From assembly GCA_017620255.1 (NCBI GenBank), contig JAFZQU010000027.1, forward strand, positions 1 to 41,194: DNA of 41,194 nucleotides, given 5' to 3'. Each line of letters opens with the position of its first letter. The stretch's first letter is position 1. This stretch comes from Lachnospiraceae bacterium. GTDB taxonomy: Bacteria > Bacillota > Clostridia > Lachnospirales > Lachnospiraceae. Shown piece by piece: positions 1 to 41,194 of this stretch. The position numbers were made by a program, and so were the translations under genes. Below the pieces are notes generated by a model, which was not told where the DNA came from, ran no database searches, and saw nothing but the letters and a program-made list of their open reading frames with translations.

Positions 1-30
1 ATCCTGAGCCAGGATCAAACTCTCATAAAA
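1..30 (-). rRNA. 16S rRNA, 5' end only (partial)
   Basis: The reverse complement of the first 23 bases contains AGAGTTTGATCCTGGCTCAG, the universal start of bacterial 16S rRNA (the 27F primer site). Only about 30 bases of the gene are inside the window; the rest continues off the left edge. The exact 5' end is placed by analogy with other Firmicutes and may be off by a few bases. Transcription runs away from oriC, as is usual for rRNA operons. Confidence 0.95.
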
Positions 31-184
31 AGTTTTATCTCTGAATCAGCGCTAGCTAATTCGTTTTTACTGTTAGGTTTTGTTCGAAAAATCTGTAAAG
101 AAATTTTTCAGGGTTGGTTGTACTGTTTAGTTTTCAAGGTACAAGCGCCACTTTTTTACCTGTTTCAAGTGTCGCAACTGCTAT

Positions 185-213
185 ACTATAACACGCGTAA
201 ATCCTTAAGTCAA
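185..213 (-). promoter_or_regulatory. rRNA operon promoter
   Basis: On the minus strand a -35 TTGACT (208-213) and a -10 TATAGT (185-190) are separated by exactly 17 bases. The stretch upstream of the -35 (about 214-240) is A/T-rich and could act as an UP element. The promoter implies a leader of about 150 nt before the 16S start. The leader holds no gene; it carries an ACCTTGAAAACT segment often seen in Firmicute rRNA leaders and spacers. Confidence 0.85.
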
Positions 214-286
214 GGGGATTTTTCAAATAAATTCGGGCCTTTCTATATGTGCTGTTTTTACTTTTTTTTACCCCTTTATCTTGTGG

Positions 287-2872
287 TCAGATGAGCTGTT
301 TCTTCCTATTATAAATTATGAAGATGATCAACAGGATGAGGGTCACCGCGGAGACACATGCACCACCGATCAACCCCTTTGGTGTATAGCGCATATCGAT
401 CGTATGACTTCCTGCTGCAAGCGGGAACGCGGTCAGGTCACTCATCACCCGCTCCTGCCGGATCTCCTTTCCATCCATCAGGATCTTCCATGAAGTATCA
501 TAGGGGATCGTCATGACGAGCATCTCATCCGTATCACATATCATCTCGGCACTCAGATGGGAACTTGTGATCTTCTTGAGTTCCACGCCGGCCGCTTTGC
601 TGTCTTCGTACCAGCGCAGGAATTCGTTGACGTTCTCATAGTAGAAGAGCGCTTTGTTGATCTTGATCTCATCCTGATCCAGGTACACACGGACCTCTAC
701 CTTTTCGCCACGGTTATAATATCCCACTTCACGGATCGACCAGCCGTAGCGTGTAAAATAGGCTTCCTTTTCCAGTCCGTTGATCACGATCGTCGTATCC
801 TGCAGTTCCGGACCGTAAAAATACATATATATGAAATCGGTATTGTTGGAGATCAGCTCATATGAGATATAAGCTTCCTTCGCCGGATCGATCTTTCTGT
901 AAGTGCTTCCGTCCTGTTCGACGTTTTCCAGATTGGTCGCGGAAAGGTATACGGGCCGGTAGATCTGATAATTCTGATCCGTGAATGCGTTCGCGATAGC
1001 ATTCTGATAGGAAAAAACATTATATTTCTCCGGTGCCAGCTTTCTCACGGACGGTCGCATCCCAAACGCGATCGGCATCGCATAGGGGTTATGGTACAGA
1101 TAGCGGCCGGATCCCACATCGCTCTGTTCGTACGGTTTCGGTGTCTCGTTATACTGGGACAGCATATACTTAACACCCATGAAAGAGTCCGCAAACAGCG
1201 TTCCGCCGTATCCGTAGGTAGCCCAGTTTCCGTTATTCCGGAAGCCGAGAGAGGCCATGAATGATTTTGCCTGATCGTTTTCACATGAACTGAAATGTGT
1301 CAAACCGTTATAGCCGAACATCATGGCGTCATTGTGCGTCCTGCGGTACATTTTTTCGATCCGGTAGAAGCCGGGATCGTTTGCTTCGATCGAATCCAGC
1401 AGTTCCTGATTCTGTACTATGTATTGGTAATATTCGTCAAAATCATACGCTTCCGGATTCTGCTTAAGATCCGGGAAGTAGCCGCCGATCGATGTATATC
1501 CGTTGTACATCAGATCCGCACCCTGTAACAGAAACAGTCCGGCGATCAGCGGGATCACATATTCTTTTTTATTGTGGAATCCGTACAGGAAAAACAGCGT
1601 TACCAGAATGACCGTACCGGTCAAAACGATCTGATCTACCCCGACATAAGCGCTTTTCCTGATCAGCATGACTGCTGAATATGCAAGAAAGACTGCTAAC
1701 GCGATCAGTCCCTGATACAGTCGCAGGCCGTTCGCTGTACTTACAAATCCCTTGTATGCGATAAAGATCAGGAGAAAACTTAAGAAGAAAGAATTCCGGA
1801 ACGGAAATCCGATCGGCGCGTTAAACCCGTGCCAGATGATATTCAGGGCATTGACATAGAAGCAGAGCAGTAAAACCACCAGCGCAGCCAAAGTTACGAT
1901 CCGTTCCCGTTTGCTCACTTTTCCGTTCACCAGATACAGGATCACGAACAGAACCGTTGAAACGCCGCAGTATATGATCGGCAGACCGTCGGAAATATTC
2001 CCGTGAAAAGCACCCGTATACAGACCGGAAAAAACATCGGTCATATAAAATGTACGGGACAGGGAAAGATCCGCTTCTCCCACGCCGCTCTTCTGCCCGA
2101 CCAGCGAAAACAGGACCGGGATCAGTGTAAACGCCGAAAGCGCGGCTGCCGTACAGGAAGAGATCACATAACTGAAAAAGGCACTTCTGTATACGGACAG
2201 TTTTTTCAGAGATTCAGCCTGCGTGAAAACGTAGTACACGAAAAAGATGACCGAAAACAGACAGGTCATATATCCGATGTAGTAATTGGAGAAGATCGAC
2301 AGGAACAGGGTTATGGTGTAGAGAACGCTGATCCGCCCTTTGTTTACCATGTTGCATAGTCCGAGGATGATCAGCGGAAGCAGCAGGATATTGAAAAAAT
2401 AATGGATACAGTTGAAATACGCCAGCATATATCCCATGAATGCATACGCTGTCGAAAAGATCAGGGAGCCCCATCTTGCAGAATACAGCCCGTCGAGCAT
2501 GATATTAAAAGTCAGGCCGCAAAGACCGATCTGCAGTGTCGCAACAAGAAGGATCCCGGCAGGCAGGTATTCATTGGGAAAAAGGACCAATAACAGGTTG
2601 GGAATGCTGTTCAGATAATAGGCGGCAAAACCCAGCATGTCGCCGCCAAAGGTTTTGCTGAATGTGTATGCATATGTATCATTGCCGAAATAGATGTTCT
2701 TCAGATATCCGTAATAATCTACGAACTGGTACCGCATATCCGCCATCAGGATCGATGTTTTCCCAAACGGATAAAATCCGTAGACCATACTGATCACGAG
2801 CATCATGAGCACCGGTATGAAGAATGCCAGCAGAAAACAGGCTGCTCTCTTTCGATTGGATCTGTCCATCAT
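287..2872 (-). CDS. yfhO: YfhO family membrane glycosyltransferase (GT-C type)
   Basis: Large polytopic membrane protein of about 861 residues. The first half is a series of hydrophobic helices with an acidic loop (MADMRYQFVDYYGYLKN) after TM1, as in the YfhO family of GT-C transferases. The C-terminal third is largely extracellular, with a last TM helix ending in a basic tail. In Bacillus and Listeria YfhO-like proteins transfer a sugar from an undecaprenyl carrier to lipoteichoic acid outside the cell. The start is placed at the ATG at 2872 because AAAGGA lies just upstream of it; the more upstream ATG at 2923 has no ribosome-binding site. A CsbB/GtrB-like GT2 is divergently encoded on the other side of the tRNA-Ser gene, which fits the known CsbB-YfhO partnership. 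The acceptor in this organism is not known from sequence. Confidence 0.85.
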   Translation of the reverse strand: MMDRSNRKRAACFLLAFFIPVLMMLVISMVYGFYPFGKTSILMADMRYQFVDYYGYLKNIYFGNDTYAYTFSKTFGGDMLGFAAYYLNSIPNLLLVLFPNEYLPAGILLVATLQIGLCGLTFNIMLDGLYSARWGSLIFSTAYAFMGYMLAYFNCIHYFFNILLLPLIILGLCNMVNKGRISVLYTITLFLSIFSNYYIGYMTCLFSVIFFVYYVFTQAESLKKLSVYRSAFFSYVISSCTAAALSAFTLIPVLFSLVGQKSGVGEADLSLSRTFYMTDVFSGLYTGAFHGNISDGLPIIYCGVSTVLFVILYLVNGKVSKRERIVTLAALVVLLLCFYVNALNIIWHGFNAPIGFPFRNSFFLSFLLIFIAYKGFVSTANGLRLYQGLIALAVFLAYSAVMLIRKSAYVGVDQIVLTGTVILVTLFFLYGFHNKKEYVIPLIAGLFLLQGADLMYNGYTSIGGYFPDLKQNPEAYDFDEYYQYIVQNQELLDSIEANDPGFYRIEKMYRRTHNDAMMFGYNGLTHFSSCENDQAKSFMASLGFRNNGNWATYGYGGTLFADSFMGVKYMLSQYNETPKPYEQSDVGSGRYLYHNPYAMPIAFGMRPSVRKLAPEKYNVFSYQNAIANAFTDQNYQIYRPVYLSATNLENVEQDGSTYRKIDPAKEAYISYELISNNTDFIYMYFYGPELQDTTIVINGLEKEAYFTRYGWSIREVGYYNRGEKVEVRVYLDQDEIKINKALFYYENVNEFLRWYEDSKAAGVELKKITSSHLSAEMICDTDEMLVMTIPYDTSWKILMDGKEIRQERVMSDLTAFPLAAGSHTIDMRYTPKGLIGGACVSAVTLILLIIFIIYNRKKQLI

Positions 2873-2894
2873 GCCATCCTTTATCTTTGCTGTA

Positions 2895-2943
2895 AAGATA
2901 GATAAAGACGCTATCGGGTTCATCCGACACCGTCTCTATCTTA
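2895..2943 (-). terminator. Imperfect hairpin between tRNA-Ser and yfhO
   Basis: An imperfect inverted repeat (AGATA-AGACG-TCGG arm against CCGA-CGTCT-TATCT, 6-nt loop) lies between the tRNA-Ser 3' end and the yfhO start. It could terminate or process the tRNA transcript. The tail after it is not strongly U-rich, so read-through into yfhO is plausible. Confidence 0.45.
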
Positions 2944-2959
2944 TCGTTTACCAATAGCA

Positions 2960-3047
2960 CGGAGAAAGAGGGATTTGAACCCTCGCGCCGGTTTCCCGAC
3001 CTACACCCTTAGCAGGGGCGCCTCTTCAGCCTCTTGAGTATTTCTCC
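2960..3047 (-). tRNA. tRNA-Ser(GCU)
   Basis: An 88-nt class II tRNA read on the minus strand. The acceptor stem is GGAGAAA/TTTCTCC with discriminator G. The anticodon stem CGCCC/GGGTG encloses loop CTGCTAA, giving anticodon GCT, which reads AGC/AGU serine codons. A long variable arm and a T arm with GGTTCAAATCC follow. CCA is not encoded. A strong promoter lies upstream at 3102-3130. Confidence 0.95.
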
Positions 3048-3101
3048 AAATTCTGAATTCTGATTCCGATATATGTATTTTCCGCGTTTGACGCAAAAGT
3101 T

Positions 3102-3130
3102 ATTATACTAAAGCACCCTTTTTTTGTCAA
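3102..3130 (-). promoter_or_regulatory. tRNA-Ser (and possibly yfhO) promoter
   Basis: Minus-strand -35 TTGACA (3125-3130) and -10 TATAAT (3102-3107) with a 17-base spacer: a perfect sigma-A consensus. It drives tRNA-Ser and may read on into yfhO. Confidence 0.9.
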
Positions 3131-3135
3131 TCGTT

Positions 3136-3164
3136 TTGACAATACACAAGGGCTTGTTTATAAT
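3136..3164 (+). promoter_or_regulatory. Promoter of the GT2 gene
   Basis: Plus-strand -35 TTGACA (3136-3141), 17-base spacer, -10 TATAAT (3159-3164): a perfect consensus. Its -35 lies only 5 bases from the -35 of the divergent tRNA-Ser promoter, so the two polymerase sites are back to back. Confidence 0.9.
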
Positions 3165-3196
3165 GAAAACAGCGTAATTTCGTAAGGAGAATGTAT

Positions 3197-4138
3197 ATGG
3201 ATAATTACAAATTGTCTGTTGTCGTTCCGGTATACAATGAGGAAAACGGCATTACCCCGTTCCTTCTGCGTACCGAAAAGGTGCTCGAGGAGCTGGACTG
3301 CGATTACGAGATCATTTTCTGCCTGGATCCTTCTACTGACAACACCTACGAAGTGATCAAGGAACATATGCTGCTGAACAAAAACATCAAGCTCATCACC
3401 ATGAGCAGACGTTTCCGCCAGGCAGCGGCCACCATGGCAGGCGTTCTGCACTGCGACGGGGATGCCTGTGTCGTGATCGATGTCGATCTGCAGGATCCGC
3501 CGGAAGTGATCACGGAACTGGTTGAAAAATGGCAGGAAGGATATGACGTTGTTTACGCACAGCGTATTGACAGACAGGGCGAGACCGGTTTAAGAAAACT
3601 CATCGACCTGACCGCTTACCGCGTGATCAATTTCCTGTCCGACGTGGAGATCCCTGTGGACACCGCGGACTTCCGTCTGATCGACCGCCGCGTGATCGAA
3701 GAGTTGCGGAAAATGCCGGAAACCAACATGTTTTTCCGTGGTATGGTCTCTTATGTGGGATTCAAACAGACTGCTGTCCGTTATCACCGCGAAGCAAGAG
3801 AAGCTGATGCGAGCAAATACAACCGGTTCTTTGGAGAGTTCCGGATGGGATTTCACGGGATCTTCTGCTTCTCATCCAAACCGCTTGAATATGTTACTTT
3901 TCTGGGAATCTTCATGACCGGGTTCGGCGTGCTGCTTTCCCTGATCTACTGGATACAAAAGCTCTTCTCTTCCAAAAAGAAGACGCTTGTTTCCGGGGTC
4001 ACAGCCCTGATCTGGTTCATAGGAGGGATTCAGGTATTTGTCTGCGGACTGCTTGGTGAATACATTACCCGGATCTATGATGACGTGAAAGGAAGACAAC
4101 GCTTCATCATTGATGAGTTCGACGAGAACGAAGACTGA
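3197..4138 (+). CDS. Polyprenyl-phosphate glycosyltransferase, GT2 (CsbB/GtrB-like)
   Basis: A 313-residue GT2 enzyme of the DPM1/GtrB/CsbB group, which loads a sugar from a nucleotide donor onto undecaprenyl phosphate on the cytoplasmic face. The N-terminus (VVVPVYNEE) and the DVD motif (Asp95, Asp97) followed by LQDPP are typical of the nucleotide- and metal-binding fold. Two TM helices at about 231-255 and 268-290 anchor it, as in GtrB. The start is the ATG at 3197, 7 bases after AAGGAG; the ATG at 3191 would be only one base from it. The gene has its own consensus promoter and ends at a strong hairpin terminator. YfhO is encoded divergently, so the two may act in one envelope-glycosylation route, with the needed flippase (GtcA type) outside the window. 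The sugar cannot be told from sequence. Confidence 0.9.
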   Translation: MDNYKLSVVVPVYNEENGITPFLLRTEKVLEELDCDYEIIFCLDPSTDNTYEVIKEHMLLNKNIKLITMSRRFRQAAATMAGVLHCDGDACVVIDVDLQDPPEVITELVEKWQEGYDVVYAQRIDRQGETGLRKLIDLTAYRVINFLSDVEIPVDTADFRLIDRRVIEELRKMPETNMFFRGMVSYVGFKQTAVRYHREAREADASKYNRFFGEFRMGFHGIFCFSSKPLEYVTFLGIFMTGFGVLLSLIYWIQKLFSSKKKTLVSGVTALIWFIGGIQVFVCGLLGEYITRIYDDVKGRQRFIIDEFDENED

Positions 4139-4140
4139 AC

Positions 4141-4184
4141 AAAAACAGCGTTACCATTTACCGATGGGACACGCTGTTTTTTTT
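4141..4184. terminator. Bidirectional terminator
   Basis: AAAAACAGCG (4141-4150) pairs with CGCTGTTTTT (4172-4181), extended by one T-A pair, and runs of T follow on the plus strand and of A (T on minus) at the other side. It lies between the convergent GT2 and DUF6171-like genes and overlaps the stop codon of the latter, so it can serve both. Confidence 0.85.
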
Positions 4185-4399
4185 CCGGCCGCACGGATCT
4201 CCACATAGCAGCCGCAGGCCAGACATGTGCCGGTCTCCAGTTTTTCACATGCCTTACAGACACTCAGACGATCTTCATAAAGAAGATCGTCTGTTCTGTC
4301 TTTTGGATCGATCGCATCCAGATATTTCCCGATCCGCTCTCCGTAATCACTGTTTGCCAGGTCACGGATCAGGCATCTGTAGCATACTCTTTGTTCCAC
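4151..4399 (-). CDS. Small Cys-rich protein, DUF6171-like
   Basis: An 82-residue protein with three Cys pairs: CYRC near the N-terminus, CKAC in the middle, and CLACGC followed by a late Cys (ACPIGKW). The spacing suggests one or two structural zinc sites. It resembles small Clostridia proteins labelled DUF6171; no function is established and I infer none. It is the last gene of the long minus-strand run, 36 bases after the arabinofuranosidase, and terminates in the shared hairpin. There is no signal peptide or membrane segment. Confidence 0.7.
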   Translation of the reverse strand: MEQRVCYRCLIRDLANSDYGERIGKYLDAIDPKDRTDDLLYEDRLSVCKACEKLETGTCLACGCYVEIRAAGKKTACPIGKW

Positions 4400-4435
4400 T
4401 GTTATTCTCCCGTCAGACCGTTTCCTTATGCACGA

Positions 4436-5959
4436 TCATGATTTTTTCAGACGGATACTCACTACTGCACAGGCCGGCATCTCAACCGTTAATCCGTCCG
4501 GGTTCGCGGTATATTTACTAAATGTATACTCTTTGACTGTTTCCGGTGCCTCAAATGTATTATGGGCATTCATGGCTCCCGAAATACAAACAGCCTCAGC
4601 AACCTTGTATGCTCCTCCGTCCTTCGTGAACTCTATATCCACGGTTTCGCCGGATCCGATCGCATTATTGGTAAGCGTGATCGTGATGACTCCCTCGCTG
4701 TCTTCAGATACGGATTCAAACAGTTTCGGAAGTTCATTCTTACCGGAGCCTACCGTGCCGTTACCGGTCAGCACGCTGTCAAGCAGTGTTGCTCCCTGAT
4801 GATGGCGGTACATTTTAAATACATAGTAGGTCGGCGTCTTGATCATTTTCGGTCCTTCTGTGAGCATGACGGACTGAAGAACATTGATCATCTGCGCGAT
4901 ACAGGCCATTTTCACTCTGTCGGAATGCTTGTTGAAAATGTTGAGGTTCATACCGGCAACAAGTGCATCTCTCATGGTGTTCTGCTGATACAGGAATCCC
5001 GGATTGGTGCCCGGCTCCACATCTGTCCAGATTCCCCACTCATCGACCATCATACCGATCTTCTTGTCCGGATCGTATTCATCCATGATCGCACCGTGCT
5101 TGTTGATGAGTTCCTCCATAAAGTAACTGCGCTTAAGAGTCTGATAGAATACCTCTTCCGTAAAATCAGTAGCGCTTCCTTTGTAGTTCCAGTCATCTTC
5201 TGTCTCAGGCAGGGTGTAATAATGTAAGGACAGACCGTCCATAAATCCGTGGTACTGTTCCTGTGTATGGTCGAAACAGGTGGAAAGGACTTCTTTTGTC
5301 CAGTAATAATCGTCTGTATTTGCGCCGCAGCAGATCTTTTTGACCGGCTTGTTGCCGTCATAGTTACGCACATAAGTCTGATAGCGTCTGTATTCGTCTG
5401 CATAATACTGCGGTCTCATGTTTCCGCCGCATCCCCAGTTTTCGTTTCCGACTCCAAGGTAATCAACAACCCAGGGGTCTTCATGACCGTTCTGCTTTCT
5501 GAGATCTGCCATCGGGGAAACACCCTTAAACGTCATGTATTCAACCCATTCACTCATTTCACGGACGGTTCCGGATCCCAGATTCGCATTGATGTAAGTC
5601 TTACAGCCCAGCTGACGGCATAATTCGAAATACTCATGTGTGCCAAAACTGTTATCCTCTACAACGCCTCCCCAGTGGGTGTTGATCATTTTCTTTCTGG
5701 ATTCCTTGGGACCGATCCCATCCATCCAGTGATACTCGTCTGCAAAGCATCCGCCGGGCCAGCGAAGAACAGGGACTTTGATCTCCTTAAGCGCTTCCAC
5801 CACATCCGTACGCATACCGTTCACATTGGGAATATCACTGTTTTCGCCTACAAAAAGACCTTCGTAGATACAGCGTCCCAAATGCTCCGAAAAGTGCCCG
5901 TAGATCTCCGGTGATATGGTGCTCTTTTTGTTTTCATTGTTGATGATCAGTTTTGCCAT
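4436..5959 (-). CDS. Alpha-L-arabinofuranosidase, GH51
   Basis: A 507-residue GH51 enzyme that removes terminal arabinofuranosyl groups from arabinoxylan or arabinan oligosaccharides with retention of configuration. The acid/base is Glu173 in GNENWG and the nucleophile is Glu307 in MMVDEWG, matching the two catalytic glutamates of Geobacillus AbfA. The fold is a TIM barrel plus a C-terminal beta domain; the length is that of a full family member. No signal peptide is present, so it acts in the cytoplasm on imported oligosaccharides. The ribosome site AGGAG overlaps the stop codon of the GH120 gene only 8 bases upstream, so the two are translated from one message. The xylosidase partner suggests arabinoxylo-oligosaccharides as the substrate. 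Confidence 0.93.
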
Positions 5960-5967
5960 GTTTTCTC

Positions 5968-7962
5968 CTAATATACTTTATTTTTTATTTCACAACCGCA
6001 CGCAAACGGTCCCGGAATGACGGATGTTTCGCGGCGATTTCCAAAGTAGTCAATGTCAAATGTGATCGGCGATCCATCCGGATCCTCAAACTTCTGCTGC
6101 GGTTCAAATGCTTTTCCCAGCGTGTCGGTGGAGATCATGTCCACAGTAAAGTCCTTCATGACCTCATAGATATTGGTATCCATATACCATCCGTCATCTT
6201 TTTCCACGACATTAACATATACGGTTCCTGAATTGTCGATAAAGGTGTGATTTTCATTCTTATATGCCTGCGCTCCTTCAAAATAGGCATTCCCGTCGAT
6301 CCACACCGGCAGATGTCCAAAGTGTGCCGGTTCATGCTTTGACATATCCGGGTGAGGCTCTTCCATATCAAACTGCCGGATCCATTCTTCATAGACCGGA
6401 TATTCATCCCAGCAATAAGTGCCGGCTTTACGGTTCTCTCTCTCCTCCAGGGAAGGATCCGAATCATTTAAAATGAGCAGATCTTCAGAAGGCCACTTTT
6501 GAATAAAAATGTTGTTGTAGAAACGGTCATCACCATGCAGGATCGTCATGAAGCCCATCACTTCTGTCCGGTGCGGCATATGATAAGGCGTATATCTCCA
6601 GGTTGTTCCATCTCCCACATAAGTAAAGGATCCGGCACAGAGATTATGCACCATGGCAACGCCCTGCGTTGCGATACGAAGTGAAACATCCGACAGGAGA
6701 ATATTATTGTCGATCAGTGTCGGGCCATGACCGACCTCCACGAAGATATCCTGACAGGTCATGCCGCCGGTAAGCTGTTTGGCAAAGTCCGGCCGTATAT
6801 TATCATGCAACAGGTTCTGAGTGATCCTTGTGCCCTGCGCTTCCCAGTCGCACCAGATCCCCATTGTACAGTGGTGGATATGATTGCGCCGCATTACAAC
6901 ATCGATCGCGGCATGCATCTTGATACCTGCGATCTCGGCACCGCCCAGCTCCATCATATTGTTGATGTGATGGATGTGATTATCTTCGATCACACTGAAT
7001 ACGCCGCCCATGCGGCCGATGATACCACCCTGCTGGCAATGATGGATATTGTTCCGCCTGATGATGTGTCCGCCGATCTTTTCTTTCAGCCAGCCATAGT
7101 ACTGCCCGCGGCATACGGAATCCCTTTCCATCTGGGTCGGGCTCTTGACATGCTTAGTTGTATAGAAGTTGTCGTTTTCGGGGTCATAATAGCGGCCTAC
7201 GCAGATGCCGGCACACTTGCTTCCCCAGATATCACAGTCTTCAATGATCCAGCCTTTGCTCCAGTGCGGGCTGATCATACCGTCCTGATAAGCTGCCGGC
7301 GGCGCCCAGGTCGTTGCTGCCTTGTTGATATTAAAGCCGCTGACGGTAATGTAACCGATGCCTTCTTCCTGCGGCATAAAGCATTCACGACGGACCGTGA
7401 TCTCCACATTTTCCTTTGCGGGATCCGCTCCGCCGAAATTCGCGTAGATGACGGTTTCATCGGTCTCTTTATCCTGCGTTGTAAACCATTTCATTACGGA
7501 TGCTTCAGGGTCCCAGGAACATTCGTAGATGTCACCCTTTTCACACTCTTCCAATGATCCGGCTTCATATAACGCCTGATCATTGAGCCATACACAGCCC
7601 GTATGTTTGTTGGGCGTTGAAAAATACCAGTCGCCGTACACGATCGTCGTATACGGATTATAATCACCAAAGATCGCGTTCTTTACCCTGATCACATAGA
7701 CATTGCCCTTATAGGGCTTCCAGCCGTCTACGGACTCCGCACCGGTAATGACGGCTCCAAGCGGTTTTTCGCTCCGGTAGACGATCCGTGCATCTTCGCG
7801 TCCGGCGTATACCGGATTGACGTTTTCCCGGTAGACACCTGGAGCAACGAGGATCTCATCCCCGGGCCGGGCTTTTATCGCTGCTTCATTGATCTGTCTG
7901 TAAGGATGTTCCTTTGTTCCGTTGCCGTCCGTTACGGCATTTACATCAACATATATGATCAT
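5968..7962 (-). CDS. Beta-xylosidase, GH120
   Basis: A 664-residue right-handed beta-helix protein that matches the Thermoanaerobacterium GH120 xylosidase XylC along its whole length from memory of that sequence (for example the segments [17 protein letters not shown] and [11 protein letters not shown]). The nucleophile is Asp372 in CDWEAQG and the acid/base is Glu409 in IFVEVGHGP, equivalent to Asp382 and Glu405 of XylC. About 14 extra residues lie between them here. The reaction is release of xylose from xylo-oligosaccharides. There is no signal peptide, so it is intracellular. It sits between fumarase beta (32 bases upstream) and the GH51 gene (8 bases downstream), in the same orientation. 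AAAGGA precedes the start. Confidence 0.88.
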
Positions 7963-7994
7963 ACGGGTTCCTTTCCGGATCTTTGATCTGTGTA

Positions 7995-8519
7995 CTATTG
8001 ATACAGGCAGTTCCCATTTGCATCCATGACTACGATAGCAGGAAGATCTTTCACTTCCAGTTTCCGGATGGCTTCCGTTCCGAGATTTTCATAGGCGATC
8101 ACTTCCGACGCTGTGATACATTTCGAAAGCAGTGCGCCTGCGCCGCCGATCGCCGCAAAATAAACCGCTTTGTTCCGGATCATCGCTTCCTTTATGGCTT
8201 CCGTTCGTTTGCCTTTTCCGATCATTCCCCGCAGACCTTTGTCCAAAAGCTGCGGCGTATATTTATCCATTCTTCCCGATGTGGTCGGTCCGGCAGATCC
8301 GATCGGCCTGCCTTCCCGTGCGGGAGACGGGCCCAAATAGTAGATCACGTTATCTGTAAGCGGGATCGGTAAAGATTCGCCCTTTTTAAGCGCTTCAAAC
8401 ATTCTTTTGTGCGCGGCGTCTCTTGCCGAGTAGATCGTTCCGCTGATATAAACCATGTCACCTGCCTGCAGGGTAACCGCAAGGTCCTGCGTGATCGGTG
8501 TTTGTATATGTTTTTCCAT
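7995..8519 (-). CDS. fumB: Fumarate hydratase class I, beta subunit (C-terminal half)
   Basis: A 174-residue protein of the Fe-S hydro-lyase beta type (FumA C-terminal domain), which with the alpha subunit interconverts fumarate and malate in the cytoplasm. Family hallmarks seen are AGDMVYISGTIYSARDAAH near the N-terminus, the YLGPSPAREGRPIGSAGPTT segment and GRMDKYTPQLLD, which form the substrate site. The gene starts 29 bases after the alpha gene, a normal pair arrangement in Clostridia where the E. coli enzyme is one chain. A tartrate dehydratase of the same family cannot be fully excluded. The gene symbol is a family label only. Confidence 0.88.
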   Translation of the reverse strand: MEKHIQTPITQDLAVTLQAGDMVYISGTIYSARDAAHKRMFEALKKGESLPIPLTDNVIYYLGPSPAREGRPIGSAGPTTSGRMDKYTPQLLDKGLRGMIGKGKRTEAIKEAMIRNKAVYFAAIGGAGALLSKCITASEVIAYENLGTEAIRKLEVKDLPAIVVMDANGNCLYQ

Positions 8520-8548
8520 AATCCCTCTTTATTCCGGTCCGTGATCTT

Positions 8549-9391
8549 TCACAGACTCCGTTTGCTGTGCCGGTTCACGTGGCAGCAGATATTGACTGCA
8601 ACCGGCAGACCGGCGATATGTGTTGCGTAGGTTTCAATATTGACGGCAAAGGCGGTTGTATGTCCGCCAAGCCCGGCCGGTCCGATCGAGAGTGCATTGA
8701 TCTTTTCAAGCATCTCTGTTTCCAGCGCCTTTACCCATTCCTTATCCGATCTCTCTTCCACATTGCGCGTCAGCGCTTTTTTGGACAGGATCGCCGCCTT
8801 TTCAAATGTTCCGCCGATCCCGACACCGATGACCATAGGCGGACAGGCATTCGGGCCTGCGTCCTTTACCGCTGTCAAAATCGCGTTCTTTACGCCTTCG
8901 ATCCCATCAGCCGGTTTCAGCATGAAGATCCGGCTCATGTTTTCGCTGCCAAAACCTTTTGGCGCGACCGTAATCGTAACCTTATCACCGGGTACGATCT
9001 CATAATGGATCACGGCAGGTGTATTGTCGCCTGTATTTACCCGTTCGATCGGGTCTTTTACCACGGATTTCCGAAGGTATCCTTCCTCATATCCCTGCCG
9101 TACACCTTCCTGGATGGCAGCATTCAGGTCTCCGCCTTCAAAATGGACATCCTGACCGATCTCCATAAAGATCACGGTCATACCGGTATCCTGACAGATC
9201 GGGATCATCTCTTCTCCGGCGATCTTCAGATTATCCTGCAGAATAGAAAGGATCTGCCTGCCGAGCGGATCCGTTTCCTCCGTATAAGAAGCATCGAGGC
9301 GATGCTTCATATCCTCTGTCAGGAAATAGTTCGCCTCGATGCACATTTCTTTGATCATTTCCGTGATCTTATTCGTCTGTATCGTCTTCAT
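8549..9391 (-). CDS. fumA: Fumarate hydratase class I, alpha subunit
   Basis: About 280 residues, the Fe-S-binding half of the two-subunit fumarase. The [4Fe-4S] ligand segment PICQDTG and the [13 protein letters not shown] segment are present, and the GGHTTAFAV region precedes a C-terminal ICCHVNRH, as in the family. The family's usual N-terminus (a short beta segment before CIEANYFL) fits the ATG at 9391, which lies inside the end of gyrA (23-base overlap); the ATG at 9412 would add seven Lys/Trp-rich residues without a ribosome site. Translation is therefore probably coupled to gyrA. Fumarase beside the gyrase operon is an unusual link of metabolism to replication genes and looks like fortuitous co-orientation. 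Confidence 0.87.
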
Positions 9392-11930
9392 CTTCCAATT
9401 CCACTTCTTCATGAATGATCACGATCGGATCGTCATCCTGCCTGTTCTCATTCACTTCGTCATCTTCATATTCCTGCGTTCCGTCCGATACCTTTTCACG
9501 CACTTTGGCGATCTTGGCAACGAGCACGCCGGCATTCAGATTGATCATTTTCACGCCGGAAGTGATACGGCCGAGTGTACTGATGTCTTCCATCCTGAGT
9601 CTTATGATGACACCTTCCGTTGTGATCATCATGATCTCATGCTCATCATTCACTGCCTTCACGCCGACCACATCGCCGGTCTTTTCCATGATCTTGTAGC
9701 ACTTCACGCCTTTTCCGCCGCGGCGCTGTACGGTGAATTCTTTCAGATAAGTACGTTTTCCATATCCTTTTTCGGAAACGATCAGCAGGGAATCTCCCTG
9801 ATGATCCAGCTGCATGCCGACGATCTCATCTTCCGGATTTAAGTTCATACCGATCACGCCCATGGACGATCTTCCGGTAGCCCTGACATCCGTCTCTTTA
9901 AACCGGATACACATACCCTGTTTGGTGACCAGGAAGATCTCGGACTCTGCTGTCGTCGTCTTGACTTCGATCAGTTCATCGTCATCCCTAAGATTGATCG
10001 CGATCAGACCGTTCTTGCGGATATTGATGTATTCCATGATATTGGTCTTCTTTACGATACCCTTTTTCGTTACCATGAACAGGTTCTGATCTTCCGCAAA
10101 TTCCGCGATCGGAATGATCGCGCTGATCTTTTCGCCCGGATTTAACTGCAGCAGGTTGATGATCGCCGTACCTCTTGAAGTTCTGCTCGCTTCGGGGATC
10201 TCAAACGCTTTCAGACGGTAAACACGACCCATATTCGTGAAGAACATGATATGGTTGTGCGTCATGGTCATCAGCAGATCTTCGATATAGTCATCTTCGA
10301 TCGTGGACATTCCTTTGATCCCGCGGCCGCCGCGATGCTGGGACTTAAAGTTGTCAACCGTCATACGCTTGATATAACCGAGGCTGGTCATCGCAATGAC
10401 CGTATTCTCCTTCGGGATCAGGTCTTCCATCGTGATGTCGAATTCATCAAATCCGATCCGGGTCCTTCTTTCATCACCGTATTTATCGGAGATCTGAAGG
10501 ATCTCTGTCTTGATCACGCCAAGCAGCAGTTTTTCGTCTGCGAGGATCGCCTTGTACTCAGCGATCTTCTTCATCAGTTCCGCGTACTCTTCTTCCAGTT
10601 TTTCTCTTTCCAAACCGGTCAGTGCGCGCAACCGCATATCCACGATCGCCTGTGCCTGCGCATCCGATAATTCAAAGCGTTCCATCAGTGCCGTTTTGGC
10701 TTCGGCCACGTTCGCACTGCCTCTGATGATCTGTATCACTTCATCGATATGATCCAGCGCGATCAGCAGGCCTTGCAGGATATGCGCTCTCTCTTCCGCT
10801 TTGTTTAAGTCGAATTTTGTTCTGCGGGTGACCACGTCTTCCTGATGCTTTAAATAGTATTTCAGCATCTCGGAGAGATTCATGATCTTCGGCTCGTTGT
10901 TGTAGAGCGCCAGCATGATCACACCGAACGTATCCTGCAGTTGCGTGTGCTTATACAGCTGGTTTAAGATGATGTTCGCGTTTGCATCCCTGCGCAGTTC
11001 GATCACAACACGCATACCTTCACGGTCGGATTCATCTCTCAGATCCGTGATGCCGTCGATCTTTTTGTCTTTTACAAGCTCTGCGATCTTCTCGATCAGT
11101 TTCGCTTTGTTGACCAGGTAAGGCAGTTCCGTGATGATGATCTGGCTCTTGCCGTTCGATAAAGTCTCAATATCCGTGATCCCGCGTACCCTGATCTTTC
11201 CGCGACCCGTGCGGTAAGCTTCATTGATGCCTGAAGTACCGAGGATCTCGCCACCGGTCGGAAAATCAGGACCCTTCACGATCGAGAGGAGTTCTTCGAT
11301 ATCCGTTTCTCTGTCTTCTTCAATCCGGTTGTCAATGATCTTAACGACCGCATCGATCACTTCGCGCAGATTGTGCGGCGGGATATTGGTCGCCATACCG
11401 ACTGCGATACCTGTCGTACCGTTTACCAACAGGTTTGGAAATCTGCTCGGCAGTACGGTTGGCTCTTTTTCCGTTTCATCAAAGTTCGGGACAAAATCAA
11501 CCGTATCCTTGTTGATATCGGCCGTCATTTCCATGGAGATCTTGGACAGTCTGGCTTCCGTGTATCGCATGGCAGCTGCGCCGTCCCCGTCCACCGAACC
11601 GAAATTACCGTGTCCGTCAACCAGGGTATAACGCATGGACCAGTCTTGCGCCATATTTACAAGTGCACCATAGATGGAGCTGTCTCCGTGCGGATGGTAT
11701 TTACCCATCGTATCACCGACGATACGCGCACATTTACGATGCGGCTTGTCGGGTCCGTTATTCAACTCGATCATGGAGTACAGTACTCTTCTCTGTACCG
11801 GTTTCAGCCCGTCCCTGACATCCGGCAGTGCTCTTGCCGCGATGACACTCATGGCATAATCGATATAGGAAGTCTCCATTGTTTTGATAAGGTCCACGTC
11901 ATGGATCTTATCAAATATCTTGTCATCCAT
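9369..11930 (-). CDS. gyrA: DNA gyrase subunit A
   Basis: An 853-residue GyrA, the DNA-cleaving subunit of the A2B2 gyrase that adds negative supercoils. The active-site Tyr123 lies in [11 protein letters not shown]; the winged-helix QRDR reads [17 protein letters not shown] with Ser84 (E. coli Ser83) and Gly88 at the E. coli Asp87 position. The C-terminal half holds the beta-pinwheel repeats, including the GyrA box QRRGGKG, which marks gyrase rather than ParC. The C-terminus is acidic, as is common. The start at 11930 follows AAGGAG by 9 bases; the ATG at 11954 has no such site. It lies 40 bases after gyrB and is probably co-transcribed. Confidence 0.98.
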
Positions 11931-11970
11931 ATTTTGGTTCTCCTTTAAATGCAACTACAGATGTAACGCT

Positions 11971-14979
<3,009 letters not shown>

Positions 14980-14990
<11 letters not shown>

Positions 14991-15204
14991 TCTCTTTACT
15001 TTCTATGATTACCTCTTCATGACCAAGCTTTATGATATCTCCCGGATAGCATTTTTTTCCTCTTCTGCATTCTGTCTCGCCGTTTAAAAATACTTTTCCT
15101 TCGCAGATCAGTTCTTTTGCTTCTACGCCTGAATCCGCAAGTCCGGATAATTTCAAAGCCTGGCCGAGTTTTATAAATTCATCTCTTATATAAACACTTT
15201 GCAT
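14980..15204 (-). CDS. yaaA: S4 domain RNA-binding protein (YaaA/RlbA type)
   Basis: A 74-residue protein that is almost entirely one S4 domain: FIKLGQALKLSGLADSGVEAK, followed by the strand pair around GKVFLNGETECRRGKKC and PGDIIKLG. The same small gene lies between dnaN and recF in Bacillus, where it is called yaaA. Family members bind structured RNA; the Bacillus protein has been linked to ribosome assembly, but nothing specific is seen here. It starts 5 bases after dnaN and overlaps recF. Confidence 0.9.
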
Positions 15205-15209
15205 GATTT

Positions 15210-16319
15210 TTAACTTACCGTATTAAAGTTTACAGGCAGGATCAGATAAATATAGGATTCTTCATCATTTCTGATAAAGCAGGGCGCTTTCGGATTTACC
15301 ATATAAAGTGATACGGTTTCATCATCGATCACGCGCAGCGCATCTATCAAAAACTTGGGATTAAATCCGATCATCAGCTCTTTACCTTCTTTATGAATGC
15401 TAATTTCTTCATTCATGGATCCGACCGCGGAATTGATCTTTAACTGCATATTGTCATCATTAATGCTGATAATGATCGGTTTTTTGTCTCCTTCTTTGAT
15501 CAGAAGCGTTGCCCTGTCTATACAATCAAGCAGTTCTTTCTTATTAATCTCAACTTTTGTTTCATAATCGCTGGATAACATCTGATCAATCTTGAAGTAT
15601 TCACCTTCGATCAGTCTGGAAACAACCTTTGTCTGGTCAAACTCAAACAAAACATGTTTATCCGTGAAATAAATATACAGATCCTTATCCGCATCACCGG
15701 ATAAGATCTTACTTACTTCATTTAAAGTTTTGCCGGGAATGATAACCTTTTTAGGTTCATAACTGTTCTTTAATGTAACCTTACGGATGGAAATTCTGTG
15801 TCCGTCCAGAGAAACAAGTCTTAACTCGTTTTCATTTATTTCCATATATTCGCCGGTCATGATCACATTATTGTCATTATCACTGATCGAAAAGATAGTC
15901 TGTCTGACTATTTCTTTTAAAGTAAAATGACTGATGATGACAGGTTCCGTCCTGTTTACTTCCGGCAGATAGGAAAAATCATCCCCTGATTTTCCAATGA
16001 TATTAAAGTTTGCTTTTTCACAGGTGATGGATGTGATCAGTTCATCATTTGTATTAATGATAACTTCACTGTCCGGTAGCTTTCTTACAATTTCAAATAA
16101 GATCTTTGCATCCAGAGCAATGATACCTTCTTCAACAACAGATCCTTCAATCTTAGTTTCTATTCCTATTTCCATATCATTGGCTGTCAAGGTGATCCCG
16201 TTTTCATTAGCCGTGATCAGTATGCACTCCAGGATAGACATGTTTGTTTTAGAAGGAACTGCTTTATAAACAGTCTGAACACCGTTTAACAGTTTGTTTT
16301 TCATACATTTGATGATCAT
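15210..16319 (-). CDS. dnaN: DNA polymerase III sliding clamp, beta subunit
   Basis: A 369-residue clamp with three repeated domains. The N-terminal MKNKLLNGVQTVYKAVPSK, the TLTANDMEIGIE strand and the C-terminal ending LILPVNF are characteristic. It encircles DNA as a dimer and tethers polymerase. The start at 16319 is 7 bases from AAGGGAG; the ATG five codons in has no such site. The 165 bases before it to dnaA are the DNA-unwinding part of oriC, so dnaN is probably transcribed from dnaA and from within oriC. Confidence 0.97.
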   Translation of the reverse strand: MIIKCMKNKLLNGVQTVYKAVPSKTNMSILECILITANENGITLTANDMEIGIETKIEGSVVEEGIIALDAKILFEIVRKLPDSEVIINTNDELITSITCEKANFNIIGKSGDDFSYLPEVNRTEPVIISHFTLKEIVRQTIFSISDNDNNVIMTGEYMEINENELRLVSLDGHRISIRKVTLKNSYEPKKVIIPGKTLNEVSKILSGDADKDLYIYFTDKHVLFEFDQTKVVSRLIEGEYFKIDQMLSSDYETKVEINKKELLDCIDRATLLIKEGDKKPIIISINDDNMQLKINSAVGSMNEEISIHKEGKELMIGFNPKFLIDALRVIDDETVSLYMVNPKAPCFIRNDEESYIYLILPVNFNTVS

Positions 16320-16337
16320 AGACGAACTCCCTTCATA

Positions 16338-16484
16338 ATATATATTTATTATTATTTTTAGTATTATTCATAATAATAGGTGCGATTATGTGTATAACTG
16401 CCTTAAAGCTGATAAATTAAACCAATAAGAGGCTGATTAACTATGTGAATAAGATAAAATAACAGTATTGTTATATGTGTATAA
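16338..16484. other. oriC, unwinding side (dnaA-dnaN gap): three DnaA boxes, GC patch, DnaA-trios, AT-rich DUE
   Basis: Three perfect DnaA boxes (TTATNCACA) lie on the minus strand: 16389-16397 (TTATACACA), 16444-16452 (TTATTCACA) and 16476-16484 (TTATACACA). Beside the first box is a short GC-rich patch (GGTGCG, 16379-16384) and then, on the plus strand reading into it, TAATAATAG (16371-16379), which matches three DnaA-trios. Beyond that, 16338-16370 is almost pure A/T and is the likely unwinding element. The order box, GC patch, trios, AT-rich is that of the Bacillus basal unwinding system. Confidence 0.85.
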
Positions 16485-17840
16485 TCAGACCGGACTTATT
16501 TTTTTCTTAATTGTTTCTATTGTGTTATTTAATGAAGGATCCGTTTCCAGTAGCTTTTTAATATTTTTTTCACCGTTAATGACGGTTGTATGGTCATTCT
16601 TTCCAAGTAACTGTGCGATTTTTGTCTGGGATGCATCTGTCATCTGTCTGCAAAGATACATAATGATATGTCTCGGAATGACAATATCATTGTTTCTCTT
16701 TTTGGATTTGATCTCATTTTCCGGAATATTAAAGTGTTCGCAAACTACACTTATTATATATTCAGGTGTAATAACGATCGGTTTATTTGGTGAAATAATA
16801 TCTTTAAGGGCTTCCTCTGCCAGATCGATATTGATTTCCTTATTTTCCAGTTTGGAAAGTGCGATCAGTTTTGTAAGAGCACCTTCCAGTTCCCTGATAT
16901 TTGATTTAATGTTATTTGCTATATATTGAACAACTTCTTCATCAATATGATAGCCGTCGTTATCTATTTTTTTCTGTAAGATAGCCATCCTGGTCTCATA
17001 ATCAGGTGACTGCATATCTACGATCAGGCCCCATCCGAATCTGGATTTATAACGTTCCTCCAGTTGTGTCATATCCCTTGGAGGTTTATCGGATGAAATG
17101 ATGATCTGCTTTTTTTCTTCGTGTAACTGGTTAAAAGTATGGAAAAACTCTTCCTGTGTACTGTCTTTTCCTATTATAAACTGAATATCGTCTATTAAAA
17201 GGACATCAATATTCCTGTATTTTTCACGAAATTTGGTCATTGCGGTCGGCGAAGTATTACCGATCCTGATCGTTTCGATCACTTCATTGGTAAACTGTTC
17301 GCTTGTTACATAAATAACTTTTTTTGTAGGATCATTTTCAATGATCATATGGGCTATGGCGTGCATCAGATGTGTTTTACCAAGACCCACGCCGCTGTAT
17401 AAGAACAGTGGATTGTATACTTCACCCGGTGATTCGGCAACAGCAAGTGCAGCTGCAGCAGCCAGTTTATTGTTGCTTGCAACGACAAATGTATCAAACG
17501 TATATTTTGAATTGAGATTTGCCCGTTCGATCGCACCTTTGTTTACATTGTTTTCCGCTTCATGATTGATCGATGAAGCATCTTTTTCCAATATAAACTC
17601 AATGTCATATTCCTTGCCAAAGGTTTCCGCGATGGCTACTTTAATAGGAAGTTCGAACTTTTCTTTTATATATTTCAGAAACTGGGCCTGATCTGACGGT
17701 ATTAATATAACAACGAGGTTTTTCTTTACACTGAAGATCTGAAGAGGCTTTAACCATGTATTATATGACATCTCTGTCAGCTTATGTTCTTTATAAACGA
17801 TCAGCTTGATTTCTTCCCATTTACTGAGGAGTTCTTCCAT
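16485..17840 (-). CDS. dnaA: Chromosomal replication initiator protein DnaA
   Basis: A 451-residue AAA+ initiator. Domain I spans about 1-80; a short linker follows; domain III has Walker A GVGLGKTH (150-157) and Walker B DVLLIDD (212-218); domain IV ends in the DnaA signature with GKNDHTTV, which reads the TTATNCACA boxes. The start is preceded by AGGAG and a fitting promoter (17876-17904). DnaA boxes flank the gene on both sides, so autoregulation is expected. Base composition of dnaA, dnaN and recF is more A/T-rich than in the genes further out. Confidence 0.98.
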   Translation of the reverse strand: MEELLSKWEEIKLIVYKEHKLTEMSYNTWLKPLQIFSVKKNLVVILIPSDQAQFLKYIKEKFELPIKVAIAETFGKEYDIEFILEKDASSINHEAENNVNKGAIERANLNSKYTFDTFVVASNNKLAAAAALAVAESPGEVYNPLFLYSGVGLGKTHLMHAIAHMIIENDPTKKVIYVTSEQFTNEVIETIRIGNTSPTAMTKFREKYRNIDVLLIDDIQFIIGKDSTQEEFFHTFNQLHEEKKQIIISSDKPPRDMTQLEERYKSRFGWGLIVDMQSPDYETRMAILQKKIDNDGYHIDEEVVQYIANNIKSNIRELEGALTKLIALSKLENKEINIDLAEEALKDIISPNKPIVITPEYIISVVCEHFNIPENEIKSKKRNNDIVIPRHIIMYLCRQMTDASQTKIAQLLGKNDHTTVINGEKNIKKLLETDPSLNNTIETIKKKISPV

Positions 17841-17875
17841 CTATCATTCTCCTGATTTCATAAATTCACTACTCT

Positions 17876-17904
17876 ATATTACTCCAAAATTGTCCTTTTA
17901 TCAA
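17876..17904 (-). promoter_or_regulatory. Probable dnaA promoter
   Basis: Minus-strand -35 TTGATA (17899-17904), 17-base spacer and -10 TAATAT (17876-17881). It lies 36 bases before the dnaA start codon, leaving a short leader with an AGGAG ribosome site. Confidence 0.65.
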
Positions 17905-18058
17905 ATATTTATTACTTCCCGTGCCGGCAGGGTTAACATAGATTTTTACACGTTTTCGCGGAATGTGAAAAAGTAGTTTTTGCTTATTAACAATCAAAAT
18001 GTGATAAAATCGGGGCAGGTAATAATTCTGTAATATTTATTAACATCTTATAAATATG

Positions 18059-18078
18059 TTATCCACAACTTATCCACA
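18059..18078 (+). other. oriC, upstream side: two DnaA boxes
   Basis: Two perfect TTATCCACA boxes occur at 18059-18067 and 18070-18078, 11 bases apart (one helical turn), both on the plus strand. A weaker inverted match, TGTGAATTA, is at 18082-18090. With the three boxes downstream of dnaA this gives a two-part origin. The rest of the 17841-18196 gap holds the dnaA and rpmH promoters; I see no further gene in it. Confidence 0.88.
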
Positions 18079-18114
18079 AAATGTGAATTAACATAAATTG
18101 TATTTATTTTTTTC

Positions 18115-18143
18115 TTGACGTAAAATGCTCCATCTCATATAAT
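18115..18143 (+). promoter_or_regulatory. rpmH operon promoter
   Basis: -35 TTGACG (18115-18120), 17-base spacer, -10 TATAAT (18138-18143). It is a near-perfect sigma-A site about 35 bases downstream of the DnaA boxes, so DnaA binding might affect it. Confidence 0.88.
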
Positions 18144-18196
18144 AGGCATGATGTTTTCTAACAATGGCCTAATATGTTAGAGAGGAGGTGTTCCTT

Positions 18197-18331
18197 ATGA
18201 AAATGACATTTCAACCTAAGAAAAGACAGAGAGCCAAGGTTCACGGCTTTAGAAGTAGAATGAGTACTCCGGGCGGAAGAAAGGTTTTGGCTTCCAGAAG
18301 ATTAAAAGGAAGAAAGAAATTATCAGCATAG
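18197..18331 (+). CDS. rpmH: 50S ribosomal protein L34
   Basis: A 44-residue, highly basic protein with the L34 sequence: [18 protein letters not shown], then [17 protein letters not shown] and ending KGRKKLSA. It is a structural component of the large ribosomal subunit. AGAGGAGG lies upstream with good spacing. The gene opens the rpmH-rnpA operon next to oriC, as in most bacteria. Confidence 0.98.
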
Positions 18332-18381
18332 ACCGCAGTTATGTGGTCTATTTTACTCTTTACGTTTTTTGGGAGTTTTGA

Positions 18382-18720
18382 ATGCTCTTTACTGATCCTT
18401 TAAAGAACAATCAGGATTTTAAGACGGTTTATAAAAAAGGCAGATCCCATGCCAACGCACTTTTTGTAGTATATTTGTTAGAAAACAACACAGATCGAAA
18501 CCGTCTTGGAATATCCGTCAGTAAAAAAGTTGGAAACAGCGTTGTCAGACATCGTCTGAAAAGGCTGGTAAAAGAAAGTTATCGACTACATGAAAATATG
18601 TTTAATAGCGGTTTAAACATAGTAGTGATTGCACGGGTGGGTGCCAATAAAGCTGATTTTCACACGGTTGAAAAGGCTTTATTAGATGTAATGAGACTTC
18701 ATAATGTAATTGTTAAATAA
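18382..18720 (+). CDS. rnpA: Ribonuclease P protein component
   Basis: A 112-residue basic protein that assists the RNase P RNA in trimming tRNA 5' ends. The family RNR signature is clear: [20 protein letters not shown] followed by [10 protein letters not shown]. The start is preceded by GGGAG. It lies 50 bases after rpmH and its last codons overlap an alternative TTG start for yidD. Confidence 0.97.
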
Positions 18721-18724
18721 GAAA

Positions 18725-18934
18725 ATGAAATACATTCTAATAGATCTTATCAAATTTTATCAAAAGTATATTTCTTGTTTAAAAACTACAAAGTGTCCTT
18801 ATTTTCCCACATGTTCCCAATATGGATTAGAAGCGATCGAAAAGTACGGCGCACTGAAAGGCAGTTTGCTTGCTGCCTGGAGAATTATCAGGTGTAATCC
18901 GTTTTCCAAGGGAGGATATGATCCTGTTCCCTGA
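18725..18934 (+). CDS. yidD: Membrane protein insertion efficiency factor YidD
   Basis: About 69 residues with the YidD hallmarks [18 protein letters not shown] and [13 protein letters not shown]. It is a small membrane-associated protein that helps YidC-dependent insertion. The ATG at 18725 gives the family N-terminus ([13 protein letters not shown]); a TTG at 18710 inside rnpA would add five residues. Neither has a clear ribosome site, so translation is probably coupled to rnpA. Confidence 0.95.
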
Positions 18935-18957
18935 CTTTTCTCTAATATCGGGAGGAT

Positions 18958-20334
18958 ATGATTTTGGCTAATTTTATACTCTTTACACAGAACAGCGGCA
19001 AAATTCTGGGCCCGATCGCAAAGATTCTCGGATATCTGATGAATTATATATTCGAAGGACTGGATGCGATCGGCATACCGAATATCGGTCTTGCCATTAT
19101 TTTGTTTACGCTGATCATCTATTTGTGTCTGATGCCTTTAACGATCAAGCAGCAGAAGTTTTCCAAACTTTCTGCCAAGATGAATCCTGAGATCCAGGCA
19201 ATCCAGGCAAAATACAAAGGCAAAAAAGACAACGAATCCGCAATGAAAATGAATGAGGAAACAAAAGCCGTCTATGAAAAATACGGTGTTTCCCCTTCCG
19301 GAAGCTGTGTTCAGCTGGTCATTCAGATGCCGATCCTGTTTGCATTATACAGGGTCATCTATAATATTCCGGCTTATGTTACAAAAGTAAAGGATGCATT
19401 TACTCCGTTCGTATCTGAATTTACGGGTGCTGTATCCGCAAGCGGCGTGAAAGCGGTCGACTTTATCCAGAATAAAGACAATTTCGCGAGCGCCAGCCAG
19501 TTTTCCAAGCAGTTTGGCAATGAACTGTTTACAAATGCTGCAGCAGAAGGACATGCGGAATATGTTTCCAATACATTCATTGATGTATTGAACAAAGCGA
19601 CAACTTCCGAATGGCATAATATCTATGCTACCGGCAATTTTGAAAACTTAAAGGATCTGGTCACAAATGCCTCCCATACGGGTGTTTTTGACAGACTCAG
19701 CAAATATAACAATTTTCTGGGACTGAGTATTTCAAACTCTCCTTCCTATATCATTAAGGATGCATTTGCAGATGGCAGATATTTAATGATCCTCGGTGCG
19801 GTCATGATCCCGCTTCTTGCAGCACTTACGCAGTGGATCAACACCAAACTCATGCCGCAGGCTGATAACAGTAACAAAGATGATTCCCAGCAAAACTCCA
19901 TGCAGGCTTCCATGAAGACCATGAATGTCATGATGCCTGTTATGTCCGCAGTTTTCTGCTTTACACTTCCCTGTGGTATGGGTATCTACTGGATCGCCGG
20001 TGCCGTGATCAGAAGTATTCAGCAGATCGTGATCAATAAACATCTGGATAAACAGGATCTGGATAAGATCATCGAAGAAAACATGGAAAAAGCGAAGAAA
20101 AAACACGAAAAGAAAGGTGTTAATTCTTCCACACTGATGAGTTCTGCAGGCAGAAGTACAAGAACGATCACGGAAAAAGCAAGTTCCAAAACAGCTGAAG
20201 AAAAAGAAGCTGCGATCAAGAGAGTGAATGACTATTATGCCAAAAACGGTATCAAACCTGGCGGGATCGCTGCAAAAGCGCATATGGTCAAACAGTATAA
20301 CGAAGATAATCAGGAACAGAAAAAAGACAATTAA
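18958..20334 (+). CDS. yidC: Membrane protein insertase YidC/Oxa1
   Basis: A 458-residue (or 456 from the TTG) insertase. The first helices and the cytoplasmic hairpin LTIKQQKFSKLSAKMNPEIQ carry the Oxa1 pattern; QMPILFALYRVI is the second conserved helix, and the last helices surround PCGMGIYWIAGAVIRSIQQI. About 100 residues are inserted between the conserved TM2 and TM3, typical of Lachnospiraceae-type proteins. The C-terminal tail is long and Lys-rich, fitting ribosome contact. The GGGAGG ribosome site is only 2 bases from the ATG at 18958 but 8 bases from the TTG at 18964, so the true start may be 18964. Confidence 0.95.
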   Translation: MILANFILFTQNSGKILGPIAKILGYLMNYIFEGLDAIGIPNIGLAIILFTLIIYLCLMPLTIKQQKFSKLSAKMNPEIQAIQAKYKGKKDNESAMKMNEETKAVYEKYGVSPSGSCVQLVIQMPILFALYRVIYNIPAYVTKVKDAFTPFVSEFTGAVSASGVKAVDFIQNKDNFASASQFSKQFGNELFTNAAAEGHAEYVSNTFIDVLNKATTSEWHNIYATGNFENLKDLVTNASHTGVFDRLSKYNNFLGLSISNSPSYIIKDAFADGRYLMILGAVMIPLLAALTQWINTKLMPQADNSNKDDSQQNSMQASMKTMNVMMPVMSAVFCFTLPCGMGIYWIAGAVIRSIQQIVINKHLDKQDLDKIIEENMEKAKKKHEKKGVNSSTLMSSAGRSTRTITEKASSKTAEEKEAAIKRVNDYYAKNGIKPGGIAAKAHMVKQYNEDNQEQKKDN

Positions 20335-20348
20335 TCGGGAGGTTTATC

Positions 20349-21062
20349 ATGGAATATATTGAAGTCACAGGAAAAACAGTAGATGATGCCATTACAGAGG
20401 CATGTCAGAAATTAACGGTTACCAGTGATCGCCTGTACTATGAAGTGATCGAAAAAGGTACCAGCGGATTTTTGGGATTTGCTTCCAAGCCCGCACTCAT
20501 CAGAGCCCGCGTAAAAGATGAAAATGAAATGGCAGAGCCTGTTAAGGAAGCGGAGACCACAGAGAAAAAGGAAGTTAAAGAAACAAAGAAAAAGACTGCA
20601 GATGCAGGATCCGTACAGAGTGCAAATGATCCGAAGGAATTCTTAAGCAAGGTTTTTGAAGCTATGGGAATGGAAGTTCAGATCGATGTGGAAAGAACGG
20701 ATGAAGAGATCAGCATTGAACTGTCCGGTGATGATATGGGTGTTCTGATCGGAAAAAGAGGACAGACACTTGATTCCCTGCAGTATCTGACAAGTCTTGT
20801 AGTCAACAAAGGATCCTCTTCCTACACACGTGTCAAAGTGGACACTGAGAATTACAGGGTAAGAAGAAAAGAAACACTGGAAAATCTTGCAAAGAACCTG
20901 GCTTACAAAGTTAAGAGAACAAAAAGGCCGGTTACGCTGGAGCCCATGAATCCTTATGAAAGACGTGTGATCCATTCGGCACTCCAGAATGATAAATATG
21001 TCAGCACACACAGTGAGGGAGAAGAACCCTATAGGAAAGTAGTCATTACTCTGAATAAGTGA
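20349..21062 (+). CDS. jag: RNA-binding protein Jag/KhpB
   Basis: A 237-residue protein with three parts: a Jag-N domain (1-50, with GTSGFLGFASKPALIR), a charged Lys/Glu linker, a KH domain centred on DDMGVLIGKRGQTLDSLQY, and a C-terminal R3H domain (NPYERRVIHSALQ). In other Firmicutes KhpB binds RNA with KhpA and affects cell elongation and division. It directly follows yidC, the conserved order. The start is preceded by GGGAGG. Confidence 0.96.
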   Translation: MEYIEVTGKTVDDAITEACQKLTVTSDRLYYEVIEKGTSGFLGFASKPALIRARVKDENEMAEPVKEAETTEKKEVKETKKKTADAGSVQSANDPKEFLSKVFEAMGMEVQIDVERTDEEISIELSGDDMGVLIGKRGQTLDSLQYLTSLVVNKGSSSYTRVKVDTENYRVRRKETLENLAKNLAYKVKRTKRPVTLEPMNPYERRVIHSALQNDKYVSTHSEGEEPYRKVVITLNK

Positions 21063-21087
21063 TCACGGATCAACAGGGAGACGGTAT

Positions 21088-22464
21088 ATGATTCATACTG
21101 ATACAATTGCTGCCATAGCAACAGGTATGAATACAGCAGGAATAGGAATCATCAGGATCAGCGGCGATGATTCTTTTTCTGTTATCAGAAAGATCTTCAG
21201 AACGCCTTCCGGAGCAGTGCTTAACGAAATAGAAAGCCATCGCGTCATCTACGGATATATCTATGATGAGGAGCAGATGATCGATGAAGTACTGCTCATT
21301 CCCATGAGGGCGCCAAGAAGTTTTACAAGAGAAGATACGGTAGAGATAGACTGTCACGGCGGTCTTTTGCTGATGCAAAAGATCCTGGCGACCGTGTTAA
21401 AAAACGGGGCAAGAGCTGCGGAACCCGGTGAATTCACAAAAAGAGCATTTTTAAACGGCAGGATCGATCTGTCCAAAGCCGAAGCGGTGATAGACCTGAT
21501 CAATGCACAGAATGACTATGCAATGCAGAATTCCCTGAAACATCTGACGGGAAAACTGTATGAGATCTTAAAGGACTGTAAGGACAAGATCCTTTACGAA
21601 ACCGCATATATCGAATCGGCACTGGATGATCCGGAGCACTATGATCTTACGGGATATCCGCAGGAATTGAGGAAAAAGATCGGTGATATCACGGATACAC
21701 TATTAAAGCTGACCGAAACCTTCCATGACGGACAGATCATTTCGGAAGGGATAAAGACAGTGATCCTCGGCAAACCGAATGTCGGAAAGTCTTCTTTCTT
21801 AAACACACTTTTGGGCCAGGACATTGCGATCGTTACGGAAATTGCCGGAACGACCAGAGATTCACTCAAAGAACATGTTATGATCGACGGGATCTCTTTG
21901 GATGTGATCGATACGGCCGGCATTCATGAAACAGATGATCCGGTGGAAAGCATCGGTGTGGACCGTGCGAGAAAACTTGCTGAAAGTGCAGATCTGATCC
22001 TTATGATCATCGATGCTTCCGCTCCGCTTACAGAAGCAGACCTGTCGGTTTTTCAGATCATATCCGAAAAGAAGGCGTTGATCCTTTTAAACAAGAGCGA
22101 TCTTCCGGCAGCTGTTACAACAGAAGAGATCCGGAAACATTCCCATCATCCTATCCTGCAGATTTCCGCAAAAGAAGAAACAGGATTTGATGACTTTAAA
22201 TCCTTTATCCGGGAAGAATTTATAAAAGGATTCCTGACATATAACAATGAGATCTTTATCTCGGATCAAAGGCAGTATCAGCTTTTGACCGATTCAGTCA
22301 AAAGTCTGCAGGAAGTATGTAACAGTATCGATCAGGGTCTTCCCGAAGACTTCTATACGATCGATCTGACCAATGCATATGAAGATCTTTGTCTCATCAC
22401 TGGGGAACATGTCAATGATGATCTGATCTCCGAGATCTTTGCGAAATTCTGTACAGGTAAATGA
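21088..22464 (+). CDS. mnmE: tRNA modification GTPase MnmE
   Basis: A 458-residue protein that with MnmG modifies U34 of certain tRNAs (cmnm5U). The N-terminal folate-binding domain is followed by a helical domain that encloses the G domain: G1 GKPNVGKS (228-235), G3 DTAG (275-278), G4 NKSD (335-338). The C-terminal FCTGK carries the conserved Cys455. AGGGAG precedes the ATG by 8 bases. The downstream mnmG starts one base after the stop codon, so the partners are made together. Confidence 0.98.
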
Positions 22465-22465
22465 T

Positions 22466-24349
22466 ATGGATCATTTCACGGAAAATTATGATATCGTTGT
22501 AGTCGGTGCCGGACATGCCGGTTGTGAAGCTGCGCTTGCCTGTGCCAGACTCGGCCTTGAGACGATCGTTTTTACCGTCAGCATCAACAGCATCGCACTG
22601 ATGCCGTGTAATCCGAACATCGGCGGAAGTTCCAAAGGACATCTTGTCCGGGAACTGGATGCACTTGGCGGAGAAATGGGAAAAGTGATCGACAGGACAT
22701 TTATCCAGTCCAAGATGCTGAATGCATCCAAAGGTCCGGCGGTTCATTCCTTAAGGGCACAGGCTGACAAGATCGATTATTCAATGGCCATGCGTCAGGT
22801 TTTGGAAAACCAGGAGCACCTGACTGTTAAGCAGGCGGAAGTGACCGAACTTCTGACGGAAGAGAATAAAGTAACAGGTGTGAAGATCGCCACCGGCGGA
22901 ACTTATTATGCAAAAGCAGTGGTACTTTGTACGGGTACTTATTTGAAAGCAAGATGTCTTTGCGGAGAAACGATCACTTATACCGGACCAAACGGATTGC
23001 AGGCAGCCAATACATTATCGGATTCCCTGATCAAAGCCGGGATCAGATTGCAGAGGTTTAAAACAGGAACGCCTGCAAGAATGGATGGCAGAACCCTGGA
23101 CTATTCCAAAATGGATGAGCAGTTTGGCGATGAAAGGATCGTTCCGTTTTCTTTCTCTACAGATCCGGACAGCATCCAAAAGGAACAGGTCTCCTGCTAT
23201 CTGACTTATACAAATGAAAAAACACATGAGATCATCAGGCAGAACCTTGACAGATCTCCGATCTATGCAGGCGTGATCGAAGGGACCGGACCAAGGTATT
23301 GCCCCTCGATCGAAGACAAGGTTGTCCGGTTTGCCGATAAAGACAGACATCAGGTTTTTATTGAACCGGAAGGAACACATACAAATGAAATGTATGTTGG
23401 CGGGATGTCTTCTTCCCTGCCGGAAGATGTACAGCTCGCAATGTATCGGACAGTGCCCGGACTCGAAAACTGTAAGATCGTCAGACATGCTTATGCGATC
23501 GAATATGATTGTATCGATCCGAGACAGCTGAACGCCACCCTGGAATTTAAACAGATCAAAGGTCTATTCAGCGGCGGCCAGTTCAACGGAAGTTCCGGAT
23601 ATGAAGAGGCGGCTGCGCAGGGTCTGATCGCAGGGATCAATGCTGCTATGTCTGTATTGAACAGAGAATATTTAACGATCGACAGATCGGAAGGATATAT
23701 CGGAGTTTTGATCGATGACCTGGTCACCAAAGAAAACATCGAACCATACCGCATGATGACATCGAGATCCGAATACCGTTTATTGCTCAGACAGGATAAT
23801 GCGGATCTTCGCTTGCGTAAAAAAGGATATGAAGTGGGACTGATCTCTGAAGAACAGTATCAGGCACTGCTTCGAAAAGAAGAACAGATCGAAAAAGAAA
23901 TCGACCGGCTGAAACATACGTATGTCGGTAACCACGAAAATGTACAGGCCTTGTTAAAGCGGTATGATTCCACGCCGTTAAAATCAGGAGCCAGTCTTTA
24001 TGAACTGATCGGAAGACCGGAACTGTCTTACGAGGCAGTGGCTGAGATCGATGTTGCACGTGAAACACTTCCGGCGGATGTGATCGAACAGGTTGATATC
24101 AATATCAAATATGAAGGTTATATCAAAAGGCAGGAGAAACAGGTCCTGGCTTTTCAGAAACTGGAAAAGAAAAAGATCCCTTCCGATATAGATTATCTTG
24201 AGATCAAAGGACTCAGAAAAGAAGCCATGCAGAAACTGAAAGACTATGCACCTGCATCGATCGGACAGGCATCACGGATCTCCGGTGTTTCCCCGGCGGA
24301 TATTTCCGTGCTGTTAGTATACATGGAACAAAGAGAAAGAAACAGATGA
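22466..24349 (+). CDS. mnmG: tRNA uridine-5-carboxymethylaminomethyl modification enzyme MnmG
   Basis: A 627-residue FAD enzyme, partner of MnmE. The N-terminal [10 protein letters not shown] is the dinucleotide-binding loop; [17 protein letters not shown] and [20 protein letters not shown] are family signatures. The C-terminal helical tRNA-binding part is present ([12 protein letters not shown]). The start at 22466 is chosen because it follows the mnmE stop by one base and gives the standard N-terminus. The gene ends overlapping rsmG by 4 bases. Confidence 0.98.
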
Positions 24350-25065
24350 TGGATCGGTTAAATACCTGTCTGGAGCAATGGAATATCAGATTGTCAGATG
24401 ATATGGTTTTAAAGTTCCGGGACTATTATGCTCTGCTTCGGGAATGGAATTCCTTCATGAACCTGACTGCGATCATTGAAGAAGATGAAGTGATCGATAA
24501 GCACTTTGTGGACAGTCTGGCACTTGGGCATTATATGGAACTGAAAGATCAGTCTTTGCTCGACCTCGGGACGGGAGCCGGATTCCCGGGGATCCCGTTG
24601 AAGATCGTATATCCCGGACTCAGGATAACCCTGGCAGATTCACAGCAAAAGAGATTGCGTTTTCTGGATACCGTGATCCGGGAGCTGGCACTGGATCAGA
24701 TCACCACCGTTCATGGTCGTGCAGAGGATCTGGCGAATGATCCAAATTACAGGGAGCAGTTTGATCTTTGTGCATCCAGGGCGGTTGCCAACCTGACGAC
24801 TCTGTCCGAATACTGTCTGCCGTTTGTGAAAACAGGTGGAACTTTTGTTCCGTATAAAGCAGAGAAAACAGAAGAAGAACTGACACAGGCCGGATATGCC
24901 ATTTCGGTTCTTGGCGGCAGCCTTGACCGGGTCGAGAGTTATATGCTTCCCGGATCTGATCTGAACCGTACACTCCTGTTCATCCGGAAGATCAAAAAGA
25001 CACCCGGTAAATATCCGAGAAAAGCCGGATCGCCGTCCAAAGAACCTCTTGTAAAAAGGGGATGA
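24346..25065 (+). CDS. rsmG: 16S rRNA (guanine-N7) methyltransferase RsmG
   Basis: A 239-residue SAM-dependent methyltransferase that methylates G527 of 16S rRNA. SAM motif [12 protein letters not shown] is at 71-82 and the [16 protein letters not shown] region is typical. The C-terminus ends in a basic tail ([18 protein letters not shown]). Its ATG overlaps the mnmG stop. The mnmE-mnmG-rsmG order is the standard one beside oriC. Confidence 0.97.
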
Positions 25066-25089
25066 ATCGATCTGTTTGGAGGTATATAT

Positions 25090-25650
25090 ATGGATAATCA
25101 TTATTACAGAAATGAAGCCATGACGATCATTTCGGAATTATGTGATGAGTTCACAAAAGAAGAAATGAAGCTGAAAGTGAAATATGATAATAATTGCGCA
25201 AAGCTTGAGGAAATGGATCAGCAGATCAGGATGATGGCCAAATCCGAAGATCTTGAAATGCGTGTTTTTTCTCCCAGGAGAAATATCACTTCCGAGAATG
25301 AGAAACTGACTGGGATGAAAAAGGAACGGGAGGAACTCGACCGGGCGAACCGGGAAGTGGAGCGCGATTATCGTTACTATTCCAAACGTGCTGAAAAGTT
25401 AAGATATCTGTCAGATCTGATGGAACGCAACGAAGGAGTTTTCATCGAGAATACCACTTCCGAGGATGTTCACACATCGAGCACCGTCCAATCTTCCGCG
25501 CCGGATCAGAACACACAGGGCGAGACCCTCTCCAAGATCCAAAAGCGTCTGGACAACTGTTATCATTTTATTGATACGGATCTTCAGCGTGCAAAAATGG
25601 AGCTGAAAAATCTCATGATTTTTATCGCAGAATCCATGGAATCGAACTAA
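25090..25650 (+). CDS. Coiled-coil protein of unknown function (noc position)
   Basis: A 186-residue protein I do not recognise with certainty. Residues about 15-115 are strongly charged and helix-forming (Glu, Lys, Arg rich, few Pro or Gly) and look like a long coiled coil. A Ser/Thr/Gln-rich linker (about 125-145) leads to a last helix with KIQKRLDNCYHFIDTDLQRA and KMELKNLMIFIAES. It has no TM segment and no signal peptide. It is vaguely like the coiled-coil sensor region of DegS-type kinases, but has no kinase domain. It follows rsmG by 24 bases with TTGGAGG at good spacing, and lies directly before parS and parA, where Bacillus carries noc; it shows no ParB-like DNA-binding motifs. A role in chromosome organisation is only a guess from position. 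Confidence 0.75.
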   Translation: MDNHYYRNEAMTIISELCDEFTKEEMKLKVKYDNNCAKLEEMDQQIRMMAKSEDLEMRVFSPRRNITSENEKLTGMKKEREELDRANREVERDYRYYSKRAEKLRYLSDLMERNEGVFIENTTSEDVHTSSTVQSSAPDQNTQGETLSKIQKRLDNCYHFIDTDLQRAKMELKNLMIFIAESMESN

Positions 25651-25693
25651 TGTGCTTGTTTCACGAACGGCCACACTAGATATAGTTCTGTAA

Positions 25694-25709
25694 TGTTTCA
25701 CGTGAAACA
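25694..25709. promoter_or_regulatory. parS site 1
   Basis: Perfect 16-bp palindrome TGTTTCACGTGAAACA, the ParB/Spo0J nucleation site. It lies between the coiled-coil gene and parA. A half site TGTTTCACG is at 25657-25665. Confidence 0.97.
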
Positions 25710-25741
25710 TTATCTTGTACTTTGTCCTGCGTTTAAAAAAA

Positions 25742-25757
25742 TGTTTCACGTGAAACC
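25742..25757. promoter_or_regulatory. parS site 2
   Basis: TGTTTCACGTGAAACC, matching the consensus in 15 of 16 positions. Its centre is 48 bases from site 1 and it ends 6 bases before the -35 of the parA promoter, so ParB bound here should meet RNA polymerase. Confidence 0.94.
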
Positions 25758-25763
25758 GAAATA

Positions 25764-25792
25764 TTGAAATCAGTAAGGGCATAGGATATACT
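25764..25792 (+). promoter_or_regulatory. parA-parB promoter
   Basis: -35 TTGAAA (25764-25769), 17-base spacer, -10 TATACT (25787-25792), about 38 bases before the parA start codon. Confidence 0.7.
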
Positions 25793-25830
25793 GTTATAGG
25801 TAGAAATTCAGAAACAGAAAAGGAATCAAA

Positions 25831-26595
25831 ATGGGAAGAATCATAGCAATTGCAAACCAAAAAGGCGGCGTGGGAAAAACGACAACGGCGATCAATCTTT
25901 CCGCTGCTTTGGCTGAAAAAGGAAAAAAGATACTGGTGATCGACAGTGATCCGCAGGGAAATGCGACCAGCGGATTCGGTATTGAAAAGAACGAATTGGA
26001 AAATACCGTATATGAATTGCTGCTTGGCGAATGCTCTGTGCAGGACGTGATCATCAAAGACGTGATCCCGAACCTGTCGATCATACCCGCCAATGTGAAT
26101 CTCGCCGGTGCGGAAATAGAAATGATCGGCGTGGATAAAAAAGAATTCAAACTGAAACGGGAAGTGGACTGGATCCGTTCCGAGTATGATTTTATCATTA
26201 TAGACTGTCCGCCTTCACTGAACATGCTGACCGTCAATGCTATGACAACAGCTGACTCGGTGATCGTTCCGATCCAATGCGAATACTATGCACTGGAAGG
26301 ACTCAGCCAGCTGATCCATACGATCAATCTGGTTAAGGAAAGACTGAACGCAGACCTGACAATGGACGGCGTAGTCTTTACCATGTATGACTCAAGAACA
26401 AATCTTTCTTCTCAGGTTGTAGAAAATGTAAAAGCAAACCTGAAGCAGAAAGTGTATGATACCCTGATCCCGAGAAATGTCAGACTTGCGGAAGCACCCA
26501 GTTACGGACAGCCGATCTGTATGTATGATCCGAAATCGGTCGGTGCGGAAAAGTATGCGGAACTTGCACAGGAGATCATAGAACAGAACAAATAA
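25831..26595 (+). CDS. parA: Chromosome-partitioning ATPase ParA/Soj
   Basis: A 254-residue ParA-type Walker ATPase. The deviant Walker A is KGGVGKTT (11-18), the switch motif is DSDPQGNATSG and Walker B is FIIIDCPPS. It binds DNA as an ATP dimer and is released by ParB; in Bacillus Soj also controls DnaA. AAAGGA lies before the ATG. parB follows 11 bases after the stop. Confidence 0.97.
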   Translation: MGRIIAIANQKGGVGKTTTAINLSAALAEKGKKILVIDSDPQGNATSGFGIEKNELENTVYELLLGECSVQDVIIKDVIPNLSIIPANVNLAGAEIEMIGVDKKEFKLKREVDWIRSEYDFIIIDCPPSLNMLTVNAMTTADSVIVPIQCEYYALEGLSQLIHTINLVKERLNADLTMDGVVFTMYDSRTNLSSQVVENVKANLKQKVYDTLIPRNVRLAEAPSYGQPICMYDPKSVGAEKYAELAQEIIEQNK

Positions 26596-26606
26596 GGAGA
26601 TAACCC

Positions 26607-27509
26607 ATGGCAGCACGAGGATTAGGAAAAGGATTGGATGCACTGATTCCGCAGGAAACAGTGCCGATCAAAAAAGAAGAAAAACAAAAAGAAAAAGAAA
26701 AGACAGCCGGTGTAGAGTACGTCAAGATCTCCCTGGTGGAACCCAATCCGGAACAGCCGAGACAGACATTTAACGAGGATGATCTGCAGGAACTGGCTGA
26801 TTCGATCAAACAGAAAGGTGTGATCGAACCGATCCTGGTCGTTCCCGCCAAAAAGTCCAAAGGGCATTACATGATCGTTGCGGGTGAAAGAAGATGGAGA
26901 GCATCCAGAGTAGCCGGTCTCAAAGAAGTACCGGTGATCGTTCGCAACTATACGGATAAAGAGATCCTTGAAATATCCCTGATCGAAAACATTCAGAGAA
27001 AAGACATCAATGCGATTGAAGAAGCGATCGCATATAAAAAACTGATGATAAAGTACAATATGACGCAGGATCAGATCGCGGAAACTGTTTCCAAGAGCAG
27101 GACTGCAGTCACGAACACCATCCGTTTACTGAAATTGAGTGATCAGGTGCAGGAAATGGTGGTCAATGAGTATATTTCACCGGGTCATGCAAGAGCACTG
27201 CTTGCGATCGAAGATCCCAAAGAACAGTACGAAATTGCCATGCAGGTCTTCGATGAAAAACTCAATGTTAGAGAAATTGAGGATCTGGTGAAAAAAAGAA
27301 AAGATCCGAAGAAACAGAAAGAAGATAAGAAACCGCAGGAACTGGATTACATTTACAGAGATCTGGAAGAAAAACTGAAGATCCGTCTCGGAACAAAGGT
27401 TGCGATCCATCCGAAAGATACCGAAAAAGGGAAGATCGAGATCGAATATTTCTCCAAAGAAGATCTGGAAAGACTGACAGATCTGTTCATGGGTGTAAGC
27501 GAAGAATAA
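26607..27509 (+). CDS. parB: Chromosome-partitioning protein ParB/Spo0J
   Basis: A 300-residue ParB CTPase clamp. The N-terminal RGLGKGLDALIP is the ParA-activating peptide. The CTP-binding fold has GERRWRAS (93-100) and ENIQRKDINAIEEA; the HTH (MTQDQIAETVSKSRTAVTN) reads parS; the C-terminal dimer domain follows a Lys-rich linker. AAGGAG precedes the start. Targets are the two parS sites just upstream of parA. Confidence 0.97.
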   Translation: MAARGLGKGLDALIPQETVPIKKEEKQKEKEKTAGVEYVKISLVEPNPEQPRQTFNEDDLQELADSIKQKGVIEPILVVPAKKSKGHYMIVAGERRWRASRVAGLKEVPVIVRNYTDKEILEISLIENIQRKDINAIEEAIAYKKLMIKYNMTQDQIAETVSKSRTAVTNTIRLLKLSDQVQEMVVNEYISPGHARALLAIEDPKEQYEIAMQVFDEKLNVREIEDLVKKRKDPKKQKEDKKPQELDYIYRDLEEKLKIRLGTKVAIHPKDTEKGKIEIEYFSKEDLERLTDLFMGVSEE

Positions 27510-27530
27510 AACGGGAGTTGGGAACAATCT

Positions 27531-28055
27531 ATGGATAGTAAGATATTAAGTGCGATCGGCCTGAACATGGATCCCGGGATCCTGTTCATCATCCTCTTTT
27601 TAGCCGTAGTGATCATGGCGGTATGTCTGTTTGTGCTTCTGGTAAGATACGGACGGATCAAAGCCAGTTATGATATTTTCATGCAGGGCAAAAAAGGAAA
27701 GAATCTGGAAGAACAGATCGCCGGCCTGTTTGAAGATATGGAAGAGCTGAAAGTCACTTCCGACAAAAACAAGAAGGACATCAAAAGGATCCTGGTCAAC
27801 CTGAAAGAAACCTATCAGAGAGTCGGGATCGTAAAATACGATGCCTTTAAGGAAATGGGCGGGAAGCTCAGTTTCAGTATCGCGCTTCTGAACAATAACG
27901 CCACGGGGTTTATCTTAAATTCCGTACACAGCAGCGACGGCTGTTATGTTTATACCAAAGAGATCATCAACGGGGAATGTGCGATCTCTTTAGGTGATGA
28001 AGAAAAGAAAGCTTTAACACTTGCATTACAGGAAGACAACATACGCGAGAGGTAA
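27531..28055 (+). CDS. DUF4446 family membrane-anchored protein
   Basis: A 174-residue protein with one N-terminal TM helix (about 16-42), a short basic segment, a coiled-coil stretch (about 55-95, with NKKDIKRILVNLKETYQ) and a C-terminal domain ending in GCYVYTKEIINGECAISL. This layout is that of the DUF4446 family, which often follows parB in Clostridia. Function unknown. It comes 21 bases after parB in the same direction and is likely part of that operon. Confidence 0.85.
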   Translation: MDSKILSAIGLNMDPGILFIILFLAVVIMAVCLFVLLVRYGRIKASYDIFMQGKKGKNLEEQIAGLFEDMEELKVTSDKNKKDIKRILVNLKETYQRVGIVKYDAFKEMGGKLSFSIALLNNNATGFILNSVHSSDGCYVYTKEIINGECAISLGDEEKKALTLALQEDNIRER

Positions 28056-28059
28056 ATAG

Positions 28060-29124
28060 ATGAAGTCCGTTAAAGTGGATGAATTAACCGGCGGAGAGTA
28101 TCTGGCCAAGCCCGTGATCACGGAAAACGGGCAGAAACTGTTCTATGAGGGAACATGTGTTCACCCCATGCAGATCGACCGCCTGAAGGAAAACGGGATC
28201 CTGGAAGTAAGCATTTTTGAAGAAGATCTGATCAAACAGGAACCCAAAGAGATCATTCAGGAAGCAGTTCAGGCCGACTGTCAGAAAAAGATCAAGACCA
28301 TATTGGACAATTATGTCTGCAAAGATAATGAATCGCTGCGCGAGATCGAAAAAACAGCCGAAGTGATCATTGAGGATATCTTTCAAAACAGCGTGATCGC
28401 TGAAAAAGTTTATGATATCAAGGAACGAAGCGCAGATCTTTACGATCATGCGATCACCGTGTCCGGTCTGTCCGTGATCACGGCGATCAAAATGAACATA
28501 GACAAAAACATCGTGCATTCGATCGGCGTGGGCGCACTGTTGCACGATCTGGGCCTGAAATATATATCCGTTGAATATAGGGACAGGGAACCCAACGATT
28601 TTACGCCGGATAATCTGTTTGAGTTCCGGAAACACACGGTATACGGGTTTTCATCGGTGGAGAAAGAAAGCTGGATGAGTTCCGCGGCCAAGAAGATCAT
28701 ACTCTTCCACCATGAGCGCCTGAACGGAACGGGCTATCCGCTGAAACAGACCATGATCCCGCCGGAAGTCAGGATCGTTTCCGTCTGTGATGCGTTTGAC
28801 GACATGATCTGCGGTATCGGACATAAACAGGTACATGTTCCGGATGCGATCGAACATCTGAAGAAGTATAAGGACGTTTATTACGACGGACGCATTGTGG
28901 ACATCTTTTTGCAGTTTGTGGCCACTTATCCCGTGGGAACGGTTGTACAGCTCACGACCGGTGAGCAAGCGATCGTGGTCGAACAGAATGAACACTTCGC
29001 AGACAGTCCCATTGTCCGTTTACTGAAGGATGTAAACGGGAATGATTATAAGAAAGAAAAGACAGTCAATCTTGCGGAAAGCCGCGAGATCGGCATTGAA
29101 AAAGTATTAAAGGCAGAGGAATAA
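28060..29124 (+). CDS. HD-GYP domain cyclic-di-GMP phosphodiesterase
   Basis: A 354-residue protein. Residues 1-50 form the beta-rich module that often precedes HD-GYP (GGEYLAKPVITENGQKLFYEG). The HD-GYP domain has His130, the HD pair His162-Asp163 in LLHDLG, and HHERLNGTGYP (217-227) that includes the GYP motif, so metal- and substrate-binding residues are intact. The reaction is hydrolysis of c-di-GMP. There is no TM segment, so it is cytosolic. GAGAGG is 7 bases upstream and the start comes 4 bases after the DUF4446 gene, so translation is probably coupled. The input signal is not visible. Confidence 0.9.
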   Translation: MKSVKVDELTGGEYLAKPVITENGQKLFYEGTCVHPMQIDRLKENGILEVSIFEEDLIKQEPKEIIQEAVQADCQKKIKTILDNYVCKDNESLREIEKTAEVIIEDIFQNSVIAEKVYDIKERSADLYDHAITVSGLSVITAIKMNIDKNIVHSIGVGALLHDLGLKYISVEYRDREPNDFTPDNLFEFRKHTVYGFSSVEKESWMSSAAKKIILFHHERLNGTGYPLKQTMIPPEVRIVSVCDAFDDMICGIGHKQVHVPDAIEHLKKYKDVYYDGRIVDIFLQFVATYPVGTVVQLTTGEQAIVVEQNEHFADSPIVRLLKDVNGNDYKKEKTVNLAESREIGIEKVLKAEE

Positions 29125-29126
29125 AA

Positions 29127-30017
29127 TTGCACCAGTATTTAAGAGCTGTCGGTTTCAGTGAGATCCGGAAGAAAAAAGAGATCAAAGAGTTGTTGAACAC
29201 GATCGTTCACAATTCCGATCAGAAGGAATACATTGAAACGGAACAGGGAACGGTTTTAATTGAATATCACGCTTTATTTTCAGACTCAACAGGAATGACG
29301 ATCCGGGGAGAACTGGATGATGAAAATCAGCTCATGCTTGATTTTTACTATCCGATCTGTATCGGTAAAAATATCAGCACAAACGAGGAAGCCGGGATCG
29401 AGCGGCATGCCGACAAGGAATCTTTCGGCGGTATCTGTGACGATAACCGGATCGGTGTTTCGCTGATCTTTTTTGTGCAAAACGGCATGGAATATATGAA
29501 AAACAGCGTTAAAAAGAAACCTGCCAAGGGTTCTCTTCCGCTGTATTTTTCGGGGCTTTCCCTGCAGGGAAAGATCATGCTTCCGATCAGGAAGAACGAA
29601 ACCGAACGCAAAAAGATCAAGGAAACTGCTCTCGCAAGGACACAGCTGATCGAAGCAGCCAGACACGGAGACGAGAGCGCCTTGGAAAATCTGACGCTGG
29701 ATGAGATCGACACCTATACCATGATCTCCAAGAAGATCCTGAAAGAAGACGTATTTTCACTGGTTGATACCTTCTTTATGCCGTACGGGATTGAATGCGA
29801 CCAGTATTCGATCATGGGTGAGATCGAGGAATTCTCTCTGGAGACCAATAAGCTTACAAAGGAAGAGATCTATGTCCTTGTTTTAAACTGCAACGGTATG
29901 TCGGTGACAGTCTGCATCAATGCCAAGGACCTTTTGGGCGAGCCGCAGATCGGCCGGCGTTTCAAAGGAAACATCTGGCTGCAGGGAAAACTGGAGTATG
30001 CATATACCAATTTATAG
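29127..30017 (+). CDS. DUF3881 family protein
   Basis: A 296-residue protein without TM segments or signal peptide, matching the Lachnospiraceae family DUF3881 in layout (start HQYLRAVGFSEIRKKKE, middle IGVSLIFFVQNGMEYM, end IGRRFKGNIWLQGKLEY). Function unknown. It uses a TTG start at 29127, 6 bases after AGAGGA and 2 bases after the HD-GYP stop. It ends the plus-strand operon; the tRNA-Arg remnant begins 33 bases later. Confidence 0.85.
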   Translation: MHQYLRAVGFSEIRKKKEIKELLNTIVHNSDQKEYIETEQGTVLIEYHALFSDSTGMTIRGELDDENQLMLDFYYPICIGKNISTNEEAGIERHADKESFGGICDDNRIGVSLIFFVQNGMEYMKNSVKKKPAKGSLPLYFSGLSLQGKIMLPIRKNETERKKIKETALARTQLIEAARHGDESALENLTLDEIDTYTMISKKILKEDVFSLVDTFFMPYGIECDQYSIMGEIEEFSLETNKLTKEEIYVLVLNCNGMSVTVCINAKDLLGEPQIGRRFKGNIWLQGKLEYAYTNL

Positions 30018-30028
30018 CCAAAATGTGG

Positions 30029-30034
30029 TATAAT
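30029..30034 (+). promoter_or_regulatory. -10 box before the split tRNA-Arg
   Basis: TATAAT 16 bases before the tRNA 5' end. No good -35 is seen at 16-18 bases upstream, so the promoter is only partly supported. If active it now drives a truncated tRNA. Confidence 0.45.
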
Positions 30035-30050
30035 GTGCGCATACATGTTT

Positions 30051-30092
30051 GTCCACGTAGCTCAGCAGGATAGAGCGTTCGCCTCCTAAGCG
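30051..30092 (+). pseudogene. 5' half of a split tRNA-Arg(CCU) gene
   Basis: Acceptor strand GTCCACG, D arm GCTC-AGCAGGATA-GAGC and anticodon arm TTCGC-CTCCTAA-GCG are perfect, then the sequence leaves the tRNA pattern. The missing part is found 5.25 kb away at 35342-35383; both share the 10-bp core CTCCTAAGCG (30083-30092 and 35342-35351). Rejoined, they give a 74-nt tRNA with perfect acceptor (GTCCACG/CGTGGAC) and anticodon (TTCGC/GCGAA) stems. The insertion point is therefore the anticodon loop and stem. Confidence 0.88.
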
Positions 30093-30145
30093 GAAGCTAA
30101 TGGCTTGAAAGCCGCATAAATAGGGGAAATTTTAGAAGCTCGATT

Positions 30146-30166
30146 GAGTGAGTGTGAGTGAGTAAA
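30146..30166 (+). repeat. GAGTGAGT repeats inside left end
   Basis: GAGTGAGTG followed by TGAGTGAGTA, 54 bases inside the left core. The same motif occurs near the right end at nearly the same distance. They could be arm-type integrase sites; this is inference from position. Confidence 0.6.
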
Positions 30167-30177
30167 ACTTAATACCG

Positions 30178-30206
30178 TTAACAAAGAATATATGATATTC
30201 TATGTT
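30178..30206 (+). promoter_or_regulatory. Promoter of the element-borne tRNA-Arg
   Basis: -35 TTAACA (30178-30183), 17-base spacer, -10 TATGTT (30201-30206), ending 8 bases before the tRNA. It is a moderate match, but the spacing is ideal. Confidence 0.5.
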
Positions 30207-30214
30207 TATAGCAT

Positions 30215-30288
30215 GTCTACGTAGCTCAGCTGGATAGAGCACCGCCCTCCTAAGGCGGGTGTCGGAGGTTCGAATCCTCTCGTGGACG
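30215..30288 (+). tRNA. tRNA-Arg(CCU), intact copy carried by the element
   Basis: A complete 74-nt tRNA: acceptor GTCTACG/CGTGGAC (one T-G pair), D arm GCTC-AGCTGGATA-GAGC, anticodon stem CCGCC/GGCGG with loop CTCCTAA (anticodon CCT, reads AGG), T arm GGAGG-TTCGAAT-CCTCT. It differs from the split host gene in both the acceptor and anticodon stems, so it is not a recent copy of it. It has its own promoter and terminator. It probably replaces the broken host gene. Confidence 0.95.
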
Positions 30289-30292
30289 CTTT

Positions 30293-30317
30293 GAGGAGCC
30301 GGTCAGGGCTCCTCTTT
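30293..30317 (+). terminator. Terminator of the intact tRNA-Arg
   Basis: GAGGAGCC (30293-30300) pairs perfectly with GGCTCCTC (30307-30314), followed by TTT. The stop codon of the integrase, on the other strand, lies within this hairpin. Confidence 0.8.
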
Positions 30318-31043
30318 GCATATCAGGCGATCCTTGATCACATCCAGTCGCCTTTTATCCGTAAGAGAATAGTGCGTTTCGTTAGTCTGAACCTCATGCC
30401 CCAGGATCAATGCTCTGTCTGATGCAGAAAATCCCAATTCAATCAGCCTTGAATTGAAAGCCATTCTGAAAGCATGATTATTGGTCGGTACACATCCGAG
30501 CCTCCTGCAGCGCTTACGTAGATTTTGAGCGTAACCGTCCGTTGGTATCATTTTCGAACAGTTTTTTTCATGAAACAGATACGGAGAGTCTCCGGGAATA
30601 GCTTTAGCTGCTTCGATTACGGTTCTTGCCTCTTCCGTTATCGGGATAAACCTTCCATTATGCGGATGCATACGTTCATCTTTGGTATACCCAACCTCTA
30701 CCAGGTTGTTGTGTTTTCCCTCAGATACTTTAATCTGCTGTCTGTGTACATGAATGAAATCATCCTGTAAATCTTCGGCATGCAGTGCTGCCAGTTCACC
30801 GGCTCTCATACCGGTTTCCTTTGCAAGAAGGGACATTAACACACGGGGATTATCCAGATGTTTTTGTGCATCTTCAGTTATCCTGGCAAGCTCCTCAGTT
30901 GAAAATGCTTTTTCTTCATCCGTTTTGACCTCCTGATTGCAGTGTTTATAGTAATCCTGTGCTTCTATATAACGGGTAGGGTTATCAAAACAGATTTTCT
31001 TCCTGATACCGTAATCAAAAACGGCTCCGAGGGACTGAATCAT
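30303..31043 (-). pseudogene. Tyrosine recombinase (integrase), N-terminally truncated
   Basis: At least 246 residues of a phage/ICE-type integrase. The catalytic C-terminal domain looks complete: Arg80 in TGMRAGEL, His190 and Arg193 in HAFR, His216 in LGHE and Tyr225 in THYS. The reading frame extends about 16 codons upstream of the ATG (to about 31091) with integrase-like sequence (core-binding helix), then meets two stop codons; the arm-binding domain and much of the core-binding domain are absent. It therefore may not act without a helper. It ends beside the intact tRNA-Arg, as integrase genes usually lie near attL. The upstream neighbour on the other strand, a sigma factor, is cut at the same junction. 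Confidence 0.8.
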
Positions 31044-31076
31044 TCTCTTAATAAAATCAGGCTTATGATCCAGAAG

Positions 31077-31484
31077 ATGCGGAACCGTCTTGAATTATTA
31101 CCGGCACGGGAGCGAAGACTTCGGTTTCTGAAAAGTAATTATCAGGAGAGAGGCATTGGCATTCGTTACCTATATACGATTGCCAGGAACCTTTGTATTG
31201 AAGAGGCTAGAAAGCAAAAGTCAGATTCTTTATCAGAAGACCTTTCAGATGGAGGAAAAGAGGCAGAGGATATAGTTGAGATAATTCGTGTCCGACAGGC
31301 ACTTGAGAAGTTGCCGGATGAGGACAGGGATCTTATTATCATGCGGTTTGTGAATGAGGAATCTGTCAAAGATATCTGTATGTTTACAGGATTGTCAAGA
31401 TTCGCATTGTATCGCAAATTAAAGAGTTTACAGAGAAAATTGATAGAACTGTTGGAAGGAGGGATAGCTGATTATGAAAAATAA
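31077..31484 (+). pseudogene. ECF sigma factor remnant (region 2 truncated)
   Basis: The open frame encodes the end of sigma region 2 (LRFLKSNYQERGIGIRYLYT then IARNLCIEEARK), a charged linker and a full region 4 (ALEKLPDEDRDLIIMRF to FALYRKLKSLQRKL) that would contact the -35. Regions 2.1-2.3, needed to bind core RNA polymerase and melt DNA, are missing: upstream of about 31105 the sequence turns into the antisense of the integrase. No ribosome site precedes the possible ATG at 31077. The family normally has about 170-190 residues. It is most likely dead, but the frame stays open and overlaps the next gene by 11 bases, so the decay looks recent. Confidence 0.75.
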
Positions 31485-32184
31485 GTGGAAGAGTCATTTG
31501 AAAGATTCGTCAAAGCCGAATTCTGATCGTAAGGACGATTTTATCAGAAAGTACCGAAAGTATAATATCTATGAGACCCCCAAAACCTATCGCCTTATTT
31601 GCAGGCAAATTGCATATATCAGAAAACCGGTATGGCTTATATCATTTCTGACATTGATGATTTCTGTGTGTGGGGTTTATGGCAATACGGAAATAGTATA
31701 TGCGATAGCTGCGATTATGCCGTTTGTTTCCGGAATAGCAGTAATCGAGACATTTCGCTCAAGAATGCATGGTATGACAGAATTGGAAAGTGTGACACTA
31801 ATATCCATGAGGGGAATTATATTCGCGAGGGTATTTTGTATAGGAATATCACACATCTTACTTTTGTTTACTTTGACGATGATAGTAAGCCGCTACAGTG
31901 AACTTGGTTTTTTCATGACAGGAGCATTCCTGACAATACCCTATCTTATATCTTCCATAGTTTGCTTTGAGTTGGAAAGGTCATTATGGGGTAGAAAAAA
32001 TGTGTTTATCAGTCTAGTGGTTTCTATAATCGTATCTTCAGCAATGCTTGTTTTACAGAATCAAAGATACCTACTAACGGAACAGTATAAATGGATATGG
32101 TATCTTACGGAAGTTGTATTAATATTTTTGGAGTGCAGGTCATTGAAAAAATGTTTTTATTCGGAGGATTTCGCATGGAACTGA
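31474..32184 (+). CDS. Membrane protein of an ECF-sigma/ABC operon
   Basis: A 236-residue protein with a charged N-terminal segment of about 50 residues and then six hydrophobic helices (roughly 57-75, 79-98, 120-140, 145-165, 180-195, 205-220). It resembles the membrane proteins that sit between a sigma factor and an ABC-2 exporter in many Clostridia; it might act as an anti-sigma or as an extra permease component. No catalytic motif is seen. It overlaps the sigma remnant by 11 bases and the ATPase gene by 10. Confidence 0.7.
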   Translation: MKNKWKSHLKDSSKPNSDRKDDFIRKYRKYNIYETPKTYRLICRQIAYIRKPVWLISFLTLMISVCGVYGNTEIVYAIAAIMPFVSGIAVIETFRSRMHGMTELESVTLISMRGIIFARVFCIGISHILLLFTLTMIVSRYSELGFFMTGAFLTIPYLISSIVCFELERSLWGRKNVFISLVVSIIVSSAMLVLQNQRYLLTEQYKWIWYLTEVVLIFLECRSLKKCFYSEDFAWN

Positions 32185-32879
32185 AAGTGGACCGTTTGAC
32201 AAAGCAGTATAAGAATAAGATTGCTGTCGACAGGATTTCTTTTTCATTGGAAAAAGGTGTCACAGGCCTTCTTGGAGCCAATGGGGCAGGGAAAACAACA
32301 TTGATGAGGATGATCTGCGGAATTTTAGAGCCGACAAGCGGAGATGTTGCTTATGATGGACTTCCGGTGTCGGAGGAAAGATTTAGGAGCATTCTCGGAT
32401 ATCTTCCACAGGATTTTGGCTATTATCCTGAATTTTCAGGAAGAGATTTTCTGCTGTATTTTTCCGCGTTAAAAGGCCTCAGTAAGAAGGAGGCAAAAGT
32501 TCGAACGGAGGAACTCCTTGAAATTGTTGGATTGTCTGATATGGCGAAGAAGAAAATTAAAACATTTTCCGGTGGTATGAAACAGCGGTTGGGAATTGCG
32601 CAGGCTTTGATCAACAGGCCGGATGTGCTTATACTTGATGAGCCTACTGCTGGACTTGATCCAAAGGAAAGGGTGCGTTTCAGAAATCTCATTGAAGAGA
32701 TCGGTAAAAAAAGCATAGTGCTGCTGTCAACGCATATCGTATCAGATATAGAACATATTGCTGATTATGTAATCATGATGAAAGAGGGGCAGATTATCTG
32801 GAAAGGGGCGTGGAGTGAGGCTGATGGAAGTCTGGAGGATTTTTATTTGAAAGAGTTTGAGGAGGAAGAATTGTCATGA
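32175..32879 (+). CDS. ABC transporter ATP-binding protein
   Basis: A 234-residue ABC ATPase of the ABC-2 (CcmA-like) exporter group. Walker A GANGAGKTT is at 34-42, the Q-loop at LPQD (77-80), the signature FSGGMK at 131-136, Walker B VLILDEP at 151-157 and the switch His in STH. The start is the ATG at 32175, 7 bases after CGGAGG; upstream codons in the same frame belong to the previous gene. It overlaps the permease start by 4 bases, so the two are coupled. The substrate is unknown; peptides or lipids are usual for this group. Confidence 0.93.
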   Translation: MELKVDRLTKQYKNKIAVDRISFSLEKGVTGLLGANGAGKTTLMRMICGILEPTSGDVAYDGLPVSEERFRSILGYLPQDFGYYPEFSGRDFLLYFSALKGLSKKEAKVRTEELLEIVGLSDMAKKKIKTFSGGMKQRLGIAQALINRPDVLILDEPTAGLDPKERVRFRNLIEEIGKKSIVLLSTHIVSDIEHIADYVIMMKEGQIIWKGAWSEADGSLEDFYLKEFEEEELS

Positions 32880-34060
32880 ATAATCTTGGCGTGTTGTTGA
32901 AATATGAATTGAAAAAATTAATTGTAAATAAAGTGACAATTCTTTCGCTGATTGTAGGTGCAGGGTTCTTATTCGGGATCACGATGGCACAGTATTTGCT
33001 GATCAGTCCGAATGATAAATATATTGCAAAGAGAGATAGCGTACTTGATGGACGTCCTTTTGATGAAATGCTGATCAAAGAGGTGACGGAGACAGCAGTA
33101 GAATTTGACAGACTTGACCAAATACCGGCAGATAATCCATGCTATCAGATCGCAAGTTATATGATAAGGCTTTTGGGGACTTATATGAGTGTTGATGGGA
33201 TTACGGGTGCTTATTCACTTCAGGAACTTACGGAGGGGAAAGTATATCAGACAAGAATTGATATGATTGAATACTTTCTGGAATATTTTTGCCTGTCGGA
33301 TGCTGAGAAAGATTATTGGTACCAAGAGGAAAACAAAGTTGAAAAGCCTTTTATCTGGTGTGCTAATCATGGCCCATGGGCTATGCGGTCAAGTTTTGCA
33401 CTTACAACGGTAATGTCTATTATGATGATCGGAATCTGTACGGCCGGTATATTTGCATCAGAATATGGTTATCGTACACAGGATTTAATCTTGTGTTCAA
33501 AAGAAGGAAAGGGGACAGTGATCATAGCAAAGCTTCTTGGCGGAGAGATTTTTTCAATCCTTGTTGGTACGATCCTGCTTTTATCAGCTCAACTGCCGCA
33601 TCTCATTTTTAACGGTGTTCATGGATTGGGTGCACCTTGTCAAATAGTAGTACCGTTTACATCATATCCATTTACAGCATTACAGTTATTGGGGGCGTGT
33701 ACACTTCTATATTTATTATCTGCTTTATTAACTGGGGCTATTTCTATGATTTTGTCATGCACCTTGAAAAATGGAGCTGTTGCTTCAGGTGTTATATGTA
33801 TTGTGGTAATGATGGATATGTTCTTATCAATTCCGGCTGAGTTTAGAGTAGCAGCACAGATACGATATCTCACGCCGGTGCAGGTTTTAAACAGTTCCTC
33901 AATAACAGATCCGAGGCTTTTGCGAATAGGGAACTTATTTTTGACATCTTATCAAACGGCAGGAGTTGTCTATTTTTCATTGGCGGCTCTTTTGTGTTTG
34001 GGTAATGTTTATATATGTAAAAGAAAGTTTAGTTGTTCGGGAAAGGAGATAAAAGAATGA
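32876..34060 (+). CDS. ABC-2 type transporter permease
   Basis: A 394-residue permease. TM1 (about 18-42) is followed by a large outer loop of about 130 residues, then a bundle of five helices from about 170 to 380. The order of one helix, large extracellular domain, then five helices is that of ABC-2 permeases such as those for bacitracin or lantibiotic self-protection. The ATG overlaps the ATPase stop. The stop overlaps the start of a 48-residue membrane protein (ATGA). Confidence 0.85.
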   Translation: MNNLGVLLKYELKKLIVNKVTILSLIVGAGFLFGITMAQYLLISPNDKYIAKRDSVLDGRPFDEMLIKEVTETAVEFDRLDQIPADNPCYQIASYMIRLLGTYMSVDGITGAYSLQELTEGKVYQTRIDMIEYFLEYFCLSDAEKDYWYQEENKVEKPFIWCANHGPWAMRSSFALTTVMSIMMIGICTAGIFASEYGYRTQDLILCSKEGKGTVIIAKLLGGEIFSILVGTILLLSAQLPHLIFNGVHGLGAPCQIVVPFTSYPFTALQLLGACTLLYLLSALLTGAISMILSCTLKNGAVASGVICIVVMMDMFLSIPAEFRVAAQIRYLTPVQVLNSSSITDPRLLRIGNLFLTSYQTAGVVYFSLAALLCLGNVYICKRKFSCSGKEIKE

Positions 34061-34203
34061 AAACGGTTGGCATAATTATGCTTGTTTTAGCGGTGATAAT
34101 ACTATTAGTAGGCATTATTTCACCAATAAACATTTTTGTGTGTGCTTTGATTGCCGCTTTATTTTTCCTAATTGGTGCGATAATCATAAAAAAACACAAA
34201 TAA
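34057..34203 (+). CDS. Small membrane protein, 48 residues
   Basis: It starts MKTVGIIMLVLAVIILLVGI, has two hydrophobic helices separated by SPIN, and ends in KKHK. Its ATG overlaps the permease stop codon (ATGA) and AAGGAG lies 8 bases upstream, so it is very likely translated. It is probably an accessory subunit or regulator of the transporter; I recognise no family. Confidence 0.75.
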   Translation: MKTVGIIMLVLAVIILLVGIISPINIFVCALIAALFFLIGAIIIKKHK

Positions 34204-34381
34204 TAACGGAGTAAACATTGCTCATCAGCCTTATAATTGTGCTTATGCTTTTAAATGCATAAGTGTATAGTGATATAATTATAGTCGATTTTTGTCATCT
34301 CATAGTCGTTTTATGTATAGGGCTTTATAGAAGAAGTCGGATTGTCGATAAAATGAATATAACAGACAAACGCTAAGGAGA

Positions 34382-34430
34382 GCATCTGTAATCAAGGGAT
34401 TGGTAGATACCTGTTACGGATGCTTTTTAT
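34382..34430 (+). terminator. Hairpin plus U-tract before the DUF6033-like gene
   Basis: GCATCTGTAA (34382-34391) pairs with TTACGGATGC (34414-34423) with one T-G pair, followed by TTTTTAT. It may end the ABC operon or act as an attenuator for the gene 20 bases further on. The rest of the 34204-34449 gap is A/T-rich without a clear gene. Confidence 0.65.
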
Positions 34431-34449
34431 ATAGTAACGGAGGTGAAAT

Positions 34450-35145
34450 ATGGATATAAGCAGTTTAGGTGGTGTGGCAAGTGCATACGGTTATGCAAAT
34501 CAGATCAGGAATAAGTCGGTTTCATCATCCGATTTTGCAAGTTCGCTGAATAAAGCAACATCGTCAGATAACGTAGTAGAAGCCTATAAGAACAGCCTGC
34601 AAAGTAAGTTCGGATGCCCTATTACAGTGGCAAGCGTAGGAAAAGATCAGAATAGCATGGATAGATTTGCCGGGGGAACTGTTGGTTCCGGGAATGTAGC
34701 TATTGCGCCAAATATTCTGGAGCAGATGGCTAATGATCCGGAGAAGGCGACTTATTACGAGAAGAAAATACAGGAACATTTTGATTCTTTGCCATCAACA
34801 GAGGCTTTTTTAGGAGCCCATAATCTTAGAATGACCACAAGTGGAGTTACGATTCATGAAGATGGCACCGTGACTTATTATTGTAGTTGTGAAGAAACGC
34901 CAGAATATAAGGCAAAGGTGGCGGCTGATCATAAGGCCAAGAGGGAGAAAGAAGCTAAAGAAAGACAGGAAAGTATTGAGCGGAGCCAAGAGGCTGCAGA
35001 TGAACGTAGACGTATTCAGGAAGAAATTTATCATATGAGAAGTATAGAAGCTGTTCTTAACGAGCAGATGCTTGGCTCAGGGACATATGCTTTTGGAGAT
35101 ACTCCTGAAAGTGTATTAGCAGCATATGGTTCGAGAACAGAATAG
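34450..35145 (+). CDS. Uncharacterised protein, probably DUF6033
   Basis: A 231-residue protein. Its start (DISSLGGVASAYGYANQIRN) and Ser/Asn-rich N-terminus, the NVAIAPNILEQMANDPEKA segment, the GVTIHEDGTVTYYCSCEETP segment and a charged helical tail (about 160-210) resemble Clostridia proteins annotated as DUF6033; this is recognition by look, not by search. There is no classical signal peptide. The coiled tail and the N-terminus are reminiscent of exported flagellar or type III-like rods, but this is weak. It has its own GGAGG site and is the last gene before the right end of the element. Confidence 0.6.
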   Translation: MDISSLGGVASAYGYANQIRNKSVSSSDFASSLNKATSSDNVVEAYKNSLQSKFGCPITVASVGKDQNSMDRFAGGTVGSGNVAIAPNILEQMANDPEKATYYEKKIQEHFDSLPSTEAFLGAHNLRMTTSGVTIHEDGTVTYYCSCEETPEYKAKVAADHKAKREKEAKERQESIERSQEAADERRRIQEEIYHMRSIEAVLNEQMLGSGTYAFGDTPESVLAAYGSRTE

Positions 35146-35260
35146 TTTTTGTGCAGAAAATATTTGTTTAGTAAGGATTCAACTCAATCCAGGTTCATGA
35201 TACAATAACAATCGCCTAAGGCAATCGCTAATTTTTGCGAAGGTGGAACTGCCGCCTCGG

Positions 35261-35287
35261 GTGAGTGAGTAAGTGAGTGAGTTTTCA
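35261..35287 (+). repeat. GAGTGAGT repeats inside right end
   Basis: GTGAGTGAGT, AA, GTGAGTGAGT, then TTTCA. It ends 55 bases before the right core; another TGAGTGAGC is at 35327-35335. The 35146-35341 gap also has small hairpins (GGTGG/CCGCC; GGG-CCC) and possibly TTCAAC-17-TACAAT, but no gene I can support. Confidence 0.6.
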
Positions 35288-35341
35288 ATAGTGTGGTATG
35301 GGAACCCGCTCCCTTTCTACATTTTTTGAGTGAGCTTTTTT

Positions 35342-35383
35342 CTCCTAAGCGAAAGGCCGGAGGTTCGAATCCTCTCGTGGACG
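35342..35383 (+). pseudogene. 3' half of the split tRNA-Arg(CCU) gene
   Basis: Begins with the shared core CTCCTAAGCG, then GCGAA completes the anticodon stem that only the half at 30051 can pair with (TTCGC). Variable loop, T arm (GGAGG-TTCGAAT-CCTCT) and acceptor CGTGGAC with discriminator G follow. Its last 26 bases plus CT are identical to the end of the intact tRNA-Arg. It is followed by a terminator, presumably that of the original gene. Confidence 0.88.
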
Positions 35384-35386
35384 CTG

Positions 35387-35418
35387 GAGAAGCCCTATTT
35401 ATAGGGCTTCTCTACTTT
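35387..35418 (+). terminator. Original tRNA-Arg terminator
   Basis: GAGAAGCCCTA pairs with TAGGGCTTCTC around a 4-base loop (35387-35412), followed by TACTTT. It lies 4 bases after the tRNA 3' half. Confidence 0.8.
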
Positions 35419-35476
35419 GCGTAGGTAGATAAACGTTAACAGCCGTTCTACAATCTGTGCATGGAGGTAAATGAAT

Positions 35477-36148
35477 ATGAACCAATATGTTACAGGTGCA
35501 GTGATCAAAAGATTACGCGAAAAGAATCAAATGACACAGATGCAGTTTGCAGACAGGCTGGGCGTGAGTGATAAGACCGTTTCCAAATGGGAGACCGGCA
35601 AAGGGTATCCGGATATTACGCTGCTTGAACCCATTGCTGCCATCTTCCGGGTATCGGTAACGGAACTGATCTCCGGGAACGACATCCGAAATGAAAATGT
35701 TTCCGCCAATATGATGCGGTCCAAATTCTATGTATGTCCCATCTGCGGGAACGTGATCCATACGATGGGGGAAGCAGTTGTTCAGTGCCACGGGGTTTCC
35801 CTGCTTCCGGAATGCGCTGAACAAACAGATGAGCAGCATATGATCTTTATCGAACGGATCGAAGACGAGTATTATGTCCGGATCGATCATGAAATGACAA
35901 AAGAGCACTACATTTCGTTTGTTGCTGCCTTGTCAAAAGATGAAGTACAGATGGTGAAGTTATATCCGGAAGGAAACGCCGAAGCCAGATTTAAGATCAG
36001 GGGCGTAAAGAAGATCTGCTTTTTCTGCAACCGTGACGGGATGTTTGGGATCGAACCCGTAAAGGGTATTGATGATAAGGAAAGCGGCTATGACAACGCA
36101 GAAGACAGAAGGGAACTGGAAAAGACAGCCGCCGTCATATTCAAATAA
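35477..36148 (+). CDS. XRE-family regulator fused to a superoxide-reductase-like domain
   Basis: A 223-residue protein from the ATG at 35477 (9 bases from GGAGG; the ATG at 35471 is too close). Residues 5-66 are an XRE HTH (TQMQFADRLGVSDKTVSKWE). From about 83 on it has a desulfoferrodoxin-like layout: CPIC (87-90) and Cys104-His105 in place of CC, then His121, His138 in DHEMTKEHY, His144, and Cys184 in CNRDG. In superoxide reductase the iron ligands are four His and one Cys ending CNxHG; here the last His is Asp187. So the fold is probably kept as a sensor and enzyme activity is unlikely. The next gene is a GNAT enzyme 18 bases on. Confidence 0.85.
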   Translation: MNQYVTGAVIKRLREKNQMTQMQFADRLGVSDKTVSKWETGKGYPDITLLEPIAAIFRVSVTELISGNDIRNENVSANMMRSKFYVCPICGNVIHTMGEAVVQCHGVSLLPECAEQTDEQHMIFIERIEDEYYVRIDHEMTKEHYISFVAALSKDEVQMVKLYPEGNAEARFKIRGVKKICFFCNRDGMFGIEPVKGIDDKESGYDNAEDRRELEKTAAVIFK

Positions 36149-36166
36149 CCGGAAAAGGAGACAGCC

Positions 36167-36715
36167 ATGAAATACGGACCGGTAAGTTTTACGGACAAAA
36201 CAGGACAGGAGATCCTTCTTCGAAACGCAGAATTGAAAGATGCGGAAGATCTGCGCAGATACTTAAAGATCACGACCGGCGAAACTCCGTTTCTGATCCG
36301 CGAGCCGGAAGAAGTGACGCTGACCCTGGAACAGGAAGAAGCATTTATCCGGAATAATATGGAAGCAGAGAGGGAACTGCTACTCCTTGCATTTGAAAAC
36401 GGACGCCATATCGGAAACTGCTCCCTTATGAGTATCGGAAATTATAACAGATACAGGCACAGATGCGGGGTCGCGATCGCTTTATATAAGGAATATTGGG
36501 GCCGTGGCATAGGCCGGAAAATGCTGGAAACCGTTCTGGATGTCGCAAAAGAATGCGGATATGAGCAGGCGGAACTGGAGGTCATAGCAGATAATCAAAG
36601 CGCAGTCACCCTGTATAAGTCCATGGGCTTTCAGATCCATGGAACATTTCCCGACAACATGAAATATAAAGACGGAAGTTTCGTCGATGCATACTGGATG
36701 ATGAAAAAGCTGTGA
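36167..36715 (+). CDS. GNAT family N-acetyltransferase
   Basis: A 182-residue acetyltransferase. The acetyl-CoA loop WGRGIG is at 111-116, after the beta-4 strand GVAIALYKEY, and the C-terminal NQSAVTLYKSMGFQIHGT is typical of the RimI/RimJ-like group. Substrate unknown. It is probably co-transcribed with the XRE gene and ends at a shared convergent terminator. Confidence 0.9.
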   Translation: MKYGPVSFTDKTGQEILLRNAELKDAEDLRRYLKITTGETPFLIREPEEVTLTLEQEEAFIRNNMEAERELLLLAFENGRHIGNCSLMSIGNYNRYRHRCGVAIALYKEYWGRGIGRKMLETVLDVAKECGYEQAELEVIADNQSAVTLYKSMGFQIHGTFPDNMKYKDGSFVDAYWMMKKL

Positions 36716-36733
36716 TCAGATCACAGCTTTTTT
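36704..36733. terminator. Bidirectional terminator
   Basis: A 13-bp perfect stem (AAAAAGCTGTGAT / ATCACAGCTTTTT) with a 3-base loop. It lies between the convergent GNAT and PEBP genes and overlaps the GNAT stop codon. Confidence 0.92.
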
Positions 36734-36736
36734 AAA

Positions 36737-37300
36737 TCATTCATTGGTATAAGTGGCATCCAGGTGACCGATGGCTAAGATGTTTCCTTCTGAACCATCC
36801 GGTGCCTGATCCAGAGATCTGACGTTTTGTGCAAATTTCGGGTTGACACTGTTCAGACCGCCTTTGGCACGATCCACGTCCGTTTGCAGGGCGATCACGT
36901 ATATCTCATAATGATGGGTACCGCCTTTTGGCGGATAAGGGCCGATATAGGCGGAATCATCCGCCCAGCCTTCCGGCAACGAGGTTTCCGTTACATGTTC
37001 GGATTTCCAATGGATCCAGTCCTGCATATTCGTATCGGACATATAGATCACATAGCAGGAGGCATTCTCTACAGGGTCCCAGCTAAGTTGCGGGGAATGA
37101 TTTTCACCGTTATCCGTGTTGGAAATGATCTGATCCCAAACACCGTCATGCTCATTTTCGGAACTCACCCGGAATACGGGAACACCGGTAAGTCCAAGCA
37201 CTTCTGTTTCGACAGGCAGATCAGAAGCAGCTTCCCCGCATCCAAAAAGAAGCAGGGTGAGCGTTATGGGTAAGAGCAGGCAGATTAATCTCTTTTTCAT
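36737..37300 (-). CDS. PEBP-like (YbhB/YbcL) lipoprotein
   Basis: A 187-residue protein with a lipoprotein signal (MKKRLICLLLPITLTLLLFG then Cys21). The rest is a phosphatidylethanolamine-binding-protein fold of the bacterial Raf-kinase-inhibitor-like type: SPQLSWDPV, the DWIHW loop, GPYPPKGGTHHY (the family GxHxY ligand-site motif) and IYVIALQTD. Ligand and role in Clostridia are unknown. The exported location at the membrane surface is the main prediction. Confidence 0.85.
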   Translation of the reverse strand: MKKRLICLLLPITLTLLLFGCGEAASDLPVETEVLGLTGVPVFRVSSENEHDGVWDQIISNTDNGENHSPQLSWDPVENASCYVIYMSDTNMQDWIHWKSEHVTETSLPEGWADDSAYIGPYPPKGGTHHYEIYVIALQTDVDRAKGGLNSVNPKFAQNVRSLDQAPDGSEGNILAIGHLDATYTNE

Positions 37301-37381
37301 GTATTCCCCCGTTTCAGCCGGTTTTCGATCCTTTTGTCCATTGTAACACAGCCGGGTGACGGAAGGGAATGATAAATAGCC

Positions 37382-37411
37382 TTGATGAAAGAGGCCGGTA
37401 TAAGTTATAAT
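37382..37411 (+). promoter_or_regulatory. Promoter of the L,D-transpeptidase gene
   Basis: -35 TTGATG (37382-37387), 18-base spacer, -10 TATAAT (37406-37411), about 31 bases before the start codon. Confidence 0.6.
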
Positions 37412-37442
37412 CAGTTAAAAGTGTGTTTTGAAGGGGGATATT

Positions 37443-38084
37443 ATGAAGAAAATCATGTATGCCGGACTGGCTTTGGCAGCATTTTTGTTAGCCTGCGGCA
37501 TCTGTCAGAGGACCGTACCGGCAGTTGAACCGCCGATCGTTCTGATCCCGTCTGATCCGGCAACACCTGTGGTCCAGACACCCATTGTCCCGGCCGTACC
37601 AGTTGTTCCCATTTTACCGGCGCAGACAGTCATACCGACGATCCCGGTGGAACAGACTGTACCGGCACTGCCGGCAGTTACGCCGGAGATAGAAGCACCG
37701 GTTGTTCCGTCCGCTGAATCCGGTATGACCTATGTGGATGTGAACATCGCAAACCAGATCCTGACTTATTTTGTGAACGGTTCACCGGTCCTGATCACGC
37801 CCTGTGTGACAGGAAGTCCGGGAAGAAGTACACCCAAAGGCATTTTCCAGATCAACAACTGTACGCCCGGCAAATATCTGACGGGACCTACATGGCATGT
37901 CTGGGTGGACAGATGGATGCGTTTTAGCGGAAACTGCGGAATACATGACGCCACCTGGCGCAAGCAGTTTGGCGGAGACATCTATTTGAGAAACGGTTCC
38001 CACGGGTGCGTGAACATCCCGCATGACCAGGCCATCTTACTGTACAACATGGTCGGTATCGGAACAGTCGTCTATGTCCATTAA
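37443..38084 (+). CDS. L,D-transpeptidase (YkuD) lipoprotein
   Basis: A 213-residue exported protein. The signal peptide ends in the lipobox LLAC (Cys18). A linker of about 70 residues rich in Pro, Val and Thr with repeated VP units reaches away from the membrane. The YkuD domain (about 95-213) holds His168 in GIHDA and the catalytic SHGCVN with Cys189. It makes 3-3 cross-links or attaches proteins to peptidoglycan. The start is the ATG at 37443, 5 bases after AAGGGGG; a TTG at 37428 is less likely. Its last 48 bases overlap the end of the convergent acyltransferase gene. Confidence 0.9.
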   Translation: MKKIMYAGLALAAFLLACGICQRTVPAVEPPIVLIPSDPATPVVQTPIVPAVPVVPILPAQTVIPTIPVEQTVPALPAVTPEIEAPVVPSAESGMTYVDVNIANQILTYFVNGSPVLITPCVTGSPGRSTPKGIFQINNCTPGKYLTGPTWHVWVDRWMRFSGNCGIHDATWRKQFGGDIYLRNGSHGCVNIPHDQAILLYNMVGIGTVVYVH

Positions 38085-40106
38085 GAACTTGTCTATCCGG
38101 TCTGCGATATAACCGGCCCGGTAATAAACAGCATAAGGATCGCCGCTTATGATCTCTACCTTCTGGAGCTCATGACCGGCGATCATTTTATTGTATTCAT
38201 CTTCCCATTTTATACCGTAAGGCTCACTTTCTTTTGTGGCATAGTCAAGCATAAAGAGAGCAGGCAGGTAGTCCGGCAGTTTAAAATCCTTAACGGCCAT
38301 ACAGTTATCATAGAAATTTCTCTGTTCATCCAGATGTGCAGCCTGCTGATAATGCCTGAAAAACATCTCTTCCATGACAGGGTAATACTCTTTCAGCCCA
38401 CTTCCGTAAAAGAGATATTCGAGCGCAGGCATCTGGAACAGTGCGGTATATCCCGTGAAATTCAGACATTTCTGTATGAAACCGTCAAGCCTCGTAATCC
38501 GTTTCAGATACCACCGGTATTCGTCTACCGAACTGAAATTACCATCCAGAAAACGGGTTGCAAGCTCCGGAACAAGTGCGCTGATCCCGATCAGGCCGGT
38601 TACTTCCTCCGGGTATTTTTCAATATATCTGTAGGCATAGAACGCAGAGATCTGGTGGGGAATAAGAATGATATTTTGCCCGGCATCTGCAGCCTGCAGG
38701 GTGTCGTGGATCAGATCTGCGAAGTAGTCGGCGGACCGTTCCCTGTCTGTATCCGGACTGAAGCCTTTCCCGGGATAGTCAATGATCATGCACCGGTATC
38801 TGTCTGAAAGTTTATCCGTCAGCACTCTGAGTGACAGTGTCGGGCAGGTGTCAAATTCAGCCCCGAGGAAAACCAGTGTATAAGGGCCTTCTCCGGTAAG
38901 ATATACGGCGATCTCCTCCCCCGCGACAGTTTCATAAGTGATATATTCATCCCGGTATTCTGTCAGTTTCCGGGATGCATCGGCCGAGAGCCTGTGCCTG
39001 TGAACGGAGTAAGCAATGGTGATGCCGGTCAGGATCAGAAGAAAAATAAAAGCAAATTTCTTAGCGTCCTTACAGAATTTCTGAAAGATCTCGGAAGCCT
39101 GATAGCCTGCAGATATCAGATCACAGATCTTGCGCAGCAGAAAAGCCGCGGCAGTGGAAAGCAGAAAGACCGTCAGGACGTAAAGAGGTACATTTCTGAT
39201 ATAACAGACGGGCGGATTGGAATCATAAATAAAGTGATGACTGAAAAGCATCACGAACAGGCCGTGGATCAGATAAAACTCCAGGGTCATTCCGCCGTAA
39301 AAAGATAAGACCTTCTCCAGGATGTACATTACCTTGTTATCGGATTCTTCCTTTAAGGAGGAAGCGATCCAAAAGACAAGAAGACTGAATGCACTGCCAG
39401 CGATGGTCTGCAGCAGGATCTGAAAGAGATAAATGATCCCGTAAGCAGAGATATTCAAAAGATGCCCGATGGCATTTGCATTTTCAGACAGAAAAAAGCA
39501 GCTTAGGAAAATGGCAGCAAGAAGCACAAAACGCAGGATCCTGTTGCCGGATCTGCGAAAGAGAGTATTCTCCTCATGGTCTGCCATATAGATCCCGACC
39601 GCAAAAACAGGTGCGGTATTGATCCACCAGTTCCCTTTGACCAGGATATGACAGATCACGCAATACCCGAAGATCCACAGGATCATGAGCAGAAGGCTGA
39701 TATGACTGTTTTTACGGTAGGAAAAATAAAAGCCGATGTAAAGAAAAAAGATGGTATAGACAAACCAAGAATACGGATTTAAAGGAAGATCCGTTGATTC
39801 AAACGCAAACCGGACCAGGAGAAAGATGATCTCTGTCAGAACAAAAACCATCAGAAGCCGGTTCAGTCTCCGGATGAGAAACCCGTGCATGTAATCATCG
39901 TCTGTCCTAAGACGTTTGATCAGTCCGTAGCCGGAGCAGAAAAAGAAGAAGGAGACGAGCAGGTATCCGATCGGTACAAATACACCAAGCCCCGGCTGCC
40001 TGAAGGCGGCCGGGACCCATGATGCAGAAGTTCTCTGCGCGAGATGATGCATCATGATCAATATGGAAAAAAGTCCGCATATTCTTTTGGAAGTTTTCCT
40101 GCTCAT
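38037..40106 (-). CDS. Acyltransferase-3 fused to a degenerate alpha/beta-hydrolase domain
   Basis: A 689-residue protein. Residues 1-340 look like an acyltransferase-3 (AT3) membrane domain with about ten helices and an early His pair (MMHHLAQR) where the family has its essential His. A further TM helix (351-366) leads to a C-terminal alpha/beta-hydrolase-like domain (about 395-680) with YTLVFLGAEFD, MIIDYPGKGFS and the nucleophile-elbow region. At the elbow GxSxG is replaced by PHQIS, with Gln485 in the nucleophile position, and no clear catalytic His is found in the usual late loop (ISGDPYAVYYRAG). The domain is therefore probably non-catalytic, perhaps binding the substrate outside the cell. 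The 3' end overlaps the L,D-transpeptidase gene. Confidence 0.8.
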   Translation of the reverse strand: MSRKTSKRICGLFSILIMMHHLAQRTSASWVPAAFRQPGLGVFVPIGYLLVSFFFFCSGYGLIKRLRTDDDYMHGFLIRRLNRLLMVFVLTEIIFLLVRFAFESTDLPLNPYSWFVYTIFFLYIGFYFSYRKNSHISLLLMILWIFGYCVICHILVKGNWWINTAPVFAVGIYMADHEENTLFRRSGNRILRFVLLAAIFLSCFFLSENANAIGHLLNISAYGIIYLFQILLQTIAGSAFSLLVFWIASSLKEESDNKVMYILEKVLSFYGGMTLEFYLIHGLFVMLFSHHFIYDSNPPVCYIRNVPLYVLTVFLLSTAAAFLLRKICDLISAGYQASEIFQKFCKDAKKFAFIFLLILTGITIAYSVHRHRLSADASRKLTEYRDEYITYETVAGEEIAVYLTGEGPYTLVFLGAEFDTCPTLSLRVLTDKLSDRYRCMIIDYPGKGFSPDTDRERSADYFADLIHDTLQAADAGQNIILIPHQISAFYAYRYIEKYPEEVTGLIGISALVPELATRFLDGNFSSVDEYRWYLKRITRLDGFIQKCLNFTGYTALFQMPALEYLFYGSGLKEYYPVMEEMFFRHYQQAAHLDEQRNFYDNCMAVKDFKLPDYLPALFMLDYATKESEPYGIKWEDEYNKMIAGHELQKVEIISGDPYAVYYRAGYIADRIDKFLMDIDDCSDTDHVVQ

Positions 40107-40165
40107 GACGCCTCCCTGAATAATGATATTTTAATCATATCATGTTTCAGAGTGATTGTATGTGC

Positions 40166-41194
40166 TTATTTTGCCTGTGAGAGATACTTATCCATCAGTT
40201 CTTTGTATTTTGCGGGATTAGCTCCCAGAACAGCATCGCCCAGGATCTTTCCCTGACTGTCTACGAAATATGTGGTGGGAGTTCCGACTGCCTCAAGCAT
40301 ATCATCGAATCCGTCCCATGCACACAGGTTTGTATATGTCACGCCGGTATCGCTGACGATAGCCTTTGCTTCATCCAGATACTTGGTGTTATTTACCCAC
40401 ACATCATCAACAAGTCCTACGATCGCTCCGCCTTTGGCCTGAAATTCTTTATTCATCTCTTCAAGTTCAGGCATCTCTTCGATACAAGGACCGCAGGTAG
40501 TGGCCCAGATGTTGATCATCGTCACCTTGTTATTGGCAAAAAGGGATTCGGATTTTACCGGATTACCTTCAAGATCGATGGTTTCAAAAGAAAGGGCTGT
40601 TCCTTCTTCCGTGCCGGTCCATACATTAGGCGTGTAATACTTCAGATTATTGAGTATCTCTTCAGAGGCATCATAGAAAGCATTGTATTCTTCAGTGCTC
40701 TCATCACGAAGGCCCGTTGCCCTGTCGTCCATTTTCCAAAGCCAGACATAGCCGTTTTCCTGATGAAGCATTTTGTAATCAACAACGGATTGTCTGTCAT
40801 CGTCAGAAACTTTTCCATACATTTTTTCTAACGTGGCCAGCATTTTGTTTTTTGCTTCCTCTTCCGAATTAACACCTTCTACGCACATTACGTTGAAAGA
40901 AGTACCGGCATGAAGTAGAGAACCTAATGTTTCACTATTTGATCCGTAATACTCTTCTTCTGTCATATCATAGTATGTCGGCCAGCCCATCATAACACCG
41001 CTGTCATAATCTATGTCGCCGATATCTTTTATCTCTATAAATCCTTTTGAAAGCTTCATGTTCTCCGGCAGATCAAAGCCGAATCCTGCACCGGGGCAGA
41101 AATAGTCACAATCGCTCTCAACCTTGACAGGCTTGCTGTTTTTCGCATTTTCTGCGTCTTCTTTGCCACAGCCTGCAAGAGCCGAACACATGCA
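40166..41194 (-). CDS. TlpA-type thioredoxin lipoprotein (5' end outside window)
   Basis: At least 342 residues; the start codon is beyond the right edge. A lipobox (ALAGC) is seen at the visible N-terminus, so it is anchored to the outer face of the membrane. About 200 residues of an unrecognised domain with many Asp, Glu and Tyr come first, then a TlpA/ResA-like thioredoxin domain: SFETIDLEGNPV, WATTCGPCIEEMPELEEMN with the CGPC active site, and the cis-Pro loop VGTPTTYF. It probably reduces disulfides of exported proteins or cytochromes. The first domain may be a partner- or ligand-binding module. Confidence 0.88.
   Translation of the reverse strand, partial: CMCSALAGCGKEDAENAKNSKPVKVESDCDYFCPGAGFGFDLPENMKLSKGFIEIKDIGDIDYDSGVMMGWPTYYDMTEEEYYGSNSETLGSLLHAGTSFNVMCVEGVNSEEEAKNKMLATLEKMYGKVSDDDRQSVVDYKMLHQENGYVWLWKMDDRATGLRDESTEEYNAFYDASEEILNNLKYYTPNVWTGTEEGTALSFETIDLEGNPVKSESLFANNKVTMINIWATTCGPCIEEMPELEEMNKEFQAKGGAIVGLVDDVWVNNTKYLDEAKAIVSDTGVTYTNLCAWDGFDDMLEAVGTPTTYFVDSQGKILGDAVLGANPAKYKELMDKYLSQAK

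Follow-up and report, generated by a model that had tools for sequence, protein, structure and literature searches.

A deletion remnant of a probable integrative element that interrupts a tRNA-Arg(CCU) gene and brings a complete copy as its probable substitute in a Lachnospiraceae genome

Introduction

tRNA-dependent lysogeny was described by Guerrero-Bustamante and Hatfull (2024; PMC10865867) for mycobacteriophages and other actinobacteriophages, including Fionnbharth, Cluster L and Gordonia phages. According to the passages of that report used here, the targets are tRNA-Lys(TTT), tRNA-Ile2(CAT) and tRNA-Leu(CAA), and the need for the tRNA was shown experimentally. Prophage-related sequences of Sinorhizobium meliloti, in which a foreign tRNA replaces an inactivated one (PMC11476347), and prophage Lj965, cited in PMC10865867 for a similar substitution, provide further examples. 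Classical tRNA-gene genomic islands, as outlined in the relevant part of the Islander report (PMC4383910), also use a tyrosine integrase and a tRNA target and displace a fragment of the gene to their far end, but they restore the target from island sequence.

This study examines a locus within a 41,194-nucleotide stretch of a Lachnospiraceae bacterium assembly (GCA_017620255.1, contig JAFZQU010000027.1), hereafter the window. Set against the cited passages, it resembles the phage systems in having an element-encoded tyrosine integrase, a short common core and a target tRNA that is not rebuilt, the last of which separates it from classical islands. It differs from those phages in that the elements look mobilizable, the target is tRNA-Arg(CCU), the tRNA is kept beside attL, takeovers are stacked, leftover tRNAs occur, and we infer the host's need. 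With the S. meliloti sequences and Lj965 it shares the substitution of a foreign isoacceptor for an inactivated host tRNA, although those cases belong to a prophage context in other hosts and the cited passages of PMC11476347 and PMC10865867 describe no serial stacking. A literature search by title and abstract returned the phage case and no mobilizable or integrative element replacing a tRNA. What appears to be new here is a set of probably non-phage Clostridia elements with one shared target tRNA, repeated replacement and leftover tRNAs.

The split host gene

The host tRNA-Arg(CCU) gene is interrupted in its anticodon loop by an insertion that spans 5,259 bp, measured core to core (Table 1). 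Both halves contain the 10-bp core CTCCTAAGCG; when joined there, they form 7/7 acceptor pairs and 5/5 anticodon-stem pairs and are called as tRNA-Arg, so the view of a first-pass annotation that the gene was split rather than decayed is upheld. Its further claim that the 5' half was left unrestored also stands: ARAGORN calls no tRNA from this half and the sequence downstream of it in place, and that sequence folds no better than its shuffles (z 0.07). The same annotation had pointed to relatives as the place to find the gene intact. Across 18 other genomes of the genus, a tRNA-Arg(CCU) gene lies within 1.5 kb of the DUF3881 gene at 15 of 19 places, and at 14 of the 19 a single unbroken copy is present there. 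Because the left and right ends of the element recur in another species (G334) and relatives hold the unbroken gene near DUF3881, chance is excluded, and the co-occurrence of a split tRNA gene with a complete replacement tRNA is confirmed as real.

Table 1 Features of the locus (positions in the window)
Feature	Position	Strand	Basis
DUF3881 gene, conserved on the chromosome to the left of the target tRNA	29127..30017	+	Pfam DUF3881, 4.9e-114
Host tRNA-Arg(CCU) 5' half, ending in core 30083-30092 (attL)	30051..30092	+	Sequence; rejoins with 35342-35383
Element left end; GAGTGAGT repeats (30144-30163) resembling integrase arm sites; promoter-like hexamers	30093..30214	+	Sequence, repeat scan; recurs beside other host tRNAs
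Element-borne complete tRNA-Arg(CCU)	30215..30289	+	ARAGORN; Rfam, 64.1 bits
Terminator-like hairpin 3' of the carried tRNA	30288..30319	+	Scan (1 found, 0.5 in shuffles); sequence
Tyrosine integrase, C-terminal part (ORF 30303-31043; homology to 31061 or slightly beyond)	30303..31061	-	PF00589, 2.1e-10
Internal deletion junction, integrase fused to sigma-factor gene remains	31058..31063	.	blastn against G335
Sigma-70-like gene without N-terminal part	31063..31484	+	Sigma70_r4_2, 1e-06, in 31107-31481
236-aa ORF, hydrophobic by eye, no family match	31474..32184	+	ORF list, profile search
ABC transporter ATPase (cargo)	32175..32879	+	ABC_tran, 4.3e-34
ABC-2 type permease (cargo)	32876..34060	+	ABC2_membrane_2, 2.5e-08
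DUF6033 protein	34450..35145	+	DUF6033, 1.4e-25; also in the G335 element (5.3e-06)
Right-end GTGAGTGAGT repeats, probable arm sites	35261..35282	+	Repeat scan
Host tRNA-Arg(CCU) 3' half, displaced; core 35342-35351 (attR)	35342..35383	+	Sequence, rejoining

Anatomy and relatives of the element

With up to one mismatch, GTGAGTGAGT occurs six times in the window and is confined to the two element ends (1.6 expected; six reached in 1 of 100 shuffles). The integrase lacks about 188 N-terminal residues and is 93% identical to residues 189-442 of a full-length relative in genome G009; owing to this truncation, the element is regarded as a remnant. By blastn, the window up to 31058 corresponds to the G335 element up to 1277 and window 31063-31120 to G335 6918-6975, leaving about 5.6 kb absent at the junction relative to G335. 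No relaxase was found in the window remnant.

In G334, the left end (90% identical over 985 bp) and right end (96–98%) surround a different host tRNA, and the permease-region stretch 33917-34212 recurs there with 97.6% identity. The same left end adjoins different broken host tRNAs in several species. The fuller 14.8-kb relative in G335 encodes a 442-aa integrase, a VapE-like protein, a CHC2 zinc finger, a sigma factor and a DUF6033 protein. Genome G336, of the isolate Butyrivibrio sp. INlla14, has a full-length element of 12.6 kb. Mob_Pre matches in G335 (5.9e-05) and G336 (3.1e-04) are weak, both falling below the Pfam curated cut-off, and G339 encodes a TraG/TraD-type protein. Phage structural families were absent from the scanned ORFs of the window element and from the 10 scanned of about 17 ORFs in G335, and integrase relatives in phage and plasmid collections reached less than 25% identity, which tells against a phage as far as the scanned ORFs go. 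The window element is what a deletion has left of an integrative element, probably one that was mobilizable.

In other places, elements whose left ends and integrases differ from these show this layout at tRNA-Arg(CCU) too. PF00589 was detected in the window (truncated) and in six of nine candidates from other genomes (G009, G339, G361, G360, G350 and G351); G340 scored just under the cut-off, G363 had no match and the G347 hit was a nuclease, no integrase being found in the 3.6-kb G347 element.

The carried tRNA

The first-pass annotation placed a complete, different tRNA-Arg(CCU) with promoter and terminator 123 bp inside the left end. ARAGORN and Rfam both recover this tRNA, which differs from the broken host gene. 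Promoter-like hexamers precede it (4 versus 0.7 in shuffles, in a 451-bp region on both strands); the terminator is weak as a scan result (1 match versus 0.5). As to the copy number on which the annotation's proposed dependency turned, no second complete tRNA-Arg(CCU) was found among the 39 tRNA matches of the genome; a tRNA-Arg(UCU) is present.

The carried tRNA probably takes over the function of the one destroyed. Host dependence on it, the annotation's idea that the element makes itself needed, we only infer, and since the element here has been reduced to a dead remnant, its tRNA is the one part that could be needed. AGG may be readable by tRNA-Arg(UCU) through wobble, and tRNA-Arg(CCU) may be dispensable, because a pattern search of 17 high-quality genomes from the genus recovered no CCU gene in 5 of them, a result that assembly gaps could also explain.

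Distribution of the layout

One genome per species, 84,980 in all, was scanned for the layout, yielding 86 stretches, of which 82 matches were examined. Of these, 58 combine a broken first copy with a complete second one, and about 40 of the 58 were judged, after inspection of the stretch ends of all 58, to have the window-type arrangement; two visible tRNA halves missed by the D-arm regular expression (L147 and L157) were counted by eye. ARAGORN calls both copies tRNAs in 2/82 matches. On visual inspection, L083, among the matches listed, resembles a neighbouring tRNA copy that has decayed.

An earlier form of the pattern matched 2 of 299 family genomes (that of the window and G061), against 1/299 for a control in which the pattern was read backwards; the layout is thus rare by this pattern, and the argument draws on how each match is built rather than on how many there are. 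G061 is probably the same organism as G361, as their contig coordinates agree. A scan of viral contigs gave three matches, none of which has a tRNA 5' half ahead of its first core. One of them, L219, is possibly a phage attP next to a tRNA-Arg(CCU), and L220 and L221 look like chance.

At the 14 loci whose host halves were paired, own pairs were called tRNA-Arg in 14/14 cases and cross-pairs in 67/182. Both stems were complete in 13/14 own pairs and 5/182 cross-pairs, a comparison that somewhat favours own pairs because the 5' start was fitted on them. Cores measured 8–17 bp throughout and 8–12 bp at 12 of the 14 loci. In the window and the 13 other loci the first copy was not called a tRNA, and in all 14 genomes the carried tRNA was the sole complete CCT-pattern match. 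The displaced half was not found in 11 of 30 other genomes examined.

Proposed mechanism and alternative explanations

We consider it probable (about 0.88) that an integrative element, of which this is a remnant, broke the single tRNA-Arg(CCU) gene, supplied its own copy and later suffered an internal deletion. Its tyrosine integrase would have recombined an 8–10-bp attP core with that gene at the anticodon loop. As the sequence shows, attL does not rebuild the tRNA, because attP and the host gene have only the core in common. The element's own tRNA-Arg(CCU), present in the sequence beside attL, would replace the lost function. On the excised circle, attP would be expected to run from the right end through CTCCTAAG and the left arm to the tRNA. 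An internal deletion would later have cost the element the N-terminal part of its integrase and, to judge from G335, its VapE, zinc-finger and mobilization genes, leaving it unable to move by itself; the carried tRNA has stayed intact, as it would if it were now in use by the host. The first-pass proposal that the element breaks the gene, does not restore it and brings a replacement is supported by the empty sites, the recurrent ends, the 14/14 half-pairs and the single CCU gene found.

Alternatively, a classical restoring element could have made the tRNA whole by adding its own 3' half to the host 5' half, with a later rearrangement duplicating the tRNA and producing the present layout. G009, where an unbroken tRNA directly precedes the 93%-identical integrase and no left end is found, speaks for this and implies that integrases of this family may also work in the classical, restoring way; integration mode also varies among related phages in the cited part of PMC10865867. 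A whole tRNA at attL, expected where attP carries the tRNA 3' part, is not found in the window, however, and several species have the same left end, arm-like repeats included, after the core of different host tRNAs, so that the rearrangement would need identical repetition. We regard this explanation as improbable. Still less probable is a pair of adjacent tRNA-Arg(CCU) genes of which one decayed, no element having replaced anything. It would suit the two matches with both copies called and the appearance of L083, but the two window halves are complementary, share a 10-bp core and are separated by 5.26 kb, with an integrase and recurrent ends on the flanks of the break. Those ends contradict it, as do the empty sites, relatives having a single unbroken gene near DUF3881. 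The halves, intact and complementary as they are, might instead form a true split gene, with trans-joining of the two transcripts leaving the host tRNA working. This is the least credible reading: the right half follows sequence of the element's right end, which G334 has in almost identical form, and the pattern matched no second CCT 3' half in G338 (Butyrivibrio sp. INlla21) or G036, which have the same left-end layout. To our knowledge, trans-joined tRNA halves have not been described in bacteria.

Possible serial replacement and biological significance

At a few sites, integration followed by replacement seems to have happened repeatedly. Two to three broken 5' halves stand in tandem at three loci, and at two of these the element body is lost and its tRNA kept; Coprococcus catus VPIC661 provides an example of a stacked locus. 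The host tRNA 3' half in the window, with its terminator, is 98.6% identical over 72 bp to the tRNA carried by another element type (G036). For G361, the 3' part lies on a different contig and is possibly a complete tRNA, which makes serial replacement slightly less probable. The 260-bp left end of G036 with its tRNA, used as a query against 299 family and 37 genus genomes, was whole there only in G036 and was set aside as a mini-element, the copy in G338 being seen by direct comparison. Both copies lose their match at nearly the same base past the tRNA terminator. It is an evenly balanced proposition that the single tRNA-Arg(CCU) of Lachnospiraceae and other Clostridia passes from element to element, each breaking its predecessor's tRNA and supplying its own, and that the tRNA outlives the element. 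If true, a core translation gene would be descended from parasites.

With these observations, a mechanism demonstrated in phages reaches apparently mobilizable elements from gut Clostridia, in a layout scattered over many lineages though rare by strict pattern. They suggest how tRNA genes, for which vertical inheritance is the usual assumption, may come to be replaced by foreign copies. Stacked halves together with leftover tRNAs would offer a fossil record in which to test whether elements resist loss by taking over a host gene.

The broken and the carried tRNA-Arg(CCU)

The window is one whole contig (C34) of a 2.93-Mb genome of 48 contigs that is 99.8% complete. The two halves of the host gene share CTCCTAAGCG, which comprises the anticodon loop plus three bases, and when rejoined by script they form 7/7 acceptor pairs and 5/5 anticodon-stem pairs, as expected of a gene that was split and not decayed. 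In place, neither half was called as a tRNA by ARAGORN in the window, and the sequence downstream of the 5' half is no more stably folded than shuffled versions (z 0.07), consistent with the claim that the element does not restore this half. The complete tRNA-Arg(CCU) inside the element was called by ARAGORN, with which Rfam concurs; in alignment it is similar to but distinct from the host tRNA (65/74 positions identical), and thus a different gene, as had been proposed. The finding of the first-pass annotation is real, and its main point was correctly read.

Coordinates of the features discussed
Feature	Sequence	Position
Host tRNA-Arg(CCU), 5' half	window	30051-30092
Carried tRNA-Arg(CCU), complete	window	30215-30289
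Jump from integrase to sigma gene	window	31058-31063
Host tRNA-Arg(CCU), displaced 3' half	window	35342-35383
Left end, tRNA and terminator (260 bp)	L057 (G036)	269-528
Core and tRNA-Arg(CCT)-like gene	viral contig L219	829-1100

Target genes in the genus

Of 37 genomes in the genus, the window's included, 19 contain DUF3881, the conserved left neighbour of the target tRNA, at 20 places in all. With the own genome excluded, tRNA-Arg(CCT) lies within 1.5 kb of it at 15 of 19 places, 14 of which hold one unbroken gene, so the intact target expected in relatives is indeed present. It is also unbroken in the closest relative, G015 (DUF3881 86% identical). At the fifteenth place, in G036, the broken 5' half comes from a different type of tRNA, and after it stand a left end holding GAGTGAC/GTGAGTG repeats and then a complete tRNA; this is an independent case of the window's layout.

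Make-up of the element

Relatives of the element occur in G334, where the left end, tRNA and integrase C-terminus align over 985 bp at 90%, the right end is 96-98% identical and the host tRNA that is broken belongs to a different type, and in G335, where 14.8 kb separates the cores. The G335 element encodes a 442-aa integrase, a VapE-like protein, a CHC2 zinc finger, an XRE regulator, a sigma factor, an AbiEii-like protein, a response regulator with histidine kinase and a DUF6033 protein, along with a Mob_Pre match that scores under the curated cut-off. In the window, the integrase is retained from residue 189 onward and then jumps to the sigma gene, with about 5.6 kb missing compared with G335; the element is therefore a remnant, and its own integrase can very probably no longer move it. 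GTGAGTGAGT (at most one mismatch) has six copies in the window, solely at the two element ends (1.6 expected; 1/100 shuffles reached six), the placement expected of tyrosine-integrase arm sites.

Distribution of the layout

Across 299 genomes of the family, the two-core pattern matched twice (the window and G061) and its reversed control once. A species scan then covered 84,980 species, one genome each, on contigs of at least 3 kb (records near the window's genome possibly left out), for pairs of CCT cores whose starts lie 143-173 bp apart, with a T loop after the second. It returned 86 stretches; the 80 loci listed hold 82 script matches, in which ARAGORN read the first copy as broken and the second as complete in 58, the first only as complete in 17, both in 2 and neither in 5. 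Because the T loop is required there, the pattern is biased to complete second copies; it has no bias toward broken first copies. Among the 58, 13 belong to another class, with a T-loop insertion, five lack a tRNA 5' half on inspection by eye (L139, L144, L145, L160 and the second match of L141), and 40 remain, judged to have the window's layout, L083 being doubtful since it resembles a decayed copy. Scan hosts are mostly Clostridia, including Butyrivibrio AC2005, INlla14 and INlla21, with one Pseudomonas strain.

Several left-end families recur next to differing host 5' halves: cluster 0 has 6 loci with 5 distinct halves, cluster 1 has 4 with 4, cluster 2 (the window's type) 4 with 3, cluster 4 has 3 with 3, and clusters 9 and 11 have 2 with 2 each.

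Other arrangements also surfaced. In the 13/82 T-loop matches, a tRNA-Arg(CCT) copy carrying an often GC-rich insertion after GTTCG precedes an intact copy. These matches look like a different sequence family; they comprise L096, L106, L114, L118, L131, L132, L133, L142, L151, L155, L159 and L161 in Clostridia and L091 in a Legionellales MAG. Seven Xanthomonas loci (L088, L100, L101, L105, L110, L120, L135) have a complete tRNA-Arg(CCT) and a CCT 3' half about 150 bp on, with only a short stretch between, and look like the scar left when a classical island was excised or deleted. In the Ignavibacteria, L089 and L094 have repeats about 157 bp apart with CTCCTAAG and a GTTCGA motif, which are not tRNAs by ARAGORN. 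The viral contig L219 has a palindromic CCCCCTCCTAAGGGG core about 150 bp upstream of its tRNA-like gene, with no tRNA 5' half upstream of the core; it is perhaps the attP of a phage with the same trick.

Right ends and integrases

The search for CCT 3' halves covered the genomes behind 30 of the 80 loci. The displaced half was paired in 13 (9 on the same contig, 4 on another), the carried tRNA was the sole CCT 3'-half match in 11, and 6 with several CCT matches were left unpaired. With the window included, 14/14 own half-pairs read as tRNA-Arg versus 67/182 cross-pairs, and both stems are complete in 13/14 versus 5/182, the 5' start having been fitted to the own pair. Core to core, the ten elements whose two ends share a contig, the window's among them, span 3.6 to 33.4 kb. 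Integrase domains were detected in 6/9 candidate proteins of other genomes (G009, G339, G350, G351, G360, G361), scored just under the cut-off in G340 and were absent from those of G347 and G363. The 25-kb element of G340 (L200) also encodes a serine recombinase (Resolvase and Recombinase domains) and has a Replic_Relax match just under the cut-off, and may therefore be composite.

Stacked halves: possible serial takeover and leftover tRNAs

In Coprococcus catus G361, one complete tRNA is preceded by a row of three broken 5' halves that differ in sequence. This is one of the five matches with neither copy called; at the same locus in G061, probably the same organism, one tRNA is called, the last. 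Judged by eye, a T-loop-like stretch comes after both the second and the third half, its end incompatible with the acceptor of the half before it. A CCT 3' part compatible with the second half sits on another contig and may be a whole tRNA. L082 and L156 have two broken halves upstream of a complete gene.

G036 and G338 have the left end and carried tRNA, with no match to the window integrase in the adjoining 3 kb and none to a second CCT half anywhere in either genome. The 260-bp piece of G036 is 97.7% identical to that of G338 (L215), a second species; the broken host tRNAs alongside differ, and the two copies break off at almost the same position, with no element body found. G017 has a second CCT tRNA, after which come the terminator and a short piece resembling, by eye, the end of the G009 integrase gene.

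Two observations each admit two readings. Over 72 bp, the window's displaced 3' half with its terminator and the tRNA carried in G036 are 98.6% identical: either this tRNA was left behind by an earlier element, or the G036 element type obtained its tRNA from a host like the window's. In G009, a close integrase adjoins an unbroken tRNA without the left end, reflecting either classical restoration of its tRNA or recombination of two 5' halves that deleted the arm.

tRNA-Arg copy number and codon use

The window's genome has 39 tRNA matches. By anticodon, the tRNA-Arg genes seen are one CCT (the carried copy), one TCT, one CCG and one ACG. Nine matches came without a locus: one is the CCG gene, and the other eight, outside this tally, span 81-90 nt, the usual size of Leu and Ser tRNAs; the member in the window is tRNA-Ser(GCT). 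The CCT pattern matched the carried and displaced 3' halves plus one further site; in each of the 14 paired genomes the carried tRNA is the sole complete match, the extra single matches here and in G360 not being tRNAs by eye. The carried copy is the one tRNA-Arg(CCT) seen, and the host may depend on it. Among the 426 arginine codons of 23 long ORFs that lie outside the element, 17.6% are AGG. The tRNA-Arg(UCU) present, which may read AGG by wobble, counts against a strong reading of host need.

Across the genus, 18 other genomes match the CCT pattern, 17 once and G017 twice. Five of 17 good genomes gave no match, and a looser pattern gave two matches in those five, neither a tRNA by eye; since contigs can end at such sites, this is not proof of absence. 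The G018 contig stops about 100 bp beyond DUF3881.

Relation to known systems

The available text on tRNA-dependent lysogeny describes a core of about 10 bp, a target that is not rebuilt, a carried cognate tRNA and putative arm sites around attP, and its authors think the strategy plausible beyond actinobacteriophages (PMC10865867). The window element likewise has a 10-bp core, an unrebuilt target, a carried tRNA and arm-like repeats, and its mechanism is the one described there. As far as the accessible text goes, prophage tRNAs replace host tRNAs in Sinorhizobium (PMC11476347), and phiLM21-like prophages are described without such replacement (PMC12429752). Our title and abstract search, with subscription papers largely outside it, returned no report of mobilizable elements replacing a broken tRNA, of takeovers stacked one on another, or of elements in Clostridia that share tRNA-Arg(CCU) as their target. 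The window element is a crippled member of a taxonomically scattered, probably non-phage set of elements that replace the tRNA they break.
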